A stretch of 64,000 bases of DNA from Microbacteriaceae bacterium MWH-Ta3. GTDB lineage: Bacteria; Actinomycetota; Actinomycetes; Actinomycetales; Microbacteriaceae. This document shows, one piece after another, positions 1 to 64,000 of the stretch. Where the stretch lies: positions 620,001 to 684,000 of the forward strand of contig QBKD01000001.1 of assembly GCA_003053925.1 (NCBI GenBank). Reading direction: 5' to 3'. The position numbers were made by a program, and so were the translations under genes. The notes under the pieces were generated by a model that saw nothing but the letters and a program-made list of their open reading frames with translations, was not told the origin of the DNA and made no database searches. Within the stretch, counting starts at the first letter, position 1, and each line of letters opens with the position of its first letter.

Positions 1-1660
1 TTGTGTAGGTGACGGGCAGACCCGAATCGGATGTGGCGTCCAGAGCATACGAAGTTCCCGCACCCTGCGACGGCGGTTGCGGGAAGCTCAGCATCTGCTC
101 GGACAGCGGAGGAACCACGTCGCCACAGGTACTGGACGTTGTGCCATCCGAGTTCAAGATCACGGCACACTCGGTGACGTTGTCGGTCGATAGGCTCGAA
201 CCAATCAGTGTCGGGCCGATCACACCGTACGCAATGTTGTCGGTGGTGCTGGGATAGGTCGTGGGCACCGGGATCTTCATGACATATGCCACCGTTGCCG
301 TGCCACCTGCAGCCACGGTGAACGGGCCGACGAAGTGATAACTGCCGGCCGTGTCTTTGGCCGTGGGTTCCGGGCTGAGCGTCGTCGCGGTGGTCCGGTA
401 CTTATCGATTGTCGTCACCGTGCCCGGCGACAACTGGACATCGACGGCTGGCGCATCGGTGACCTCGTCGACAACGACATCCTGGGTGCCTGAGTTCGAC
501 AACACCACACGATATTTCACGAAGAAGAATCCCCCGCTGCGGGTGATCGTATAGGCGGGATCAAGCGACTTCGTCACGCTGACGGTTCGCGCGGGGTCCG
601 ACACCGGCACCATCGTGATGGTCGACGGGTAGGTGCCCGTGTGCTTCATCTGGGTTCCACTGGCGATCTGCGCGACCGGCATGACCTCGGCATCGGAACT
701 GGCGCTACCGATAACACGGAATTTGTAGGTTGCCGTGTACGTGGTGGCCGATGTGAACGACTTGCACTGATTGACGGCGACGCTACATGCAATGTTCTTG
801 ACCAAGAGTGAATTACTGAACGTTGCCCATTGGCTTGACGGGTCGTTCTTCTTGTACTTCACCACCAGATTGACCGATTCGAGGCGCAACGCACGAGTGG
901 GCCAGGACGAACTCGATGCGGGGCTCATCCACATGGAATCGCCATCCAGCGTTGAGTCACCGGCACCCGCCGTTCCGGTTGCACCCTTCACCGTGACCGT
1001 GACCGTGCCACCGAGTCGTGCCTGGGCATCGGTCGTGACCTCGGTGACTTTATTCGCGCTGGCCGCGAGGGTGCGCTTGACGCCACTGAGTTCGTTGTAG
1101 CAGTTGTAATTAGCGCCAAAACTTTGGCCGCCATTCATGGGGTCACCGCGGTAAATGTGAACGTCGTGGCGCTGAGCATTTGTGCTGACGTCGCTGGCCT
1201 TAACAAGGAAATACACGAATGACGAGGAGTTCGCCGCGATACGACCCACGGGCTGTGTGCCGGTGTCTGACGGCGTGACGGGCAGTGCCGAATCCGCCGT
1301 GTTCACCAGGCTCAGAACCGAAGTACCCGACACCGCGCGGAAGTCATCCAGTTGAACCCAAATATTGTCGAGGTTCGAGGCCGTCTGATTCACGATCTCG
1401 TACCCCACATACGTGGCGTTGACACCGTTTTTCAGGTCGATATAAAAGGCTTTACCGTGCAGAGGCTTGACGACGATGTCGCCCAAATCGGTACCCGTTC
1501 CAAACGCACCGCAGGACGTGGTCGATACCGCATTAGCGGCGGTGGGCTCGAAAACTACCGATGTAATCGCCACCTGAGCAATCAGCGCGGCAATTGCGAG
1601 CGCAGCAATTTTCCGCGTGGCGAACAGCGCGCGGAAAAAACGATGGGGGAATTTGATCAC
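1..1660 (-). CDS. Large secreted surface protein with DUF11-like repeats (3' end beyond window)
   Basis: The minus strand is open from a GTG at 1660 to the window edge, giving at least 553 residues without a stop. The N-terminus has a basic stretch and a hydrophobic segment ending in an Ala-rich cleavage-like site near residue 45, so the protein is probably exported. The mature part is rich in Thr, Ser, Val and Asp, with beta-sandwich-like segments (for example around VTKSLDPAYTITRSGG and VVLSNSGTQDVVVDEVTD) resembling DUF11/conserved-repeat domains of surface adhesins. No catalytic motif is seen. The C-terminus, where a sortase signal would sit, is outside the window. No good ribosome site precedes the GTG, so the start is tentative. 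A perfect inverted repeat lies just upstream. The adhesin role is inference from composition. Confidence 0.75.
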   Translation of the reverse strand, partial: MIKFPHRFFRALFATRKIAALAIAALIAQVAITSVVFEPTAANAVSTTSCGAFGTGTDLGDIVVKPLHGKAFYIDLKNGVNATYVGYEIVNQTASNLDNIWVQLDDFRAVSGTSVLSLVNTADSALPVTPSDTGTQPVGRIAANSSSFVYFLVKASDVSTNAQRHDVHIYRGDPMNGGQSFGANYNCYNELSGVKRTLAASANKVTEVTTDAQARLGGTVTVTVKGATGTAGAGDSTLDGDSMWMSPASSSSWPTRALRLESVNLVVKYKKNDPSSQWATFSNSLLVKNIACSVAVNQCKSFTSATTYTATYKFRVIGSASSDAEVMPVAQIASGTQMKHTGTYPSTITMVPVSDPARTVSVTKSLDPAYTITRSGGFFFVKYRVVLSNSGTQDVVVDEVTDAPAVDVQLSPGTVTTIDKYRTTATTLSPEPTAKDTAGSYHFVGPFTVAAGGTATVAYVMKIPVPTTYPSTTDNIAYGVIGPTLIGSSLSTDNVTECAVILNSDGTTSSTCGDVVPPLSEQMLSFPQPPSQGAGTSYALDATSDSGLPVTYT

Positions 1661-1679
1661 GATGAACGATTCAGTGCCC

Positions 1680-1699
1680 GTGAATTGTTTCCAATTCAC
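1680..1699. promoter_or_regulatory. Perfect 8-bp inverted repeat upstream of the surface-protein gene
   Basis: GTGAATTG and CAATTCAC flank a TTTC spacer, ending 19 bp before the GTG start at 1660. The size suits a dimeric repressor operator or a 5'-UTR hairpin. No regulator is identified. Confidence 0.4.
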
Positions 1700-1745
1700 T
1701 TACGTTCATGCTATCGGGCTTTAAGCCCAGAAAACACAGGGGATT

Positions 1746-2624
1746 TCAGGCTTTCCGCGGGCTGATCGACACCAGCCGATCGACCTCGCCGAAGATCTCC
1801 ATGCTCGCGATTGTCCCCGTGTCTTCCCACACCGTGTGACCGCGGGCATCGCTGTGCCGGACCTGAATGGTGGCCAGCATGGTTTCTTCTACTCGGCGGT
1901 ACATCGCCGCACGCAGCGGTGCGTGCAAGAGTCCACCCGCCGCACGTTCCGCCACAATCTCTAACCGACCATCGGGTCCGAAAACCGACCAACGAACATG
2001 GGTGTCATCCACACTTAGCGCTTGCTCGTGTGAACGGTTATACGATGTCTATTTATATAGTCTGCCGCCGTGCCTCAGCCCAATAATGTAGCCTCGAAAC
2101 GCACCACCCAGCCACGGGATGATGGCCACCGATGCCACCAAGCTGGCCTCGGTGTCAGTCGAAAAGTGGTTGCTGTGCATCCAGACATAACCGGCGGGAA
2201 ACGCGCGGCCCCAGTCCTTCTCGATGTACCCGCGTCCCCCGTCGAACGATGTCGGCTGACCCTCAATCGAGAGCGTGCCGGCTAGCCCATGGCCGAACGA
2301 GACGATTCCGTGGAAGCACTCCATGAACGGAACCAGGCCGTACCAACCCATAATTCCAGGCGACGTGAGAGTCACTGGCCACGGCTCTAGCGGCGTGGAA
2401 TAGGTGATGCTGCCCGTTAGTTGCGGCAGGTTCAGCGTGACACCCGTGGACGAAAAGTGGTTGCCCCCGACCGTGACATCGAACCGATCCGTTGCGGCGT
2501 GGAACTGGTCGGTGGGGTACTCGTGAAACCACGACCTGCCCGTTTGTCCGTCGAGGACCTGGACGAACGCGGTGTCGACTGCCGCTGCCGTGAAACGCCT
2601 CGGGATGGCGAACCCCACGAACAA
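1746..2624 (-). pseudogene. Tocopherol cyclase family gene interrupted by an in-frame TAG
   Basis: Reading right to left, one frame encodes the family hallmarks TAFVQVLDG, YIEKDWGRAFPAGYVWMHSNHF and GGAFRGYIIGLRHGG, then hits TAG at 2049-2051. The same frame continues without a shift for about 100 more residues that look like the family C-terminus (THVRWSVFGPDG, RAAGGLLHAPL, MLATIQVR) and ends at 1746. A single nonsense codon therefore splits the gene. The conserved N-terminal part around the usual FEGW-like motif is also not visible; the frame runs into the tRNA-Arg gene, so the 5' end looks eroded. Possible starts in frame are TTG at 2624 and GTG at 2618. It is probably a decaying gene; amber readthrough or a base error are alternatives. 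Confidence 0.65.
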
Positions 2625-2686
2625 ATGCCACTGGTGTTTGCATGTCTGAACTCTACGTCGCGACTCGGTCGACGGGAATGGGCAAT

Positions 2687-2712
2687 AAAAAAGGCCCCGC
2701 ATGCGAGGCCTT
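2687..2712 (-). terminator. Terminator after tRNA-Arg
   Basis: On the minus strand AAGGCC pairs with GGCCTT, with partial inner pairing, followed by a T run. It lies directly downstream of the tRNA-Arg gene. Confidence 0.65.
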
Positions 2713-2718
2713 CTTTCG

Positions 2719-2791
2719 CGCGCCCGGAGGGACTCGAACCCCCAACCTTCTGATCCGTAGTCAGATGCTCTATCCATTGAGCTACGGGCGC
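2719..2791 (-). tRNA. tRNA-Arg (anticodon ACG)
   Basis: The minus strand folds into a 73-nt cloverleaf: acceptor GCGCCCG/CGGGCGC, D-arm GCTCAATGGATAGAGC, anticodon stem TCTGA/TCAGA with loop CTACGGA (anticodon ACG), and T-arm GGGGGTTCGAGTCCC. CCA is not encoded. ACG is normally edited to ICG and reads CGU, CGC and CGA. Confidence 0.95.
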
Positions 2792-2976
2792 ACTGTTGCC
2801 GAAGCAACTTGTTCATATTACCCAAAGAACGGGGAATAGTAAAACCGAGCCCGCGCGCACCCCGTCACCGTTTTCCTGCAGCAAACCTGGGAATTGTCGG
2901 TGGCTGTCGATAGTATGGTCTAAACCCCTTCAACATCGTTATTTGTGATGTCGTTTTATTTACCCCTAAGGACATC

Positions 2977-4005
2977 ATGATTAAGAAGATTGCAACGGGT
3001 GCTGCTGCAGCACTCGCAAGCTTCGCCCTGGTGGCAACTCCCGCATTCGCGGCTGTTGTTGACCCCGGTGAAGTAAACATCATCAACGCCGACGGCGGCA
3101 CCAACGAAGACAACGGCCTCAAGGTCACCTACGCATTCGGCCAGCTGCAGATCCTCATGAACAACGCCGGCCAGTTGTACGACGCCGAAGCTCTCCCGCT
3201 TGCCGATACTTATGCAAACATGAGCAACTACCCCATCATCAAGTTCGAGGGCTTTGGCGACATTGGCGCGGAAAACAACTGGGATTCGTTCACCTCGGAC
3301 GCAACCGTCACCGATGGCGGACGCTCGGGCGTAGTCGTCAACCACCTGACCTACGGCGCCGACGCGTCGCTCGTCAAGGTCGATGTCACCGTGTCATACA
3401 CGTACCCCAACAAGTACATTTCGATGACGATGGCACTGGTTGAGACCGGATCCGACTATTCCGGACTGCCTCACAAGTTCTACTGGTACACCGACGCAAT
3501 GCTGACTGGCCAGGACGCCGGTTTCCAGTTCGGTGGCACCAGCCCTGAAGGCGCCACCGTTGCCGGTGTTGTCTCGGAGGCTGGCGACCAGATCGAAGCC
3601 TTCCGTCAGGTTGCAGGTCAGAACCTCAACTGGTTCTCGGGCTACTACGACTGCCCCGTCGGTGCAACGGACGAATGCTCGCCCACCCTCGGTGACGGTG
3701 CCTGGATCGAGAACTTCCTCGACTTCCCCAGCGTCGCATACGAATCGGACGCAACGGTTGACAACGGCTTCGGTATCTCGAGCCCCTCGTCGACCAACGC
3801 AACCGAAGAAATCAGCTTCGACCTGCTGTTCGTTTCGTGCCTCGATGGCGTGAACGCGCTGCAGTGTGCTGACGCAGGCCTCGGCCTGGCCGAGCCCGAG
3901 CTGGCCGAGACCGGTGTTAACGCATCGGCATTCGGCTTCGCCGGCACAGCAGCACTGTTCGCCGCCGCAGCTGTTATCGCAGTTCGCCGCCGCAGCAACG
4001 TCTAA
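2977..4005 (+). CDS. Secreted cell-wall-anchored protein with LAETG sorting signal
   Basis: The 342-residue product has a signal peptide (MIKKIATGAAAALASFALVATPAFA) and an Ala/Leu-rich C-terminal membrane helix ending in RRRSNV. LAETG lies at residues 309-313 just before that helix. This is the LPXTG-like tripartite signal in the LAXTG form recognised by class E sortases; such a sortase is encoded at 48738-49556. The mature part is Asp/Gly/Asn-rich and probably beta-stranded, with no enzyme motif. The start has AAGGA 5 nt upstream. It is followed by a strong UUCG hairpin. It shares architecture, but no obvious sequence identity outside the sorting signal, with the gene at 5327. Function beyond a wall-bound protein is unknown. 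Confidence 0.85.
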   Translation: MIKKIATGAAAALASFALVATPAFAAVVDPGEVNIINADGGTNEDNGLKVTYAFGQLQILMNNAGQLYDAEALPLADTYANMSNYPIIKFEGFGDIGAENNWDSFTSDATVTDGGRSGVVVNHLTYGADASLVKVDVTVSYTYPNKYISMTMALVETGSDYSGLPHKFYWYTDAMLTGQDAGFQFGGTSPEGATVAGVVSEAGDQIEAFRQVAGQNLNWFSGYYDCPVGATDECSPTLGDGAWIENFLDFPSVAYESDATVDNGFGISSPSSTNATEEISFDLLFVSCLDGVNALQCADAGLGLAEPELAETGVNASAFGFAGTAALFAAAAVIAVRRRSNV

Positions 4006-4023
4006 TAGCGTTACGCAGTATCG

Positions 4024-4053
4024 TTGTGGCCTCCGGTTCGCCGGGGGCCACAA
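4024..4053 (+). terminator. Strong hairpin with UUCG tetraloop
   Basis: TTGTGGCCTCCGG pairs with CCGGGGGCCACAA (one G-U) around a TTCG loop, 18 bp after the LAETG gene. The T-tract is poor (TGTCGTT), so termination may rest on stem strength. Confidence 0.75.
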
Positions 4054-4176
4054 TGTCGTTAACGCGGCAATCCAGGCGAGGCCCCGCAATACGACTCCAT
4101 GATTGTCTCCCGTCGCTGTAATACTGATAGTAATTCTCGAAATGACTCGCGAAGGTGACAGACAGGAGGACACATC

Positions 4177-4398
4177 GTGTCCCTTCCCTACAAAGAGACC
4201 GGCATCGCATACGCTCTGATGCTGTTTTCCATCATTGGCATCTGTGGCGTTCAACACTTCTACCTGGGCAAGGTGGGCCGCGGCATTCTGTGGCTACTGA
4301 CGCTGGGACTATTCGGTATCGGCCTGCTGATTGACCTCTTCACGCTTCCGCAGCAGGTGAAAAACATCAATGCCCGACGCAGCGCTGGAATCGCGTAG
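4177..4398 (+). CDS. TM2 domain membrane protein
   Basis: A 73-residue protein with two hydrophobic helices (about residues 9-27 and 34-53) separated by a short loop containing GVQHFYLGKVGRG, the TM2 domain signature. It starts at GTG with AGGAGGA 7 nt upstream. TM2 proteins are small membrane proteins of mostly unknown role. The 3' end overlaps the next gene by 29 bp in another frame, suggesting co-transcription. Confidence 0.85.
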   Translation: MSLPYKETGIAYALMLFSIIGICGVQHFYLGKVGRGILWLLTLGLFGIGLLIDLFTLPQQVKNINARRSAGIA

Positions 4399-5101
4399 TT
4401 CAATTAATGATGCGTCGACCGTTGGTCACGCTCGACCTCGTGCCCGACTTCGTTCTGCAATCGCGACCCGGGTAACGCGCATCACGAAGAGTGGGGCGCG
4501 GACGGTGGGGAACACAGCACGGACTGTCGCCGCACGATCGACGGTGGCGGCACGGGCGGTGGCACGTCGCAGTCGCGACGCATTCGACAAGGCCTACGAA
4601 CGCAAACTTCCCGCAGCGCGGGCGAATGTGCTGCGACTTCGAACCGCGCACCCCGACTTTTCTCCCGCGCAGGTGATGCATGTCCTCGAGAAAGATCTGA
4701 GCGAACGCGAAAATGCACAGGGTGTCGACTTCAATTCGGCGGTCGTCCTTTTTGTTGTGTCAGCGGCAGAAGTGCAGGGAGACGCTGTTGCACACCCCGT
4801 CCGGCTGCACAGATTGCTCGACGCCATTGTGGTTGTCGACAGCCGAGCCGCAAAGCTCGCCACCCGATACGGCGGACTGGCGGCCTCGTTGATTCTGGCC
4901 AAGCTCAACGCCGGCCAAAAGGTTGCCGCTCTGTCGGCATCGGCGTTAGCCAAAGTGTCATGGGTTCCCCGTGTCTTGGCGATTGCCGGAATACGCAACG
5001 TCGGACGATCGAGCGCGGCACGGGCTGCCATTGCCGCGACAAGAGCGGTGCTGGGACCGATTCCAGCCGACTGGCCGGACAGTGCGCCACGAAGCGAATA
5101 A
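4370..5101 (+). CDS. Hypothetical protein, basic Ala/Arg-rich N-terminus
   Basis: The 243-residue frame starts at an ATG inside the end of the TM2 gene. Residues 20-75 are very rich in Arg, Thr and Ala. Residues 80-110 read like a soluble helical segment (LRTAHPDFSPAQVMHVLEKDL). The C-terminal half contains moderately hydrophobic helices (VVLFVVSAAEV, ASLILAKLN, VPRVLAIAG). I do not recognise the family. Codon choice resembles neighbouring genes and the frame fills the space to the tRNA-Ser gene, supporting a real gene. A peripheral membrane protein working with the TM2 protein is possible, but this is context only. Confidence 0.6.
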   Translation: MPDAALESRSSINDASTVGHARPRARLRSAIATRVTRITKSGARTVGNTARTVAARSTVAARAVARRSRDAFDKAYERKLPAARANVLRLRTAHPDFSPAQVMHVLEKDLSERENAQGVDFNSAVVLFVVSAAEVQGDAVAHPVRLHRLLDAIVVVDSRAAKLATRYGGLAASLILAKLNAGQKVAALSASALAKVSWVPRVLAIAGIRNVGRSSAARAAIAATRAVLGPIPADWPDSAPRSE

Positions 5102-5111
5102 GAAAATTTGG

Positions 5112-5203
5112 TGGCGGAGACGGTGGGATTTGAACCCACGGTACCCGTGAGGGTACTCCACCTTAGCAGGGTGGTGCACTAGGCCGAACTATGCGACGTC
5201 TCC
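5112..5203 (-). tRNA. tRNA-Ser (anticodon GCT)
   Basis: A long-variable-arm cloverleaf on the minus strand: acceptor GGAGACG/CGTCTCC, anticodon stem CCACC/GGTGG with loop CTGCTAA (GCT), variable arm TACCCTCACGGGTA and T-arm GTGGGTTCAAATCCCAC. A CCA end is encoded. It reads AGC and AGU. Confidence 0.95.
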
Positions 5204-5326
5204 TAATAGCGTTTCCATGATACCGAACCAAATACACTTCGGCGAACCAGGAAGTCGACAGAAGTCGGGGGTCTCGATTAGAATCAAGCTAAATTGTCCC
5301 CCTTTCGAAATCAAAGGAAATTACCT

Positions 5327-6454
5327 ATGACTACCGTGACTCAGCGCGTTGCCGCTGCAGCCGGTGCGCTTGGCCTGGCGTTCATCGCGCCCGCCGCCGC
5401 ACACGCACTTCCCTCGACCGCACTGCAGACCGATGCAGCACTGCAGGAAATGTTCGCCGTCCACGGCAACATCCACTACTCCATCGATGGCTTGGGCATC
5501 AACGGCGACCGCGATGGCCAGATCCAGGTCGAGAAGGCTGCCGGCGACGACATCGTTGCAGCGTTCCTGATGGCCGCTACCGAGGACGTTTCGGCAGCAC
5601 CCACCGATCTCACGCTGAACGGCCAGACCGTCGAGTTCACTCACTCGGCAACCGAGACCGCATCGGGCTTCAACTTCACCAACTACTTCGCCGATGTCAG
5701 CGCTCTGATTGGTGACGATGTTGCGAACGCCGAAGCCGGAATCCTGGACTTCGCCGTCAACGAGGGTGTCAGCAACGCCACCATCGAAGGCACCGCGCTT
5801 GTTGTGATCTTCGCAAACGACGACGCACCTTCGGCCAGCTTCGTGTTGAACTTCGGAACGGCGAACCCCTTGGGCGACACGTTCTCGTTGAACTACGACG
5901 CACTGACCGCTCCCCAGACCGACAACCTCGTGATGTCGATTGGTTCGGCATACAGCTACGGCAGCGGCCAGGGCTCGACCATGTCGGTCAACGGCAACGA
6001 CGTTGCCGACAAGGCCGGACACTTCGACGACTGCGAAGATTTCGTGTCGGGCGAAGAAATCGAAGATAACTGGACCTGCAACGACGGCGCCTTGATCACC
6101 GTTGGTGGAATTGGTGACTCGATCGCCAACCCCACTCTTGGTGGCGACTGGGCAACCACGTCGGACGACGAGCTTTACAGCCTCTCGCCCTTCGTGACCG
6201 TGGGTGACACCGCCGTGACCGTGACCACGCTGAATGCATCGGTCGACGACAACATCTTCTTCGCTGGCTTCTACCTGGAAGACATCTTCGTAGAAGGTGC
6301 AGTCGACGTCGAAACTCTGCGTACCTTCACCCCCGAACTTGCCGAGACCGGCCTGGATTCCACCACCACGGGCTTCGCAGCCGGTTCGGGCGTTCTGGCA
6401 CTGGTTGCAGCGGGAGCCGTTATGGCAGTCCGCGCACGCCGTTCGGCCAAGTAA
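5327..6454 (+). CDS. Secreted cell-wall-anchored protein with LAETG sorting signal (second)
   Basis: A 375-residue protein. ATG at 5327 is chosen over an upstream in-frame TTG because AAAGGA lies 8 nt before it and the signal peptide (MTTVTQRVAAAAGALGLAFIAPAAAHA) then starts properly. The C-terminus carries LAETG at residues 338-342, a Gly/Ala/Val-rich helix and the basic tail RARRSAK. The mature region is acidic and low in Lys/Arg, with two Cys residues near DDCEDF and WTCNDG that could form a disulfide. It is the second LAXTG-type substrate candidate for the class E sortase in this window. No catalytic motif is visible. Confidence 0.85.
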   Translation: MTTVTQRVAAAAGALGLAFIAPAAAHALPSTALQTDAALQEMFAVHGNIHYSIDGLGINGDRDGQIQVEKAAGDDIVAAFLMAATEDVSAAPTDLTLNGQTVEFTHSATETASGFNFTNYFADVSALIGDDVANAEAGILDFAVNEGVSNATIEGTALVVIFANDDAPSASFVLNFGTANPLGDTFSLNYDALTAPQTDNLVMSIGSAYSYGSGQGSTMSVNGNDVADKAGHFDDCEDFVSGEEIEDNWTCNDGALITVGGIGDSIANPTLGGDWATTSDDELYSLSPFVTVGDTAVTVTTLNASVDDNIFFAGFYLEDIFVEGAVDVETLRTFTPELAETGLDSTTTGFAAGSGVLALVAAGAVMAVRARRSAK

Positions 6455-6467
6455 TACCGTTTAGCGC

Positions 6468-6495
6468 AATGGCCTCGCCTTCGGGCGGGGCCATT
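6468..6495. terminator. Bidirectional hairpin with UUCG loop between convergent genes
   Basis: AATGGCCTCGCC pairs with GGCGGGGCCATT around TTCG. It lies between the ends of the LAETG gene (plus) and apbE (minus). Stem style and TGTCGTT tail match the hairpin at 4024-4053. Confidence 0.7.
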
Positions 6496-6501
6496 GTCGT
6501 T

Positions 6502-7269
6502 TCAGCGTGCAGCGGCGGTGTTCGCCGCGCTGATGAGTTCCACCATTGACGGATTGGCCCGAACCTCGCCGTCGGCGCACAACACCAGGACCGCGCAGGC
6601 GTCTGCCCCATTCGTGGCTAAATCCACCACATCGAGGCCACCACTCACGATCGCCGTCGCCCATACGTCACTGGCCACAATGTCGTTTGACACCACCGTG
6701 GCCTGAACCACCTGTGGTCCCGTTGCCGTCGAACGCCAGATGTGTTCCCCCCGCTCCGACGTTCCGCTGGTGGCAATCGCCGACCAGTCGCCACCCAGCG
6801 CCACCACGGCGGCAAGGCTGCCCGAGTCCGTGGGCGACGTGATGCCCGTGGTCCACGCCCCCGGTTCTCCGCGAGTGGCCATGTCCCCACCCGCATTGAC
6901 GGAATATGATTCCACGCCGTGGGCGCGCAGAACTGCACAAGCGGCCGCAATAGCGTCGGCCTTCACAATGCCTGATAGATCGATTATCCCGTCGGGCCGA
7001 TGCGGGGTGAATGCGCCGTGTGTGCGTTGCCGCCATTCGATGGCCCGGGCATAGGTGTCGCGGATGTCGTGGGACAGATCCGTCAGTGCGACATCGCCGG
7101 CCGCCAATCGCGACAGGGGCGATTCGGGCTTGTACAGCGAGTACTCCGTGTCGTACAACTGGAAGACGCGTTCGATGCCCTCGAGGGCCTCGTTGTGGTG
7201 TTCGTCAACTCCCCCCAGAACACGCACCGAAACCGTCGTGCCCATGGTGTCGAAGATGTGTACGGTCAT
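6502..7269 (-). CDS. apbE: FAD:protein FMN transferase ApbE
   Basis: The 255-residue protein matches ApbE: MGTTVSVRV near the N-terminus, GIVKADAIAAACAVLRAHG, SVNAGGDMATRG (the nucleotide/Mg2+-binding GGD region) and a C-terminal SNDIVASDVWATA segment. ApbE moves FMN from FAD onto Thr/Ser of extracytoplasmic FMN-binding domains. Its start overlaps the stop of the FMN-binding-domain gene by 4 bp, so this neighbour is the expected substrate. At 255 residues it is shorter than many ApbE proteins and shows no N-terminal signal; the site of action is not clear from sequence. Confidence 0.9.
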   Translation of the reverse strand: MTVHIFDTMGTTVSVRVLGGVDEHHNEALEGIERVFQLYDTEYSLYKPESPLSRLAAGDVALTDLSHDIRDTYARAIEWRQRTHGAFTPHRPDGIIDLSGIVKADAIAAACAVLRAHGVESYSVNAGGDMATRGEPGAWTTGITSPTDSGSLAAVVALGGDWSAIATSGTSERGEHIWRSTATGPQVVQATVVSNDIVASDVWATAIVSGGLDVVDLATNGADACAVLVLCADGEVRANPSMVELISAANTAAAR

Positions 7270-7805
7270 CCCGTGAAGCCTGCCGCATCAAGAGCGGACT
7301 GCACCGAGTTCTTGTATGCCTCGGAACTGTACGTTGCGCGACTGACGTTCGTGACCGACGCCGACTGAGCTTCCAGCACCTCGGCCAACAAAATGGGAAC
7401 CGCACGCTGGTTGATCTCGACGCTCTTGCCGTCATTCGCCGGGTACTGCAGCGTCTCGACGGCGGTGATGGCGCCGCCGGAAATGACAACCTGTACCTGC
7501 ATCGGCCCCCATCGAGTCTGATAGGTATCACCAACGTATGTGCCTTCGATGGCGTTTGACGTTGTGGAGGTCGTCGTTTCCGAGGCGGACGCCGAGCTCG
7601 ACGATGCCGAACTGTCGGAGGCACTGACATCGGCGTTCGACGTATCCGCCGTAGTGTTCGTCGAATCCGCGGTGTCGGTCGATTCGGCCGCGGTAGTGAC
7701 CGTTGCCTGGGCATCGGCGGTAAGTGCCGCCTGTCCAACGTTCCAACCGATGGCAACGATCGCAGCCGTGGCTGCTCCGGTCACAAATGCAGAGGGTGTT
7801 CTCAT
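7266..7805 (-). CDS. Secreted FMN-binding domain protein, ApbE substrate
   Basis: The 179-residue protein has an N-terminal signal or anchor helix (AFVTGAATAAIVAIGWNVGQAAL), a Ser/Thr/Asp/Ala-rich linker (about 30-85) and a C-terminal FMN-binding domain starting near GTYVGDTYQTRWGPMQVQV. The flavinylation motif is SRATYSSEAY, with Thr158 as the likely acceptor (family pattern S/T-x-A-T). It sits between the ferric-reductase-like gene and apbE, the classic arrangement for extracytoplasmic flavin electron transfer. Electrons probably pass from the membrane flavoprotein to this FMN and then to an outside acceptor; the acceptor is not shown. Confidence 0.9.
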   Translation of the reverse strand: MRTPSAFVTGAATAAIVAIGWNVGQAALTADAQATVTTAAESTDTADSTNTTADTSNADVSASDSSASSSSASASETTTSTTSNAIEGTYVGDTYQTRWGPMQVQVVISGGAITAVETLQYPANDGKSVEINQRAVPILLAEVLEAQSASVTNVSRATYSSEAYKNSVQSALDAAGFTG

Positions 7806-7814
7806 GGGTTTCTC

Positions 7815-9221
7815 CTACCAGGCAAATTCTTCGTAGTGCACGGCGTGTGCGGGAACTTTGTGGGCGGCCAGATCGGTTCGTACGTGTTCCATACAGTCGG
7901 TGGGACCACAGATGTAATAGTCGCAGTCGCGCGGACGGGACACATAGTGGGTGATGTTCTCGCCATTCGCCCACTCCTCGTGGGGCAACCACGATGCCGT
8001 GTTGGGGCGCCGGCCACTGAGCGTCACGAGGCGCGCGCCGGTGGACTTCGCCAGTGCACGGATTTCGTCCAACAGATAGGGTTCGGAATCGCTTGCTCGC
8101 AGAATAACGGTGATGTCGCCGCGGTGGGCGGGCAGGTCCTCTAACAGAGCACGGATGGGCGCCGCACCGATGCCAGCCGCGATCAACACCACCTTGGGCG
8201 AGGTGCGGACGGCGCTGGTGAACACACCATAAGGACCTTCCGCCCACACGCGGGTTCCGACTCGGATCTTTTGATTTCGTGTGCTGTTGTCCCCCAGGGC
8301 ACGCACGGTCAAGCGGATGAAGTCGCCGTTGGGCGCGGCCGACACCGAAAACGGGTGGGCCTCCCACATGAGCGCGGGCGTGAGGAAGCGCCATTGTCCA
8401 AAAGATCCGGCGGGGAAACGCCACGAACGCAGGTTTCGGCCGGACAGATACACCGACACCACACCGGGTGCGATGGTGTCCACTCGCTGCACCACCAAAC
8501 GGTGACGCAGGTTTTTCACCAGCGGAACGCCGAATCGGAAGATCACGACGCTGCCGATACTGACAACGAAGAGCGCAGCCCAATACACACGGGCTGCCGT
8601 GCCCTCGGCGAACAGGCCGCTCCACGAAAACTGGTGCGGGATCGACAGCACCATGACGGCGTAGCTGGTGAGGTGAATCGCGTGCCAGACCGCGTAGGGG
8701 AGAGCCTTGCGTGCCACGACGATGCTCGAGATGACCACGACAATCATCCCGATGAAGGACAGGAAAGCCTTCAGCATGTCCTCGTCGGCATTCCAGAAAT
8801 CGAGGGTCTGCTGCACGACCGACACATTCGACACCAGTGCGTTCCCCAGGACGAGTCCCACGAAGTGCGCGACGATGAGGTACAGCGTGGGTTTACCCAG
8901 GGTGTTGTGCAGTGCGATGGCGCGATCGTGACCCACGATGCGCTCGATAGCGGGGACTCTGGCCGCAAGAACAAACATGATGAGGAAGAGGTTCGTACCC
9001 ACCAGCCCGGCCATGATTCCGATTCCGATCACCGCGTCCGGGACTGTCCCGAAATACGATGCTCCGCCGTCGGCAAAGAAGAGCGCAATGACAAGTGCCG
9101 ACGTGATGGGGATCAACGATTCCCAGGCGTCTTTCGCCGTGTATCGATGGTTGCGGCGGGTGGCCAAGGCGGCCGCACTAGGAACGGCACGTCGATGACG
9201 CGGGAAGGTTACGGGGTTCAC
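7815..9221 (-). CDS. Ferric-reductase-like transmembrane flavoprotein with FNR module
   Basis: A 468-residue protein. About six membrane helices lie in residues 35-245, with conserved His residues for haem (ALHNTLGKPTLYLIVAHF, VWHAIHLTSYAVMVLSIPHQF). Residues 255-468 form a ferredoxin-NADP reductase module: an FAD-binding segment near FPAGSFGQWRFL and WEAHPFSVSAAP, an NAD(P) segment VVLIAAGIGAAPIRALLEDL and the terminal YYICGPTDCMEHVR. It lacks the C-terminal 2Fe-2S domain found in the paralogue at 51754. The GTG start is followed 10 bp past its stop by the FMN-binding protein. It likely carries electrons from NAD(P)H across the membrane. A long inverted repeat lies upstream. Confidence 0.88.
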   Translation of the reverse strand: MNPVTFPRHRRAVPSAAALATRRNHRYTAKDAWESLIPITSALVIALFFADGGASYFGTVPDAVIGIGIMAGLVGTNLFLIMFVLAARVPAIERIVGHDRAIALHNTLGKPTLYLIVAHFVGLVLGNALVSNVSVVQQTLDFWNADEDMLKAFLSFIGMIVVVISSIVVARKALPYAVWHAIHLTSYAVMVLSIPHQFSWSGLFAEGTAARVYWAALFVVSIGSVVIFRFGVPLVKNLRHRLVVQRVDTIAPGVVSVYLSGRNLRSWRFPAGSFGQWRFLTPALMWEAHPFSVSAAPNGDFIRLTVRALGDNSTRNQKIRVGTRVWAEGPYGVFTSAVRTSPKVVLIAAGIGAAPIRALLEDLPAHRGDITVILRASDSEPYLLDEIRALAKSTGARLVTLSGRRPNTASWLPHEEWANGENITHYVSRPRDCDYYICGPTDCMEHVRTDLAAHKVPAHAVHYEEFAW

Positions 9222-9249
9222 ATAGTCATCTCAGCCCAGGAGTCTGGCT

Positions 9250-9277
9250 GTTGCCTGTAGGAATCCTATGAGGCAAC
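9250..9277. promoter_or_regulatory. Extended inverted repeat upstream of the ferric-reductase operon
   Basis: GTTGCCT and AGGCAAC form the outer arms and TAGGA/TCCTA the inner arms, giving 12 paired positions. It sits 29-56 bp before the GTG of the ferric-reductase-like gene and 14 bp past the LCP stop. No T run follows on either strand, so an operator is more likely than a terminator. The bound regulator is unknown. Confidence 0.5.
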
Positions 9278-9290
9278 CTAGAAAGGTGAC

Positions 9291-10481
9291 CTAATTTGCG
9301 ACTGCGCAGGTGTACTGATCAGCCGTCTGACCCAGCACGCCATCCAGCTGTTCCGGGGCATCCGTGACCTCAGGATCGGTTGTGGACTCACCGTCGACCG
9401 CGCTGGAGCCGACACCCGTGGCGTCTTCCGCAAGGGTGAACGGGGTGTCATTGCGAATCTTGTCGAACAACTTGGTGGCCAACGATTCGATCGGCGCAAC
9501 CTTGCCCGAATACACGCCACCGACTCCGGTAGTGCCGGGGTACTGGACAAAGACGATGTTCTCGCGGGGGATTTCCTTAAGAACCAGGGCCATCGCCACC
9601 ATGACATCCAAACCGGCGAGGCTGTTGGACAGAGTCATGGAACTTGCGGCAACCTGCGCGATTCCGTACAACTTCGTGATGTCCTGCAGAACGCCCTCGT
9701 CCTGAACTTTGCGCACCAACGAGGACATGTACAGCTGCTGCGACGAAATGCGACCCAGGTCGCTGCCGTCGCCCACGCCATGGCGCGAGCGCAGGAAGGC
9801 CAGTGCCTCGTATCCCTCGACAGAATAGGTTCCCGCTTCGGGGAATTTCAGACCGGTGTACGGGTCGTCGATGGCGCCATCCACACACACTTCCACGCCA
9901 CCGATGGCCGTGGCCAGCTGGGCGACGCCCTTGAAGGTCACGAGGCCGGCATACGGAATGTCGAGGCCCGTGAGGTTTTCCACGGTGAGCACCGCACAGG
10001 CAAGACCGCCATAGCTGAGTGCCACGTTGATGGGCTGCGCCGACATGGACGAGTACCAGCCCGAACCGTCTTCTTTCGGGCACGACGGGATGGGAACGAC
10101 GAGGTCACGGGGAAGCGAAACGACGACCGCATTTTGATGGTCCTCGGACACGTGGACCAGCAGGTTGACGTCGTTCAGTTCACTGCTTTCGGAACCGAAT
10201 CCGCCGCCTTGGCCCTCGCGGGTGTCGCTGCCGACAACCAAAATATTGAAGCCACCGTCGTAGGAACCGATCGACGACAGGGTCAGCTGTGCGGCATCTT
10301 CGTCAACAAGAGATACCTTGTCAATGGTGGCATTGAGCTTCCACACCACAAGCGCCGCAACGGACGTGCCCGAAATCAGGACGGTCACCAACGCGAGGCT
10401 GAGCACGCGAAGAATGAGGGCCCACGGATGACGAGGGTGCAGCGCACCGTGGCGCGCTACCGGCTTCAATTCGTCATCCAT
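9291..10481 (-). CDS. LytR-CpsA-Psr (LCP) family cell-wall glycopolymer ligase
   Basis: A 396-residue protein with a cytoplasmic N-terminus and one membrane helix (about residues 22-48). The LCP domain follows: FNILVVGSDTRE, NDVNLLVHVSEDHQNAVVVSLPRDLVVPIP (catalytic-site Asp/Arg motif) and ALAFLRSRHGVGDGSDLGRISSQQLY. LCP enzymes transfer lipid-linked wall polymers to peptidoglycan outside the cell. The C-terminal 50 residues are Asp/Ser-rich with a Cys near the end. ATG 10481 has AAGGGGA upstream; a longer frame would run into the tRNA-Ser gene. Confidence 0.9.
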   Translation of the reverse strand: MDDELKPVARHGALHPRHPWALILRVLSLALVTVLISGTSVAALVVWKLNATIDKVSLVDEDAAQLTLSSIGSYDGGFNILVVGSDTREGQGGGFGSESSELNDVNLLVHVSEDHQNAVVVSLPRDLVVPIPSCPKEDGSGWYSSMSAQPINVALSYGGLACAVLTVENLTGLDIPYAGLVTFKGVAQLATAIGGVEVCVDGAIDDPYTGLKFPEAGTYSVEGYEALAFLRSRHGVGDGSDLGRISSQQLYMSSLVRKVQDEGVLQDITKLYGIAQVAASSMTLSNSLAGLDVMVAMALVLKEIPRENIVFVQYPGTTGVGGVYSGKVAPIESLATKLFDKIRNDTPFTLAEDATGVGSSAVDGESTTDPEVTDAPEQLDGVLGQTADQYTCAVAN

Positions 10482-10494
10482 GGTTCCCCTTCCG

Positions 10495-10579
10495 CGGAGG
10501 GCGCGGGATTCGAACCCGCGAGACATTGCTGCCCACTGGTTTTCAAGACCAGCTCCATCGGCCGCTCGGACAGCCCTCC
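10495..10579 (-). tRNA. tRNA-Ser (anticodon TGA)
   Basis: A class II cloverleaf: acceptor GGAGGGC/GCCCTCC, anticodon stem CTGGT/ACCAG with loop CTTGAAA (TGA), long variable arm and T-arm CGCGGGTTCGAATCCCGCG. CCA is not encoded. It lies close to serS. Confidence 0.95.
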
Positions 10580-10602
10580 GATAGCGATTGTACCCGAGGT
10601 TT

Positions 10603-11433
10603 TTATGAGGATTTTGTGAGCGTGGCTAAGACCGCGGGAAGGCCGCCATCGGCCTCGGCGTGGGTGACCTCGCTGGCGGCAGCAATGACCTCGGGCGGGG
10701 CCTGCCCCATCGCAACGCCACGACCAAATTCGCCCGCCCACTGCAGCATCTGAATATCGTTGCGACCGTCGCCCACCGCCATGACGTTGGTACGCTTGAT
10801 GCCGTGCTTTTCGCGCACGCGCTCGAGAGCCGTGGCCTTGTTCACGCCGAACGGACCAATTTCCAGCCACGAGGTGTATCCGATCGAATACGACACCTGG
10901 TGCAGACCCATGTCCTTGATCGTGGCGTGAAATTCCTGTTCCTCGTCCGTTGCCGAAATCACCACGACACGAGTCGCCTCGTCGGTAAAGAGGTCCTCGA
11001 ACGTGTCGACGCGTTCCGTAAACACATCGAGGCCGGCCTCGGGGAACCACCCGATGTATCGCAGCAAGCCCAGTTCGTCTTCGACCGCATAGTGCGCGTT
11101 GGGAAGTTTGTCGTGGATGGTCTTCAGGACGTCGTTCGGGTTGAAGGTCTCGATATGAGCACGGCGATATCCCGTGGGGTCACTGTCGTCGCGGTGCAGA
11201 ATGATGGCGCCATTGGCACACACCACGCATTCGGGTCGCACATTAAGTTGTTCCAGCACGGGCAGTGTCGCGGGAACACTGCGGCCAGTAGCGATGGTGA
11301 CTTCGTGTCCTTCGTCCACCAAACGCGCAACCTCGCGAATCGTCCAGGGGTTCAGGTCGCCCCGGAAGTCCGACAGAATCGTGCCATCGATATCGAGCGC
11401 AACGAACCATCGGTCCAACGGGGTGTTCGTCAC
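10603..11433 (-). CDS. Cof-type HAD superfamily phosphatase
   Basis: The 276-residue product has HAD motif [12 protein letters not shown] (nucleophile Asp), motif II in [11 protein letters not shown], a conserved Lys in GVNKATAL and motif [19 protein letters not shown]. The large cap between motifs II and III is the Cof/SupH (IIB) type. Such enzymes remove phosphate from sugar phosphates or nucleotides; the substrate cannot be told. GTG at 11433 overlaps the serS stop (GTGA), so it is probably co-translated with serS. Confidence 0.88.
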
Positions 11434-12695
11434 TGAATGGGCTCCGCAACGGCAAGGCCACCCAGGTAGGGCCGAAGCACCTCGGGAATGACCACGCTGC
11501 CATCGGCCTGCTGGTGCGTTTCCAGAATTGCCACCAGCCAACGGGTTGTCGCCAGCGTGCCGTTCAGCGTGGCGACCGTCTCGGTTGCGGCACCATCGGG
11601 ACGATGGCGGATGTTCAAGCGGCGCGCCTGGAAGGTGGTGCAGTTCGAGGTCGAGGTCAGTTCGCGGTACGCGTCCTGGGTCGGAACCCACGCCTCGATG
11701 TCGTACTTGCGCGCAGCGGACGAACCCAGATCACCGGCAGCAACGTCGATCACGCGGTAGGCAAGACCCAGCGACTGCAGCATGTCTTCCTGCCAGCCCA
11801 GCAAACGGGCGTGTTCCGCCTCGGCGTCGGCGGGTGGGCAGTACGAGAACATTTCCAGCTTGTTGAACTGGTGCACGCGCAGAATTCCGCGAGTGTCTTT
11901 GCCGTACGAGCCGGCTTCGCGGCGATAGCAGGTGGACCAGCCGGCGTACCGCTTCGGGCCCTTCGACAGATCAATAATTTCGTCGGAGTGATATCCCGCC
12001 AGCGCAACCTCGCTGGTTCCTGTCAGGAACAGTTCGTCTTCGGGCAGGTAATAGATTTCGTCCGAGTGTGCACCCAGGAAGCCCGTGCCGTTCATGATTT
12101 CGGGCTTGACGAGCGTGGGGGTAATCAGCGGAGTGAACCCTGCGGCCAGCGCACGATCCAACGCCAGCGACATCAGAGCTAATTCAAGGCGCGCGCCGAT
12201 GCCCGACAGGAAGTAGAAACGCGATCCCGAGACCTTCACACCGCGTTGCATGTCGATGGCGCCCAGAAGCTCGCCGATTTCCAGGTGGTCGCGGGCGGGG
12301 AAATCGAACGAGGGCTTCGTGCCCACCTCTTTCAGCGTGACGAAGTTTGCTTCACCGCCGGCGGGTACGCCATCGATGATGATGTTCCCAATTCGCGACA
12401 ACGCGGCGACCGATGCGGCCTCAGCTTCCGAAGCGATGACCTGGGCATCCTTGACTTTGGCCGACAGGTCCTGAGCAGCGGCGACAAGCGCGGCCTTCTC
12501 TTCTTTCGCAGCAGCAGCAACCAACTTGCCGTGGGCGTTCTGTGCGGCGCGCAGTTCCTCGAAGGCAGCAATCGTGTCGCGTCGGTTCTTTTCGGCGGCA
12601 ATCGCCACATCGACGAGTGCCACGTCATCGCCACGGGCCTCGAGTGATGCCCGAACGCGGTCGGGGTTGTCGCGCAGAATCTGGATGTCAATCAT
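11430..12695 (-). CDS. serS: Seryl-tRNA synthetase
   Basis: The 421-residue enzyme charges tRNA-Ser (and tRNA-Sec where present) with serine. The N-terminal 110 residues form the tRNA-binding helical arm (long Ala/Glu/Lys-rich coiled coil). Class II motifs follow: motif 2 around [23 protein letters not shown], the [12 protein letters not shown] loop and motif 3 [18 protein letters not shown]. Full length for the family. It sits 5 bp after pheA and overlaps the HAD gene, suggesting a pheA-serS-HAD operon. A tRNA-Ser gene lies 0.85 kb downstream. Confidence 0.97.
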
Positions 12696-12700
12696 ATTGT

Positions 12701-13636
12701 CTAGCCGTTCACTGTTCCATTAATAAGTCCGCTCAACCAGTCGCGCGCATCTGCGAAGGCCGAGTCTGAGTACTGGGGTGACACCTGCGGGCGGTGGCCG
12801 TCGGCGCGGGGGTACGAACCCAGGAATTGCAGATTGGGGCTGTACCGCTTCAGACCCATGAGGGCGTCGGCGACTCGTTCATCCGAAATGTGGCCGTCGG
12901 CATCGATGACGAAGCGGTAACGACCCAGCGCATCGCCGATGGGACGAGACTCCAAGAGGCTCATATTCACGCCACGCGTGGCAAATTGTTCGAGCATCTC
13001 CAGCAACGCACCGGGTCGGTCGTCGGGAAGTTCCACAATGACGCTGGTCTTGTCGGTGCCGGTTCGTGGGGGAACCGCCTGAACCCGGCCCACCAGAACA
13101 AACCGGGTGACGGCGTTGGGGTTGTCGCCGATGCCCTCGGCCAACGTGACTAAGCCGTCCACGTGATCACCGATGCCGTGAGGCGCGATCGCGACCTGGG
13201 CGTTGGCGCCCGCAATCAGACCGTGGGCCGCTGCGACATTCGAGGTCGCGGGCAGGTGCGCGTGGGTGGGAACGTTGTGTTCCAGCCACTCGCGGCACTG
13301 TGCATAGGCCACGGGATGTGCCGAGACAATCTGTACGTCGGCCAAGGTCACGCCGGGCAGGGCCACCATGTCGAAGCGCACGGGAACCAGGTATTCGCCC
13401 AAAATCTGAAGCCCAGGGATCGTCGCCAGCGCGTCCTGCGCCGCACTCACACCGCCCTCAACGGAATTCTCGACGGCAATCATCGCCGCAGTCGCCGTGC
13501 CGTTCACCACGTGGGACAGCGCCTCGCCCACATTGTTGACGCTCAGCCATTCGGCACCCGCCGCTTCGGGCACCTGCGTCAGTGCAGACCAGGTAAAGGT
13601 GCCGGCCGGACCAAGGTAGCTATAGGTCGCGTTCAT
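12701..13636 (-). CDS. pheA: Prephenate dehydratase
   Basis: The 311-residue protein converts prephenate to phenylpyruvate in phenylalanine synthesis. It starts with [15 protein letters not shown], continues with [17 protein letters not shown], and has the [11 protein letters not shown] segment near the end of the catalytic domain. A C-terminal ACT domain ([36 protein letters not shown]) suggests feedback control by Phe; ESRP is the usual Phe-binding motif. ATG 13636 is preferred over 13642 because AAAGGA is then 5 nt upstream. Confidence 0.96.
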
Positions 13637-13719
13637 GGGCATCCTTTCGTGATCGCGCGGGGTTCCAGCCTACCGTGGCGTGCTCACCCAACATCGAGGC
13701 CGCGGGGCGCCGTTGCGCG

Positions 13720-14457
13720 TCAGCCCGCGTAGTCGGGGGCTGCAGGAAGGCCGAAGTACTCCTCCAGAGTGATGTTGGGCGTTTCGTGCAATTGCGCCGC
13801 CAGCCCCTTGCCCACATAACGGTAATGCCAGGGCTCGAACATGTACCCGGTGATGTCAGTCTTGCCGTCGGGGTAGCGCAGATGGAAACCCCACTTCCAC
13901 GCGTTCTCGGCCAACCAGATACCTGCGGGGTGGTCGGCGAAGCACTGGTTGATGGTGCACTTTCCGTCCTTCGCACGAATATCTACCGACAGCCCGGTTT
14001 GGTGTTCGCTGTGCCCCGGTCGTGCGCTCTGCAGATCGGCACGGGTTTGGCCGATTGTCGCCACATAGTGGTTGTACACACCAACTTGGGTGTTGTACGA
14101 GCGATAGGTGCTTTGCGCGACAAGGTCGATTCCCTCTGCCGCCGCAGCCTCGTACATCTTTGTATACATCGCCGCTGCCGACATGCGCAGTCGCGCATCG
14201 TAAGCGTGGGGCACTTCCAGAGCGATGAGGTCGTCGGGCACGTAATCCAGTGGCGCGAGCGGGCGTAACTTGTCGGCGACGACCCAGATGGAGTCTGCCT
14301 CGTCGATGGACCACAGTGTGGAGTCAAACGTGGGGCTGGGTGTCGGGCTGGGAGACTCGACAGCCGACTGGGAAGGCGCGGGGATTTCGGGGGCCGCGGG
14401 CGTGCATGCACTCAAGAGAAGAACCGCCGAACTGGCCACCACCCACACACCACGCAT
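13720..14457 (-). CDS. Lipoprotein D-Ala-D-Ala carboxypeptidase, VanY/M15B family
   Basis: A 245-residue protein with a lipobox (SSAVLLLSAC), a Pro/Ser-rich linker and an M15B zinc peptidase domain. The family motif SARPGHSEHQTGLSVDI (zinc ligands His and Asp) and the C-terminal EPWHYRYVG (third His) are intact. It trims terminal D-Ala from peptidoglycan stem peptides outside the membrane. ATG 14457 is chosen because it gives a proper lipoprotein signal and has TAGATT 7 nt before it, typical of a leaderless mRNA. It is divergent from the MFS gene with only 33 bp between starts. Confidence 0.92.
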   Translation of the reverse strand: MRGVWVVASSAVLLLSACTPAAPEIPAPSQSAVESPSPTPSPTFDSTLWSIDEADSIWVVADKLRPLAPLDYVPDDLIALEVPHAYDARLRMSAAAMYTKMYEAAAAEGIDLVAQSTYRSYNTQVGVYNHYVATIGQTRADLQSARPGHSEHQTGLSVDIRAKDGKCTINQCFADHPAGIWLAENAWKWGFHLRYPDGKTDITGYMFEPWHYRYVGKGLAAQLHETPNITLEEYFGLPAAPDYAG

Positions 14458-14464
14458 AACGCCA

Positions 14465-14470
14465 AATCTA
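14465..14470 (-). promoter_or_regulatory. -10 hexamer TAGATT for the VanY-type gene, leaderless
   Basis: TAGATT lies 7 nt before the ATG at 14457 on the minus strand. It is 7 bp from the divergent -10 at 14478. Confidence 0.6.
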
Positions 14471-14477
14471 GCGGGCG

Positions 14478-14483
14478 TAGGAT
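14478..14483 (+). promoter_or_regulatory. -10 hexamer TAGGAT for the DHA2 exporter, leaderless
   Basis: TAGGAT lies 7 nt before ATG 14491 and supports that start over the ATG at 14482. A CATAAC element, 17 bp upstream, is mirrored for the divergent promoter. Confidence 0.6.
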
Positions 14484-14490
14484 GTCCGTT

Positions 14491-16158
14491 ATGGCATCTT
14501 CTGACGAATCGGTAATGACAAAGCGTGAAATCCTCTTCGTGATGCTGGGGTTGATGTCCGGAATGTTCCTTTCCGCACTCGACCAAACCATCGTGGGAAC
14601 CTCGATGCGCACTATCGCCGACGACCTCGACGGCCTCGCGCTGCAGGCGTGGGTAACTACCGCGTATCTGATTGTCTCCACGGTCGTCACGCCGATCGCC
14701 GGCAAGCTGTCGGATATCTACGGCCGCCGGCCCATCTACATCATTTCGATCGTGATCTTCCTTGCCGGTTCATTGCTGTCGGGCCTGGCCAACAGCATGT
14801 ACGAATTGGCCGCATATCGCGCACTGCAGGGTCTGGGTGGTGGTGGCCTCATGTCGCTGGCCTTCACCATCGTCGGTGACATGCTGCCTCCGCGCGAGCG
14901 CGTGAAGTACCAGGGATTCTTCATCGCCGTCTTCGGTACGTCAAGCTTCATCGGCCCGCTGATCGGCGGATTCTTCGCCGGCGTTCCCACCATTCTGGGT
15001 GTCGACGGTTGGCGTTGGGTGTTCCTCGTGAACATTCCCGTGGGCATCGTGGCGCTGTACATGGTGTGGCGATTCCTGCACGTGCCGCAGATTAAGCACA
15101 AGGCACGCATCGACTGGTGGGGCGTTATTACCGTCATCGTCGCAGTTGTGCCGTTGCTGTTGGTGGCCGAACAGGGCCGCATTTGGGGCTGGGCATCGCC
15201 CGAGGCACTCGCGTGCTACGGAATCGGTCTTGCGGGAATCGTGGGCTTCATTGTCGCCGAAAAGGCAATGGGCGCCGACGCGATTATTCCGCTGGGACTG
15301 TTCAAGACTGGCAGCTTCACGCAGTTGACCGTTCTGGGTGTGCTTGTCGGTTTCGCCATGTTTGGTGCCATGATGACCATCCCCCTGTTCCTGCAGTTGG
15401 TCCTGGGATCGACCCCCACGGAAAGTGGTTTCCAGACCATTCCCATGGTGTTGGGCATGATGGTGGCCACGGGCGTTGGCGGTCAGTTCATTTCGCGAAC
15501 CGGCAAGTACAAGCCGCTGCTGGTTGTGGGAACGGGACTGCTGGTCGCGGCGTTCTTCTGGCTGTCGCGCATTGACAAGAACAGCGATGTCACGTTCCTG
15601 ATGGTGGGCATGGTCATCGTCGGTTTGGGTCTGGGCATGCTCATGCAGACCCTGACGATTGCCGCACAAAACGCGGTCGAGGCACGCAACTTGGGTGTTG
15701 CCACCAGCTCGACCACCTTCTTCCGTCAGATTGGTGGAACCTTAGGTACCGCCATCCTGTTCTCGGTACTGTTCAGCCGAATCCCCGAGGCGCTCAGTTC
15801 CGTCTTTGCTCGCAGCGACGTTCGTGAATCCCTCGGCGCGGCCATGGCCGATCCCGCCGTTGCGGGTGCACCACAGAACGCCGGCATCGTCGAACTTCTG
15901 ACCTTGGGCGCGCAGGATCCCGATGCGGTCTCGGGTGCGCTCGAGGGCGACACGTCGTTCCTCACCGGCGCCGACGATGTATTCACCGCTCCGTTCCTGG
16001 AGGCCTTTGCTGTGTCGGCACAAAGCGTGTACACCGTGTCGTTGTTCATCGCGATTGCGGCGTTCATCATGTCGTGGTTTATTCGGGCCGAACCGTTGCG
16101 CGAAAAGAGCGCAATGGATGAAACCCATGCCGACGCCGCGGCAGCAGCAGGGCACTAA
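14491..16158 (+). CDS. MFS multidrug exporter, DHA2 (EmrB/QacA) family
   Basis: A 555-residue protein predicted to have 14 membrane helices, the DHA2 layout. Helix 1 carries LDQTIVGTSMRTI, the loop between helices 2 and 3 has GKLSDIYGRRPIYI (motif A), and helix 5 has FGTSSFIGPLIGGFF (motif C of drug:H+ antiporters). A large extracytoplasmic loop lies before the last helix. It uses the proton gradient to export drugs or metabolites; the substrate is unknown. A GNAT acetyltransferase follows 2 bp later, so a detoxification pair is possible. Confidence 0.92.
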   Translation: MASSDESVMTKREILFVMLGLMSGMFLSALDQTIVGTSMRTIADDLDGLALQAWVTTAYLIVSTVVTPIAGKLSDIYGRRPIYIISIVIFLAGSLLSGLANSMYELAAYRALQGLGGGGLMSLAFTIVGDMLPPRERVKYQGFFIAVFGTSSFIGPLIGGFFAGVPTILGVDGWRWVFLVNIPVGIVALYMVWRFLHVPQIKHKARIDWWGVITVIVAVVPLLLVAEQGRIWGWASPEALACYGIGLAGIVGFIVAEKAMGADAIIPLGLFKTGSFTQLTVLGVLVGFAMFGAMMTIPLFLQLVLGSTPTESGFQTIPMVLGMMVATGVGGQFISRTGKYKPLLVVGTGLLVAAFFWLSRIDKNSDVTFLMVGMVIVGLGLGMLMQTLTIAAQNAVEARNLGVATSSTTFFRQIGGTLGTAILFSVLFSRIPEALSSVFARSDVRESLGAAMADPAVAGAPQNAGIVELLTLGAQDPDAVSGALEGDTSFLTGADDVFTAPFLEAFAVSAQSVYTVSLFIAIAAFIMSWFIRAEPLREKSAMDETHADAAAAAGH

Positions 16159-16160
16159 AA

Positions 16161-16442
16161 ATGTCGTCCGTCGTCATCGAATCGGAACCCGACCGCTTGG
16201 TGGGGTTCCGTGACGGCAATCGAATCGGTTGGATGGATTACGAGGTCCGAGACGGCGTTGCCCGGCTGTACCACACCGAGGTTCCGCCGGCCCTGCGCGG
16301 ATCCGGCACGGGCACTTTGCTGGTTGTGGCTTGCCTGGAGTGGTTCCGCGATAACACCGAGTTCCGCATTGCACCACTGTGCCCGTTCATTCCTGCCGTC
16401 ATGCGCCGTCACCCCGAATTTCAGAGCCTGACGACGCGGTAG
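16161..16442 (+). CDS. Small GNAT-type N-acetyltransferase (YidJ-like)
   Basis: A 93-residue protein of the short GNAT group. It contains the acetyl-CoA loop ALRGSGTGTLLV (R/Q-x-x-G-x-G/A), a beta strand IGWMDYEVRDGVARLYHTEV and the end motif IAPLCPFIPAVMRRHPEF typical of this family. It starts 2 bp after the exporter stop and is probably in its operon. The acetyl acceptor is unknown. Confidence 0.88.
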   Translation: MSSVVIESEPDRLVGFRDGNRIGWMDYEVRDGVARLYHTEVPPALRGSGTGTLLVVACLEWFRDNTEFRIAPLCPFIPAVMRRHPEFQSLTTR

Positions 16443-16457
16443 GAGAAACACCCTGAC

Positions 16458-16463
16458 TAGGGT
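16458..16463 (+). promoter_or_regulatory. -10 hexamer TAGGGT for nhaA, leaderless
   Basis: TAGGGT is 6 nt before the ATG of nhaA, between the GNAT stop and nhaA. Confidence 0.5.
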
Positions 16464-16469
16464 GGAACC

Positions 16470-17699
16470 ATGCGCCGCCCCCAATTCCTGACCCGATTGT
16501 CGCAGTCGACGCTGTCGTGGATTGCTGCGGTCATCAAGTGGGAAACCCTCTCGGGCGTGCTGTTGCTGGTGGCCGCCGTTGCCGCACTCGTGGTGGCGAA
16601 CTCGCCACTTGCCGCGGATTATTTTGCGCTCCGCGAAATTCACGTTGGCCCCGCCGCCCTGCATCTTGATCTGTCGATCCATGCGTGGGCCGCCGACTTT
16701 CTGTTGGCGATCTTCTTCCTGGTCATCGGAATTGAACTGAGGCACGAACTAACGGTTGGCAGCCTGAACGACCGCTCGGCGGCCCTCGTTCCCGTCGCGG
16801 CCGCAGTGGGCGGCATGATTTTTCCTGCCGCCATCTTCGTGGCCTTCACCGCGGGCACGCCCGCCGTTGCCGGATGGGGAATCCCGCTGGCGACCGACAT
16901 TGCGTTCGCCCTGGCCGTCTTGGCACTCGTGGGTAAGAGGCTGCCGGTGGAACTTCGTGCCTTCCTGTTGACCCTTGCGGTCGTCGATGACCTGGGCGCG
17001 ATCCTCATCATCGCAATCTTCTACACGGCCAGCGTGAACTTCGTGTCGCTCGGTATCGCTGCCGTACTGTTGGCCGCGTTCGCAGTGTTGCAGGCTCGCG
17101 GCATTCGGGCGTTGTGGCTCTACATTCCGTTGGGTCTCGCCGCCTGGGCGTTCCTTCACGACAGCGGAGTTCACGCCACCATTGCCGGCGTGATTATCGG
17201 TCTTGCCATCCGCAGCACCCGCACGGCAACCGAACACCATTCCCCCGCGGAACGCGCCATCCACGTGTTCCACCCGCTCTCGGCGTACATCGCTGTGCCG
17301 GTTTTTGCGTTTATGTCCGCCGGCGTCTCGCTGGCGACAACACCTCTGGGCAGCGTGGCCTCGTCGCCCGCAGCGTGGGGAATCGTCGTGGGTCTCGTCA
17401 TCGGCAAGCCCCTGGGCATCACCATCGTTGCCTGGGTCGCACTGACGTTGTTCAACGGAAAGCTGGGCGACGGAGTGCGCTGGGCCGACATCGCGGCAAT
17501 CGGTGTGGTGTCCGGCATCGGCTTCACCGTGTCGTTGCTGATCGCCGAGCTGGCCTTCGCCGATCAACCCGAGGCACTGGGTATCTCGATTGCGGCCGTG
17601 CTGATTGCCTCGGCCATTGCCGCGAGCGCCGCCCTGGTCTTCCTCGCGTTACGCGGCCGTCGTCATGCGGCGGGATACGAGCTACGGAACCCGGTGTAG
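16470..17699 (+). CDS. nhaA: Na+/H+ antiporter NhaA
   Basis: A 409-residue membrane protein with 11-12 helices. It carries the NhaA hallmarks GIPLATDIAFALAVLALVG (helix IV region) and LAVVDDLGAILIIAIFY, whose adjacent Asp pair binds Na+ and H+. It exports sodium in exchange for protons for pH and salt homeostasis. Normal family length. The last 18 bp overlap the 3' end of the lipoate-ligase-like gene on the other strand. Confidence 0.95.
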   Translation: MRRPQFLTRLSQSTLSWIAAVIKWETLSGVLLLVAAVAALVVANSPLAADYFALREIHVGPAALHLDLSIHAWAADFLLAIFFLVIGIELRHELTVGSLNDRSAALVPVAAAVGGMIFPAAIFVAFTAGTPAVAGWGIPLATDIAFALAVLALVGKRLPVELRAFLLTLAVVDDLGAILIIAIFYTASVNFVSLGIAAVLLAAFAVLQARGIRALWLYIPLGLAAWAFLHDSGVHATIAGVIIGLAIRSTRTATEHHSPAERAIHVFHPLSAYIAVPVFAFMSAGVSLATTPLGSVASSPAAWGIVVGLVIGKPLGITIVAWVALTLFNGKLGDGVRWADIAAIGVVSGIGFTVSLLIAELAFADQPEALGISIAAVLIASAIAASAALVFLALRGRRHAAGYELRNPV

Positions 17700-18731
17700 C
17701 CATTCGGCGCTGGTGAACTTGGTGGCTGCCAGTTCCTCGGCTCGTGCCATTTCGTCGGGGGTGATCGATCCGACGGTTAGGCCATAGCGCGCGCGGAACG
17801 AATCAATCATCGCCTCCACAATGGCCTCGCGGGTCAGTCCCGTCTGGCTCTTCAGGGGGTCGACGCGCTTGTTCGCGCTGGCCACGCCCTTGTCCGACAG
17901 CTTCTCGCGGCCAATGCGCAAGACCTTCGCCATGGCATCGCCATCCATGTCATATGCCATCGTGACGTGGTGCAGAACGGCGCCCGAACCCAGGCGTTTC
18001 TGTGCGGCCCCACCGATCTTTCCCGCAGCGCTCGCAATGTCGTTCAGCGGCTTGTATTCGGCAGCAATGCCCAAATCGCGCAGCGTCTGGATCAGCCAAT
18101 CATCGAGGAACGCGTAGGAATCCGCGAACGACATCCCCTGCACCAGTTCGGCCGGGGCATAGAGCGAGTGGGTGATTCCGCTGCCGAGTTCAATGAACAT
18201 CGCACCGCCGCCCGAAATGCGTCGGTACACGGGAACCTTGCGGGCCAGCGCGGCCGGCATATCAACCTCGTTGGACAGGCTCTGGAAACTTCCCAAAATG
18301 ATCGCCGATTCGGCCCAATCCCAGATGCGCAGAGTGGGTCCGCGGCGACCGGCGCCGAGCTCTTCCGTCAGAACCTGATCCAACGCGAGGTGCATGGCGG
18401 GGCTGAGGGGCGGAGCCGTCACGAGTTCCCACTCGAATTCTTCAAACGATCGCGCGTGGGCGATGGCTCGGCGAACCGCCGTACCCACCGCCTCGGGGCT
18501 GAACCCCAACATCACCACGTCATCGGACGTTGCGGCGCGTACCGCATTCGCAATGTCCTGTGCTGTTGCCGAGGTGGCCAGACCGTTCAATGCGCCCTGA
18601 ATGTCGGCGAGTGCCTCGTCAGGTTCCAGAAAGAAGTCGCCCGACAGCGCGGCATTCGTGATGACGCCGTCCGCCGCGTCGAATTCCACAATGACCAGCT
18701 TGCCGCCGGGAACCTTGTATTCGCCGCGCAC
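17682..18731 (-). CDS. lplA: Lipoate-protein ligase A-like, with the accessory domain at the N-terminus
   Basis: A 349-residue protein. Residues 1-90 (GGKLVIVEFDAADGVITNAALSGDFFLEPDEALADIQ) resemble the accessory domain normally found at the C-terminus of bacterial LplA or as separate LplB in archaea. Residues 105-349 are a biotin/lipoate A/B ligase catalytic domain with YRRISGGGAMFIELG, AGKIGGAAQKRLGSGAVLHH (catalytic Lys) and RVDPLKSQTGL. It attaches lipoate to dehydrogenase E2 or GcvH lysines. GTG 18731 follows the hydrolase stop by 1 bp, so the two are co-transcribed. Confidence 0.85.
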   Translation of the reverse strand: MRGEYKVPGGKLVIVEFDAADGVITNAALSGDFFLEPDEALADIQGALNGLATSATAQDIANAVRAATSDDVVMLGFSPEAVGTAVRRAIAHARSFEEFEWELVTAPPLSPAMHLALDQVLTEELGAGRRGPTLRIWDWAESAIILGSFQSLSNEVDMPAALARKVPVYRRISGGGAMFIELGSGITHSLYAPAELVQGMSFADSYAFLDDWLIQTLRDLGIAAEYKPLNDIASAAGKIGGAAQKRLGSGAVLHHVTMAYDMDGDAMAKVLRIGREKLSDKGVASANKRVDPLKSQTGLTREAIVEAMIDSFRARYGLTVGSITPDEMARAEELAATKFTSAEWLHRVP

Positions 18732-18732
18732 G

Positions 18733-19659
18733 CTAAATGTCGCCCTTGTAGTTGTCCTCTTCGACCACCGAGTCGGCACCGAGGTCGGGCTGGAAATCGG
18801 CGAACACGTGGTCTTCAATCCACGTGACGAGGTCGGTACGCACCTGTTCGCGGTTGGTTTCGTTGTACACCTCGTGGCGGGCGTTGTCATACACAATCAG
18901 CTGGGCGTCGCTGTACCCGCGGTTCAGGTATCGGCGCAACAGCTCCAGAACGCTGGCTTCGCCGCCGAGTGAATCGTCGCTGCCGACCAGCAACAGAATG
19001 GGAATGTCACGCTTCGGCTTGGCGGGCGTTCCGTACAGGCGCAGTGCGTCGGCAAGACCGAACAACTTCAGCACCTTGGCGTCGAAGGTCAACGGATCGT
19101 TGCGGAATTCCGCCGTGATGATGGTGTCGCGCGACAGCCACTCGGCGCCGGTGTCGCCCAAATGCTTGTGCTTGGCGTTGAGGTCGCCGGGGTTCATAGT
19201 CCACGGCAAACGCAACGCGCTGCCCGACCACACCACGGCGTCGGCATCCAGCGTGCCGGCGTCCAGGGCGCGCTGCCCCATTAGTGAACCCCACGAATGT
19301 CCAAGGAACACGAGGGGAAGGCCGGGGTTTTCGTCGCGAATAATCTGTGTCAGCTGCGCAATGGATGCGATGGTGGCGCGCAGACCACCGGCGCCCAACT
19401 TGCCCAGCTTTGTGGTGTCGCCCGCCCACTGTTCGCGCCAGGTTTCGCCGTGGCCTCGGTGGTCGTCGGCGTAGACCGTGAAGCCGCGCGTCGCGAGCAC
19501 CCGGGCAAGTTCGTCGTAACGGCGCGCGTGCTCGCCCACGCCGTGTGAAATCTGGATGACACCCCGCGGGCCCTGTGCGTGCCACACGGTGTAGTGAATC
19601 GTGACGCCCTGCGCATCCTCATAGGTGCGGTGTTCGGCGTGAACCTCGAATGTTTCCAT
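18733..19659 (-). CDS. Alpha/beta hydrolase, monoacylglycerol-lipase-like
   Basis: A 308-residue serine hydrolase. VIQISHGVGEHARRY is the oxyanion HGxxEHxxRY motif of the monoglyceride lipase group, YADDHRGHGET follows, and VFLGHSWGSLMG contains the nucleophile Ser. The acid Asp (LLVGSDDSLGG) and the catalytic His (NARHEVYNE) are in place. No signal peptide, so it is cytoplasmic. GGAGGT lies 6 nt before the ATG. Likely cleaves monoacylglycerols or similar esters. Confidence 0.9.
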   Translation of the reverse strand: METFEVHAEHRTYEDAQGVTIHYTVWHAQGPRGVIQISHGVGEHARRYDELARVLATRGFTVYADDHRGHGETWREQWAGDTTKLGKLGAGGLRATIASIAQLTQIIRDENPGLPLVFLGHSWGSLMGQRALDAGTLDADAVVWSGSALRLPWTMNPGDLNAKHKHLGDTGAEWLSRDTIITAEFRNDPLTFDAKVLKLFGLADALRLYGTPAKPKRDIPILLLVGSDDSLGGEASVLELLRRYLNRGYSDAQLIVYDNARHEVYNETNREQVRTDLVTWIEDHVFADFQPDLGADSVVEEDNYKGDI

Positions 19660-19729
19660 GGTGTACCTCCGTTATCAGTGTAGATACCTGGCACCGCGCG
19701 TGGAACGTTTGGACGCAAACTAACGAGCG

Positions 19730-19735
19730 TAAGAT
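19730..19735 (+). promoter_or_regulatory. -10 hexamer TAAGAT for the MFS gene, leaderless
   Basis: TAAGAT is 6 nt before GTG 19742. A GAGGA in the same gap could also act as a ribosome site, so leaderless status is uncertain. Confidence 0.45.
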
Positions 19736-19741
19736 GAGGAT

Positions 19742-21094
19742 GTGCCGTCACGCTCTTCCGTCGCCGCCGGCAAACCTGGTGGTCGCCCCTCGATGTTCCG
19801 AGCTCTGCGCGAACCCAATTTCCGCATCTGGATCGTGGGCGCACTGATCACGAGCATCGGTTCGTGGGCGCATCGCACCGCCCAAGACTGGGTGGTTCTG
19901 ACGGAACTCACCGACCACGACGCGGTGGCCGTGGGAATCAGTTTGTCGCTGCAGTTCGGCCCCATTTTCATCTTGGGCCCGTTCGCGGGAACCATCGTGG
20001 ACCGTTTCAAGGTGCGCACCATCCTGATCTTCACCACGGCGGTCGAGGGCCTCCTGGCGCTGATTCTCGGATTGACCGTGCTGTTCGATGTTGCATCTCT
20101 GCCCCTTCTGTACTCGCTGGCGTTGGCCCTGGGTGTGGTGCAATCACTCGAGGCGCCGGCCCGACAAACCTTCGTCGGCGAACTTGTGGGGCAAAAGTTA
20201 TTGCCCAACGCCGTGGCCCTCAACTCGACCATGTTCAATTCCTCGCGCCTGATTGGTCCCGCCGTTGCGGGAATCCTGATTACCGTTGCGGGCACCGGGT
20301 GGGTGCTGAGCCTGGCGAGCGCTGGGTACTTCGGCGGAATCATTGCCATGCTGGTCATGCGCCAAGACCTGTTCCACCCCATGACCAAAATGACGACATC
20401 GAAGGGTGCCTTCCGCGCGGGAATTCGGTATATCGGATCCCGCAGCGACCTCAAGATCCTGCTGGTCATGGTGTTCATCGTGGGCGCACTGGTGTTCAAC
20501 TTCTCCGTGTTTGGTTCCACCATGGCGGTCATCGAATTTGGTCTCGGCGCACACGACTACGGATTTATTACCTCGGCGTTGGCTCTGGGGTCGATTGCCG
20601 GGTCACTGATGGTTGCGCGTTCCACGCGCCCGCGCCTCACGGTGATTATTTTGGGCGCCGCGGGCATTGGCGTCGCGGCCGTGCTGAGCGCCGTTGCCCC
20701 GAGCATTTCGGCGTTCATGTTTGTGTACCCACTACTGGGCTTGGCCTCGATCACGATGGTGGCCACCACGAACGGATATTTACAGACCACGACCGAACCC
20801 GAATTCCGGGGCCGCGTCATGGCGATGTACACCACGGTGTTGATTGGCGGAACACCCTTCGGTTCGCCCTTGGTGGGATGGCTGGCGAACGAGTTCGGCC
20901 CTCGGTGGGCCATTTCGGCGGCTGCCGTGGGCGGATTCGCCGCGGCCGTGATTGCCTATGTGTGGATGCGCCGTACCCACCAGACGAAGCTGGCGCCCTC
21001 GATCAAGCGCACCTTCCGCCGAGACCCCGAACCGTTCGACCCGCAGTCCACGGAAACGCAGATGATCACTCTGACCGAACGCGGGCCTCAATAG
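19742..21094 (+). CDS. MFS transporter, EntS-like
   Basis: A 450-residue, 12-helix protein of the MFS_3 group (enterobactin exporter EntS and relatives). It has FRIWIVGALITSIGSWAHRTAQDWVVLTEL at helix 1, APARQTFVGELVG in the loop after helix 4 and EFRGRVMAMYTTV before helix 10. These exporters move siderophores, macrolides or other metabolites; the substrate is not known. It ends with a hydrophilic tail. Monocistronic, divergent from the hydrolase. Confidence 0.88.
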   Translation: MPSRSSVAAGKPGGRPSMFRALREPNFRIWIVGALITSIGSWAHRTAQDWVVLTELTDHDAVAVGISLSLQFGPIFILGPFAGTIVDRFKVRTILIFTTAVEGLLALILGLTVLFDVASLPLLYSLALALGVVQSLEAPARQTFVGELVGQKLLPNAVALNSTMFNSSRLIGPAVAGILITVAGTGWVLSLASAGYFGGIIAMLVMRQDLFHPMTKMTTSKGAFRAGIRYIGSRSDLKILLVMVFIVGALVFNFSVFGSTMAVIEFGLGAHDYGFITSALALGSIAGSLMVARSTRPRLTVIILGAAGIGVAAVLSAVAPSISAFMFVYPLLGLASITMVATTNGYLQTTTEPEFRGRVMAMYTTVLIGGTPFGSPLVGWLANEFGPRWAISAAAVGGFAAAVIAYVWMRRTHQTKLAPSIKRTFRRDPEPFDPQSTETQMITLTERGPQ

Positions 21095-21141
21095 GGGTCC
21101 ACCCTCCCTGCACGTCTCGGAAGATGTCTGCCAGCCTGCGC

Positions 21142-22272
21142 CTAATCCAGCAGGTCGGCCGCCACGATTCGCCGCACGCTTTCGGGATTCGACGGGTGAT
21201 AGACCCCCGCCAGGGCATCACGATGCAGTCGCGAGATTTCCGAGTGGGTGCGATAGCCATTTCCGCCGGACACGCGCAAAGCGATATCGGTGACTCGGCG
21301 CGCGGCCTCGACCGCGCGATCCTTCAGGCCCGCGAATTGGCGGAACGATAGTGTTCCCCACTCGCCTCGGTCAGCCTCGGCATCAATCTGCTGCGCCAGC
21401 CACTCCACCTGGGGCGCAAGTCCGTCAACTATCAGTGCGGCCTCGGCAATCTGGCGACGAATATCCGGGTCGGCGGAATACGGCGCCCCGCCCGCACTGC
21501 GCGAAGTACGGGTGTGTGCGGATTCGACCGCGAGTTCGAGCGCGCGCTCGGCGATTCCCCAGTACACCGCCGCGACGAGCGTCGAAAAAACTCCGAAGAT
21601 CGCATAGCGCAGCGGGTCGGCGGTATCGAGGGTAACGCGGGCAATGACATTGGCCGGTGCAATAACGGCGTTATCGAGGCGCGTCGTGTAGCTCTGGGTC
21701 GCGCGCATGCCCAGCGTGTCCCAGTCGGGCGTAACCGTGATGCCCGCCGCCGCGATCGGTGCGCCCGTCGCATCGCGTTCACGTTCCAGGAACCCGAATA
21801 CCAATTCGTCCCCCTCGCGCCCGAACGTTCCCAAGCGCGTCCACGCGGGCGACATGGTGGTAAAGATTTTGGTGCCGGTTAGCGCCACGGTGCCGTCCGC
21901 CAGGGTGCAAGCATTCGTGGCAGAATCTGCCAGAACCGCGTCGTTTCCGGCCTCGCTGATTCCGAAAGCAAAGACCTCGCCCTCGGCTGCCGCCTCGGAA
22001 ATTTGCGGGAAGGGCACGCCTGCAGCGCGCAACTGCCGTTCGACACCCAGCCAAATGTGATGCATGCCAATACCCAGTGCCGTGGCGGGTGCGTGCTGGG
22101 CGATTCGCCGTTGGTCCTGCACGGCATCGCTCAGCGTCGCATGCGCGGAAAGGTATCCCGCGGCGCGCAACTCGGCGAGATCCTCGTGAAAAAATTCGTT
22201 CGCCGCATCGAGTCGCGGCGCGCGCTCGCGCAGACCGGCCAGAATTTCGGGGCTGAGTACGGAAATAGTCAC
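21142..22272 (-). CDS. Acyl-CoA dehydrogenase family flavoprotein
   Basis: A 376-residue protein with the three-domain acyl-CoA dehydrogenase fold: an N-terminal helical domain, the middle beta domain (AFGISEAGNDAVLADSATNACTL, ALTGTKIFTTMSPAWTRLGTFG, TPDWDTLGMRATQSYTTRLDNAVI) and the C-terminal helical domain (ALRVSGGNGYRTHSEISRLHRDALAG). It is nearer the DszC/HpaB-like acyl-CoA-dehydrogenase-type oxidoreductases than to classic beta-oxidation enzymes; the exact substrate is unclear. GTG 22272 is chosen because TACGCT is 6 nt upstream. Divergent from an AsnC regulator. Confidence 0.85.
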   Translation of the reverse strand: MTISVLSPEILAGLRERAPRLDAANEFFHEDLAELRAAGYLSAHATLSDAVQDQRRIAQHAPATALGIGMHHIWLGVERQLRAAGVPFPQISEAAAEGEVFAFGISEAGNDAVLADSATNACTLADGTVALTGTKIFTTMSPAWTRLGTFGREGDELVFGFLERERDATGAPIAAAGITVTPDWDTLGMRATQSYTTRLDNAVIAPANVIARVTLDTADPLRYAIFGVFSTLVAAVYWGIAERALELAVESAHTRTSRSAGGAPYSADPDIRRQIAEAALIVDGLAPQVEWLAQQIDAEADRGEWGTLSFRQFAGLKDRAVEAARRVTDIALRVSGGNGYRTHSEISRLHRDALAGVYHPSNPESVRRIVAADLLD

Positions 22273-22274
22273 GT

Positions 22275-22332
22275 CACTAGCGTAAACCTGGAAATTACCG
22301 TGCAGCAATCGTGCGTGATCACTAGCGCAAAC
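22275..22332. promoter_or_regulatory. Pair of 13-bp direct repeats between the acyl-CoA dehydrogenase and asnC genes
   Basis: CACTAGCGTAAAC (22275-22287) and CACTAGCGCAAAC (22320-22332) match at 12 of 13 positions, 45 bp apart. The first overlaps the acyl-CoA dehydrogenase -10. They could be sites for the adjacent Lrp/AsnC regulator. Confidence 0.45.
22279..22284 (-). promoter_or_regulatory. -10 hexamer TACGCT for the acyl-CoA dehydrogenase gene, leaderless
   Basis: TACGCT is 6 nt before GTG 22272 on the minus strand; a TTGCTG -35-like element lies 18 bp further upstream. Confidence 0.6.
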
Positions 22333-22345
22333 ACCGCAAACCGCC

Positions 22346-22351
22346 TACGCT
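22346..22351 (+). promoter_or_regulatory. -10 hexamer TACGCT for the asnC-type gene, leaderless
   Basis: The same TACGCT hexamer as the divergent gene, 6 nt before GTG 22358. Confidence 0.6.
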
Positions 22352-22357
22352 GGGGGC

Positions 22358-22795
22358 GTGGACGCAACCGATCACCGAATTATTGACCAATTACGCGAGA
22401 ACGCACGCGCGGGGTATGCCGATATCGGCGAACTCGTCGGGCTCTCGGCCTCGGCCGTCAAGCGCCGCGTCGACCGCATGGTTGCCGAAGGAAGCATTCG
22501 CGGTTTCACGGTTCAGGTCGACCCCACCGTCGATGGCGTGGGTGTCGAGGCCTATGTCGAACTGTATTGTCGCGGCACCGTCTCGCCCACCGATCTGCGC
22601 ACCATGTTGAGTTCGGTACCCGAGGTGATGTACGCCGGCACCGTTTCGGGCAACGCTGACGCTATTGTTCACATGCGCGCCCGCGACATCGCGGCCCTGG
22701 AACATGCCCTGGAAAAGGTGCGCAACGCTCCGAATGTCGACCACACGCGCTCGTCCATCATGCTGTCGCGCCTGGTGCACCGCCGTATCGACTAA
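22358..22795 (+). CDS. Lrp/AsnC family transcription regulator
   Basis: A 145-residue protein. Residues 1-60 form the AsnC-type helix-turn-helix (DHRIIDQLRENARAGYADIGELVGLSASAVKRRVDRMVAEGSI). The rest is an alpha/beta RAM (ligand-binding, octamerising) domain, with AGTVSGNADAIVHMRARD in the usual effector region. It probably controls itself and the divergent acyl-CoA dehydrogenase gene; the effector is likely an amino acid or related small molecule (inference). GTG start fits a leaderless mRNA. Confidence 0.92.
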   Translation: MDATDHRIIDQLRENARAGYADIGELVGLSASAVKRRVDRMVAEGSIRGFTVQVDPTVDGVGVEAYVELYCRGTVSPTDLRTMLSSVPEVMYAGTVSGNADAIVHMRARDIAALEHALEKVRNAPNVDHTRSSIMLSRLVHRRID

Positions 22796-22834
22796 TCACT
22801 GTGGCGGCAATCCCCACAGGGTGACGGGCGTTCG

Positions 22835-22850
22835 CCATGTCACAACATGG
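22835..22850. promoter_or_regulatory. Perfect inverted repeat CCATGT-N4-ACATGG upstream of pfkA
   Basis: A 6+6 bp palindrome with a CACA spacer, 36-51 bp before the pfkA start. A CAGAAT -10-like hexamer (22874-22879) lies 6 nt before the ATG. Position fits an operator next to the -35 region. Confidence 0.45.
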
Positions 22851-22885
22851 AAACGGTTGCAGGAACTTCTTGCCAGAATATAGGC

Positions 22886-23911
22886 ATGCGCATTGGAGTA
22901 TTGACCTCGGGTGGAGACGCACCCGGCCTGAACGCCGTTATTCGTGGAGCCGTCCTGGTGGGCCACACGCAGTACGACATGGAATTTGTCGGCATTCGCG
23001 ACGGCTGGCGCGGGCTTGTCGACGCAGACTTTCAGCCCCTGACTCGTCATGACGTCAAGGGCATCGCCAAATTGGGCGGCACCATTCTGGGGTCGTCACG
23101 CACCAACCCCTTTGAGGGCCGTGGCGGAATCGAGCGCATCAACCAGGTCATGGGCGACGCCAAGATGGACGCCCTGCTGGTAATCGGTGGCGAAGGAACC
23201 CTTGCTGCCGCACAGCGTCTTGCCGATGCGGGCATCAACATTGTCGGTGTACCCAAGACTGTGGACAACGACCTCAGTGCCACCGATTACACCTTCGGTT
23301 TCGACACCGCCGTCAATATCGCCACCGAGGCCATGGACCGCCTGCGCACCACCGGAGATTCGCACCACCGCTGCATGGTTGCCGAGGTCATGGGTCGTCA
23401 CGTGGGCTGGATTGCCCTGCACTCCGGCATGGCCGCAGGTGCTCACGCCATTTTGATTCCGGAACGCAAAACCTCGCTGGAAGAAATCGTGCGCTGGGTG
23501 AAGTCGGCCGCATCACGCGGGCGCGCGCCTCTGATCTGTGTCGCCGAGGGCTTCATGCTGGATTCCATGAATGACATCCATTCGGAGCGCGGCCTGGACG
23601 CCTTTGGCCGTCCTCGTCTGGGTGGAATCGGCGAACAGCTGGCACCATTGATTGAAGAAGCGACGGGAATCGAGACTCGTGCCACCACTCTGGGTCACAT
23701 TCAGCGAGGCGGAACACCGTCGGCATTCGACCGCGTGCTGGCCACGCGTTTCGGCATGAACGCCGCGCGTGTACTGCACGAACGCCAGTGGGGACACATG
23801 GTTGCGCTGCGCGGAACCGACGTGGTCACCGTACCGTTTGGCGACGCGCTGGGACAGTTGAAGACCGTTCCCATGGAACGCTGGGACGAAGCCGCACTGC
23901 TGTTCGGCTAA
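22886..23911 (+). CDS. pfkA: 6-phosphofructokinase
   Basis: A 341-residue protein phosphorylating fructose 6-phosphate, the committed step of glycolysis. It starts with MRIGVLTSGGDAPGLNAVIRG and has GGEGT at 101-105, PKTVDND at 123-129, MGRHVGW and LGHIQRGGTPSAFDR. Gly104 favours ATP, while Lys124 is typical of the actinobacterial group III enzymes that include both ATP- and PPi-dependent members, so the phosphoryl donor should be checked. ATG 22886 gives the conserved N-terminus. Confidence 0.95.
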   Translation: MRIGVLTSGGDAPGLNAVIRGAVLVGHTQYDMEFVGIRDGWRGLVDADFQPLTRHDVKGIAKLGGTILGSSRTNPFEGRGGIERINQVMGDAKMDALLVIGGEGTLAAAQRLADAGINIVGVPKTVDNDLSATDYTFGFDTAVNIATEAMDRLRTTGDSHHRCMVAEVMGRHVGWIALHSGMAAGAHAILIPERKTSLEEIVRWVKSAASRGRAPLICVAEGFMLDSMNDIHSERGLDAFGRPRLGGIGEQLAPLIEEATGIETRATTLGHIQRGGTPSAFDRVLATRFGMNAARVLHERQWGHMVALRGTDVVTVPFGDALGQLKTVPMERWDEAALLFG

Positions 23912-23921
23912 ACCTCGCTGA

Positions 23922-24713
23922 CTAGTTCAGTGTGACGTCAACAAGTGCGTCGACCAGCGCCTCGGACGTGCGCTCCTGCGCGACCGCCGTCACGGGCAGG
24001 CCGACTTCGCGCGCATCAAATGCCGTGCGCGGTCCGATGCACACCACCTTCGTGCTATCGGGAAGTGGCGCCAGCTGCTGAGCCACCTGGCGTGCGACGC
24101 TGCCCGAACTCACGAGGATCGATGTGATGGCACCACTGCGGACCTCGGAAATCACCTCGGCGGGAAGCTGCACGCCCACGGTTCGATACGCCGACACGAA
24201 CGTGGCGTTGACGCCGATCTCACGCAGACCCGCCACCAACGTTGCGTCGGTGACGTCGGATTGCGGAACAAGGGCACGGCCCGAGATGAGTCCGGCCGGC
24301 GCCTCTTTGATCAAGCCCCGAGCCGAGTTGTCTTGCGTGGGCACGTAGTCGACGGAATAGCCGGCGAAATCCAAGGCCTGTGCGGTGGTCTCGCCGATGG
24401 CCGCGATGCGCGTCGTTTCAGCGATACGAACACCCATCGCCAGCAGAACATCCACGGTCGTTGCGCTGCTAATGATCAACCAGTCGTAGCTTCCGCTTTC
24501 CAGATCTGATAGTTCCCGGGCCAAGGCGTCGGGGTTTTCACATGACGCAAAATTAATCAGAGGCGCAACCACGGGCACGGCGCCTAGAAGCCGCAGCCTC
24601 GAACCGACGTCTTCGCCCCAGCGTCCGCCGCGTGGAACCAGCACCTTCTCGCCGGCCAGCAACTTCAGAATCGGAATGCTTGAGGTTGATGCGGGTACTA
24701 CTTCGTGAATCAC
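23922..24713 (-). CDS. hemD: Uroporphyrinogen-III synthase (HemD)-like
   Basis: A 263-residue two-domain protein: residues 20-60 VLVPRGGRWGEDVGSRLRLLGAVPVVAPLINF, then DWLIISSATTVDVLL, AAIGETTAQAL, ILVSSGSVARQVAQQL and VVCIGPRTAFDAREVGLPV, the repeated pattern of HemD. It closes hydroxymethylbilane with inversion of ring D in haem synthesis. No other haem gene is nearby. HemD sequences diverge widely, so the call rests on the motif order. GTG 24713 starts 2 bp after the DUF3618 stop. Confidence 0.8.
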   Translation of the reverse strand: MIHEVVPASTSSIPILKLLAGEKVLVPRGGRWGEDVGSRLRLLGAVPVVAPLINFASCENPDALARELSDLESGSYDWLIISSATTVDVLLAMGVRIAETTRIAAIGETTAQALDFAGYSVDYVPTQDNSARGLIKEAPAGLISGRALVPQSDVTDATLVAGLREIGVNATFVSAYRTVGVQLPAEVISEVRSGAITSILVSSGSVARQVAQQLAPLPDSTKVVCIGPRTAFDAREVGLPVTAVAQERTSEALVDALVDVTLN

Positions 24714-24715
24714 GG

Positions 24716-24946
24716 TTAGTCGTCTCCAAAAAGTACCCAGGCCACAGCGCTGACCGCGACGACCGCAACGGCACCGACACCAATCCACCACGGGGTGGGA
24801 TTCTGCTGGTACGAGGCCGTCATCTTTTCGGCAAGGCGCTGCGACTGCTTCTTCATGTTGAGTGCGTCGTCGAGTTCGGTCAGGGTGACGGCAAGCCCTT
24901 CGCGGCGCACCGCGATTTCTTCCGCCACTTCTTTACGACTGGTCAT
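24716..24946 (-). CDS. DUF3618-type small membrane protein
   Basis: A 76-residue protein with an N-terminal Arg/Glu-rich helix (KEVAEEIAVRREGLAVTLTELDDAL) and one C-terminal membrane helix (WWIGVGAVAVVAVSAVAWVLFG), the DUF3618 layout seen in actinobacteria. It overlaps the Holin-X gene by 14 bp and forms the third gene of a small membrane-protein operon. Function unknown. Confidence 0.8.
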   Translation of the reverse strand: MTSRKEVAEEIAVRREGLAVTLTELDDALNMKKQSQRLAEKMTASYQQNPTPWWIGVGAVAVVAVSAVAWVLFGDD

Positions 24947-25331
24947 CGCGACCCTTTCCGAGGTTCTGGAAATCCTTGGCGATGGTGTCCACCGATTCGA
25001 ACGGGGTGAACCCCTTTTTAATCGAGGCAATACCGCTGGCGATGAAAATCGCGGCGGCCACAAGCACGATCCCGGCGACGGTAAGTGCGGCGGCCCATGC
25101 GGGCATGAACACCGCAAGTCCCAAAATCAGTGCCACCACCAGCATGGTGATGAACAGACTGACCAGCACCGCACCAATGGTGACGAGCCCCAGTCCGACT
25201 CCGGCGTGGCGCAATTTGTCGGCAAGTTCGGTTTGCAGCAACCGAATTTCCGCACGAACGAGGTCGCTCAGTTCGCGTGGCAGATCGGCCAACAAGCGGA
25301 AGAACCCGCGGCCCGACGATGTATCTGACAT
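24933..25331 (-). CDS. Actinobacterial Holin-X (superfamily III) membrane protein
   Basis: A 132-residue protein with an amphipathic start (FFRLLADLPRELSDLVRAEIRLLQTELADKLRHAG) typical of the Holin-X family, then two membrane helices (about residues 46-72 and 78-100). The holin name is historical; no phage gene lies nearby. It probably helps organise or stress-protect the membrane together with the YtxH-like and DUF3618 partners, as the trio is common in actinobacterial chromosomes. Confidence 0.85.
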   Translation of the reverse strand: MSDTSSGRGFFRLLADLPRELSDLVRAEIRLLQTELADKLRHAGVGLGLVTIGAVLVSLFITMLVVALILGLAVFMPAWAAALTVAGIVLVAAAIFIASGIASIKKGFTPFESVDTIAKDFQNLGKGRDDQS

Positions 25332-25336
25332 AGTGT

Positions 25337-25609
25337 CTACTTGTCGTCCTTCGACGACTTCGCACGCGGAGCACGCGCCTTCTCGACTGTTTCCGCAACC
25401 TTTTTGGCGTTCTCGGTGACGAATTCGACAACCTCGGGGGCCTTCTCGCGCAAGGTTTCGCTGACGACGGTCACCTGTTCCTGAACACGAGGGTCATTCC
25501 AGACCTTTTGCGCTGCATGCTTGATCTGGTTGTACCGCGTGCGACCGGCCTTTGCGCCCAGCACATAGCCAATGCCAAGACCGACGACGAGCAGAATCTT
25601 TCCACGCAT
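25337..25609 (-). CDS. YtxH-like membrane protein
   Basis: A 90-residue protein with an N-terminal membrane helix (KILLVVGLGIGYVLGAKAG), the GYVLGAKAGRTRYNQI motif common in actinobacteria, then a helical Lys/Glu/Val-rich tail (LREKAPEVVEFVTENAKKVAETVEKARA). AGGAGG precedes the ATG. It heads the operon with Holin-X, DUF3618 and hemD. Role unknown. Confidence 0.85.
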   Translation of the reverse strand: MRGKILLVVGLGIGYVLGAKAGRTRYNQIKHAAQKVWNDPRVQEQVTVVSETLREKAPEVVEFVTENAKKVAETVEKARAPRAKSSKDDK

Positions 25610-25653
25610 GATTGCCTCCTGGTTAACGGATCAATCCGATACGGCTAGCCTAA

Positions 25654-25669
25654 ACCCGTTTAAGCGGGT
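25654..25669 (-). terminator. Short hairpin after the M13 peptidase gene
   Basis: ACCCG pairs with CGGGT around a 6-nt loop, followed on the minus strand by TTTAGG. It is a weak candidate terminator for the peptidase gene. Confidence 0.35.
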
Positions 25670-25713
25670 CAAAATACCCCAAAGTGCTCACGACCGCACT
25701 AATTGGCAGAGTG

Positions 25714-27663
25714 TTACCAAATTGAAACGCGCTGTTCGGGGGCCAACCACATGGGGTCGGACTCGGTGACATCGAAGGCCTCATAGAAGAAATCGAGGTT
25801 TCGTACAATCTGGTTGCACCGGAATTCGGGTGGCGAATGCGGGTCGATCGACAACAGGCGCAGCGCCTCTTCATCGCGGCTGGACTGGCGCCAGGCCTGC
25901 GCCCACGACAACAGCACGCGCTGTGCGCCGGTTAGCCCCTCGACTACCGGAGCCTCGGCGCCATCTAGCGATCGGACGTAGGCCTTCCATGCGATGGCCA
26001 ATCCCCCCAGATCGCCGATGTTCTCGCCAATGGTCAGTTCGCCATTAACGTGGTGGCCGGGAAGCGCCCGGGGTTCCAGCGCGTTGTACTGATCAATCAA
26101 CGCACCCGTGCGCTCCTTAAAGGCGGTCAGGTCGGCCTCGGTCCACCAATTCTCGAGGCGCCCATCACCGTCGAAGGTCGAACCCTGGTCGTCAAACCCA
26201 TGTCCGATTTCGTGTCCAATGACGGCGCCAATCGCACCGTAGTTTGCGGCCGGGTCGCGGTCCTCGACAAAGAACGGGTACTGCAGAATCGCCGCGGGGA
26301 ACACGATCTCGTTGAAGCCCGGGTTGTAATAGGCATTGACGGTTTGCGGAAGCATGAACCATTCGTCGCGATCCAGCGGACTGCCGATCTTGCCCAGTTC
26401 GCGCGCAAATTCGTATTCGGTCGTTTGGCGCACGTTGTGGATCAGGTCATCGTGGCGAATCTCGATGGTCGAATAGTCGCGCCAGGTTGCCGGATACCCA
26501 ATCTTGGGAGTGAACTTGTCCAGCTTTTCCAAAGCCTTCGCCTTGGTGTCATCGGTCATCCAATCCAGCTGCGTGATCGACTCGCGGTAGGCCTCGATGA
26601 GGTTGGCAATGAGGTCGTCCATCGCGGCTTTCGCCGATTCGGGGTAGTGCCGTTCCACATAAATCTTTCCGATAGCGTGCCCCAGCGATCCCTCCACCAG
26701 GCTGACGCCGCGCTTCCAGCGCGCACGTTGTTCGGGAGTGCCCGACAGAATTGTGCCGTAGAACGCAAAGTTGGCTTCCGAGAATGGGGCCGACAGGTAC
26801 GCCGCGTGCGCGTGAATGACGGCCCAGCGGGACCAATCAGCCAGGGTCTGCAGGTCGGTCGTACGCAGAAGCTCACCCAGGCCTTCGAGGAAAGAGGGCT
26901 GGCGCACCACGACATCGGCGAGCGCCTCGGCAGGAATGCCCATGCCGACACGCCACTCGTCGAGGACATCGCCGGTCAGGGCGAGGACATCCGACCATGC
27001 CTGAAGGTTATAGGTGGCGACACTGTCACGGCACCGCACGGAATACCAGTGGTGCGTTGCCAGTGCCGTTTCGAAGTCGAACACGCGCTGGGCGCGTCCG
27101 GCGCAGTCGTCGAGTTCGGCCAACTCGAACATCGTCGCGAGGTGCGCCTTGTATGCCTCACGCACGGTCGCGAAGGTGTCTTCGCGGTAATACGATTCGT
27201 CGGGCAGCCCCAGGCCGTCCTGTTCCGTGAACACCACATAGCGTTCGGGGTTGCCGGGGTCGTTGTCAATGAACAACTGAATGAAGCCCGAGGTGCCCGC
27301 ACGTTCGTTGCGGCCCATCACGGCCAGCAGCTCGGCCACCGAGCCGGCGGCGTCGATTTCGGCGAGGAAGGGGCGGATGGGCTGTGATCCTCGTGCGTTG
27401 ATGGCGGCCTCGTCCATAAACGAGGTGAACATGTCGCCCACCTTGCGGGCCTCGGTGCCGTGAGGCGCCGTCTGGCATTCCTGAATGATGGCGTGGACAG
27501 CCTTTTCGGAATCCTCGGCCAACTTGTGGAACGAACCGTATCGCGCCTTGTCAGCGGGAATGGGTGTGCGTTCAATCCACAGTTCATTCATGTGCCGATA
27601 CAGATCATCGGCGGGGCGAATGGTGGGGTGGCGTTCGTCGATTTCAATTCCGGACTTCGTCAT
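25714..27663 (-). CDS. M13 family metallopeptidase (neprilysin/PepO-like)
   Basis: A 649-residue zinc peptidase. The C-terminal catalytic part has NAYYNPGFNEIVFPAAILQ, the zinc motif VIGHEIGHGFDDQGS (HExxH), ENIGDLGGLAIAWKAY (third zinc ligand in the ExxxD-type motif) and the final CNQIVRNLDFFYEAF. No signal peptide is seen, so it is probably an intracellular oligopeptidase like PepO. Full family length. TAAAGT 6 nt before the ATG suggests a leaderless mRNA, back to back with the MATE promoter. Confidence 0.94.
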   Translation of the reverse strand: MTKSGIEIDERHPTIRPADDLYRHMNELWIERTPIPADKARYGSFHKLAEDSEKAVHAIIQECQTAPHGTEARKVGDMFTSFMDEAAINARGSQPIRPFLAEIDAAGSVAELLAVMGRNERAGTSGFIQLFIDNDPGNPERYVVFTEQDGLGLPDESYYREDTFATVREAYKAHLATMFELAELDDCAGRAQRVFDFETALATHHWYSVRCRDSVATYNLQAWSDVLALTGDVLDEWRVGMGIPAEALADVVVRQPSFLEGLGELLRTTDLQTLADWSRWAVIHAHAAYLSAPFSEANFAFYGTILSGTPEQRARWKRGVSLVEGSLGHAIGKIYVERHYPESAKAAMDDLIANLIEAYRESITQLDWMTDDTKAKALEKLDKFTPKIGYPATWRDYSTIEIRHDDLIHNVRQTTEYEFARELGKIGSPLDRDEWFMLPQTVNAYYNPGFNEIVFPAAILQYPFFVEDRDPAANYGAIGAVIGHEIGHGFDDQGSTFDGDGRLENWWTEADLTAFKERTGALIDQYNALEPRALPGHHVNGELTIGENIGDLGGLAIAWKAYVRSLDGAEAPVVEGLTGAQRVLLSWAQAWRQSSRDEEALRLLSIDPHSPPEFRCNQIVRNLDFFYEAFDVTESDPMWLAPEQRVSIW

Positions 27664-27669
27664 CCTTCG

Positions 27670-27675
27670 ACTTTA
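27670..27675 (-). promoter_or_regulatory. -10 hexamer TAAAGT for the M13 peptidase, leaderless
   Basis: TAAAGT is 6 nt before the ATG at 27663 on the minus strand and 7 bp from the divergent MATE -10. Confidence 0.6.
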
Positions 27676-27682
27676 GCCCTGC

Positions 27683-27688
27683 TACCGT
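27683..27688 (+). promoter_or_regulatory. -10 hexamer TACCGT for the MATE gene, leaderless
   Basis: TACCGT is 7 nt before ATG 27696, repeating the 7-bp divergent geometry seen at 14465-14483. Confidence 0.55.
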
Positions 27689-27695
27689 GGGGCTC

Positions 27696-29039
27696 ATGGG
27701 TTCTGGCAGTGGTGTCTCGCGCGAAATTTTGCGCCTGGCCATTCCCTCGTTGGGTGCCATGGTCGCCCAGCCACTTTTTCTCTTAACCGACGCGGCAATG
27801 GTGGGAACTCTGGGCACCACAGCGGTCGCTGGCCTGGCTCTGGCGGGCACGGTGGTGCAGACCGTTGTCGGTGTGCTGATTTTCCTGACCTACGCAACCA
27901 CGCCGCTGGTATCCCGCCGGCGCGGAGCGGGTGACGAGGCGGGCGCCCTCGCCGCGGGAATCAACGGTGTGTGGATCGCCCTGGTTGTGGGTGTTGTCTT
28001 GGCCATCGGAGTGGGTGCAGCGTCGACACGGCTGGTGAGCCTTTTTGGCGCCGATGCCACCGTGACTGCCGCCGCCGCCGAGTTCCTCGCGATATCCGCA
28101 GTGGGAATCCCCGCGATGCTTGTGACTCTTGCAGCCACGGGCTTCCTGCGCGGATTTGGCGATGCTCGAACGCCCTTGGCGGTGGCGGTGGTCGGTTTTG
28201 TCGCCAACGCGGGCCTCAACGCCCTACTTATTTTCGCTGCGGGCTGGGGGCTTGCGGGTAGTGCCTGGGGATCGGTCATCGCCACGTATCTGATGGCTGC
28301 TGCGTTGCTGTACCCGGTTATTCGCCGCGCTCATCGCGCCCACTCACGATTACTACCCGGTCGGGACAGCCTGATTGCCGTCGGGCACTCGGCCAGCTGG
28401 TTGCTGCTGCGTACGCTCAGCCTGCGAGTATCGATGGTGGCCTATGTCGCAGTCGCGACATCACTGGGTACCGAGGCCCTCGCGGCCAGCCACATCGTCA
28501 GCACAATTGTGGGATTGTTGGCACTGATTCTGGACGCGCTCGAGGTTCCAGCTCAGGCCCTGGTGGGTGAATCGCTCGGAGCGAGCGACGTGCCGCGCAC
28601 GCACGCGATGGCTCGGACCATCACGCGGATGGCCGTGGCGACGGGATTCGTCGTGGGCGTGGGACTTGCGGCGAGCGCCTCGGTAATTCCCGTGTTGTTC
28701 ACACGTGACGCCGCCGTTGCCACCATGATTACGGGCGCACTGTGGGTTGTTGCCGCCGCGCTGCCGTTGGCTGGATACGTGTTTGCGTGGGACGGCATTT
28801 TGATTGGCGCGGGAGACAGCCGCTATCTGGCCGGTGCCGGGGTGGTGAACCTTCTGGTGGCGCTTCCCGGATTTGTCGTCGTATTCGTGAACGGCAACGG
28901 CCTCTGGGGAATCATTGCGCTACAAATTGTGTGGTCGGTCCTGTACATGGGCGCGCGGGCACTCACGTTGGGACGGCGTGCTCGCGGCGATGCGTGGATG
29001 CGAATAGGCCACGACCGCATGGCGGCGACTAGCGCTTAA
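27696..29039 (+). CDS. MATE family efflux transporter (DinF-like)
   Basis: A 447-residue, 12-helix protein. It starts with ILRLAIPSLGAMVAQPLFLLTDAAMVGTLGTTAVAGLALAGTVVQ, the MATE N-lobe pattern, and the second lobe begins near GHSASWLLLRTLSLRVSMVAYV. RGFGDARTPL is a DinF-type loop. It exports cationic compounds with Na+ or H+. ATG 27696 is chosen because it gives the right N-terminus and has a -10 hexamer 7 nt upstream. Its 3' end overlaps trkA by 11 bp, convergent. Confidence 0.92.
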   Translation: MGSGSGVSREILRLAIPSLGAMVAQPLFLLTDAAMVGTLGTTAVAGLALAGTVVQTVVGVLIFLTYATTPLVSRRRGAGDEAGALAAGINGVWIALVVGVVLAIGVGAASTRLVSLFGADATVTAAAAEFLAISAVGIPAMLVTLAATGFLRGFGDARTPLAVAVVGFVANAGLNALLIFAAGWGLAGSAWGSVIATYLMAAALLYPVIRRAHRAHSRLLPGRDSLIAVGHSASWLLLRTLSLRVSMVAYVAVATSLGTEALAASHIVSTIVGLLALILDALEVPAQALVGESLGASDVPRTHAMARTITRMAVATGFVVGVGLAASASVIPVLFTRDAAVATMITGALWVVAAALPLAGYVFAWDGILIGAGDSRYLAGAGVVNLLVALPGFVVVFVNGNGLWGIIALQIVWSVLYMGARALTLGRRARGDAWMRIGHDRMAATSA

Positions 29040-29718
29040 GCGCGAACTCCTCGGCCAACTTGGTGGGACCCGCCACCAGAATGTGGTCCGATTCCGCCAG
29101 CACGGTGTTGTTGTCGGCGTTGACCCATGCCTCGTCGCCGCGCTTGACGGCCATGATGGTCACACCGAAGCGCTTGCGCAGGTCCGTGTCGCCCAGACGG
29201 ATTCCCAAGATGTGCTTGTTCGGGGTGGACTTCACAATCGCGTAGTCCTGGTCGATCTCGATGAAGTCAGCGGCACCCTTCACCAGGTGGGCAACGCGAC
29301 GACCCATATCCTTTTCGGGGAACACGATGCGGTCGACACCCACCTGCTTCAAAATCTGGCCGTGCTGATCGGAAACGGCCTTCGCCCAGATTTCCTTCGC
29401 GCCAATGTTCTTCAGGTACGAAGCGGTGAGAATTCCCGCGAGGATGTCGCCACCAATGGCCACGACACACACGTCGTATTCGGCGACGCGCAACTGCTCG
29501 AGCGCCTCGGTGACTCCCGGATCCACACGCACAACCTGCGTCAGCAGACCGTTGAACGATTGCACGAGGTCTTCGTCGGTGTCGATACCCAGCACCTCGA
29601 CGCCGTTGGCCATCAGTTCCAGACCCAACGAGGCGCCAAAGCGGCCCAGCCCGAAAATCGCAACGCTGTGAACGGCCTTGCGTGACGGGTCGGCTTGTCC
29701 AAAAAGTTTCCTAGCCAA
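29029..29718 (-). CDS. trkA: Potassium uptake regulator TrkA (KtrA-like)
   Basis: A 229-residue RCK protein. The Rossmann nucleotide-binding fold starts at SVAIFGLGRFGASLGLELMANG with the acidic end of strand 2 in GIDTDEDLVQ, and a TrkA-C domain follows (GIRLGDTDLRKRFGVTIMAVKRG). It binds NAD(H)/ATP-type ligands and gates the TrkH channel encoded just upstream. The TTG start at 29718 overlaps the trkH stop by 8 bp, so the two are coupled. Confidence 0.92.
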   Translation of the reverse strand: MARKLFGQADPSRKAVHSVAIFGLGRFGASLGLELMANGVEVLGIDTDEDLVQSFNGLLTQVVRVDPGVTEALEQLRVAEYDVCVVAIGGDILAGILTASYLKNIGAKEIWAKAVSDQHGQILKQVGVDRIVFPEKDMGRRVAHLVKGAADFIEIDQDYAIVKSTPNKHILGIRLGDTDLRKRFGVTIMAVKRGDEAWVNADNNTVLAESDHILVAGPTKLAEEFALKR

Positions 29719-31081
29719 TGAGGGGCCTCTCTTTCGGAAGTTCGTAGTGCAAGACACGGTGCTGAAGAATAAGCGCGGATCCCAGAGTCAACGTACCAAT
29801 ACGGCCGATGATCATGAGCGCGATGAGGTTGTACAGGGCGGCGTCGGGAAGGGTGGATGTAATTCCTGTCGACAGACCGACGGTACCGAAGGCGCTGATG
29901 ACCTCGAAGAACAAGCGGTCCAGATCGATGTCGGTCACCAGCTGCATGAAAACGGTCGACGCCATGACCACACCCACAGCCAACAATGCGATGGTGATGG
30001 CCTGGCGGTGTACAGCACGCGAGAGTCGCTTACCAAAAATATTGACGGCCGCATCACCGCGTAGTTCGGTGATGACGATAGCCAACAGGACGGCGAAGGT
30101 CGTGATCTTGATACCACCGGCCGTACCGGCGGGACCGGCACCAATGAACATCAGAATGTCCATGCCGAACCATGTTTCCGTGTACATCGCCGAGATATCT
30201 ACCGAATTAAAGCCGGCCGTACGCGTCTGAACCGACTGAAAGAATGCGGCCAAAATTTTGCTGGGTGCCTCGAGCGGCCCCAGGGTGCCGGGGTTATTCC
30301 ATTCCAGGACGGCGATATAAAACGTGCCGCCCACCAAAAGAAGCGCCGTCATGACAATCACGATCTTGAAGTGCATCGACCACTTCAGGGGCGCCCAGCC
30401 CAGACGGCGGATTTCCATGATGACGGGGAAACCCAAACCACCCAGGATAATCAGGCCCGCGATCGTCAGGCTGACGACGGGATCGGACACAAACCCGATG
30501 AAGTTATCGGTGTACAGCGAAAAACCTGCGTTATTAAACGCGGACACGGCGTGGAATACGCCACTCCAGGCGGCCTCGCCCACGCTCATCTTGTAGTGAG
30601 ATCCCAACCAGACCATCAGAATCACCGCACCGATGGCCTCGATCGAAAAGACCACAATCGCGATGCGTCCCACCATGTCGCGAATCGAACCCTTGCCGTC
30701 GACGGTCGCACGGAACTCCGTGGAAATCAGCGACGACGAGCGCTTCGACAGACGGCGGAAGATGGTGAGGCCCACCAGGCCGGCAACGGCCATGATTCCC
30801 AAACCACCCAGCTGAATCAGCACCAAAATAACAACGCGGCCGAAATCGGTAAAAGCGGTGGCGGTGTCCAGAACGGTCAGACCCGTGACACACACAGCGC
30901 TCGTTGCGGTGAACAGGGCATCGACGAATCCGATGGATTTGCCCGAGGCGCTGGCCCACGGAGTATCCAGAAGCGCGGTACCCGTGAGGATCAGCGCGAG
31001 GTACCCAAAAAGCACCACCTGGGTGGGGTGGAATGCGAACCGCCTCTGGGCTCGTTCGGCCAACATGGTGCCCAACTTCAC
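29711..31081 (-). CDS. trkH: Potassium uptake channel TrkH/KtrB
   Basis: A 456-residue membrane protein with four M1-P-M2-type repeats. Selectivity-filter segments are visible: FTATSAVCVTGLTVLDT (first), FHAVSAFNNAGFSLYTDN (second), QTRTAGFNSVDI (third) and ISAFGTVGLSTGIT (fourth). It carries K+ into the cell with TrkA control. Start GTG 31081 has TAATGT 6 nt upstream, again leaderless in form. Divergent from an SDR gene. Confidence 0.94.
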   Translation of the reverse strand: MKLGTMLAERAQRRFAFHPTQVVLFGYLALILTGTALLDTPWASASGKSIGFVDALFTATSAVCVTGLTVLDTATAFTDFGRVVILVLIQLGGLGIMAVAGLVGLTIFRRLSKRSSSLISTEFRATVDGKGSIRDMVGRIAIVVFSIEAIGAVILMVWLGSHYKMSVGEAAWSGVFHAVSAFNNAGFSLYTDNFIGFVSDPVVSLTIAGLIILGGLGFPVIMEIRRLGWAPLKWSMHFKIVIVMTALLLVGGTFYIAVLEWNNPGTLGPLEAPSKILAAFFQSVQTRTAGFNSVDISAMYTETWFGMDILMFIGAGPAGTAGGIKITTFAVLLAIVITELRGDAAVNIFGKRLSRAVHRQAITIALLAVGVVMASTVFMQLVTDIDLDRLFFEVISAFGTVGLSTGITSTLPDAALYNLIALMIIGRIGTLTLGSALILQHRVLHYELPKERPLIG

Positions 31082-31087
31082 GTGTTC

Positions 31088-31093
31088 ACATTA
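31088..31093 (-). promoter_or_regulatory. -10 hexamer TAATGT for trkH, leaderless
   Basis: TAATGT is 6 nt before GTG 31081 on the minus strand. Confidence 0.55.
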
Positions 31094-31132
31094 GTACCGT
31101 TTGTGAGGACATGGCGCATTATGTCGCTCGCC

Positions 31133-31138
31133 TACGAT
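31133..31138 (+). promoter_or_regulatory. -10 hexamer TACGAT for the SDR gene, leaderless
   Basis: TACGAT is 6 nt before GTG 31145 and supports that start. Confidence 0.6.
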
Positions 31139-31144
31139 AGAAGC

Positions 31145-31951
31145 GTGTCCACAGAAATCCCCCGCGAAATCAGCCTTGCCGGCGAAACGGCCTTAATCAC
31201 GGGCTGCGGCAGCGCCTCGGGTATCGGGTTTGCCACCGCTCGACTGTTGGGTCGTTTAGGCGCGCACGTCGTCATGACCGCAACGACGACGCGTATCGAC
31301 GACCGTGTGGCCGAACTTCGCGCCGAGGGAATCACTGCTTCCGGGTTTATCGCTCGACTGGAGACCGAGGCGCTGGCCCGTGACCTCGTGGAACGCCTGC
31401 ACGACGCGCAGCTGTCCCCCAGCATTCTTATTAATAACGCGGGCATGATTGCCGCGGGTGAGGACTGGGCACGCGGTGACCGCGACATGCCCGCCGCGGA
31501 TTGGGTCGCCACGATTGACGCTAACCTGTCCTCGGTGTTCTATCTGACACGCGCGCTTCTCCCCGCAATGATCGACCGCGGCTGGGGTCGAATCGTCGTG
31601 ACCTCCTCGACCACGGGTGGTGTGGGTGCCGCACGCGATGACATCGCCTATGCCGCGGCCAAGGCGGGACTGGTGGGACTGACCCGCGCACTGGCCGTCG
31701 ACACCGCCGCACACGGCATCACGGTGAACGCCGTTGCCCCCGGGTGGATAGCCACAGGATCGCAATTAGAGTCCGAAAAAATCGAGGGCACGCTGGTGCC
31801 CGTCGGTCGAAGTGGTACTGCCGACGAAATCGCGGCCGTCATGGCGTTCCTCGCTTCGCGCGGCGCCTCGTATATGACGGGCCAGGTGCTGGTGGTGGAT
31901 GGCGGCAATGCAATTGCCGAAGAGCGTCGGTTTGCGCGGGGCTCGGCATGA
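31145..31951 (+). CDS. SDR family oxidoreductase (FabG-like)
   Basis: A 268-residue short-chain dehydrogenase. It has the coenzyme motif [19 protein letters not shown] ([12 protein letters not shown]), the catalytic Ser in [24 protein letters not shown] (Tyr-x-x-x-Lys) and the end motif [11 protein letters not shown]. The NAD(P)H-dependent substrate is unknown; FabG-type 3-oxoacyl reductases are the nearest look. The stop overlaps the nucS start by 4 bp. Confidence 0.9.
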
Positions 31952-32643
31952 GACTCGTTGTCGCTGACTGCACGGTGGATTACGCCGGTCGCCTGAGCGC
32001 GCACCTGCCCCGCGCCACCCGCGTGCTGATGCTCAAAAGCGACGGCAGCCTGTTGGTGCATTCCGATGGCGGCTCCTACAAACCACTCAACTGGATGAGC
32101 CCGCCCTGCACGATCACGGTGATGGAACCCGACGAGGAACAGGCCGAAGCCGGCGTGATCGAACTGTGGCGCGTCAGCCAGGTCAAGACCGCGGACATGC
32201 TTGTTGTCTCGATTCACGCAATTCACCACGATTCGCACCACGATCTGGGCGTCGACCCTGGACTTATTAAGGACGGGGTCGAATCCGACCTGCAGGAACT
32301 GCTGGCCGCACAAATCGAGACGCTCGGCGAGGGATACCAGCTGGTGCGCCGCGAATACATGACGGCCATTGGTCCGGTGGATATTCTGGCCCGCGACGAA
32401 ACGGGCGCCCACGTGGCCGTCGAACTGAAGCGCCGCGGTGACATCGATGGCGTCGAGCAACTCACGCGATACCTGGAACTGATGAACCGCGACCCGCTGT
32501 TGGCTCCTGTTGCCGGAATCTTCGCGGCACAAGAGATCAAGCCGCAAGCACGCGTGCTGGCCGAAGACCGCGGAATTCGTTGCGTTGTGCTGGACTACGA
32601 CGCCATGCGCGGCATGGACGATTCCCACAACCGATTGTTCTAG
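31948..32643 (+). CDS. nucS: NucS/EndoMS mismatch endonuclease
   Basis: A 231-residue protein that cuts both strands at mismatches and replaces MutS/MutL in most actinobacteria. The N-terminal half is the dimer/DNA-binding domain; the C-terminal half is a RecB-like nuclease with [42 protein letters not shown] (Asp, Glu and Lys of the active site). It ends in RLF, the kind of short hydrophobic tail used to bind the sliding clamp in archaeal and mycobacterial relatives. Translationally coupled to the SDR gene. Confidence 0.95.
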
Positions 32644-32655
32644 GACAGGAAACCT

Positions 32656-33309
32656 ATGTCGACGTACACCGCCATCCTGTGGGACATGGATGGCACCATC
32701 ATCGATTCGGCGCCGGGCATCTATTCGTCATTCCGGTACGCATTCGAGCGACTGGGTGCCGAACCTCTGACGGACGAACAATTGCGCCCTTACCTGGGCC
32801 CGCCCTTGCTGGTGTCCTTCCAAGAGATTCTGAACTGCACGGAAGACGAGGCGCGGGCCGCCGTGGATGTCTATCGCGAGGATTACCTGACGCGCGGCGT
32901 GTACGTGGCCGAGGTGTATCCCGGCGTGCGGGAATCCCTGACCCACCTGCGCGGCACGGGTACACCATTGGGTCTGGCCTCGTCGAAGTCACTGTCGGGA
33001 ATCAACCTGGTTGCCGAACGTTTTGACTTGCGGCACTACTTCGACGCGTGGGGTACGGCCAGCGACGACCAGTCACGCAGCGCCAAGGCCGATGTCGTGG
33101 CCTATGCCCTGGACCAGTTGGTCGAAGCGGGACACGACACCTCGCGCGTCATTTTGGTGGGCGACCGCATCCACGATGTCGAGGGCGCTGCGGCAAACGG
33201 TATCGACTCGGTCTTGGTGGGCTGGGGGTACGGCAACGATGCGGAACGCGCGGCCGCGACCCGATTCGCCGCTACTCCCGACGACCTGCTGCGAATTCTG
33301 ACGGACTAA
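32656..33309 (+). CDS. HAD hydrolase, phosphoglycolate-phosphatase-like
   Basis: A 217-residue protein with motif I LWDMDGTIIDSAPG, motif II LASSKS, and motifs III/IV in LVGDRIHDVEGAAANGIDSVLVGWGYG. A helical cap after motif I is of the Gph/PGMB type. AGGAAACCT lies before the ATG, 12 bp after nucS, so it is probably in that operon. Substrate unknown; phosphoglycolate or a similar small phosphate is possible. Confidence 0.88.
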   Translation: MSTYTAILWDMDGTIIDSAPGIYSSFRYAFERLGAEPLTDEQLRPYLGPPLLVSFQEILNCTEDEARAAVDVYREDYLTRGVYVAEVYPGVRESLTHLRGTGTPLGLASSKSLSGINLVAERFDLRHYFDAWGTASDDQSRSAKADVVAYALDQLVEAGHDTSRVILVGDRIHDVEGAAANGIDSVLVGWGYGNDAERAAATRFAATPDDLLRILTD

Positions 33310-35564
33310 ACCGACGGTGCGGTGGCGCCCGACGCGCGACGGGGTGTGAGGCGGAAACCGTTCAAACGCGTTGAGTTCAACACCACGAACACCGACGAGA
33401 ACGCCATGGCGAGACCCGCAATGACGGGACTGAGCAGCCCCGCGAGCGCGATGGGAATGGCGACGACGTTGTACCCAAACGCCCACACAAGGTTGCTGCG
33501 GATCGTGCCCAGCGTGCGACGTGACAGGCGAATGGCATCGACCACCAGCAGCAGATCTCCCGATACAACAGTGATATCGCTGGCCTCTCGGGCAACATCG
33601 GTGCCCTGACCCATGGCAATACCCAAATCCGCGGCAGCAAGCGCCGCGGCATCGTTCACGCCGTCGCCCACCATGGCCACAACCTCGCCCGCGGCCTGCA
33701 GGGACTGCACGACATCGAGCTTGTCGCCGGGCGAGACGTTCGCATACACCTTGGCAATGCCCACCGCGTTTGCCACAGAAGTTGCAACCGATTCGTTGTC
33801 GCCGGTCAACAGAATGGGCGTGAGTCCCGCGGCCACCAGTCCGCGAACGGCCTCGACTGTCGTGGGCTTGACGGTGTCGGCAAGCGAAATAAACCCGTGA
33901 AGTTCGGTGTCGCGCGACACGGCGACGACGGTAAAGCCATGACGAACCAGGGTGGCGAATCGCTCGCGATCAGTGTCGTTAACGTGAACACCCGCCTCGA
34001 TCAACCAGTCGAGCTTGCCGACCCGAATGATGTGCCCCTCGACGATTCCCGAGATTCCGCGCCCCACCGCGGGGACCGTGTCCGAGGCGACGGGTGCGTC
34101 GATGCCGCGAATCTTCGCCTCGCGGACGATTGCCGCGGCCAGAGGATGTTCGCTGGCGCGTTCGAGTGCGACCGCGTCACGAAGGACCGATTCGGCTGTG
34201 CCCACGAGCGGATCGATTTCGCCCACAGAAAGCCGACCGGTTGTGAGTGTTCCTGTTTTGTCCAAGACCACGGTGGTGATGCGTCGGGTGTTCTCTAGGG
34301 CGTCTGTGCCACGAATCAGGATTCCGAACTTCGCCCCCACTCCCGTGCCCACCAACAGTGCCATCGGTGTGGCAAGTCCCAGCGCGCACGGGCAGGCAAT
34401 AACCAGCGTGGCCACCGCTACCTGCATGGCCGTGGAGACTTCGGCGGTGGCAGCCCACCAGCCCGCAAATCCCAGCACCGCCAGCACAATGACTGCGGGC
34501 ACAAAGATGGCCGACACCCGATCGGCAAGGTGCTGAATCTTGGCCTTACCCGCCTGCGCTTCTTCCACCATCCGTGTCATGCGCGCCAGTTCGGATTCCG
34601 AGCCCACGCCCGTTGCGGTCACGACAATCTGGCCGCCCACCACGATTGTTCCGCCGACGACCTTCGACCCCACCCCAACCTCGACGGGTACGCTTTCGCC
34701 CGTCACCATGCTGGCGTCCACCGTGCTAGCACCAGATTCGACGACGCCGTCGGCGGCGATAATGGCACCCGGCTTCACAACAAAGCGGTCACCCGCCGCG
34801 AGCGCCGCGATGGGAACGGTCACTTCGCGGTCGCCCATGAGCAACACCACATCCGTGGCACCCAGTCGCATGAGCGCGCGCAACGCACGCCGAGCATCGC
34901 GTTTGGACACTGCCTCGAGATATCGTCCCGCCAATAGGAACAGAGTCACGGCGGCGGCCGACTCGAAATACAAAGCGTGGTCACTGCCCACGCTGCCGAA
35001 CAGCGGCATATCCATGTGCATGCCCGTCATGCCCGCAGGCGTGAACAACAGCGCCCACACCGACCACAGGTAGGCAACGCCCACACCTAGCGACACCAGC
35101 GTGTCCATGTTGGTCGCGCCGTGGCGCGCATTCTTGAGTGCGGCACTGTGGAACGGCCAGGCCGCCCAGGTAGCAAGGGGCGTCGTCAGGTTCAACGCGG
35201 TCCACTGCCAGCCATCAAACTGCAGTGCGGGGATCATGGACATCAGAATCACGGGGATACCCAACACGGCCGAGACAATCACGCGCCAGCGCAGCGATTT
35301 CATGTCGTCGCTGATGGGTTCGTCGTCCGCGGCGTCCGGCACAGGAGCGGAATCGTCCACGACCACGGCGCCATATCCCACACGCTTCACGGCATCAATC
35401 AGGTGGGTGGCATCAATCACGCCATCGAGGTTCACCGTTGCGCGCTCGGTCGCAAAGTTCACGGTCGCATGAGCACCCTCGACACCGTTCAGCGATGTCT
35501 CGATTCGGCCGGCGCACGTGGCGCAGGTCATCCCCGTAAGCGACAGCGTGACGATCGATGACAT
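33306..35564 (-). CDS. copA: Copper-exporting P1B-type ATPase CopA
   Basis: A 752-residue pump. An N-terminal heavy-metal domain carries GMTCATCAGRIE, followed by eight membrane helices with CPCALGLATPMALL in the ion path. DKTGTLTTGR is the phosphorylation site, SEHPLAAAIV the nucleotide-binding HP motif and VGDGVNDAAALAAADLGIAMG the hinge. CPC with one CxxC domain is the Cu+ class. It overlaps the HAD gene end by 4 bp (convergent) and lies 10 bp after the copper chaperone gene. Confidence 0.95.
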   Translation of the reverse strand: MSSIVTLSLTGMTCATCAGRIETSLNGVEGAHATVNFATERATVNLDGVIDATHLIDAVKRVGYGAVVVDDSAPVPDAADDEPISDDMKSLRWRVIVSAVLGIPVILMSMIPALQFDGWQWTALNLTTPLATWAAWPFHSAALKNARHGATNMDTLVSLGVGVAYLWSVWALLFTPAGMTGMHMDMPLFGSVGSDHALYFESAAAVTLFLLAGRYLEAVSKRDARRALRALMRLGATDVVLLMGDREVTVPIAALAAGDRFVVKPGAIIAADGVVESGASTVDASMVTGESVPVEVGVGSKVVGGTIVVGGQIVVTATGVGSESELARMTRMVEEAQAGKAKIQHLADRVSAIFVPAVIVLAVLGFAGWWAATAEVSTAMQVAVATLVIACPCALGLATPMALLVGTGVGAKFGILIRGTDALENTRRITTVVLDKTGTLTTGRLSVGEIDPLVGTAESVLRDAVALERASEHPLAAAIVREAKIRGIDAPVASDTVPAVGRGISGIVEGHIIRVGKLDWLIEAGVHVNDTDRERFATLVRHGFTVVAVSRDTELHGFISLADTVKPTTVEAVRGLVAAGLTPILLTGDNESVATSVANAVGIAKVYANVSPGDKLDVVQSLQAAGEVVAMVGDGVNDAAALAAADLGIAMGQGTDVAREASDITVVSGDLLLVVDAIRLSRRTLGTIRSNLVWAFGYNVVAIPIALAGLLSPVIAGLAMAFSSVFVVLNSTRLNGFRLTPRRASGATAPSV

Positions 35565-35574
35565 GATCGCGCGC

Positions 35575-35787
35575 CTAGTCGGTGACGGAATAGCCGGCGG
35601 CAGTAATCGCGGCGGTCACATCTGCGGCCTGCGCCTCGTCACCATCAACATGAACCGTCGAGGTGCCGTGGGGAACCAGATCAATGGACACGGCACTGAC
35701 ACCCGGAACGGCGGCAACCGCCTTGGTCACCGTCATCACGCAGTGGTTGCAGGTCAAACCCTGGACGTGCAAATTCGTTGTGCTCAT
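35575..35787 (-). CDS. copZ: Copper chaperone, heavy-metal-associated domain (CopZ-like)
   Basis: A 70-residue ferredoxin-like metal carrier with GLTCNHCVMTVTKAV (CxxC, Cu+ ligands). It passes copper to the CopA pump encoded next. GAGAGGA precedes the ATG. No CsoR or CueR regulator gene or obvious CsoR palindrome is visible in the 82-bp upstream gap. Confidence 0.92.
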   Translation of the reverse strand: MSTTNLHVQGLTCNHCVMTVTKAVAAVPGVSAVSIDLVPHGTSTVHVDGDEAQAADVTAAITAAGYSVTD

Positions 35788-35869
35788 GTGTTTATCCTCT
35801 CACCGCACCAACCACCACGCGCCGCCAGATATTCCCGCGGCAGTACGCTAATCGCAGGAGGCGCCAACG

Positions 35870-37366
35870 ATGACACGAACCCCCGCAACACGCGAAGTCC
35901 TTTCCCCGATTGACGGCCGTTCATTGGGCCCGGTTGCCCTCATGAGTGCCAATGATGTACGTGAGGTTGTCGCCGAGGCGCGGGCCGCCCAGTCCGCGTG
36001 GGCCGCAGTCTCTGTGGCCGACAAGGCTCGGATTGCCCTGCGGTTCCACGATCTGGTTCTGGAACACCAGCGCGACATCCTCGATGTGGCGCAAGCCGAA
36101 ACAGGCAAGGCGCGATACGCGGCGTTCGAAGAACTGGCCGATGCCGCGGGCGTGGCACGCTACTACGCTCGCGTCGCACCGCGCACCCTTCGCTCGTCGC
36201 GTCGACGAGGCGCGTTCCCGCTGATCACGCGCACCCGCGTGCACCACCGACCGCGCGGCGTCGTTGCGGTGGTGGCTCCGTGGAACTACCCCATCAGCAT
36301 GCCCATCGGCGACACGATTCCCGCGCTGTTGGCGGGAAATGTAGTTGTCGTCAAGCCCGACCTTCAGACCGCGCGCACCGCACATGTGATTATCGACCTG
36401 CTGTATCAGGCGGGTGTGCCGCGGAACGTGGTGCGCATCGTCACCGGCGAGGTGTCGCAGATTGGCACGCCGCTAATTGAGTCGGTCGACTTTGTGATGT
36501 TCACCGGTTCGACCGCCAGCGGCCGCAGGGTTGCCGAGGAGTGCGGCCGACTCTTGACCCCCGTGTCGCTGGAACTGGGCGGCAAAAATCCCATGATCGT
36601 GCTGGGCGATGCCGATATCGCGACGGCCGCAGCGGGCGCTGTACGTGCCTCGTTCGCGAACGCCGGCCAACTGTGTATGTCGATGGAACGCATTTATGTG
36701 CACGAATCGATCGTCGATGCATTCACCGCGGAATTTGCGGCACAGTCCGCGGCCGTCACGGTGGGAGTGGGGTTGGACTGGAATTCCGAAATGGGGTCGT
36801 TGATTTCGCAGAATCAGGTGGGAACATTCCTTCGCCACGTCACCGACGCCACCGACCGTGGTGCACGGATTGTGTCGGGCGGGCGGCATCGGCCCGACAT
36901 CGGCCCCTTCGTCGTCGAACCCACAATCCTGCGCGGTGTCACCACCGACATGGAGTGCGCGCGCACGGAAACCTTTGGTCCGTTGGTCAGTGTGTATGAA
37001 TTCCGCACCGACGACGAGGCCGTCGCACTGGCGAACGATTCCGAATACGGCCTGAACGCCTCGGTGTGGGGAGAACCCCGGCACGCCACGCGCGTTGCCG
37101 CACGCATTCACTGCGGAACGGTCAATGTGAACGAGGGCTACGGCGCGGCATGGGCATCGTACGACGCCCCGATGGGCGGCATGAAAGCCAGCGGTTTGGG
37201 ACGGCGCCACGGAACCGAAGGGTTGCTGAAATACACCGAGGCGCAAACCCTCGCCGTGCACAGTGTGATGCCCATCGGACCCGCGGCCGGCGCCTCGCAC
37301 GAATCTCACGCCCGTTTCCTCACCGCAGCGCTGCGCATCATGCGCAGGCTTCCGTTTCTTCGTTAG
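35870..37366 (+). CDS. Aldehyde dehydrogenase (succinate-semialdehyde-dehydrogenase-like)
   Basis: A 498-residue NAD(P)+-dependent enzyme. PWNYPISMPIGDTIPALLAGNVVVVKPD, FTGSTASGRRVAEECGRLLTPVSLELGGKNPMIV (general-base Glu) and FANAGQLCMSMERIYV (catalytic Cys) are intact, as is ETFGPLVSVYEF. It resembles the GabD2/SSADH subgroup, but the substrate is not certain. AGGAGG lies before the ATG. An SDR follows 12 bp later; the pair may handle an alcohol/aldehyde/acid series (inference). Confidence 0.92.
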   Translation: MTRTPATREVLSPIDGRSLGPVALMSANDVREVVAEARAAQSAWAAVSVADKARIALRFHDLVLEHQRDILDVAQAETGKARYAAFEELADAAGVARYYARVAPRTLRSSRRRGAFPLITRTRVHHRPRGVVAVVAPWNYPISMPIGDTIPALLAGNVVVVKPDLQTARTAHVIIDLLYQAGVPRNVVRIVTGEVSQIGTPLIESVDFVMFTGSTASGRRVAEECGRLLTPVSLELGGKNPMIVLGDADIATAAAGAVRASFANAGQLCMSMERIYVHESIVDAFTAEFAAQSAAVTVGVGLDWNSEMGSLISQNQVGTFLRHVTDATDRGARIVSGGRHRPDIGPFVVEPTILRGVTTDMECARTETFGPLVSVYEFRTDDEAVALANDSEYGLNASVWGEPRHATRVAARIHCGTVNVNEGYGAAWASYDAPMGGMKASGLGRRHGTEGLLKYTEAQTLAVHSVMPIGPAAGASHESHARFLTAALRIMRRLPFLR

Positions 37367-37378
37367 GACACGTTGACC

Positions 37379-38206
37379 ATGTCAGGAATTGATTTTGCTG
37401 AATCGACCGTGCTGATCACGGGCGGCGGCTCGGGTATCGGTCGGCTGATGGCGTTCCGTGCTGCCGAACGCGGCGCCCGCATTGTCATTTGGGATATCGA
37501 TTCGGCGGCAGGTCACGCGGTTGTCGCGGAACTGACCGAGGCCGGATTCGAGGCCACCTCGATGGCGGTAAATGTGTCCGATCACGATGCGGTGACTTCC
37601 GCTGCGCACTCCGTGACCACCCGATTTGGCGGCGTGGATGTGCTAATCAACAACGCGGGCGTTGTGAACGGCTTGCCCGTTTTGGAGGGCACGCCCGAGG
37701 GCATTCGTCGCACCTTCGAGGTGAATGTCTTGGCGCACTACTGGACAACGCGGGCTTTTCTGCCGGGGATGCTCGAGCGCAACCGCGGCCGCATCGTCAC
37801 GATTGCGAGCGCCTCCGGGCTTGTCGGTGTGTCCAAACTGACCGACTATTCCGCCAGCAAGCACGCGGTAATCGGGTTCACCGAGTCGCTGCGGAACGAG
37901 CTGCGGGGGCAAGGTTCCGCGGTGTCCACCCTGACGGTCAACCCGTTTTACATCTCCACCGGCCTGTTCGATGGCGTGAAAACGCGGGTGCCGTGGCTGC
38001 TGCCCATCCTGAAGCCCGAGCCCGTTGCGCGGCGCATCATCGCGGCGATTGGTTCCGGCCGTCAGGTGCTGAACCTGCCCGGGATTGTGGGCATCGTTCC
38101 CGTGCTGCGCTTCCTGCCCACGCGCCTGTTCGATGCAACGGCCGATCTGCTGGGCGTCAATCAGACGATGGCTGACTTTCGAGGGCGCGCACATACGCCT
38201 CGATGA
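37379..38206 (+). CDS. SDR family dehydrogenase, RDH10/DHRS-like
   Basis: A 275-residue protein with ITGGGSGIGRLMAFRAAERGARIVIWDID (coenzyme site ending in Asp, suggesting NAD+), INNAGVVNG, catalytic Ser in IASASGLVGV and YSASKHAVIGFTESL. It resembles the SDR family of retinol/long-chain-alcohol dehydrogenases. ATG 37379 is used, with TAGGA upstream. Its last 50 bp overlap the 3' end of the methyltransferase gene on the other strand. Confidence 0.88.
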   Translation: MSGIDFAESTVLITGGGSGIGRLMAFRAAERGARIVIWDIDSAAGHAVVAELTEAGFEATSMAVNVSDHDAVTSAAHSVTTRFGGVDVLINNAGVVNGLPVLEGTPEGIRRTFEVNVLAHYWTTRAFLPGMLERNRGRIVTIASASGLVGVSKLTDYSASKHAVIGFTESLRNELRGQGSAVSTLTVNPFYISTGLFDGVKTRVPWLLPILKPEPVARRIIAAIGSGRQVLNLPGIVGIVPVLRFLPTRLFDATADLLGVNQTMADFRGRAHTPR

Positions 38207-39011
38207 TGTCGCGCTTGGACAGGCTGGTGTGGGCGGTGTTCATGCGTTCAAGGCCAGAAAAATCCAGGCGCTCGAACACTTGGCGCACACCGGGAACGGT
38301 TCCCCGCACAAACCAGTGACTTCCCTTGGTCACGGTGTCCACGTCTTTCGGCGCAAAGTTGGCGCCGACCTGGGCGATGGCAAAGTCAAAGTCGCGGCGC
38401 AGCGCCTCGCGTTCCATGTCGGTTGTACGGGACAGATGCGCGTGCTTCATCACCAGATCGGGGTGGTTCGTGGTGGCGACGGTACGTTCACGGAGCGTGT
38501 CGCGGCGCTCCCAGATTTGGAACACCGTGTTGACCATCGTTTCGTCTCCGCCCACCAGGTAACGGCCGGGAATGTCCACCGATTCAACCAGGTGAAATTC
38601 CCGAGGGACGCGGTCGCGGAATGTGTACTTGTTGAAACTCATGGGCAAAATGAACGCCAGCACGTCGGCAAAGCGTGCGGCAGCGGCAATGAACTCCATC
38701 GCCATCTTTGCGCGCGCACCAAACGGTGGATTCCCGATCACCAAGGCGCGATGCGATTCCGGTGCTTGCCACGATAGAAAATCGGCGCGCACAATGTCGT
38801 CCGATTGGGGGTCGATGTCGAGGGCGATTGCCGAATTCGGCAATAGTGCAGCAAATGACCCGTCGCCCGCGCTGGGCTCAACGATGAGATCAAACGAACT
38901 CAGCGGATACAGCGCGGCAAGGCGGTCCACGCACTGGCGCGCCACATCGTTGGGGGTGAAGTACTGCTCGTTCCCCACGATGCGCTTCACAGCGAGACCA
39001 TCCTTCGACAT
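38157..39011 (-). CDS. DNA methyltransferase-like protein (NPPF type), solitary
   Basis: A 284-residue Rossmann methyltransferase. It has a Type-I-like lead NEQYFTPNDVARQCVDRL, the SAM-binding motif IVEPSAGDGSFAALL and the catalytic motif IGNPPFGARAKMAMEF (N6-adenine or N4-cytosine amino-MTase class). Part of the middle region (ILPMSFNKYTFRDRV) is common in phage and Type IIG-like MTases. No restriction enzyme or specificity subunit is adjacent. It could methylate DNA as an orphan enzyme or modify another base-containing substrate. It begins just downstream of tRNA-Leu. Confidence 0.82.
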   Translation of the reverse strand: MSKDGLAVKRIVGNEQYFTPNDVARQCVDRLAALYPLSSFDLIVEPSAGDGSFAALLPNSAIALDIDPQSDDIVRADFLSWQAPESHRALVIGNPPFGARAKMAMEFIAAAARFADVLAFILPMSFNKYTFRDRVPREFHLVESVDIPGRYLVGGDETMVNTVFQIWERRDTLRERTVATTNHPDLVMKHAHLSRTTDMEREALRRDFDFAIAQVGANFAPKDVDTVTKGSHWFVRGTVPGVRQVFERLDFSGLERMNTAHTSLSKRDIIEAYVRALESQPSSD

Positions 39012-39044
39012 CCGAACCCGGATCGAACCTGAATTTCCCTACTG

Positions 39045-39127
39045 TGCGCGAGGGGGGACTTGAACCCCCACGCCCTTGCGGGCACTGGCACCTGAAGCCA
39101 GCGCGTCTGCCATTCCGCCACTCGCGC
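39045..39127 (-). tRNA. tRNA-Leu (anticodon CAG)
   Basis: A class II cloverleaf: acceptor GCGCGAG/CTCGCGC, D-arm with GGCGGAATGGCAGACGC, anticodon stem CTGGC/GCCAG with loop TTCAGGT (CAG), variable arm TGCCCGCAAGGGCG and T-arm GGGGGTTCAAGTCCCCC. CCA is not encoded. Confidence 0.95.
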
Positions 39128-39251
39128 GCGATGCCGAAGCATCTCGTCGAGGCTATCACATTATTGCTGGGCCTTCGAGCGCCCTCCCTCGGCACCATGG
39201 GCGGGCGGGTAGACTGACGGGAGCACAAATAGTGTTGCGGCAGGGGTGATG

Positions 39252-39929
39252 ATGGGCCTACTCGACAACGTAGAGCGCGGTTTAGAGCGCATCGTTGGTG
39301 GCGCGTTCGCCAAGACCTTCAAGAGCGGCGTTCAGCCAATCGAGGTTGTCGCCGCCCTCAAACGCGAGATGGATACGCGCGCCGTGATCGTGTCGCGTGA
39401 CCGCATTCTGGCACCGCACACCTATTCGGTGGGCTTACACCCGTCCGACCACGCACGTCTTTCGGCACACGGCCCCGCTCTTGTCAGCGAATTGGTCGCC
39501 GCCGTTCGTGATTACGCCAACCGCCAGCGCTACGCCTTTGCGGGACCCGTCACCGTGGCACTCGCGGCCCAGGCAGGAATCACCGAGGGTGTCATCACCG
39601 TCACCAGCGTGGCCAGCGACCCGTCCACGGGTTGGCAAGCAGCGGTGGAAATCGACGGCACCCTGATTCCTCTCAAGGTGGGCGAAACGGTTTTGGGTCG
39701 CGGGACCACCGCAGGTATCACCGTAAACGATCCCGGCGCCTCGCGGAATCACGCCCGAATCGTGTGGAACGGCACAAAGGCCGGCCTCGAAGACTTGAAG
39801 TCCACCAACGGGACGCTGCTGAACGGCCGTACCGTCACGCTGAGTCCGCTGGAACAGGGCGACATCATCGATATTGGATCCGTGCGCATGGTCTTTCGCG
39901 TGGTCCCCGGACCAGGAGCAAACCTGTGA
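39252..39929 (+). CDS. fhaA: FHA domain protein FhaA (DUF3662 + FHA)
   Basis: A 225-residue protein. Residues 1-120 are the DUF3662 domain (GLERIVGGAFAKTFKSGVQPIEVVAALKREMD), and residues 140-225 an FHA domain with LGRGTTAGITV, SRNHARIVW and LKSTNGTLLNGR, which binds phospho-Thr. In mycobacteria FhaA binds phosphorylated pseudokinase MviN and regulates peptidoglycan synthesis. Short linker compared with mycobacterial FhaA. ATG 39252 has AGGGG 5 nt before it; an in-frame GTG at 39246 is the alternative. First gene of the seven-gene kinase/division operon. Confidence 0.9.
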   Translation: MGLLDNVERGLERIVGGAFAKTFKSGVQPIEVVAALKREMDTRAVIVSRDRILAPHTYSVGLHPSDHARLSAHGPALVSELVAAVRDYANRQRYAFAGPVTVALAAQAGITEGVITVTSVASDPSTGWQAAVEIDGTLIPLKVGETVLGRGTTAGITVNDPGASRNHARIVWNGTKAGLEDLKSTNGTLLNGRTVTLSPLEQGDIIDIGSVRMVFRVVPGPGANL

Positions 39930-40432
39930 GTGAACTGACTCTTTTCATTCTGCGTTTCGGCTTCCTTGCCGTCCTGTGGATCTTTGTGTTTGTCATCGTG
40001 TACGCCCTGCGCAGCGACCTGTTTGGCCACTATGTTCGCCGAGGCGCGGACACCGGCCGTGACCGTGGCGATGTCGTTCTTAATAACGAAGCCGCGGGGA
40101 CTGCGTTCATTCCGCCCGCACCCACGGCGCCCACCGAAGATCCCGCACGCACGCTGTTGATTGTTGCTGGCGCACGCGAGGGCCTGGAAATCCCCCTGGA
40201 GTCTGACCAGCTCACCATTGGTCGCAGTGCGCAGTCCGGCCTCGTTATTCGCGACGAATACACCTCGACCAACCACGCGCGCCTGCAGCTGTGGAATGGT
40301 GGCTGGGTCATTCAGGACCTCGAATCCACCAACGGCACCTTTGTGAATAACCAGCGCGTGAGCGTGCCCACCCCGGTGCCGCCCTATGTGCCGGTCTCGA
40401 TCGGTTCGACAATTTTCGAGCTGAGGCCGTAA
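39926..40432 (+). CDS. fhaB: FHA domain membrane protein FhaB (FipA-like)
   Basis: A 168-residue protein with one N-terminal membrane helix (LTLFILRFGFLAVLWIFVFVIVYALRS), a short linker and a cytoplasmic FHA domain: TIGRSAQSGLVI, STNHARLQLW and LESTNGTFVNNQRV. It docks phosphorylated division or wall proteins at the membrane. GTG overlaps the fhaA stop by 4 bp, and its stop overlaps pstP by 1 bp. Confidence 0.93.
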   Translation: MSELTLFILRFGFLAVLWIFVFVIVYALRSDLFGHYVRRGADTGRDRGDVVLNNEAAGTAFIPPAPTAPTEDPARTLLIVAGAREGLEIPLESDQLTIGRSAQSGLVIRDEYTSTNHARLQLWNGGWVIQDLESTNGTFVNNQRVSVPTPVPPYVPVSIGSTIFELRP

Positions 40433-41679
40433 TGGACGCCCGCCTGCTGTCGGCGGCCGGAAGCCACGTCGGACGCGTTCGCGCCAGCAACCAGGACTCT
40501 GGTTACGCCGGCACGCACCTGTTCATGGTGGCCGACGGAATGGGCGGCCATGCGGGTGGTGATGTCGCCAGTTCGCTGGCAACGCAGGCCGTGACCGCCG
40601 TCGCCGATGAACTGTTTGACTCGCCGGAAACCGCCCAGCACGAACTGGTCAATGCCATCATCGCGGGGTCCAGCGAACTGTCGGAAGCGGTGCGCGAACA
40701 CCCAGAGCTTGCGGGCATGGGCACCACGGTCAGTGCCATGGTGCGCCACGGCAACAAGATGGTAATCGCCCACATCGGCGACTCGCGCATTTACCTGCTG
40801 CGTGACGGCGTACTCGATCAGATTACGACCGACCACACCTTCGTGCAGCGCCTGGTCGAAACCGGCCGCATCACCGCGGACGAAGCACTCGTGCACCCCC
40901 GCCGCAATGTACTGATGCGCGTGTTGGGTGATTTCGAAAACGCGCCCATCATCGATTCGACGATTCTCGACACCCAGCCGGGCGACCGTTGGCTGCTGTG
41001 TTCGGACGGCCTCTGTGGATACGTTCCCGAAAACACCATCGCGCGGATCATGCTGGAACATCCCGATGCTGGCGAGGCCACCACCGCACTGATTCAGGCG
41101 GCCCTCGACCGCGGCGCTCCCGATAACGTGACCGTCGTCATTGTCGGCGTGACGGAAACGGCCATCAGTGCGGTTCCCAAGCCAATCCTGGTGGGTTCCG
41201 CGTCGCTGCCGCTGACGTTCAGCACCGAACCGCGCCGCACCACCCAGCGCATTTCCACCCGTTTCTTTCAGCCTCGGAGCGTTCCCGTCGAGGCCACCGA
41301 AACGTTCGAGGCGGACGAAAACTACCTGGACAAGGTCATCGCCGAAGACCGCAAGCGTGCGATTCGACGCCGCATTCTGTGGGCCGTGTGGGTGAGCGTG
41401 CCCATCGCGCTCCTGGGTGTGTTGGCCGCCTATGCCTATCAATGGACCCAGGAACAGTTTTACATCGGAGCCGACGAAGACACGGTGGTGATTTACCAGG
41501 GAGTGCAGCAGGGCATTGGGTCCATCCCGTTGTCCACCGTTCATACGGACACGGGCATTCGCCTTGATTCGCTGCCCGATTACGTTCGCGTCTCGGTGAT
41601 TCACACCATCAATGTGGCCGACCTCAATGAAGCCCGATCGGTAGTCGAAAGGATTGCGAATGTCGCCGTCAACGACTGA
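40432..41679 (+). CDS. pstP: PP2C-type Ser/Thr phosphatase PstP
   Basis: A 415-residue protein. Residues 1-240 are the PPM/PP2C domain: VRASNQDSGYAG, FMVADGMGGHAGGDVAS (metal-binding Asp/Gly), HIGDSRIYLLRDGVLDQITTDH, LLCSDGLCGYV and GAPDNVTVVIV. One membrane helix (about 310-335) follows, then an extracytoplasmic domain. It reverses phosphorylation by PknA and PknB. It overlaps rodA by 20 bp. Confidence 0.95.
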   Translation: MDARLLSAAGSHVGRVRASNQDSGYAGTHLFMVADGMGGHAGGDVASSLATQAVTAVADELFDSPETAQHELVNAIIAGSSELSEAVREHPELAGMGTTVSAMVRHGNKMVIAHIGDSRIYLLRDGVLDQITTDHTFVQRLVETGRITADEALVHPRRNVLMRVLGDFENAPIIDSTILDTQPGDRWLLCSDGLCGYVPENTIARIMLEHPDAGEATTALIQAALDRGAPDNVTVVIVGVTETAISAVPKPILVGSASLPLTFSTEPRRTTQRISTRFFQPRSVPVEATETFEADENYLDKVIAEDRKRAIRRRILWAVWVSVPIALLGVLAAYAYQWTQEQFYIGADEDTVVIYQGVQQGIGSIPLSTVHTDTGIRLDSLPDYVRVSVIHTINVADLNEARSVVERIANVAVND

Positions 41680-43051
41680 CCATCACCAGACGATCACCGA
41701 ACAGCTGATCCTGCGCTTGCGAATCCCCACAAAGATTCGTAACCTCGAGGCGGCACTCATCGTGTTCGCCATGCTCATCAACGCGGCCGCCATCGCTCTG
41801 GTCGATCTGGGTGCCACCGGGTCTTTGGACATCAGCATTCTGGGATTCATCGGCGGCCTGGGCGCCATCGTCATGACGATGCACATTGCTCAGCGCTTTG
41901 TCGCGCGCGACGCAGACCCTCTCATTTTGCCCATCGTGACCCTGCTGAACGGCCTGGGCATTGCGATGATTCACCGCCTCGATATTGCCCAAGGTTTGAC
42001 AGGTTGGCAAGCGAACGCCAGCCGTCAGATGGTGTGGACCGCCATCGCGATGGTGATTGCTCTGGTCGTCATCGTGGTGGTGCGCAATCACCGGTCCTTG
42101 CAGCGCTACCGCTACGTGTGGATGCTTGTGGGCGTTGTGCTGTTGATCATGCCCCTGATCCCCGGCATCGGTGTCACGATCAGCGGCGCGCGCCTGTGGG
42201 TGGATTTGGGATTTGTGTCCTTCCAGCCCGGTGAAATCGCGAAGATTGCGCTGGCACTGTTCTTTGCCGGCTATCTGGTGACGGCACGCGATTCACTGTC
42301 GGCGGTGGGCACCACGTTCCTGGGAGTTCGCTGGCCACGTGGCCGAGACCTCGGGCCCATCATCATCGTCTGGCTTGTCGCAATGTTGGTGCTCATTTTC
42401 CAACATGACCTCGGCACGTCGCTGTTGTACTTCGGCCTGTTCCTTGTTCTTATGTATGTTTCCACCGGTCGTGCCATCTGGTTTGTTGTGGGTGGCAGCC
42501 TTTTCGGTGCCGGTGCGTTTATCGCCAGCTTCTGGCTGGATTATGTGAAGGGCCGTTTCGACGGCTGGCTGGATTCCTTTAACCCCGTGATTTACGACGC
42601 GCTCGGCGGAAGCTACCAGTTGGTTCAGGGGCTGTTCGGTATGGCCTCCGGCGGTGTCATTGGCGCGGGACTCGGCGCGGGCCGTCCGTACATCGTGCCG
42701 CTGGCCGAATCGGACTACATCATGGCCAGTATCGGCGAGGAACTCGGGCTTGTCGGCGTCTTTGCCATTCTGTGTCTGTACCTGCTGTTTGTTTCGCGGG
42801 GTCTGCGTATCGGCTTCAACGGCTCGGATGATTTTGGGCGACTGCTGGCCGTTGGACTCACCTTCGTGATTGCACTGCAGGTGTTTGTTGTGGTGGGTGG
42901 TGTCACTCGTGTGATTCCGGTGACGGGTTTGACCACTCCATTCCTTGCCGCTGGTGGTTCGTCTCTTGTGGCCAACTGGATTATCGTGGCGCTGTTATTG
43001 CGATTGTCCGACACTGTGCGGCACCAGAACCAGGCGGGTGATCTGCAGTGA
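41660..43051 (+). CDS. rodA: SEDS peptidoglycan glycosyltransferase RodA/FtsW
   Basis: A 463-residue, about 12-helix protein. FQPGEIAKIALALFFAGYLV and PRGRDLGPIIIVWLVAMLVLIFQHDLGTSLLYFGLFLVLMYV carry the SEDS catalytic Asp region, followed by the conserved IMASIGEELGLVG and FLAAGGSSLVANWI. It polymerises lipid II with the partner PbpA encoded next. ATG 41660 is preferred, with AAAGGA 6 nt upstream. Overlaps pbpA by 4 bp. Confidence 0.94.
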   Translation: MSPSTTDHHQTITEQLILRLRIPTKIRNLEAALIVFAMLINAAAIALVDLGATGSLDISILGFIGGLGAIVMTMHIAQRFVARDADPLILPIVTLLNGLGIAMIHRLDIAQGLTGWQANASRQMVWTAIAMVIALVVIVVVRNHRSLQRYRYVWMLVGVVLLIMPLIPGIGVTISGARLWVDLGFVSFQPGEIAKIALALFFAGYLVTARDSLSAVGTTFLGVRWPRGRDLGPIIIVWLVAMLVLIFQHDLGTSLLYFGLFLVLMYVSTGRAIWFVVGGSLFGAGAFIASFWLDYVKGRFDGWLDSFNPVIYDALGGSYQLVQGLFGMASGGVIGAGLGAGRPYIVPLAESDYIMASIGEELGLVGVFAILCLYLLFVSRGLRIGFNGSDDFGRLLAVGLTFVIALQVFVVVGGVTRVIPVTGLTTPFLAAGGSSLVANWIIVALLLRLSDTVRHQNQAGDLQ

Positions 43052-44502
43052 ATCGTGAACTTCGCCGTGTGTCGTGGGGAATCTTCGCCCTGTTCTTGTC
43101 GCTCTTTGTGTCGTCGACCGTAATCCAGGTGTTCCAGGTGGACAACCTGCGCGTCGACGAACGCAATTCACGCACGCTGCTGGACAGTTATTCCACCGAA
43201 CGTGGCGCAATCGTTGCAAGCAACACCATCATCGCGGAATCCATCCCCGTCGACGACCAGTTCCGATACCAGCGCACCTATTACGACGGACCCATGTATT
43301 CGGCCGTCACGGGCTATTTCACCATCAGCCAGGGAATTAGTGGCATCGAGTCCGCCATGAACGACGAGCTCAGCGGACAGTCCAACCAGCAATTCTTTGA
43401 CCAAGTTTTGGCCTTGGTGTCGGGACGCGATCCTCGCGGAGCCACTGTGCAACTGACTTTGGACCCCGAGATTCAAAAGGCTGCCTGGAACGCCTTGGGC
43501 GATAACGCGGGTTCCGTCGTCGCACTCGATCCCACGACGGGGCGAATCCTTGCGATGGTGTCCAAGCCTGCCTATGACCCCAATGAGCTTGCCGCGCACG
43601 ACACCGAAACGGTGATTGGCCGTTACCAGCAGTTGCTCGTTGACGAAAGCGCGCCCCTGGTCAACCGCGCAATCTCTGGTGGCCTGTATCACCCCGGTTC
43701 CGTGTTCAAGTTGATTGTGACGGCTGCGGCATTGGATTCCGGTCTCATTCGTGACACCACTACCGTGCCGAACCCGGCTTCCCTGAAATTGCCCGGCAGC
43801 ACTTCGGTGATCAAAAATTCCGGCGGCGGACGCTGTGGATCGGGTGATACCGTCACTCTCGAGACCGCGCTGCGGTTATCGTGCAATATTCCGTTCGCCG
43901 AGATCGGTACGCGCATCGGTTCGACGGTCATTAATTCTTATGCCGAGGAATTTGGCTTCGGCGCCAGCCTCGAAATTCCGATGGCGGTCACCCCGTCGAC
44001 ATATCCTGCCAATATGGATGCGGCCCAAATCATGCTGTCGTCCTTCGGGCAATACGACGTGCGCGTGAGCCCGCTGCAAATGGCGATGGTATCGGCGGCC
44101 ATTGCCAATGGTGGCGTGTTGATGGCCCCCACCGTGGTGGACTCGGTTCTGGCACCCGATCTGTCGATTCTGAAGTCATTCCAGGCCCAGGAATACAGCC
44201 AGCCCATCTCGAAGCAGACGGCCAGCCTGATGACCACGATGATGATCGGAAATGTGTCAAACGGCGTGGCCAGCAATGCGCGAATCAGTGGCGTGAAAGT
44301 GGCGGGCAAGACGGGCACGGCCGAGAACGGCGAAGGCGAACCGTACACACTGTGGTTCACGGGGTTTGCTCCGGCCGATAACCCCCGTGTAGCGGTGGCG
44401 GTCGTCATTGAGAACGGCGGCGGATTCGGCCAATCGGCGAATGGAAACAGGGTTGCGGCGCCTATCGCTCGCACGGTAATCGAGGCGGTGTTGGCACAAT
44501 GA
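43048..44502 (+). CDS. pbpA: Penicillin-binding protein PbpA (class B transpeptidase)
   Basis: A 484-residue protein with an N-terminal membrane helix (GIFALFLSLFVSSTVIQVFQV) and a transpeptidase domain: GSVFK (nucleophile Ser in SxxK), SCN (SxN motif in ALRLSCNIPFAE) and KTGTAE (KTG). It crosslinks peptidoglycan outside the membrane, paired with RodA. Family length is normal. It overlaps pknA by 4 bp. Confidence 0.95.
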   Translation: MNRELRRVSWGIFALFLSLFVSSTVIQVFQVDNLRVDERNSRTLLDSYSTERGAIVASNTIIAESIPVDDQFRYQRTYYDGPMYSAVTGYFTISQGISGIESAMNDELSGQSNQQFFDQVLALVSGRDPRGATVQLTLDPEIQKAAWNALGDNAGSVVALDPTTGRILAMVSKPAYDPNELAAHDTETVIGRYQQLLVDESAPLVNRAISGGLYHPGSVFKLIVTAAALDSGLIRDTTTVPNPASLKLPGSTSVIKNSGGGRCGSGDTVTLETALRLSCNIPFAEIGTRIGSTVINSYAEEFGFGASLEIPMAVTPSTYPANMDAAQIMLSSFGQYDVRVSPLQMAMVSAAIANGGVLMAPTVVDSVLAPDLSILKSFQAQEYSQPISKQTASLMTTMMIGNVSNGVASNARISGVKVAGKTGTAENGEGEPYTLWFTGFAPADNPRVAVAVVIENGGGFGQSANGNRVAAPIARTVIEAVLAQ

Positions 44503-46115
44503 GGCCCGAGGTTGGACAGGTTTTCGGCGGACGTTACCAACTGAAGTCCCGTTTGGCTATTGGCGGAATGGGCGAGGTCTGGCAGGCGCTCGATAAGGTC
44601 ATCGAACGCCAGGTTGCCATCAAGATTTTGAAGGAAGAGTATCTCGGCGACCGAGGGTTCCGTGAGCGCTTCCGCGCCGAAGCTCGGCATGCCGCCCTGG
44701 TCAATCACGAGGGCATCGCCGGTGTCTATGACTATGGCGAGGAAGATGGCAGCGCCTACTTGGTCATGGAATTGGTTCCCGGCGAGGCGCTCTCGACGAT
44801 CCTGGAACGAGAACGCATTTTGTCGCCCGAGCGCGTGTTGGATATTGTCGCGCAAACCGCATCGGCACTACACGCAGCACACGAGGCGGGTCTGGTTCAC
44901 CGTGACATTAAGCCCGGAAATCTGCTGATCACCCCCGACGGTCGCGTGAAGATTACCGATTTCGGTATTGCGCGTATTGCTGACCAGGTACCGCTGACGG
45001 CGACCGGTCAGGTCATGGGTACGGTTCAGTATCTGTCGCCCGAGCAGGCGTCCGGCAAAACAGCCACCGCACTGACCGACATCTATTCCCTGGGAATTGT
45101 GGCGTACGAGGCGCTGGCCGGACGGCGTCCGTTCACAGGAGAATCGCAGGTGGCCATCGCCATGGCGCACATCAAGAATCAGCCGCCCGCTCTACCCGAA
45201 AACATTCCGCTCGCGGTGCGCAACCTGATCTTCGCGTGTATTGCAAAGAAGGCCGACAAGCGCCCGGCAACCGCCCAGCACCTTGCTCGCGCGGCGATTG
45301 CCATCAAGCGCGGACATCTGGGCGAAGCCCTCGCGTTGGTTCCCGCGGTGCACGATGCGGAATCGGATGACTTCGACGAGGACACGTCGACACGCGTTTT
45401 GCCGGCGCCCATTGCTCTGGACGACGATCGCCCCAGCGACAAGGAACGCAAGATGTGGCCGCTGGTCACACTAACGAGCGTGCTGGGCGCATTGTTGGTG
45501 GCCGCGATCATTGCCATCATCGTGTTTGCGAATCAGGCAACGCCCGAACCCACCCCGTCGGGCAGCGTAACACCAAGCCCCTCGGTTACGCCCACGGAAA
45601 CTCCGACGGACTCCACTGTGGTTGTCACCGAATCAGATTTCTTGGGAAAGACACAACAGCAGGTCGCAGAAATTTTAGATTCGATGGGACTGCGCCTCGA
45701 TGCCGTTGTGGGAACGGTTCCGCCCTCGTCAGACCTGGTCGGTACCGCGTATCGCGTAAACCCCACAGGAAATATCGCCACGGGAACCCTCGTTGCGGTG
45801 TACTTCTATGGCGAAATCCCCACACCCGCCATGCCCGCGGGACTCACCGTGTCCTCAGGCCCCTATGCGCCGGGTGCGACCGTCACGATTTCGTGGCCCA
45901 CCTACACGTTGTGCCCCTCGGGGTACGCGGTTGCGGCCTACGACTTCACGGTTAATGGAGGCACGTTCCCTCGAATTTCCAGCTTCGGTCCCCGAGTGTC
46001 CAGCGCTGAAATCGTTCTGGGCGAGGATTCGACCGAAATGCGGGTGTCTTACAGCGTGATGTGTGGAACCTTGCGATCCGCCCAGTCCGACGAACTCGTC
46101 GTCCCCATCGGTTAA
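44499..46115 (+). CDS. pknA: Ser/Thr protein kinase PknA with a PASTA-like repeat and extra C-terminal domain
   Basis: A 538-residue membrane kinase. Kinase motifs: GGMGEVWQA, VAIKIL (Lys42), HRDIKPGN (Asp136) and DFG (154-156). One membrane helix lies about 320-343. Outside are a Thr/Pro linker, one PASTA-like repeat (TESDFLGKTQQQVAEILDSMGLRL) and about 95 further residues with two Cys (TLCPSGYAV, VMCGTL) and an Ig/FnIII-like strand pattern. Mycobacterial PknA has no PASTA repeats, so the sensor end here differs. Regulates growth with PknB and PstP. Confidence 0.92.
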   Translation: MRPEVGQVFGGRYQLKSRLAIGGMGEVWQALDKVIERQVAIKILKEEYLGDRGFRERFRAEARHAALVNHEGIAGVYDYGEEDGSAYLVMELVPGEALSTILERERILSPERVLDIVAQTASALHAAHEAGLVHRDIKPGNLLITPDGRVKITDFGIARIADQVPLTATGQVMGTVQYLSPEQASGKTATALTDIYSLGIVAYEALAGRRPFTGESQVAIAMAHIKNQPPALPENIPLAVRNLIFACIAKKADKRPATAQHLARAAIAIKRGHLGEALALVPAVHDAESDDFDEDTSTRVLPAPIALDDDRPSDKERKMWPLVTLTSVLGALLVAAIIAIIVFANQATPEPTPSGSVTPSPSVTPTETPTDSTVVVTESDFLGKTQQQVAEILDSMGLRLDAVVGTVPPSSDLVGTAYRVNPTGNIATGTLVAVYFYGEIPTPAMPAGLTVSSGPYAPGATVTISWPTYTLCPSGYAVAAYDFTVNGGTFPRISSFGPRVSSAEIVLGEDSTEMRVSYSVMCGTLRSAQSDELVVPIG

Positions 46116-46133
46116 GTCACAGCAGGAGGTGCC

Positions 46134-47939
46134 ATGATGATGAATGAAACGTTCATTAATGGCGCCTACCTGCTTGCCAGCCGTTACCGTCCCGAACGAC
46201 TGATTGGCCGAGGCGGTATGGCCAACGTCTATCTGGGGACCGACACGCGCCTGCAACGCACCGTGGCCATCAAGATTTTGCGTCCCGAGGTCGCAATTGA
46301 TCCCGATGCCCGCTACCGTTTCCAAAAAGAAGCTCACGCCGTCAGCCTTATGGGGCATCCGTCAATTGTGCGCGTGTACGACGCGGGCGAGGAAAATATC
46401 CCCGCACTGTCGACCGAAACACCGATTCCGTTCATCATCATGGAATACATCAACGGCAAGATTCTGCGCCAGTTGATGGATGCGGGACCGTTCGATCCCA
46501 AGGTCGCGGTGCATGTGGCGCTGGGTATCTTGGACGCCCTGGATGAATCGCACCGAGCGGGAATTATTCATCGGGATATCAAGCCCGGAAATGTCATGAT
46601 CACCCAGAGCGGGCTCGTGAAAGTATGTGACTTCGGAATCGCTCATGCGATCGAGGACTCCTCCGGCGATGCCACCACGATTTTGGGCACCGCGCAATAC
46701 TTCTCGCCAGAACAGGCCAAGGGCGAGGCCATCGACGGCCGCAGCGACCTCTATTCCACCGCAGTCGTGTTGTACGAAATGCTGACCGCAACACCCCCGT
46801 TCGTCGGCGAATCGTCCGTGTCGGTTGCCTTCCAGCATGTAACCCAGCCCGCGCCTCGGCTCCTTGCCAGCCGTCCCGAGTTATCACACGAACTCGATGC
46901 CATCATCGAACGTGGCTTGGCCAAGGACCGTTCGGAACGCTTCGCAACTGCGCGCGAGTTCGCGCACGCCTTGCGCACAATTCCCCGATTGCGGCGGCCC
47001 GAGGGTGATATCCCCTCTGCGGCAACGGCGTCCGGCGCTGTTCCGCCGGTCGAACATCGTGCGAACGGTCCCGTCCCGAAGCCCACACCCCGCGCCAAGG
47101 TTCGGCGCGTAAAATCCTCACTACAGGCCGCGCCCGTCACGGCCTCCGCAACACCCCCCATAACAAAGGACTCCGACGTGTCACAACTTCGACCGCTGCT
47201 TTCTTCGGACACTCCCCCCTCGGGAAAGTCCGTCAAACTCGGACTCATTATCGCGGGTGGTTTGCTGGTGGTCTCGACACTCGTCGCGGGCATGTTGGTG
47301 TGGGTCATGACATTGCCGGCTCAGAACGTGGTCGAATCAACGGCCATCGAAGTACCGAACCTCACCAACGCCGCGGTTGATGCTGGCTCGGCCCAACTGA
47401 TTGAACTGGGGCTGAAGGTCACCGTCGTGTCCGAGACCAGTGACACTGTCGAAGCGGGCGCCATCATTCGCACTATCCCCGAAGCGGGAATTCAGGTTGG
47501 CGAGGGCGAAATCATTACGGTCATCGAATCCGTTGGCCCCAAGACCGAAGTAGTTCCCGATTTGGGATTGTTGAACCTCGACGACGCCAAGGCGGCCATC
47601 GAGGCCGCGGGATTCACAGTGGGTTCGGTGACTACCACCTATTCGGCAACGGTTGCAAAGAACAGCATTATTTCGAGCGACCCGAAGACGGGTTCCAGCA
47701 TCGAAGCCAATTCGGTGATTAACCTCGTGGTCTCGAATGGGCTGGTGAAGGTTCCCGACGTGGTGGGCAAGACGTTGGCCGAGGCCAACCGGCTGTTGTC
47801 GGATGCCACCGTTCAGCTGACAGTGAATGTGACGACCGATATGACCTGCTCGGGCCAGGTTGTGAAGTCTCAGTCACTGGCGGCGGGTGAACACCCGCAG
47901 CATTCCACGATTACCATCGTGTACTGCGCAAAGTCCTAA
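46134..47939 (+). CDS. pknB: Ser/Thr protein kinase PknB with three PASTA repeats
   Basis: A 601-residue kinase. GRGGMANVYLG, VAIKIL (Lys47), HRDIKPGN (Asp148) and DFG with the following IAHAIEDSSGDATTILGTAQYFSPEQAKGEA are intact. One membrane helix lies near 368-392. Three PASTA repeats follow (starting about 410, 480 and 545); the last has two Cys and ends the protein. PASTA repeats sense muropeptides or lipid II. AGGAGGTG precedes the ATG. The stop overlaps the trpG 3' end by 4 bp (convergent). Confidence 0.95.
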   Translation: MMMNETFINGAYLLASRYRPERLIGRGGMANVYLGTDTRLQRTVAIKILRPEVAIDPDARYRFQKEAHAVSLMGHPSIVRVYDAGEENIPALSTETPIPFIIMEYINGKILRQLMDAGPFDPKVAVHVALGILDALDESHRAGIIHRDIKPGNVMITQSGLVKVCDFGIAHAIEDSSGDATTILGTAQYFSPEQAKGEAIDGRSDLYSTAVVLYEMLTATPPFVGESSVSVAFQHVTQPAPRLLASRPELSHELDAIIERGLAKDRSERFATAREFAHALRTIPRLRRPEGDIPSAATASGAVPPVEHRANGPVPKPTPRAKVRRVKSSLQAAPVTASATPPITKDSDVSQLRPLLSSDTPPSGKSVKLGLIIAGGLLVVSTLVAGMLVWVMTLPAQNVVESTAIEVPNLTNAAVDAGSAQLIELGLKVTVVSETSDTVEAGAIIRTIPEAGIQVGEGEIITVIESVGPKTEVVPDLGLLNLDDAKAAIEAAGFTVGSVTTTYSATVAKNSIISSDPKTGSSIEANSVINLVVSNGLVKVPDVVGKTLAEANRLLSDATVQLTVNVTTDMTCSGQVVKSQSLAAGEHPQHSTITIVYCAKS

Positions 47940-48580
47940 GACGACGCAGCCGATACCAGCGGGCTTAGTGTGCGTGCAATATCGCTGACGCCTGTCATTC
48001 CGACTAATTCCAACCAGTTGCCGATCATCGTGTAACCGCCCTCGGTCAGGACCGATTCCGGGTGAAACTGAACACCCCACACGGGTTCGGTCACGTGTTC
48101 GACGGCCATAATCACGCCACCCTCGGTACGCGCCGTGACGCGAAGTTCATCAGGAATCGTTCCATCGACAATGGCCAGCGAGTGGTAGCGCGTTGCGCGG
48201 AAAGGGCTGGGGACACCGTCAAACAAGGGCGAACCCACGTGAATCACGTCGCTCGTCTTGCCGTGCATCAATTCTTCGGCATGAGTCACGATGCCCCCCA
48301 TTGCTTCAGCAATGGACTGGTGTCCAAGACACACACCAAACAACGGAATCGAGTTCGCCAGCGCGTGACGAATCACGGGAATCGATACACCGGCATCAGC
48401 GGGACAACCCGGACCGGGCGAAATCAAGACGCCATCGAATTCCGCAACCCGCGCAGGAATGTCCTCGACGGCGAACGAGTCGTTACGAACAACCTCGATC
48501 TCGGCGCCAAGCTGGCGCAAGTATCCCGCCAGTGTGTAGACAAAACTGTCGTAGTTGTCGATGACAAGAATGCGAGTCAT
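47936..48580 (-). CDS. trpG: Glutamine amidotransferase, anthranilate/aminodeoxychorismate synthase component II
   Basis: A 214-residue class I amidotransferase: ILVIDNYDSFVYTLAGYL, GPGCPADAG, the nucleophile Cys in FGVCLGHQSIAEAMGG and His/Glu in GVQFHPESVLTEGG. It supplies ammonia to chorismate for tryptophan or folate synthesis. The same gene lies next to pknB in mycobacteria (annotated trpG or pabA). No component I gene is nearby, so which pathway it serves is open. Its ATG overlaps the stop of the small gene upstream. Confidence 0.93.
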   Translation of the reverse strand: MTRILVIDNYDSFVYTLAGYLRQLGAEIEVVRNDSFAVEDIPARVAEFDGVLISPGPGCPADAGVSIPVIRHALANSIPLFGVCLGHQSIAEAMGGIVTHAEELMHGKTSDVIHVGSPLFDGVPSPFRATRYHSLAIVDGTIPDELRVTARTEGGVIMAVEHVTEPVWGVQFHPESVLTEGGYTMIGNWLELVGMTGVSDIARTLSPLVSAASS

Positions 48581-48735
48581 TCGGCGACCGTCACATCGGT
48601 GTTAATGAATGTGGTCAAGACCCACGGGAACACCCATTCGACAAGCGCGCCTACAACCAGAATCACAAGGACAACCGCTTCCAGAATTCGCACCCAGAGG
48701 GGGCCAGGCAAGATACGCCACAACGCTCGATACAT
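48577..48735 (-). CDS. 52-residue single-pass membrane protein between srtE and trpG
   Basis: A short frame: ATG 48735 with GGAG 9 nt before it, stop TGA overlapping the trpG start (ATGA). The product begins MYRALWRILPGPLWVRIL, has a membrane helix (about residues 19-40, EAVVLVILVVGALVEWVF) and ends in DVTVAE. Similar small proteins occur at this place in other actinobacteria as far as I recall. The tight coupling on both sides and the good ribosome site support expression. Function unknown. Confidence 0.8.
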   Translation of the reverse strand: MYRALWRILPGPLWVRILEAVVLVILVVGALVEWVFPWVLTTFINTDVTVAE

Positions 48736-48737
48736 TG

Positions 48738-49556
48738 CTATTTCTCCGCTCGAAGTGTCTGGATTTCGGTGGGTACGCCCAGCGCACGGGGGAAGAACGA
48801 TTCGAACACCGAATACGCAATGATGCGCTCGGCGGCCGAGAATTCTGGGTGGCAGCTGGTCATGGTCAACAGACGATCGCGGGCCTCGATGGTTTCACGT
48901 GGCACAGGTCGCAACACATTGACGTCTTTGGGCCACACATATTCGGTGTTCCGATAGCGGTAGATGTACCAGCCCGCTTCCGTCTCAATATAAATTCGGT
49001 CACCCACGCGCAGCTTCTCGATCTCGGCGAACGGTGCCCCATAGGTGGTGCGGTGAGCGGCAACCGCAAAGTTGCCGACCTCGCCCAACAGATTGGACTG
49101 CTCGTAGTGGCCGATTCCTGTGCTCGCACTGTTAAGGACGGTCTTCGGGTCGATGCCTTCGGCAATGACGCGGTCAAAGTCCACGCCGAACCGGGGCACA
49201 ATCATGGTTGCGAATCCCTGCTTTTCCTCGACGCGAGGTTCGACAGGAATTGTGACTTTTTCGATAGCGCCGTCCGAGTTGCCAGTGGCACGATCGAATT
49301 CGGGAACAATGATTCCCGCTGCGGCCCATTGTTCGCTCAACTCTTCAGACGACTGATTTTGTTGCGCTCCCGCCACGATGTCATTCAGCCACACGTGCCA
49401 TCCCAGGAACAGCAAGATTAGGAGGCCGACCGTGATTCCGGTGTCCTGCACCACATCAAGAATTCGGTTGATGCGGCGGCGGGACGCGCGGCGATTGAGA
49501 TCCTCGAGGTCTGCGGCGTCATAGCTGCGCTGACCGAGTTCATCATCGATTCGCAT
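48738..49556 (-). CDS. srtE: Class E sortase
   Basis: A 272-residue membrane enzyme. A cytoplasmic N-terminus precedes a membrane helix (about 39-56) and a linker. The sortase domain has NFAVAAHRTTYGAPFAEIEKLRVGDRI (catalytic His), LTMTSCHPEFSAAERIIAYSVF (Cys235 nucleophile, Arg244). The TSCHP motif and location next to trpG, crgA and pknB mark class E. In Streptomyces coelicolor such sortases recognise LAXTG, matching the LAETG proteins at 2977 and 5327. It anchors them to peptidoglycan. Confidence 0.93.
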   Translation of the reverse strand: MRIDDELGQRSYDAADLEDLNRRASRRRINRILDVVQDTGITVGLLILLFLGWHVWLNDIVAGAQQNQSSEELSEQWAAAGIIVPEFDRATGNSDGAIEKVTIPVEPRVEEKQGFATMIVPRFGVDFDRVIAEGIDPKTVLNSASTGIGHYEQSNLLGEVGNFAVAAHRTTYGAPFAEIEKLRVGDRIYIETEAGWYIYRYRNTEYVWPKDVNVLRPVPRETIEARDRLLTMTSCHPEFSAAERIIAYSVFESFFPRALGVPTEIQTLRAEK

Positions 49557-49689
49557 GCGGTGTCCTTAGTAAAGAAGGGGTTCTGCAGCACCGCGAGTTT
49601 CGCGGCACGTGTCCCGCTAATTTTACGAGGGAATTCTATGAATGAGGTTCGCGAATACCGTTCGGATAGAAATGACAGGGGTGCCGCGC

Positions 49690-49695
49690 TACACT
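49690..49695 (+). promoter_or_regulatory. -10 hexamer TACACT for crgA, leaderless
   Basis: TACACT is 7 nt before ATG 49703; no ribosome site is seen. Confidence 0.55.
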
Positions 49696-49702
49696 ATCCC
49701 CT

Positions 49703-49936
49703 ATGGTTGCTCAGAAGTCCACGCCCGAATCGGGTCCCGTACACACCACAGAAGCCCCCAACGCTCCGTGGTTCAAGCCGGTCATGTTCGGCTTCATGTT
49801 GGCCGGTCTGCTCTGGATCATCACGTACTACGTCAGCCAAGCACAGTTCCCCGTTGCCGTTCTCGAGCAGTGGAACATTGCGATCGGATTCGGTCTGATG
49901 TTCACCGGCTTTCTGATGACCACGCGCTGGCGCTAA
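49703..49936 (+). CDS. crgA: Cell division protein CrgA
   Basis: A 77-residue protein with two membrane helices (about residues 23-44 and 55-72) and the family end GFGLMFTGFLMTTRWR. CrgA is a septum-associated membrane protein in actinobacteria that recruits or stabilises FtsZ-ring partners and PbpA/FtsI. N-terminal tail is short and Pro/Thr-rich. It is divergent from srtE and has a leaderless-type promoter. Confidence 0.93.
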   Translation: MVAQKSTPESGPVHTTEAPNAPWFKPVMFGFMLAGLLWIITYYVSQAQFPVAVLEQWNIAIGFGLMFTGFLMTTRWR

Positions 49937-49957
49937 TTTCGCCCCACCGTTTAGGCG

Positions 49958-50005
49958 AATTACACCGTTGTAATTATCCCCACAGTTATTAACGCCTGTG
50001 GATAA
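49958..50005. terminator. Two hairpins between convergent crgA and rhomboid genes; includes a DnaA-box-like site
   Basis: AATTACA-CCGT-TGTAATT (49958-49975) is a perfect hairpin. It abuts TTATCCCCACAG and CTGTGGATAA, which form a second imperfect one. The right arm contains TGTGGATAA (49997-50005), a perfect DnaA-box match. Placement between converging genes favours termination; DnaA binding is also possible. Confidence 0.5.
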
Positions 50006-50023
50006 CCGCGTAGCGCTCGGGAT

Positions 50024-50743
50024 CTAACGCTTCAAACCCATGAGTATCGGCGCAACAATGAGGCCGCCAATGAGGCCGCCCACGTGTGCCTGCCAGGCAA
50101 CGCCCGGAATGATGAACCCCATCACGAGGTTGATGCCCACGATCGCCAGCAACGACACGTTCGATCCGCCAAAGCCGCGATTCATGACGAACAGTGCGCC
50201 GAACAGCCCGAACACCGCGCCGGATGCACCCACGACGAGTCCGTTGGGGTTCAAGAGCATCACTCCCAGCGATCCCGCAAGTCCCGAGATAAGGAACAGC
50301 GCAAGGAAGCGACCCGGGCCCATCACGCGTTCCATCAGTGTTCCCAACACCCAAATGGAATATCCGTTGAACAGAATGTGCATTATGCCCTGGTGCATAA
50401 AGATTGCGGTGACAAGGCGCCACGGCTCGCTGTCCGTGTACGGAACGTAATACGCGAACCAGTCAATCAGCCGCCCGCCCAGGAAGAAGTCCAGAACAAA
50501 CAGCGACCCAATGGCAATCAGCAGCCCGTTGGTCACCGAGGTGCGACCACCGACGACACGACGCAAACGTGCACCCGACACAATGTTTCGGGTGGCAGGG
50601 CGCGCCTCAGCGACGCATTCCGGGCAATGGAAACCTACTGCTGCCTGGGTTTGGCAAGCAGGGCAAATGGTGCGGCCACATCGCTGGCACAACACCCAGC
50701 TCTCACGAGACGGGTGACGGTAACAGGTTGATTCGGAGCTCAC
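50024..50743 (-). CDS. Rhomboid family intramembrane serine protease with N-terminal zinc ribbon
   Basis: A 239-residue protein. The N-terminus has a B-box/zinc-ribbon-like segment (CYRHPSRESWVLCQRCGRTICPACQ, then CPEC). Six membrane helices follow. The rhomboid catalytic Ser is in VVGASGAVFGLFGALFV and the His in WQAHVGGLIGGL. It cleaves substrates within the membrane; targets are unknown. Overlaps ppiA by 4 bp, the usual neighbour in this locus. Confidence 0.93.
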   Translation of the reverse strand: MSSESTCYRHPSRESWVLCQRCGRTICPACQTQAAVGFHCPECVAEARPATRNIVSGARLRRVVGGRTSVTNGLLIAIGSLFVLDFFLGGRLIDWFAYYVPYTDSEPWRLVTAIFMHQGIMHILFNGYSIWVLGTLMERVMGPGRFLALFLISGLAGSLGVMLLNPNGLVVGASGAVFGLFGALFVMNRGFGGSNVSLLAIVGINLVMGFIIPGVAWQAHVGGLIGGLIVAPILMGLKR

Positions 50744-51273
50744 GCCACGTCGATCGAGCTGATGATGACCGGCTCGATGGGACGGTCACCAGGACCGGTG
50801 GGAACGCCTTCGATTGCCAAAACGACCTGCTTCGAGGCATCGTCTGCGACCTCACCGAAGATGGTGTGGTTGCCGTACAGCCAGGGAGTGGGAACGGTCG
50901 TGATGAAGAACTGGCTGCCGTTGGTTCCCTTGCCTGCGCGCTTGCCCGCGTTGGCCATGGCCAGCAGGAACGGGCGGTCGTAGGCCAATTCGGGGTGAAT
51001 CTCGTCGTCAAAGTTGTATCCGGGTCCACCGATTCCCTGACCCAGCGGGTCGCCACCCTGCAGCATGAAGTCCTTGATGATGCGGTGAAACACCACGCCG
51101 TCGTATAGCGGGGTGTTCATGGTCTGACCGGTGCCGGGGTGAACCCATTCCTTTGCGCCGGTCGCAAGACCAACAAAGTTGTCCACGGTAATGGGGGCGT
51201 GGTTACCGAAAAGGTTGACGACGATGTCCCCGTGGTTGGTGTGGATGGTTGCGACAGCGGTGTGAATTGACAT
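50740..51273 (-). CDS. ppiA: Cyclophilin-type peptidyl-prolyl isomerase PpiA
   Basis: A 177-residue cytoplasmic cyclophilin: VVFHRIIKDFMLQGGDPLG (catalytic Arg), LAMANAGKRAGKGTNGSQFFITTVPTPWLYGNHTIFGEV. It speeds cis-trans change at proline bonds during protein folding. No signal peptide. First gene of the ppiA-rhomboid pair. In many actinobacteria ppiA lies close to gyrA, but gyrA is not in this window. Confidence 0.96.
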   Translation of the reverse strand: MSIHTAVATIHTNHGDIVVNLFGNHAPITVDNFVGLATGAKEWVHPGTGQTMNTPLYDGVVFHRIIKDFMLQGGDPLGQGIGGPGYNFDDEIHPELAYDRPFLLAMANAGKRAGKGTNGSQFFITTVPTPWLYGNHTIFGEVADDASKQVVLAIEGVPTGPGDRPIEPVIISSIDVA

Positions 51274-51342
51274 GACTCTATTCTTTCATCCCTCTGGCGC
51301 AAATTCGTATCTGCGACATAATGAGAACAAGGAGGCAAACTC

Positions 51343-51732
51343 ATGGGACGCTCATATTCGAACGATTTTGCACATTTGACCGACGAGGCCGCCGCCGCAT
51401 GGCATCGTCAGCGGGACGTCTTGGATAACGCCAGTCGAATCTTGTCGGATGCCTCTCGCCTTGCCTCACGATACGGGCGCGATGAAATCATGCCCCGTGC
51501 ACGTGAGTCTTATGAATCGAGGGTCGCACCGCTGGTTGGCGCCGGACTCGAACTGGGCCGCACGCTTCTGAAGAAGCAGGCGCCGATCGCTCCCGTCCGC
51601 AAGGCTGGTCTGGGAACGTTCGTTCTTGCAGGCCTCGGTGTTGCCGCGATTGCTGCAGTTGCCTACGTTGCCTGGCAAACTTTGCGTACCGACGACGCCG
51701 CCTGGGTGGACGACGACTTCGACGTCGACTAA
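51343..51732 (+). CDS. Hypothetical membrane protein with acidic tail
   Basis: A 129-residue protein with a helical soluble region (residues 1-75, charged), one membrane helix (about 88-112, LGTFVLAGLGVAAIAAVAYVAWQTL) and the acidic end DDAAWVDDDFDVD. AAGGAGG precedes the ATG, so expression is likely. I do not recognise the family; small proteins with a similar tail occur near ppiA/gyrA in Microbacteriaceae as far as I recall. Confidence 0.7.
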   Translation: MGRSYSNDFAHLTDEAAAAWHRQRDVLDNASRILSDASRLASRYGRDEIMPRARESYESRVAPLVGAGLELGRTLLKKQAPIAPVRKAGLGTFVLAGLGVAAIAAVAYVAWQTLRTDDAAWVDDDFDVD

Positions 51733-51753
51733 CCGACCCGGCCCAACACCTCG

Positions 51754-53352
51754 TTAGGCGTCGATCACCAACTCCTTCGTCGTGGCACGCGAAACACAGG
51801 GATAAAACACGCCCATCTCGTTCTTCGTTGCATCGGGAAGTACGCTGTCGAGGTGCGCCGCTGTTCCCGAAATAACGCGCGTCTCGCACGAACCACACAC
51901 GCCCTTTTTGCACGACGCATCGATATCGATTCCTGCCTTTGTCAATCCCGAAAGAATAGTCTCCGAGGCTCCCACTTCGACAACCTTGTGGCTACGTGCA
52001 CATGTGACGCGGACGGGCTGTGCGCCGCCGGCCAGTTCACGGACGACCGGGTTGAACCGCTCGATATGCGCCCGAGGCGCCCCCACCCGATTTTCGACCT
52101 CGGACATCAGTTCTTCCGTGCCACAGCAATACACTTCGCCGGGTTCAGCCGCGAGCGCCGCCGCCAAATCAAATCGGCCTGCAATCGACGATTCGTGTAC
52201 CTGAACCTTGTCACCAAAGGTGGCCTCGAGTTCACTGGCGAACGCCATGGTTTCGCGTGACTTACCCAGGTAGACCAACGACCACACGCGGTGCGCGGGA
52301 AGCGACTCGATCATTGCACGAATGGGAGTGATTCCAATTCCGCCGGCAATAAACAGGTAGCGGTGTGCCGGGACCAGCGGGAAGTGGTTGCGCGGACCGC
52401 TCACGGTCAGAATCATGCCGGGATGCACGTGGTCGTGAATCCAGGTGCTTCCACCCTCGGGACCACGGGTATTCAAGACCGCAATCTCGTATGCGCCGTG
52501 ATCGGCAGGGTCGCCGCACAGCGAATACTGTCGTTCCAGTCCGGTTGGCAGGTGCAGGGTGATGTGCGAACCCGCGTCCCACCACGCCACACGACCGCCA
52601 CCCACGGGGACCAGGCGAATGCGCGCGATGTCCCGCGCGGGGTGCGTGATGGACTCCACCACCATTGATCGAGGCTCGCGGCTATCCGGGTCCGATGGAA
52701 CGAGCGCCGTTGCCGCACCATTAGTGATGGACTGCTCGGCACCACGTGCTCCGGCGGCTGCACGCATTGCCGCCACCTCGGCGTCTTTCTCGGCCTTGCG
52801 GGCCACCATCGCGATTGCGGCAAAGCGCAGAACCATGGCAATGATGGACATGGTGATCACGAAAATCGAGACGGCGCCGTACCACCACGAACCCACATCG
52901 GAACCGGCAAAGGCAGCGTGCCAGGCGATGGCAAAAAACACGCCGTAGCTCAGAAAGTGCAGGCCCTTCCATACGCGCCGTGGCAGCTTGTCCATTACCA
53001 ACGACGTCAGATACACAACTGCCAACGCCCAGAATGCAACGACGCCAATCGCGATGGCTGTTTCCTGAACGTCGGTCGAGCCCTCGTATGCGGCGACACC
53101 CGGAATGAAAAGGTCGGCCAGGTCGAACGCCACATAGTGATCGAGCATTAATGCTCCCATGTGCAGGCCGGCGAACAAGACCGTCAAGGTGCTGAGGTAC
53201 TTGTGCAGATCCTTGAGCCACGCGGGGTTATCCAGGCCGCGGAATACGCGGCTGGCCAGCAACACGCCCCACACGATGGAGAACGACATGATCGCCCACG
53301 CCACCATCGCGCTGACACGCGACACAAACCACCACAGTTGCGGATCGTTCAT
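51754..53352 (-). CDS. Ferric-reductase-like membrane flavoprotein with FNR and C-terminal 2Fe-2S domain
   Basis: A 532-residue fusion. About six membrane helices (residues 10-190) with haem-type His (LHKYLSTLTVLFAGLHMGALMLDHY, GLHFLSYGVFFAIAWHAAF). An FNR module follows: LERQYSLCGDPADHG, FIAGGIGITPIRAMIE and VYCCGTEELM. The end is a plant-type ferredoxin with CKKGVCGSCETRV and a fourth Cys in YPCVSRA. It moves electrons from NAD(P)H through flavin, 2Fe-2S and haem. Its start overlaps apbE2 by 4 bp; last gene of the redox operon. Confidence 0.92.
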   Translation of the reverse strand: MNDPQLWWFVSRVSAMVAWAIMSFSIVWGVLLASRVFRGLDNPAWLKDLHKYLSTLTVLFAGLHMGALMLDHYVAFDLADLFIPGVAAYEGSTDVQETAIAIGVVAFWALAVVYLTSLVMDKLPRRVWKGLHFLSYGVFFAIAWHAAFAGSDVGSWWYGAVSIFVITMSIIAMVLRFAAIAMVARKAEKDAEVAAMRAAAGARGAEQSITNGAATALVPSDPDSREPRSMVVESITHPARDIARIRLVPVGGGRVAWWDAGSHITLHLPTGLERQYSLCGDPADHGAYEIAVLNTRGPEGGSTWIHDHVHPGMILTVSGPRNHFPLVPAHRYLFIAGGIGITPIRAMIESLPAHRVWSLVYLGKSRETMAFASELEATFGDKVQVHESSIAGRFDLAAALAAEPGEVYCCGTEELMSEVENRVGAPRAHIERFNPVVRELAGGAQPVRVTCARSHKVVEVGASETILSGLTKAGIDIDASCKKGVCGSCETRVISGTAAHLDSVLPDATKNEMGVFYPCVSRATTKELVIDA

Positions 53353-54341
53353 TCGTAATCACTCCAATTATCTGATTCTGTGCACAGACCTGTGCTGTCG
53401 ATAACAATCCCCGCGGCGCCAACGGTGGGCAACCATTCCAAATAGTCATCAACCGGCCACACAAACCCGGGCTTGGTCAGGACTTCGGCCCGTGTCGCGG
53501 TGGCGGCAATAACACTGACCGTCACAATGTCGGTCTCGAGAGACCGTCCCGACTGCGAATCCATCAGGTGATGACGGATTTCACCATCCTGTGTCCAGGT
53601 TTTCTTCAGCCGGCTCGATGTGGCAACAGCACCGTCCACCAAGTTCACAATTTTGATGTGTTCGCTGGGCACGAACGGGTTCTCGATTCCAATGCGCCAC
53701 TGATGCCCATTGGGTGATTCCCCCGCAATGCGCAGATCACCGCCCAGTTCCACGAGTGCTCCCAGGGCACCAGCGTCGAGGGCGGCAGCAACCAAGAGGT
53801 CTGCAGCGTAACCCTTCCCGATTCCACCGGGATCAATGGTTGTGCCTCGAGGCAGTGTCACCGTGTTACCCGACACAATCGCGCCGTCAATATTGCCCGG
53901 CCAACGTGCCGACTCGGGCAAAGTTGTTGTTCGACTGGGGTCCGTACGTGATGCGGCATACCCAGCCCGAACCAGCGTAGGCAGGATGGTCGGGTCGTAG
54001 ACCCCGCGAGTAACCGCATGGGCAGCACGCATTCCCTGAACAAGTACGGCGGTGTCAGGTGACACCTCGACAGGTTCTCCCTCGGCCCAATTCACACGAG
54101 AAACTTCGCTGTCCGAACGAAACCGGCTCCAGCGTTGTTCCATGGCGTGCGCCTCGGCGACAAGTTCGGCCATCATGTCGGACGAACCGCCCACGAGTGT
54201 GATCGATGCCGTCGTTCCCATCACTCCAAAAGTGTGGGAATGGGTGGGTGCCGTCGAGTCGCCCAGTGCAGCGACCAACGCACGCGCGACGATGTCGTGA
54301 TTCGGCTGCCCGGGACTAGTTCGATCCGCTGCTGGTTCCAT
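53349..54341 (-). CDS. apbE: FAD:protein FMN transferase ApbE (second)
   Basis: A 330-residue protein with FGVMGTTASITLVGG, DPGGIGKGYAADLLVAAAL, ALVELGGDLRIAGE and HHLMDSQSGRSLETDIVTVSVIAATATRAEVLTK, the ApbE pattern. ATG 54341 is chosen because upstream residues come from a shifted reading of the Ser/Lys-rich neighbour. Its first 26 bp overlap that neighbour. No FMN-binding domain protein is encoded in this operon, so its substrate is unclear; the one at 7266 or a partner elsewhere is possible. Confidence 0.92.
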   Translation of the reverse strand: MEPAADRTSPGQPNHDIVARALVAALGDSTAPTHSHTFGVMGTTASITLVGGSSDMMAELVAEAHAMEQRWSRFRSDSEVSRVNWAEGEPVEVSPDTAVLVQGMRAAHAVTRGVYDPTILPTLVRAGYAASRTDPSRTTTLPESARWPGNIDGAIVSGNTVTLPRGTTIDPGGIGKGYAADLLVAAALDAGALGALVELGGDLRIAGESPNGHQWRIGIENPFVPSEHIKIVNLVDGAVATSSRLKKTWTQDGEIRHHLMDSQSGRSLETDIVTVSVIAATATRAEVLTKPGFVWPVDDYLEWLPTVGAAGIVIDSTGLCTESDNWSDYE

Positions 54342-54753
54342 TAGTGGGGGTCGTTGGTGTGCTGGGGGTATTGGTCGAACCTGATGACGAGTTACCGGAC
54401 GATGCTGGCTTGGAGCTTCCCGAGTTCGACGAGGCGGCGGACGATCCGGACGAGTTCGAGGATCCCGAAGAACCCGACCATGCCGACGTGGTCTTCTTCG
54501 CCGCGGCAGCCTTCTTTGCGGCAGCTGCCTTCTTCGCAGCGGCAGCGTCGGCAGCGATTTGCTTGGATTGCGTGACCGCCTGTGCAGCAGCCTGCGCCGT
54601 TGCCGCCGCTTGGGCGACTGCTTCTGCCGTTGCCTTTTCCATGCGAGCGGCCTGGGCCTGAACTTCGAGACCACCCACACCGGCAAACAGCACTCCAACA
54701 GTCGCCGCGGTTGCAGCAATGCGGGATTTCAGCGCAATGGGCTTATCGAACAT
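54316..54753 (-). CDS. Secreted low-complexity protein with Ala/Lys-rich helix and Ser-rich tail
   Basis: A 145-residue protein. A signal or anchor (SRIAATAATVGVLFAGVGGLEVQAQA) is followed by an Ala/Gln helix and the basic repeat KKAAAAKKAAAAKK (about residues 74-87), then about 55 residues of Ser, Gly, Asn, Thr and Pro. No domain is recognised. Its ATG shares one base with the stop of the acidic-tail gene, so the two are translated together. The basic helix could pair with the acidic tail of that partner (inference). Confidence 0.75.
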   Translation of the reverse strand: MFDKPIALKSRIAATAATVGVLFAGVGGLEVQAQAARMEKATAEAVAQAAATAQAAAQAVTQSKQIAADAAAAKKAAAAKKAAAAKKTTSAWSGSSGSSNSSGSSAASSNSGSSKPASSGNSSSGSTNTPSTPTTPTNGTSSGSN

Positions 54754-55205
54754 TAGTCGTCGTCCTCGTCGTCTTCGTCATCATCATCGTCGTCGTCTTC
54801 ATCTTCATCTTCGTCTTCGTCTTCGTCGTCTTCGTCTTCGCCCGATGCCGAACCCGAACCGCCCGATGTGGCATCGGTTGTGCCCGTAGAAGATGTACCA
54901 GTTGAAGCGGCAGGCTTACTCGCGGTAGTGCCCGATGATGCCGAGCCCGAGCCGTCGGTTGCTGCCTGTGCGGAAGCATCTGAGTCCGACGAAGCGGTGG
55001 GGGTAGGTGCTGCATCCGCTGCCGTTGAGTCGGGCGATGCGGTGGGATCCAGAACATCCGTCTCAGCCGATGCCACCGTGGTACCGGCCAACAAGTCAGA
55101 CGTTGTGCTGAGGTCGATGGCACCACTATTGATTGCCATTGCGCCGACACCCAGGCCTGCCGAAGCGGCGATACCTGCGACTGCTAAAGGAAGTTGAATG
55201 CTCAT
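54753..55205 (-). CDS. Secreted protein with a 28-residue Asp/Glu tail
   Basis: A 150-residue protein. An N-terminal hydrophobic segment (LPLAVAGIAASAGLGVGAMAI) suggests export. A Ser/Thr/Ala/Gly-rich middle (residues 35-120) is followed by 28 consecutive Asp/Glu residues up to the stop, coded by 54756-54839 as a GAN codon run. No known domain. ATG 55205 is chosen over longer frames because it gives the export signal. First gene of the redox operon, divergent from the two-component system. The tail could bind metal ions or a basic partner (inference). Confidence 0.75.
   Translation of the reverse strand: MSIQLPLAVAGIAASAGLGVGAMAINSGAIDLSTTSDLLAGTTVASAETDVLDPTASPDSTAADAAPTPTASSDSDASAQAATDGSGSASSGTTASKPAASTGTSSTGTTDATSGGSGSASGEDEDDEDEDEDEDEDDDDDDDEDDEDDD
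54756..54839. repeat. 84-bp GAN trinucleotide run coding for Asp/Glu
   Basis: All 28 codons are GAC, GAT, GAA or GAG. The tract is low-complexity and could vary in length by slippage. Confidence 0.85.
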
Positions 55206-55221
55206 GACTTCACTGTAAGTA

Positions 55222-55244
55222 GGGGCGGGCCGCCCCGCGAGGGG
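55222..55244. promoter_or_regulatory. Overlapping, mutually exclusive hairpins in the divergent intergenic region
   Basis: GGGGCGG-G-CCGCCCC (55222-55236) shares its CCCC with CCCC-GCGA-GGGG (55233-55244), which is followed by TTTTAT on the plus strand. On the minus strand both fall in the leader of the acidic-tail gene. Confidence 0.45.
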
Positions 55245-55325
55245 TTTTATCAAAGAAACATCCAAGGTTGCCCGTTGCGCCCGAAATTCGTCCAAGAAAT
55301 GTCAAAAACGTGGCACTCTCGTTCT

Positions 55326-55994
55326 ATGAGCATTCTCTTGGTGGAAGACGATCGCGCAATTGCCGACGGCATTGTGGACGGTCTTCGCGAGAACGGTTAT
55401 TCCGTGACTCACGTGGTCATGGGGTCCGAGGCAATCCTGAAGGTTCGCAACGGCGGAATCACCACCGTGATTCTCGACCTCGGATTACCCGACATGGACG
55501 GCACCGAGGTCTGCCGACAAATTCGCGCGTTCTCGCACGTGCCTATCATTGTGGCCAGCGCCCGGGAAACCGAGATGGACCGAGTCGATGTCCTAGAACT
55601 CGGCGCCGATGACTATCTGGTGAAACCGTTTGGAATTCGGGAACTCGTCGCACGTATACATGCCGTTATACGGCGAGCCACAGGTACAGGTACGCCAATC
55701 ACACTGTTGACGGTGGGTTCGTTGGTTATTGACACAAAGGAACGTAGTGTGCACGTGGGCGGCGACTCTGTCGTTCTTACTCCCAAGGAATTCGACCTGT
55801 TGACGTACCTCGCGCGTGAGCCCGGCACGGTCTTTCGCCGCAGTGACATCCTGCGCGACGTCTGGCAGACCACCTGGTACGGAACCACCAAGACGCTGGA
55901 TGCCCATGTGGCCAGTATTCGCAAGAAGCTCGGCAACCCGGCATGGATTGAATCGGCGCGCGGGGTGGGCTTTGTTCTGAAAGATCAGTCGTGA
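55326..55994 (+). CDS. Two-component response regulator, OmpR/PhoB family
   Basis: A 222-residue regulator. Receiver domain with DD at 8-9, Asp51 phosphoacceptor (LDLGLPDMDG), Ser/Thr switch (VASARE) and Lys (LVKPFGIRELVARIHAVIRR). The C-terminal winged helix (about 130-222) includes LTPKEFDLLTYLAREPGTVFRRSDILRDVW and LDAHVASIRKKLG. ATG 55326 starts the receiver exactly. Overlaps the kinase gene by 4 bp. It probably controls itself and perhaps the divergent redox operon. Confidence 0.95.
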   Translation: MSILLVEDDRAIADGIVDGLRENGYSVTHVVMGSEAILKVRNGGITTVILDLGLPDMDGTEVCRQIRAFSHVPIIVASARETEMDRVDVLELGADDYLVKPFGIRELVARIHAVIRRATGTGTPITLLTVGSLVIDTKERSVHVGGDSVVLTPKEFDLLTYLAREPGTVFRRSDILRDVWQTTWYGTTKTLDAHVASIRKKLGNPAWIESARGVGFVLKDQS

Positions 55995-57385
55995 GAAAAC
56001 TGTTTCTTGCCTCGATGCTGGGTGTGAGCGCCACGGTTGTGGGCGCATATGGCGCCAGCACCTTCAGCTACATTCAGCAAACAGAACAGCAGCGCATTCT
56101 CACGGAATTCGAGCGCGACGGCTTTGTTATCGCCGGCCGCGTCGAAGAAGGCCTCGAAGATAACGCGCTTAACGACGCGCTCACCGCGCTCGTTACAAAC
56201 TATGCGACAAGCAACAACACTCGCGTGGTGGTTATTGACCAGTCCGGGAAATCGGTAATCACCAGTCACCCCGAGGAGTTGGCGCTCGGAGAAGATTTCA
56301 CGAACAGACCGGAAATTGCCGCAGCGCTCACGGGCAATGTGGCTACGGGCGAACGCTGGAGCGACACCCTGCAAGACCAACTGGTGTATGTCGCTGTTCC
56401 CGTGATCAGCGGAAGCACAATCTACGGCGCCGTGCGCTTGTCGTTCTCGCACGATGAAATCGACGCCGCCGTCGCCGCGGGAACTCTCTTCCTGTGGTGG
56501 ATTGCCGCCGGTTCGATCGCGCTGTCGGTAATTCTTTCGTGGTACATCTCGGGTCGCGTCATTCGCCCCCTGAAATTAATCGAGGCGCAAGCCGAGATCA
56601 TGGGTGCGGGCGACTTCACGGGCCGACTGGTTGAAAACAAGGGCGCGAAGGAAATTCGCACACTCGTTCATGCGTTCAATGGCATGGCCGAAAAGGTCGA
56701 ATCGCTCATGCGTCAGCAGCGCACATTTGCCTCCGATGCCTCGCACCAACTTCGCACCCCACTTACGGCATTGCTTCTGCGCCTGGAGCGCGCCCGCGAG
56801 CTGGTGCGCACCAACCCCGTGGGAGCCGAAGAACGACTGGGTGCAGCCGAAGAAGAAATCCAACGGTTGAATTCCATCGTCGAAGGCCTTCTTGTCATTG
56901 CCCGCGCCGACGGTGGCCGAGTCGAAACGGGACTAGTGGAACTGTCGATTCTGGCCCGCGATCGCATCGAAGGATGGGAACCTCTCTGCGAAGAGAAGGG
57001 TGTGAAGATCACACTGGAAACCCCCGGCGCGATGGTCTGTTCCGCCATTCTGACGGCACCCGAACAGGTTTTAGATAACTACATCGACAACGCGCTGTCA
57101 CACGCGCCCGCCAATTCCACGGTCACCGTACGACTGTCGACCGATGGCGACAAGGTGGTTGCCGAAGTGTTGGATGAGGGCCCCGGCTTGTCGCCCGAGG
57201 ATTGCGAACGAGCATTCGACCGATTCTGGCGCGCAGACTCGACCCGAGAAGGCAACGGCTTGGGCCTCGCCATCGTGAAGCACTTGGTGGAATCCAGCGG
57301 CGGATCCGTGTCGCTGTCGCCGCGCCTCGATGATGCCGGCGCCACACGCGGGCTTATCGCAAGGGCTACTTTCCCCCGCGGCTGA
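55991..57385 (+). CDS. Sensor histidine kinase
   Basis: A 464-residue membrane kinase. Helix 1 (about 5-25), an extracytoplasmic sensor (about 28-160, with VVVIDQSGKSVITSHPEELALG and VYVAVPVISGSTIYGAVRLSF, a Cache/dCACHE-like pattern), helix 2 (about 163-186), HAMP (about 187-240), HisKA with FASDASHQLRTPL (His252) and an ATPase domain with NYIDNAL, DEGPGL and GNGLGLAIVKHLVE. It phosphorylates the regulator encoded just upstream. The signal is unknown. The last 20 bp overlap the minus-strand gene. Confidence 0.95.
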   Translation: MRKLFLASMLGVSATVVGAYGASTFSYIQQTEQQRILTEFERDGFVIAGRVEEGLEDNALNDALTALVTNYATSNNTRVVVIDQSGKSVITSHPEELALGEDFTNRPEIAAALTGNVATGERWSDTLQDQLVYVAVPVISGSTIYGAVRLSFSHDEIDAAVAAGTLFLWWIAAGSIALSVILSWYISGRVIRPLKLIEAQAEIMGAGDFTGRLVENKGAKEIRTLVHAFNGMAEKVESLMRQQRTFASDASHQLRTPLTALLLRLERARELVRTNPVGAEERLGAAEEEIQRLNSIVEGLLVIARADGGRVETGLVELSILARDRIEGWEPLCEEKGVKITLETPGAMVCSAILTAPEQVLDNYIDNALSHAPANSTVTVRLSTDGDKVVAEVLDEGPGLSPEDCERAFDRFWRADSTREGNGLGLAIVKHLVESSGGSVSLSPRLDDAGATRGLIARATFPRG

Positions 57386-57800
57386 TGTCGCGAGAAACCG
57401 TGCCGCACAGCGATTCGGATTCAGACGTCGTGGGGAATCGAATCACCAGCGGGCTCGAGCCCAGCGTGTTGTCACATTCCAGACGCACACTATCGGGGGT
57501 AAACATTTGGGACGAGTTTTCGACCTGTTCGCCCCAGAAGTTGTGACACGTCTGTAACGACGACACAAAAATTTGGGCCGTGGCGAAATCAGCTGCGTCA
57601 ATGCCTCCCGCCTCGTCAATCGTCACGCACGCCACGTGGGGCATGATCGTCGAATACAGCGGCGGACTTCCCACGCCTACTGCAGCGGATACTGCAATAG
57701 CAGCCCACACACGCGCTTTCTGTCTGCGCGCAATTTTGCGCTGAATACCCGACCACTGGATTTCGTTACTCGCAGGCGTATTGCTACTCGACTGATTCAT
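57366..57800 (-). CDS. Hypothetical single-pass membrane protein, third gene of the sigma operon
   Basis: A 144-residue protein with a cytoplasmic start (about 33 residues, IQRKIARRQKAR), one membrane helix (VWAAIAVSAAVGVGSPPLY) and an outside domain with four Cys (HVACVTIDEAGG, QTCHNFWGE, RLECDN, ESLCGTV). GAGGAC precedes the ATG, which overlaps the sigma stop by 17 bp. The topology is what an anti-sigma factor would have, but there is no zinc-binding anti-sigma motif. Function is inferred only from position. Confidence 0.7.
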   Translation of the reverse strand: MNQSSSNTPASNEIQWSGIQRKIARRQKARVWAAIAVSAAVGVGSPPLYSTIMPHVACVTIDEAGGIDAADFATAQIFVSSLQTCHNFWGEQVENSSQMFTPDSVRLECDNTLGSSPLVIRFPTTSESESLCGTVSRDISRGGK

Positions 57801-58338
57801 TGTTGTCCTCCCAACGACTACGCAGGCGGATTCGTGCGCGTTCAAGAGTTTTGCGAATCATCGATTGTGACATACCCAAGATTCGCGCCGCGTCGGAATA
57901 TCGATAGCCCGACACCACACAGAGCTGAATCACGTTTTGTTGCAGTTCGGTCAAATGCGCGATCTCGTTCTGAAGATACACAAGATCGCTGAAGTCATCT
58001 GAACGATTGCGTCTCTGACTAAACACTGTCATATCGCCTGTTGAATCAGTTCGACGACGTTTCAACTTTCGTAGGCGGTTTCGCACCATGTTTATCGTTG
58101 TCACCACTAACCACGGGGCCAGTGATTGGTCAACGGCGGCTATCACTCGGCGCTTTTCCCACAGAATCACAAAGACGTCTTGGACGATGTCATCCAATTC
58201 CGACGATTGTGCCCCGTGCGCCCGCGCAATGTTATTCACCATTGACGCATAGGTATCAAATACTGCGCGAAATGCCGCATGGTCGCCATTATGAAACCTC
58301 CCAAGGAGTTCCTGCGGGAGTTCAGATGCGGCGGTCAT
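57784..58338 (-). CDS. ECF-type RNA polymerase sigma factor
   Basis: A 184-residue factor. Region 2 includes FRAVFDTYASMVNNIARAHGAQSSELDDIVQDVFVILWEKR, and region 4 includes LTELQQNVIQLCVVSGYRYSDAARILGMSQSMIRKTLERARIRLRSRW (the HTH for -35 binding). TATCGT 6 nt before ATG 58338 gives this start and a leaderless promoter of its own. It sits between a lipoprotein gene and a membrane-protein gene. By eye this block is lower in GC than its surroundings. Subgroup and targets are unknown. Confidence 0.9.
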   Translation of the reverse strand: MTAASELPQELLGRFHNGDHAAFRAVFDTYASMVNNIARAHGAQSSELDDIVQDVFVILWEKRRVIAAVDQSLAPWLVVTTINMVRNRLRKLKRRRTDSTGDMTVFSQRRNRSDDFSDLVYLQNEIAHLTELQQNVIQLCVVSGYRYSDAARILGMSQSMIRKTLERARIRLRSRWEDNNESVE

Positions 58339-58344
58339 GGTTTC

Positions 58345-58350
58345 ACGATA
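58345..58350 (-). promoter_or_regulatory. -10 hexamer TATCGT for the sigma gene, leaderless
   Basis: TATCGT is 6 nt before ATG 58338 on the minus strand, the same hexamer and spacing as at 61011. Confidence 0.5.
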
Positions 58351-58360
58351 ACAACCCACG

Positions 58361-58909
58361 TCACTGTGTAACGGGAACAGGTTCGAAGCCAATCCGGTGT
58401 GCGTGGTCGTTAAAATTTCCCGCGATGGTGTCCACTGACGTCATCGAGGTCATCATGCCGTGTGCATCGATGACAACAATGGGACCAGCAGCGGACGCCC
58501 AACTTCCATCATCAATTTGTTGTGGTTCATTTGCTCGAATCAGCACGCGATCACCCACGACCAATTGTGAAGGGTCGGCTTGTCCCTCAAAATTCACGAT
58601 GATGAAGGTCGTGTAGGAGGAAGCTTCGATGCGGGGTAGGGCCTGTTCGATTCCCACCGTAACCGGCACAATGCTCAGCCAGGCATCGCCTCCAACCGCA
58701 ATAGGCATCCCCACCTTTTCAACTATCCCCACAACCGAGAAGTCCCACTTAAACCCAAAGAGCGTGTCAGTGTCGCGTGGTCCCCAAAACGCACCCCAGC
58801 TTCCGATCTGTGCTGTGCCGAGGTTCGTTGTCGACGGAGTTGTCGTACATCCGGTCAAAAGGCTCAATGTCAGAATTGCGCTCCCGAGACTTGCGAAATG
58901 TGTATTCAA
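58361..58909 (-). CDS. Lipoprotein of unknown function upstream of the sigma gene
   Basis: A 182-residue protein with a lipobox (LTLSLLTGC) and a mature part rich in strands (WDFSVVGIVEKVGMPIAVGGDAWLSIVPVTVGI, TFIIVNFEGQADPSQLVVGDRVLIR). No known domain is recognised; the pattern with QLVVGDRVLI resembles small OB/SH3-like beta barrels. TTG 58909 is preferred: AAGGGA lies just upstream, whereas the GTG at 58924 would overlap the AGGAGG. It is divergent from the amylase gene. Confidence 0.65.
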   Translation of the reverse strand: MNTHFASLGSAILTLSLLTGCTTTPSTTNLGTAQIGSWGAFWGPRDTDTLFGFKWDFSVVGIVEKVGMPIAVGGDAWLSIVPVTVGIEQALPRIEASSYTTFIIVNFEGQADPSQLVVGDRVLIRANEPQQIDDGSWASAAGPIVVIDAHGMMTSMTSVDTIAGNFNDHAHRIGFEPVPVTQ

Positions 58910-58988
58910 CGAATTCCCTTCCACCTCCTAAATGTCGCGTGAGAAGTATTCGTCCCTCCCGAATCCTCAAACTTTTGCAAATCGCGTT

Positions 58989-58994
58989 TAGGCT
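58989..58994 (+). promoter_or_regulatory. -10 hexamer TAGGCT for the amylase, leaderless
   Basis: TAGGCT is 7 nt before ATG 59002. Confidence 0.55.
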
Positions 58995-59001
58995 GAAGCC
59001 C

Positions 59002-60516
59002 ATGCGAATCCACCACCGCACACTGTCGTTTGCCGCGCTCGGTCTGAGTGTGGGTCTTGTTCTTTCAGCGTGTGCCGCGCCTCAGCCCGGCTCGACCGAA
59101 CCGCCCGTGAATCCGGTAGCCGGCCGGTATGCCGATGCCGTGGGAATTCAGTTGTTCATGTGGAATTGGAATTCGGTGGCAGCCGAATGCACCTCGGTGT
59201 TGGGGCCAGCAGGAATCGATTGGGTGGAAGTGTCGCCGCCGCAAGAACACGTTCTGGGCGACGAATGGTGGACCCACTACCAGCCCGTGAGTTACCAGAT
59301 CGAGTCGCGACTGGGCACACGCGCCGAATTCCAGAACATGGTGAGCACCTGCGACGCCGCGGGTGTGGGAATTATCGCGGACGCCGTGATCAACCACATG
59401 TCGGGCGAAGATTCCGGCACAGGTTGGGCGGGAACCGAACATGGCCGCAAGGACTATCCCGGCCTGTACACCACGGAAGACTTTCACTGGTGCGAACTGA
59501 CCACCAACGGACAGATTGACGATTACACCGATGCCGAGCAGGTGCAAACGTGTGACCTCGTGGGCCTGCACGACCTGGCCACCGAAAAACCCAGTGTGCG
59601 CGAAACCATCGCCGCGTACCTGAACGACCTCATCGATATGGGTGTGATGGGATTCCGTGTTGATGCGGCAAAGCACATGCCCGCCGCCGACATTCGGGCA
59701 ATCGTCGACTTGCTGCCCGACGACACGTACATCATCAACGAGGTGATCCGCGGCGGCGGGGAACCGATTCAGCCCGAGGACTACCTGAGGGTGGGCGACG
59801 TGTGGGAATTCGATTACGCGCGCAGCAGCCTGCGGTATTTCACGGGGACGGGTGTGGGATATGCCGCAGCCGAGACCCGATATGAATCGTACGCACCCAG
59901 CGAATCGGCGATTACATTTATCTCGAATCACGACACGGAACGCAACGGCGAGACCCTGTCGGTGGGCCGCAGTGCCGCGAACTTCGAAATCGCAACGGCC
60001 GCAATGCTGGCCGACCCATATGGCAAGCCCATGTTGTATTCGGGGTACTACTTCGAACAGCGGGACACCGGCCCGATCCTCGAATCAAACGGTCGCGTGC
60101 GGGATGTGTCCTGTGACACGGGAACGAGTGCAGCAACGGCTGGCGAATTCGAGGCGGGGCAGTTCATTTGCGCCCACCGCTGGACATCCACCCTCGGCAT
60201 GATTCGCTTCCACGACGTAGCATTCGGAGCGGGCCGAACCGATGTGCTGCGTGAGCCAGGTGTGGTGGGCTGGGGTCGCGGAGATCGTGGATTCTTCGTG
60301 GCGAACTACCGCATAAAGGATTACGCCGACGCACCTATTCCTACCTCAATGGAAGCGGGAACCTACTGCGATGTCATCACCGGTGGCGCGAACCCGATTG
60401 TGGACGGCAAGTGTGCGGGAATCTCGGTAACGGTTGACGCCCAGGGGAATATTGTGACGCCCATCGCATCACGAACGGCGGTGGCAATTCACGCCGAGTC
60501 GCGGGTGCTTGAATAG
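59002..60516 (+). CDS. Lipoprotein alpha-amylase, GH13 family
   Basis: A 504-residue secreted glycoside hydrolase with a lipobox (GLVLSACAAP). The four GH13 regions are intact: DAVINH (I), GFRVDAAKH (II, nucleophile Asp), EVIRGG (III, acid Glu) and FISNHD (IV, transition-state Asp). It cleaves alpha-1,4 glucans such as starch outside the membrane. No starch-binding domain is seen. An all-beta C-terminal domain follows the barrel. The family fit is close to the animal/actinobacterial alpha-amylase group, inferred from the WNWNSVAAEC start. Confidence 0.93.
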   Translation: MRIHHRTLSFAALGLSVGLVLSACAAPQPGSTEPPVNPVAGRYADAVGIQLFMWNWNSVAAECTSVLGPAGIDWVEVSPPQEHVLGDEWWTHYQPVSYQIESRLGTRAEFQNMVSTCDAAGVGIIADAVINHMSGEDSGTGWAGTEHGRKDYPGLYTTEDFHWCELTTNGQIDDYTDAEQVQTCDLVGLHDLATEKPSVRETIAAYLNDLIDMGVMGFRVDAAKHMPAADIRAIVDLLPDDTYIINEVIRGGGEPIQPEDYLRVGDVWEFDYARSSLRYFTGTGVGYAAAETRYESYAPSESAITFISNHDTERNGETLSVGRSAANFEIATAAMLADPYGKPMLYSGYYFEQRDTGPILESNGRVRDVSCDTGTSAATAGEFEAGQFICAHRWTSTLGMIRFHDVAFGAGRTDVLREPGVVGWGRGDRGFFVANYRIKDYADAPIPTSMEAGTYCDVITGGANPIVDGKCAGISVTVDAQGNIVTPIASRTAVAIHAESRVLE

Positions 60517-60519
60517 AGC

Positions 60520-60981
60520 ATGGCCACTACCTCGCTTGTCGTCGATGTTCCTGCTGCCGCAGACACCATGTGGCGGGCGGTGACATCACCGGCCGGATTC
60601 CGATTCGTGTCGCGTGGCTTAGTGCGATGGCCCGTCGTGGCTCGTCGCACCGAGGCCTGGCGACAGGGCGAAACTGTCCGTGGTTGGATGTTCTTCTTTC
60701 AGATTCTGCCCGTGGCATTTCACACTCTGACCTTCGAGCGACTGGACGCCGCGACTCGGGAATTCCGAACCAGCGAACACGGCGGCATCATTCGATCGTG
60801 GCACCACAGCATCACCGTCGAGCCAACCGGCGAGAACACCTGCCGAATCCACGACACCGTGACATATTCGGCGGGTCTGCTCACGCCATTCCTCGCTCTG
60901 GCGGTGCGCACGTTTTATGTCATTCGACGACCGCGGTGGATTGGTTTAGCCCAGTACGTTTCTCGTGGCGGGAAATTGTAA
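60520..60981 (+). CDS. SRPBCC-like protein
   Basis: A 153-residue protein with a START/SRPBCC-type pattern: TTSLVVDVPAAADTMWRAVTSPAGF at the start and the strand-rich middle HSITVEPTGENTCRIHDTVTYSAG, then a long C-terminal helix. Such proteins bind lipids or polyketides. It begins 3 bp after the amylase stop, so it is probably co-transcribed. Ligand unknown. Confidence 0.75.
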   Translation: MATTSLVVDVPAAADTMWRAVTSPAGFRFVSRGLVRWPVVARRTEAWRQGETVRGWMFFFQILPVAFHTLTFERLDAATREFRTSEHGGIIRSWHHSITVEPTGENTCRIHDTVTYSAGLLTPFLALAVRTFYVIRRPRWIGLAQYVSRGGKL

Positions 60982-61010
60982 ATTCTTAGGCGAATCACAG
61001 GTTGTGTTCC

Positions 61011-61016
61011 TATCGT
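61011..61016 (+). promoter_or_regulatory. -10 hexamer TATCGT for the zinc-ribbon gene, leaderless
   Basis: TATCGT is 6 nt before ATG 61023. Confidence 0.5.
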
Positions 61017-61022
61017 GTGACC

Positions 61023-61292
61023 ATGAACCTCGAATGCCCTAAGTGCGCAGCACCTATGCGCAGCTACGAACGTAACGGAATCACCATCGACCAGTGCACC
61101 GGGTGCCGCGGTGTGTTCTTGGATCGCGGCGAACTCGAGCACCTCATCGATGCCGAGAGTGCGTTCAACACCACGCGCCCCGCTGCCGCAGCCGCGCCTC
61201 GTCAGGAATCACGCCCGGAATACCGCGACAACAACGGTTATGGTCAGCGCCGCAAGAAGGAAAGCTTTCTGGGCGACCTGTTCGATTTCTAA
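61023..61292 (+). CDS. TFIIB-type zinc-ribbon protein
   Basis: An 89-residue protein with LECPKCAAPM and DQCTGCRGVFLDRGELEHLI, a zf-TFIIB domain with two CxxC knuckles, then a low-complexity linker and the end KKESFLGDLFDF. Such proteins bind zinc and probably nucleic acid; the role is not known. The leaderless start rules out the longer in-frame extension. Confidence 0.85.
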   Translation: MNLECPKCAAPMRSYERNGITIDQCTGCRGVFLDRGELEHLIDAESAFNTTRPAAAAAPRQESRPEYRDNNGYGQRRKKESFLGDLFDF

Positions 61293-61305
61293 AACACCCA
61301 CGCCC

Positions 61306-61311
61306 TAGGCT
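61306..61311 (+). promoter_or_regulatory. -10 hexamer TAGGCT for lysE-type gene, leaderless
   Basis: TAGGCT is 6 nt before ATG 61318. Confidence 0.55.
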
Positions 61312-61317
61312 GGGGCG

Positions 61318-61923
61318 ATGGATATTGTTGTCGCCGGCTTCCTTGCAGGCCTTGCCCTGATCGTGGCAATCGGTGCACAGAACGCCTATGTGTTGCGCCA
61401 AGGACTTGCACGCAATCATGTGGGTCTTGTCGTTCTGGTGTGCGCCGTCGCCGATGCGCTGCTGATTCTGGCGGGCGTCGCGGGATTCGGTGAAGTTGTG
61501 CGCGCTGTCCCCGTGGTTCTCGAAATCTTCCGCTGGGTGGGCGTGGTGTATTTGCTGTGGTTTGCCGCAAAGTCTTTTGTCAGCGCAACAAAAACCAATG
61601 TCTTGCTGCCCTCGGAAGAAGAACCCAAGTCCCGAGGCGCGGTGCTTGCCACCGTTCTGGCCTTGACGTTTCTGAACCCCCACGTGTACCTGGACACGGT
61701 TCTGTTCCTCGGTTCGTTGGGAAATCAATATGGCGAGGGCCGTTGGCTGTTCGCTGCGGGTGCCATGACCGGAAGCCTCGTCTGGTTCTCGACGATCGGC
61801 TTTGGTGCGCGTGCTGCAGCGGGACTGATGTCAAAGCCCATCTTCTGGCGGATCCTCGACACCATCATCGGTCTCGTGATGGTCACCATCGCACTGATGT
61901 TGGTCACCACCGACCTCGGCTAA
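61318..61923 (+). CDS. LysE/ArgO family amino-acid exporter
   Basis: A 201-residue membrane protein with six helices. IVAIGAQNAYVLRQGLARNHVGLVVLVCAVADALLILAGVAG is the conserved LysE/ArgO start, and ALTFLNPHVYLDTVLFLGSL is the mid-protein motif. It exports basic amino acids (arginine or lysine). Its stop overlaps the 3' end of the EamA gene by 4 bp, convergent. The LysG/ArgP-type regulator usually next to it is absent here. Confidence 0.92.
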   Translation: MDIVVAGFLAGLALIVAIGAQNAYVLRQGLARNHVGLVVLVCAVADALLILAGVAGFGEVVRAVPVVLEIFRWVGVVYLLWFAAKSFVSATKTNVLLPSEEEPKSRGAVLATVLALTFLNPHVYLDTVLFLGSLGNQYGEGRWLFAAGAMTGSLVWFSTIGFGARAAAGLMSKPIFWRILDTIIGLVMVTIALMLVTTDLG

Positions 61924-62825
61924 TTGGCGGGCTCGGCCTGACCCTTGCGGCTCCACGGTTTATGCAGCTTTCCGGCCAGGTAGCTGCCCGCAACCACAAG
62001 CGGGAAGCCCACAATAATTCCTGGCGTGATGGGTTCGTTCAGTAGCCAGATACCCAGAATCGACGCCACCAGCAGGTTTACATAGGTGATCAGTGATCCG
62101 CGGCGGGGTCCGATGAGTTTGAAGAGCTCGAAATACAGCACGAAGGCGAGGGCCGAACACACGACACCCAGAATGATGACAGCCCACCACTGTTCCGCGG
62201 TGATTCCCGCCGCAATATCGACGGGAAGTTGCACCACGACCGCCGGCGTGTAAATGACGGCGACAATCACCATCGACAGGGCAATGACCGCCAGCGTCGA
62301 GGTATGCGCCATCTTTTGTGCCGCAATAATCGGGGCAATCGCGTACCCCAGCGCGGCGCCCGCCAGCATCAACACCGGTAGGACCTCGATATGACCGCTC
62401 AGTGCGTCGATACCAATCAGCGATACCACTCCCGTGAAGCCCAGAACTAATCCGAGGATCGTCAACGGGTGCCACGCGGCCTTTTCGCCCAGAATTCCCA
62501 TGATCAGCGCCGAGATGAAAGGGATGGTCGTCATCATCAGGCCCACAAAGCTTGTCGAGATGCTGCGTTCCGCCTCGGTGATAAACCACCACGGAAACAC
62601 CATTTCCAACACCGCAAACACCAAAACCCAGCGCCACTGCCGAAAAGCCTGAATAAGCACGCCGCGCTTGATGGCAATGGGAATCAGGATGATGGCGCCC
62701 ATCACCACGCGCAGCCACACGATGCTGACCGTACTAAAGGCCTGATTCGCTATGGCGATGAAATAGTAGGGAATACCCCAGACCACACCGGTAGCGAGAA
62801 AGTAGAACAGGCCTTTGCGCGACAT
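61920..62825 (-). CDS. EamA/DMT family transporter
   Basis: A 301-residue, 10-helix protein. Two EamA repeats: residues 4-140 (FLATGVVWGIPYYFIAIANQAF) and 150-285 (AEQWWAVIILGVVCSALAFVLYFELFKLIGPRRGSLITYVNLLVASILGIWLLNEPITPGIIVGFPLVVAG). The end is basic (KLHKPWSRKGQ). It moves a metabolite across the membrane; substrate unknown. ATG 62825 has TAGCCT 6 nt upstream. Confidence 0.9.
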   Translation of the reverse strand: MSRKGLFYFLATGVVWGIPYYFIAIANQAFSTVSIVWLRVVMGAIILIPIAIKRGVLIQAFRQWRWVLVFAVLEMVFPWWFITEAERSISTSFVGLMMTTIPFISALIMGILGEKAAWHPLTILGLVLGFTGVVSLIGIDALSGHIEVLPVLMLAGAALGYAIAPIIAAQKMAHTSTLAVIALSMVIVAVIYTPAVVVQLPVDIAAGITAEQWWAVIILGVVCSALAFVLYFELFKLIGPRRGSLITYVNLLVASILGIWLLNEPITPGIIVGFPLVVAGSYLAGKLHKPWSRKGQAEPAN

Positions 62826-62831
62826 TCGTTC

Positions 62832-62837
62832 AGGCTA
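62832..62837 (-). promoter_or_regulatory. -10 hexamer TAGCCT for the EamA gene, leaderless
   Basis: TAGCCT is 6 nt before ATG 62825 on the minus strand. Confidence 0.55.
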
Positions 62838-62879
62838 TCGGAATGCGCGGCTTCTGTTATGACACGCTCGGCGCCCGTG

Positions 62880-63287
62880 CTATTTCGCGTCAATCTCCGC
62901 GATTAGCGCCTCGACCTTGCGGCGAATCTCGTCGCGGATGGGTCTCACTGAATCAATGCCCTGGCCGGCGGGATCCTCGAGCGGCCAGTCCAAGTAGGTC
63001 TTGCCGGGGAAGAACGGGCAGGTATCACCGCAGCCCATGGTGATCACGTAATCCGACGCCTTGACTGCGTCATCGGTCAGAACCTTGGGGGTTGCCGTCG
63101 ACAGATCGATACCCTCTTCTGCCATTACGGCAATTGCCGAGGGGTTGACCTCGTTTCCGGGTGCTGTGCCCGCGGACAGCACCTCGATTCGATCGCCCGC
63201 CAAGTGCTGCAAGTATCCCGCCGCCATTTGCGAGCGGCCAGCGTTGTGAATGCAGACGAAGAGAACCGAAGCTTTGGTGTCAGACAT
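62880..63287 (-). CDS. arsC: Arsenate reductase ArsC, low-molecular-weight phosphatase fold
   Basis: A 135-residue protein: FVCIHNAGRSQMAAG (CX5R P-loop, nucleophile Cys), ITMGCGDTCP (second and third Cys region) and DWPLEDPAGQG. The three Cys layout fits thioredoxin- or mycothiol-linked arsenate reductases that turn arsenate into arsenite. It lies downstream of the thioredoxin-like and permease genes on the same strand. Confidence 0.92.
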   Translation of the reverse strand: MSDTKASVLFVCIHNAGRSQMAAGYLQHLAGDRIEVLSAGTAPGNEVNPSAIAVMAEEGIDLSTATPKVLTDDAVKASDYVITMGCGDTCPFFPGKTYLDWPLEDPAGQGIDSVRPIRDEIRRKVEALIAEIDAK

Positions 63288-63357
63288 GGTGGATCCTTTG
63301 GGGCTATCGGTGGTTTCAACAGTATTTCCGTTGTAACCGAAGAAGGTAAACGGGGAG

Positions 63358-63609
63358 TTAAGCGCTGGGGTTCGCGGCCGCGGTAATCAGTTCGCGAACG
63401 CGGGTGGGTGTGGGTACGCGTCCCGAGAAGACGACGACATCATCGATCACCAAACCCGGTGTGCTCATGACGCCATACGCCATGATGTCCTGGATATCGG
63501 TGACTTTTCCGACAGTCGCATCGATTCCCAACTGAGCCAGTGCCTCGTGAGTGATGCGTTCAAGCGTGACGCAGTTCGTGCATCCCGGACCCAGAATTTT
63601 AATATCCAT
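63358..63609 (-). CDS. Small thioredoxin-fold protein (redox-active disulfide protein 2)
   Basis: An 83-residue protein with MDIKILGPGCTNCVTLERITHEAL (CxxC), cis-Pro in VMSTPGLVIDDVV and a C-terminal helix. This small family often sits next to permeases of the ArsP/DUF318 type, as it does here 11 bp downstream of one. It may reduce the adjacent permease or ArsC (inference). Confidence 0.9.
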   Translation of the reverse strand: MDIKILGPGCTNCVTLERITHEALAQLGIDATVGKVTDIQDIMAYGVMSTPGLVIDDVVVFSGRVPTPTRVRELITAAANPSA

Positions 63610-63620
63610 GGTGTTGTTCC

Positions 63621-64000
63621 CTATCCGCCCACAATGGCGTTGAATGAATAACCAATCACAACAATTCCCGAGGCCACAACTGCCACGAATATTCCCAGAA
63701 GCGGCAGTTTCAGAATACGTTTTAGCAGCACCAGTTCGGGCAACGACAGAGCGACCACCGCCATCATGAACGCCAGCAACGTACCCATGGGTATTCCCGC
63801 AGTGAACAGCACCTCGACAATGGGCATGACTCCCGCGGCATTTGAATACAACGGAATGCCCATCACCACGGCTATCACTACAGCGAACGGGTTGTCAGGG
63901 CCTGCAACTGCGGCAAAGAAATCGGCTGGGGCCCACCCATGGATGACCGCACCAATTGCGATACCCACAAGAACATAGATCCAGACCTTGCGCAGAATCG
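63621..64000 (-). CDS. Permease, DUF318/ArsP-like (5' end beyond window)
   Basis: The frame stays open to the window edge, so the visible 126 residues are the C-terminal part. It has about four helices, with VVMGIPLYSNAAGVMPIVEVLF and ALSLPELVLLKRILKLPLLGIFVAVV, the repeated permease pattern of DUF318 proteins. Known relatives export organoarsenicals or act with thioredoxins. Together with the thioredoxin and arsC it suggests an arsenic-handling operon whose start lies outside the window. Confidence 0.85.
   Translation of the reverse strand, partial: ILRKVWIYVLVGIAIGAVIHGWAPADFFAAVAGPDNPFAVVIAVVMGIPLYSNAAGVMPIVEVLFTAGIPMGTLLAFMMAVVALSLPELVLLKRILKLPLLGIFVAVVASGIVVIGYSFNAIVGG

Follow-up and report, generated by a model that had tools for sequence, protein, structure and literature searches.

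Within the window, a 64,000-nucleotide stretch of the genome of Microbacteriaceae bacterium MWH-Ta3, four overlapping minus-strand genes encode an acidic protein of 150 aa (54753-55205), a basic protein of 145 aa (54316-54753), ApbE2, a predicted FAD:protein FMN transferase (53349-54341), and FNR2 (51754-53352), which combines a ferric-reductase-like membrane domain, a flavin/NAD domain and a C-terminal 2Fe-2S domain. The acidic and basic genes overlap in TAATG, the basic and ApbE genes by 26 nt, and the ApbE and FNR genes in ATGA. Beyond a divergent intergenic region that has no strand (55206-55325), plus-strand genes encode a response regulator with a Trans_reg_C output domain of the OmpR type (55326-55994) and a histidine kinase with HAMP, HisKA and HATPase domains (55991-57385). 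Reading frames and Pfam confirmed this arrangement, which a sequence-only reading had described, together with the 28 consecutive Asp/Glu codons that end the acidic protein (residues 123-150; 54756-54839, minus strand). Both small proteins begin with a predicted N-terminal signal or anchor, hydrophobic in the basic protein, whose low-complexity body includes KKAAAAKKAAAAKK followed by a Ser-rich tail. The basic protein closes with a predicted ApbE acceptor motif, NGTSSGS (residues 138-144; 54322-54342, minus strand), in which Ser144 is the putative acceptor (codon 54322-54324). A second predicted motif, DATSGGS (residues 111-117; 54855-54875, minus strand; Ser117 codon 54855-54857), lies between the Ser/Thr/Ala/Gly-rich body of the acidic protein and its tail.

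ApbE2 belongs to the ApbE family by Pfam score (PF02424, 182.6 bits against a curated cut-off of 25.6) and by fold: its AlphaFold model (pLDDT 91.6) fits solved ApbE structures, with 1vrm as the best PDB match (E 2.6e-23). The ApbE catalytic triad is Asp-Ser-His (PMC12052999); ApbE2, of a subfamily with S242, H258 and E286 at these positions, has invariant Ser and His, with the catalytic Asp replaced by a Glu that is invariant in 19 aligned sequences. In FNR2, Ferric_reduct (PF01794) scores 32.1 bits against a cut-off of 28 and Fer2 40.4 against 21, and the FAD and NAD domains fall under the Pfam cut-offs. Its flavin/NAD domain resembles phthalate dioxygenase reductase, and PDB sequence matches include 2pia (E 1.5e-42). 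Eight residues are invariant in 12 FNR2 orthologues, of which H50, H64, H132 and H145 are presumed heme ligands and C481, C486, C489 and C519 presumed 2Fe-2S ligands. The Cache-like sensor region of the kinase scores slightly under the Pfam cut-offs, and the top NCBIfam match, a heavy-metal sensor kinase subfamily, is likewise sub-cut-off (188.8 against 292.55 bits).

The gene order recurs in the window's genus, among some further Microbacteriaceae and among Acidimicrobiia, including named genomes of both, and for this reason is evidently more than chance. Among the best 80 of 423 relatives, an FNR2 homologue lay downstream of ApbE in 71 of the 80 loci, a divergent response regulator in 66 and an acid-tailed ORF in 57. 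Within the order, a search that used one ApbE2 sequence as query and scored five candidates per genome had returned the window genome alone among 396 at E 1e-35; a phylum search with an ApbE2 alignment returned 67 of 396 at E 1e-40, and the first negative therefore owes something to sampling and sensitivity, not to distribution alone. The idea that the small ORFs are spurious or unconserved was rejected, as their position, N-terminus and C-terminal tag are all conserved.

A recurrent feature of these loci is a C-terminal serine tag. From 82 loci (the best 80 of 423 relatives, the window and L053), we obtained 68 distinct upstream proteins, 12 loci having no upstream ORF extracted and two duplicates being dropped from 70. 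The low-complexity protein upstream of ApbE carried [S/T]-x-[G/A]-S no more than four residues from its C-terminus in 58 of the 68, against 4.1 +/- 1.9 (maximum 10) in 1000 composition shuffles, by a pattern formulated after inspecting the Microbacteriaceae rows and with related loci counted singly, without kinship correction. Although the pattern permitted Thr, the acceptor position was Ser in 58/58. The pattern was missing from L096, L097, L105, L107, L108, L120, L123, L138, L140 and L145; four of these (L097, L105, L107 and L108) are single acidic genes with an internal motif, scored as misses. Among the uncounted loci, six start near the ApbE gene (L073, L075, L085, L103, L116 and L125), four show the tag on reading (L069, L078, L093 and L129), one is tagless on reading (L132) and one had no ORF read (L101). 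In a further phylum set, scored by the pattern narrowed to Ser, the tag was found in 26 of 54 loci (shuffles 2.5 +/- 1.5, maximum 7) and absent from 28; these proteins are distinct from the first set over their final 60 residues, with kinship to it possible, and three other loci yielded no ORF within range (L212, L229 and L235). Composition-preserving shuffles were used because phylum ORFs had been selected on composition, with a score biased towards low complexity.

Control C-termini lacked the pattern altogether: response regulator 0/70, histidine kinase 0/73, FNR2 0/72, ApbE2 0/79, and three flanking genes 0/13, 0/12 and 0/13. Other low-complexity ORFs matched in 7/66; chance matches to so short a pattern occur in roughly a tenth of Ser/Ala-rich proteins. 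All six Ser codons encode the tag serine (TCN 53/84, AGY 31/84), which indicates a constraint on the protein and not on the ApbE ribosome-binding site. A ribosome-binding-site origin of the tag was rejected on this ground and because the distance from stop codon to ApbE varies; the tag is thus selected at the protein level. After omission of eight tagless proteins (L097, L105, L107, L108, L123, L138, L140 and L145), 85 of the 93 upstream proteins prepared were aligned, and only Met1 and the tag Ser were conserved at 90%; since 83 of these chosen proteins are tagged, the alignment speaks only to the lack of any other conserved column. The 28 tagless phylum proteins were aligned separately.

The tag resembles the ApbE acceptor [S/T]GA[S/T], and a natural flavin tag is the best reading of this predicted site. 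It departs from the textbook motif in having Gly, not Ala, before the acceptor in 53/58 tags, and Asp at -6 in only 9/58. The exact [S/T]GA[S/T] occurred within the last 15 residues in 2/68 loci, NTGAS in L053 and KASTGASGG in L106, and again in the phylum set (ASSGAS, L211). FMN_bind proteins of the cassette genomes carry SGAT, GGAT, GRAT or SRAT sites, and SGGT in two, which gives Gly before the acceptor a precedent. Their acceptor is Thr wherever readable, in 17 of 18 fetched proteins (L249 has no readable site) and in the window's own, and Ser is reported to be less preferred than Thr (PMC12052999). On the window's side, the acceptor-form motif also occurred among the final 110 residues of an acid-tailed ORF in 30/42 loci (shuffles 1.3, maximum 5), with up to seven copies in one locus; in that same stretch it occurred in none of the 16 loci of the L118-L144 group, L053 being excluded from both groups.

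Pfam and a search of the window's own genome bore out that the ApbE2 operon, unlike the operon at 6.5-9.2 kb, has no FMN_bind gene. Profile searches gave the acidic and basic proteins of the window no FMN_bind and no family above cut-off in Pfam or NCBIfam; the tag protein matched no Pfam family at E 0.01, and the 85 upstream proteins had no FMN_bind match at that threshold. On these Pfam results, a hidden FMN_bind domain was rejected for both sets. In the genome, ApbE matched three stretches belonging to two genes, and FMN_bind matched once, in the 6.5-9.2 kb operon beside the other ApbE. Among 21 chosen cassette genomes, 7 had no FMN_bind match, and in 15 of the 19 FMN_bind matches another ApbE adjoins the FMN_bind gene. 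Some genomes thus hold a cassette ApbE with no detected FMN_bind; in G010 and G013 (94% complete), it is also the sole ApbE. DUF2271, considered as an alternative substrate, was rejected after being found in 0/8 genomes searched. The sequence-only reading had assumed that ApbE needs an FMN-binding domain; a seven-residue motif suffices, and engineered flavin tags work best at protein termini (PMC12052999). Its suggestion that ApbE2 might act at a site missed by visual inspection agrees with NGTSSGS and DATSGGS, and the four-gene order and small genes that it singled out are conserved in some of the Microbacteriaceae.

We propose that the cassette is probably a transmembrane electron-export system, in which low-complexity, membrane-tethered proteins loaded by ApbE2 would serve as flavin carriers reduced by FNR2. 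These covalent carriers would be presumably disordered proteins with a short ApbE tag rather than FMN_bind domains. With FAD as donor, ApbE2 would load FMN onto the Ser of the [S/T]-x-[G/A]-S tag that closes the upstream protein. Many Microbacteriaceae would offer it a further substrate, the acid-tailed protein, with at least one motif copy loaded ahead of the tail. As ApbE2 has no evident signal peptide (judged from hydropathy only) and its candidate substrates look exported, attachment is predicted to precede export. Electrons of cytosolic NAD(P)H would cross the membrane through the ferric-reductase/FNR/2Fe-2S fusion and reach the tethered flavins; these mobile arms would pass them to an outside acceptor, possibly a metal ion on the Asp/Glu/His tail, under the control of the divergent two-component system. 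The presence of the acid-tailed ORF in 57/80 loci leaves room for a putative cation-binding role of that tail. A bolder version, which we hold only tentatively and consider improbable, is a disordered multi-flavin conduit: the chains would be loaded with FMN in the cytoplasm and exported, and several flavins on these flexible, membrane-anchored polymers would conduct electrons through the cell wall towards metal on the acid tails, the up to seven motif copies of one acidic orthologue and the partner's C-terminal tag serving as attachment sites on carriers without a folded flavin domain.

The ordinary ApbE1/FMN_bind pair of the window shows the same mismatch as ApbE2, an enzyme without an evident signal peptide and a substrate that looks exported.

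Several other explanations have to be weighed. ApbE2 might modify a different protein, the FMN_bind of the other operon or another, the small-protein C-terminus being a docking or assembly peptide and the proteins structural. We infer the flavinylation of the tags, some cassettes have no recognisable tag, acceptors are Thr in FMN_bind and Ser in tags, and the window genome does encode one FMN_bind protein; that protein, however, already has an adjacent ApbE, G010 and G013, at 94% completeness, carry the cassette ApbE alone with no FMN_bind match, and the conserved peptide is shaped like an ApbE acceptor and lies beside ApbE in both Microbacteriaceae and Acidimicrobiia, so we regard this explanation as unlikely. 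Much less probable is that ApbE2 hydrolyses FAD to free FMN as a flavin-trafficking enzyme like Treponema Ftp, a relative for which such activity is reported (PMC4767422). The invariant Glu286 could mark such a switch, but the triad Ser and His are retained, and nothing in this reading accounts for the Ser conserved at the C-terminus of the neighbouring protein.

The sequence-only reading had favoured an extracellular relay built from exported proteins of complementary charge that associate with one another or with iron. In the window's genus the two proteins do have extreme charges, the last 80 residues of the upstream protein averaging +9.1 (n=10, 6 to 13), and acid-tailed ORFs are frequent among the relatives; in the other loci, however, the mean is -0.3 (n=60, -19 to 20), or +0.4 without the four single-acidic-gene loci (n=56, -10 to 20). 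Basic charge is thus confined to the genus and the terminal Ser is retained beyond it. Charge complementarity was rejected as a conserved principle, and the relay appears very doubtful. The earlier interpretation therefore holds for the missing FMN_bind partner, the conserved small genes and the unrecognised site, and fails for the charge pairing. The terminal Ser might instead be retained because of processing, or because it takes a different modification, for example O-mannosylation as on exported proteins rich in Ser, Thr and Pro. The protein bodies are rich in Ala, Pro, Ser and Thr, as is typical of glycosylated secreted proteins, but they vary freely, and glycosylation is not known to depend on an invariant [S/T]-x-[G/A]-S at the C-terminus; we give this explanation hardly any weight.

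The closest known relatives of the proposed export cassette are the MsrQ-like clusters, broadly conserved in Actinobacteria, in which apbE adjoins, as here, a membrane protein of the Ferric_reduct family (PF01794) that often has an NAD-binding domain too (PMC8238504, Meheust et al. 2021). They are described as typically, though not obligatorily, holding an FMN-binding-domain gene; the cassette has instead two tagged low-complexity proteins, along with a 2Fe-2S domain and a two-component system encoded divergently. ApbE substrates outside FMN_bind, namely DUF2271 and DUF3570 (PMC8238504) and Flavodoxin_4 and FMN_red (PMC11334425), share [S/T]GA[S/T]-like sites, those predicted in FMN_red lying on an unstructured C-terminal extension (PMC11334425). 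Each has a named domain, whereas the cassette proteins have only a signal or anchor, a low-complexity body and a tag. Like the engineered flavin tag, a short acceptor peptide functional at a terminus (PMC12052999), the cassette tag is terminal, but it would be natural and mostly [S/T]-x-G-S instead of D-x-x-[S/T]-G-A-[S/T]. Some orthologues, like multi-flavinylated proteins, have several predicted flavin sites per exported protein, although the known examples are mostly strings of folded FMN_bind domains (PMC8238504, PMC11334425). In the open-licence PMC literature, preprints being outside its scope, we found no description of the cassette or of domain-free tags. Meheust et al. reported that, with DUF2271 and DUF3570 added, about 4% of genomes in their dataset (670) have apbE without a known substrate, and that less prevalent substrates are still to be identified (PMC8238504). 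Should the tags prove to be flavinylated, covalent flavin carriers can do without a folded flavin-binding domain, the laboratory flavin tag has a natural counterpart, and a set of Actinomycetota ApbE without FMN_bind partners gains a substrate; such tags could explain what orphan ApbE enzymes act on.

Two variations on the cassette were also seen. Acidic proteins on the Acidimicrobiia side carry an extra beta domain, modelled confidently only at residues about 60-140; its best structural match, lmo2686 (4k15, Z 8.1), suggests no function, and FMN_bind-like folds are absent among the matches listed, which does not exclude such a fold. Among the 28 tagless phylum loci, the slot of the tag protein was occupied by Fer4 in three and by Ppx/GppA in two.

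The protein encoded immediately upstream of ApbE2 carries at its C-terminus a short conserved tag, [S/T]-x-[G/A]-S, whose serine is the predicted flavin acceptor. The cassette itself (51754-57385) is as the sequence-only reading described it: the sequence confirms, at those coordinates, four minus-strand genes encoding an acidic protein ending in 28 Asp/Glu residues, a basic protein, ApbE2 and the reductase FNR2, together with a divergent regulator/kinase pair. The described overlaps are present at all three junctions: the TAA of the acidic gene and the ATG of the basic gene have one base in common, the basic gene overlaps the ApbE2 start by 26 nt, and an ATGA is common to the ApbE2 end and the FNR2 start. 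Pfam matches the ApbE, ferric-reductase-like membrane and 2Fe-2S domains, as well as the response regulator and a kinase with HAMP, HisKA and HATPase domains. Beside the kinase gene and on the opposite, minus strand (57366-58392) is a gene for an ECF-type sigma factor, overlapped by a small gene that possibly encodes its anti-sigma factor.

The claim that this operon lacks an FMN_bind domain, unlike the one at 6.5-9.2 kb, was upheld by Pfam and by a whole-genome search. The 1.56 Mb genome (two contigs) contains two ApbE genes and a single FMN_bind domain, whose gene (7266-7805, in the window's first operon) adjoins ApbE1 (6502-7269, minus strand). These two genes and a ferric reductase form an ordinary flavinylation operon (6502-9221, minus strand), which served as an internal control for the ApbE2 cassette; its FMN_bind protein has the site VTNVSRATYSS. 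Neither small protein of the cassette matched any Pfam family above cut-off, and the domain search did not place them in the FMN_bind family.

Sought by genome context across Microbacteriaceae, the four-gene order recurs in the genus and in part of the family. ApbE2 is present in 14 of 15 genomes of the genus, where the full arrangement with divergent regulator and kinase is repeated as far as contigs reach. Family-level spread is patchy, with strong ApbE2 matches (E < 1e-65) in 26 of 199 genomes; the 22 strong-match loci outside the genus all have a divergent regulator, and 18 have an FNR gene, one further locus being cut by a contig end. A scan of named genomes, in which the best 80 of 423 relatives were kept, gave 52 loci on the window's side (L066-L117), including Cryobacterium, Agromyces, Salinibacterium, Alpinimonas and Galbitalea, and 28 others (L118-L145), 17 of them titled as groups that we take to be Acidimicrobiia (e.g., Desertimonas flava). 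Among these best 80, several of which are cut by contig ends, 71 have FNR downstream, 66 a divergent regulator, 58 the tag and 57 an acid-tailed ORF; all four features coincide in 46. In a sample of the phylum, 67 of 396 genomes had ApbE profile matches at E 1e-40.

The proposed charge pairing of acidic and basic proteins did not hold up outside the genus. Tag protein bodies are highly variable, being Lys/Ala/Ser-rich in the window's genus and elsewhere mostly Ala/Pro-rich, and over the final 80 residues the net charge averages +9.1 in the genus (n=10) and -0.3 at other loci (n=60; +0.4, n=56, minus four single acidic genes); the basic character is therefore not conserved. What is conserved is the C-terminal end, NGTSSGSN in the window and HGSSSGSK, NGTSGGSGG, DATTGGSGG, VDAVTAGS, KTSGSR, RTNGSR and the like elsewhere. 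Of 68 distinct proteins (from the best 80 of 423 relatives, the window and L053, a differently built relative), 58 have [S/T]-x-[G/A]-[S/T] no more than four residues from the C-terminus, against 4.1 +/- 1.9 (maximum 10) in 1000 shuffles of the last 40 residues. At further phylum loci, with the acceptor narrowed to Ser, the pattern occurs in 26 of 54 against 2.5 +/- 1.5 (maximum 7) in shuffles. Control C-termini lack it (regulator 0/70, kinase 0/73, FNR2 0/72, ApbE2 0/79), and other low-complexity ORFs have it in 7 of 66. In an alignment of 85 proteins, 83 of them preselected with the tag, so that it speaks to the absence of other conservation and not to tag frequency, only Met1 and the tag serine (Ser 84, Thr 1) reach at least 90% conservation. 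All six serine codons are used (TCN 53, AGY 31; n=84), which places selection on the protein and not on a translation signal for the next gene.

According to PMC12052999, ApbE recognises a seven-residue D-x-x-[S/T]-G-A-[S/T] motif, prefers Thr over Ser and tolerates Asp replacement with minor effects only, and a flavin-tag is most effective at a protein terminus. The tag core appears to fit this motif, but Gly usually replaces Ala; a few loci have canonical-type tags (NTGAS, KASTGAS, ASSGAS). Of 19 FMN_bind proteins in cassette genomes, 15 lie beside another ApbE; the sites in these proteins read SGAT, GGAT, GRAT, SRAT and, in two, SGGT, so Gly before the acceptor has a precedent in an established setting. 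Their acceptor is Thr at every readable site (17 of 18 fetched, L249 having no site, plus the window's own), whereas that of the tags would be Ser. ApbE2 belongs to the ApbE family, and its confidently predicted structure resembles solved ApbE structures. Of the catalytic triad described in PMC12052999, alignments show Ser242 and His258 retained, with Glu286 where Asp is expected. No FMN_bind match was found in 7 of 21 chosen cassette genomes, and in two of these (94% complete) the ApbE2 type is the sole ApbE. Flavodoxin_4 and FMN_red were added later to the ApbE substrates, and in FMN_red it is an unstructured extension at the C-terminus that bears the predicted sites (PMC11334425); the literature searched yielded no report of ApbE substrates without any domain.

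In the scheme we consider most likely, the half of FNR2 that resembles phthalate dioxygenase reductase (PDB sequence match 2pia) would take electrons from NAD(P)H through its flavin and 2Fe-2S. They would then pass to two putative b hemes on four invariant histidines of the membrane half of FNR2, and continue through FMN on the tethered tag to an acceptor outside the cell. Hydropathy gave no evident signal peptide in ApbE2 or ApbE1, implying that FMN would be attached before export, the weakest step of the scheme. Metal cations may be held on the acid tail; in NCBIfam the kinase comes closest to the heavy-metal sensor subfamily, with a score below that model's cut-off.

Acid-tailed ORFs at 30 of 42 window-side loci have a tag-like motif in their last 110 residues, where shuffles give 1.3 with a maximum of 5; one locus has as many as seven copies. 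The corresponding count in the L118-L144 group is 0 of 16. Acidic proteins on the Acidimicrobiia side (L118, L119, L121, L124, L128, L129, L131, L133, L135, L137, L139) contain an extra conserved beta domain; the five scanned had no Pfam family above cut-off, and the best structural match of this domain is lmo2686 (4k15, Z 8.1).

Several loci are built differently. L097, L105 and L107 (one titled Aurantimicrobium) have neither an FNR gene nor a separate tag gene; there, one acidic gene bearing TTGGS motifs in its interior precedes ApbE2. L053 combines an acidic protein, a tag protein ending NTNTGAS and a short ferric-reductase-like protein, and its ApbE reads A-E-T-L-T-K. A further ApbE type with an A-D-G-[LV]-A-T site occurs at L062 and L064, in genomes (G087, G200) without any FMN_bind match. 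At L214, L217 and L227, from one family of the phylum, a 4Fe-4S ferredoxin-type protein replaces the tag protein upstream of a related ApbE. The ApbE relatives at L188, L192 and L193 are preceded by 97-residue proteins ending DLDRDGS[LV]TVVDSPPDTTTAPS, which are a different kind of partner from the tag proteins.
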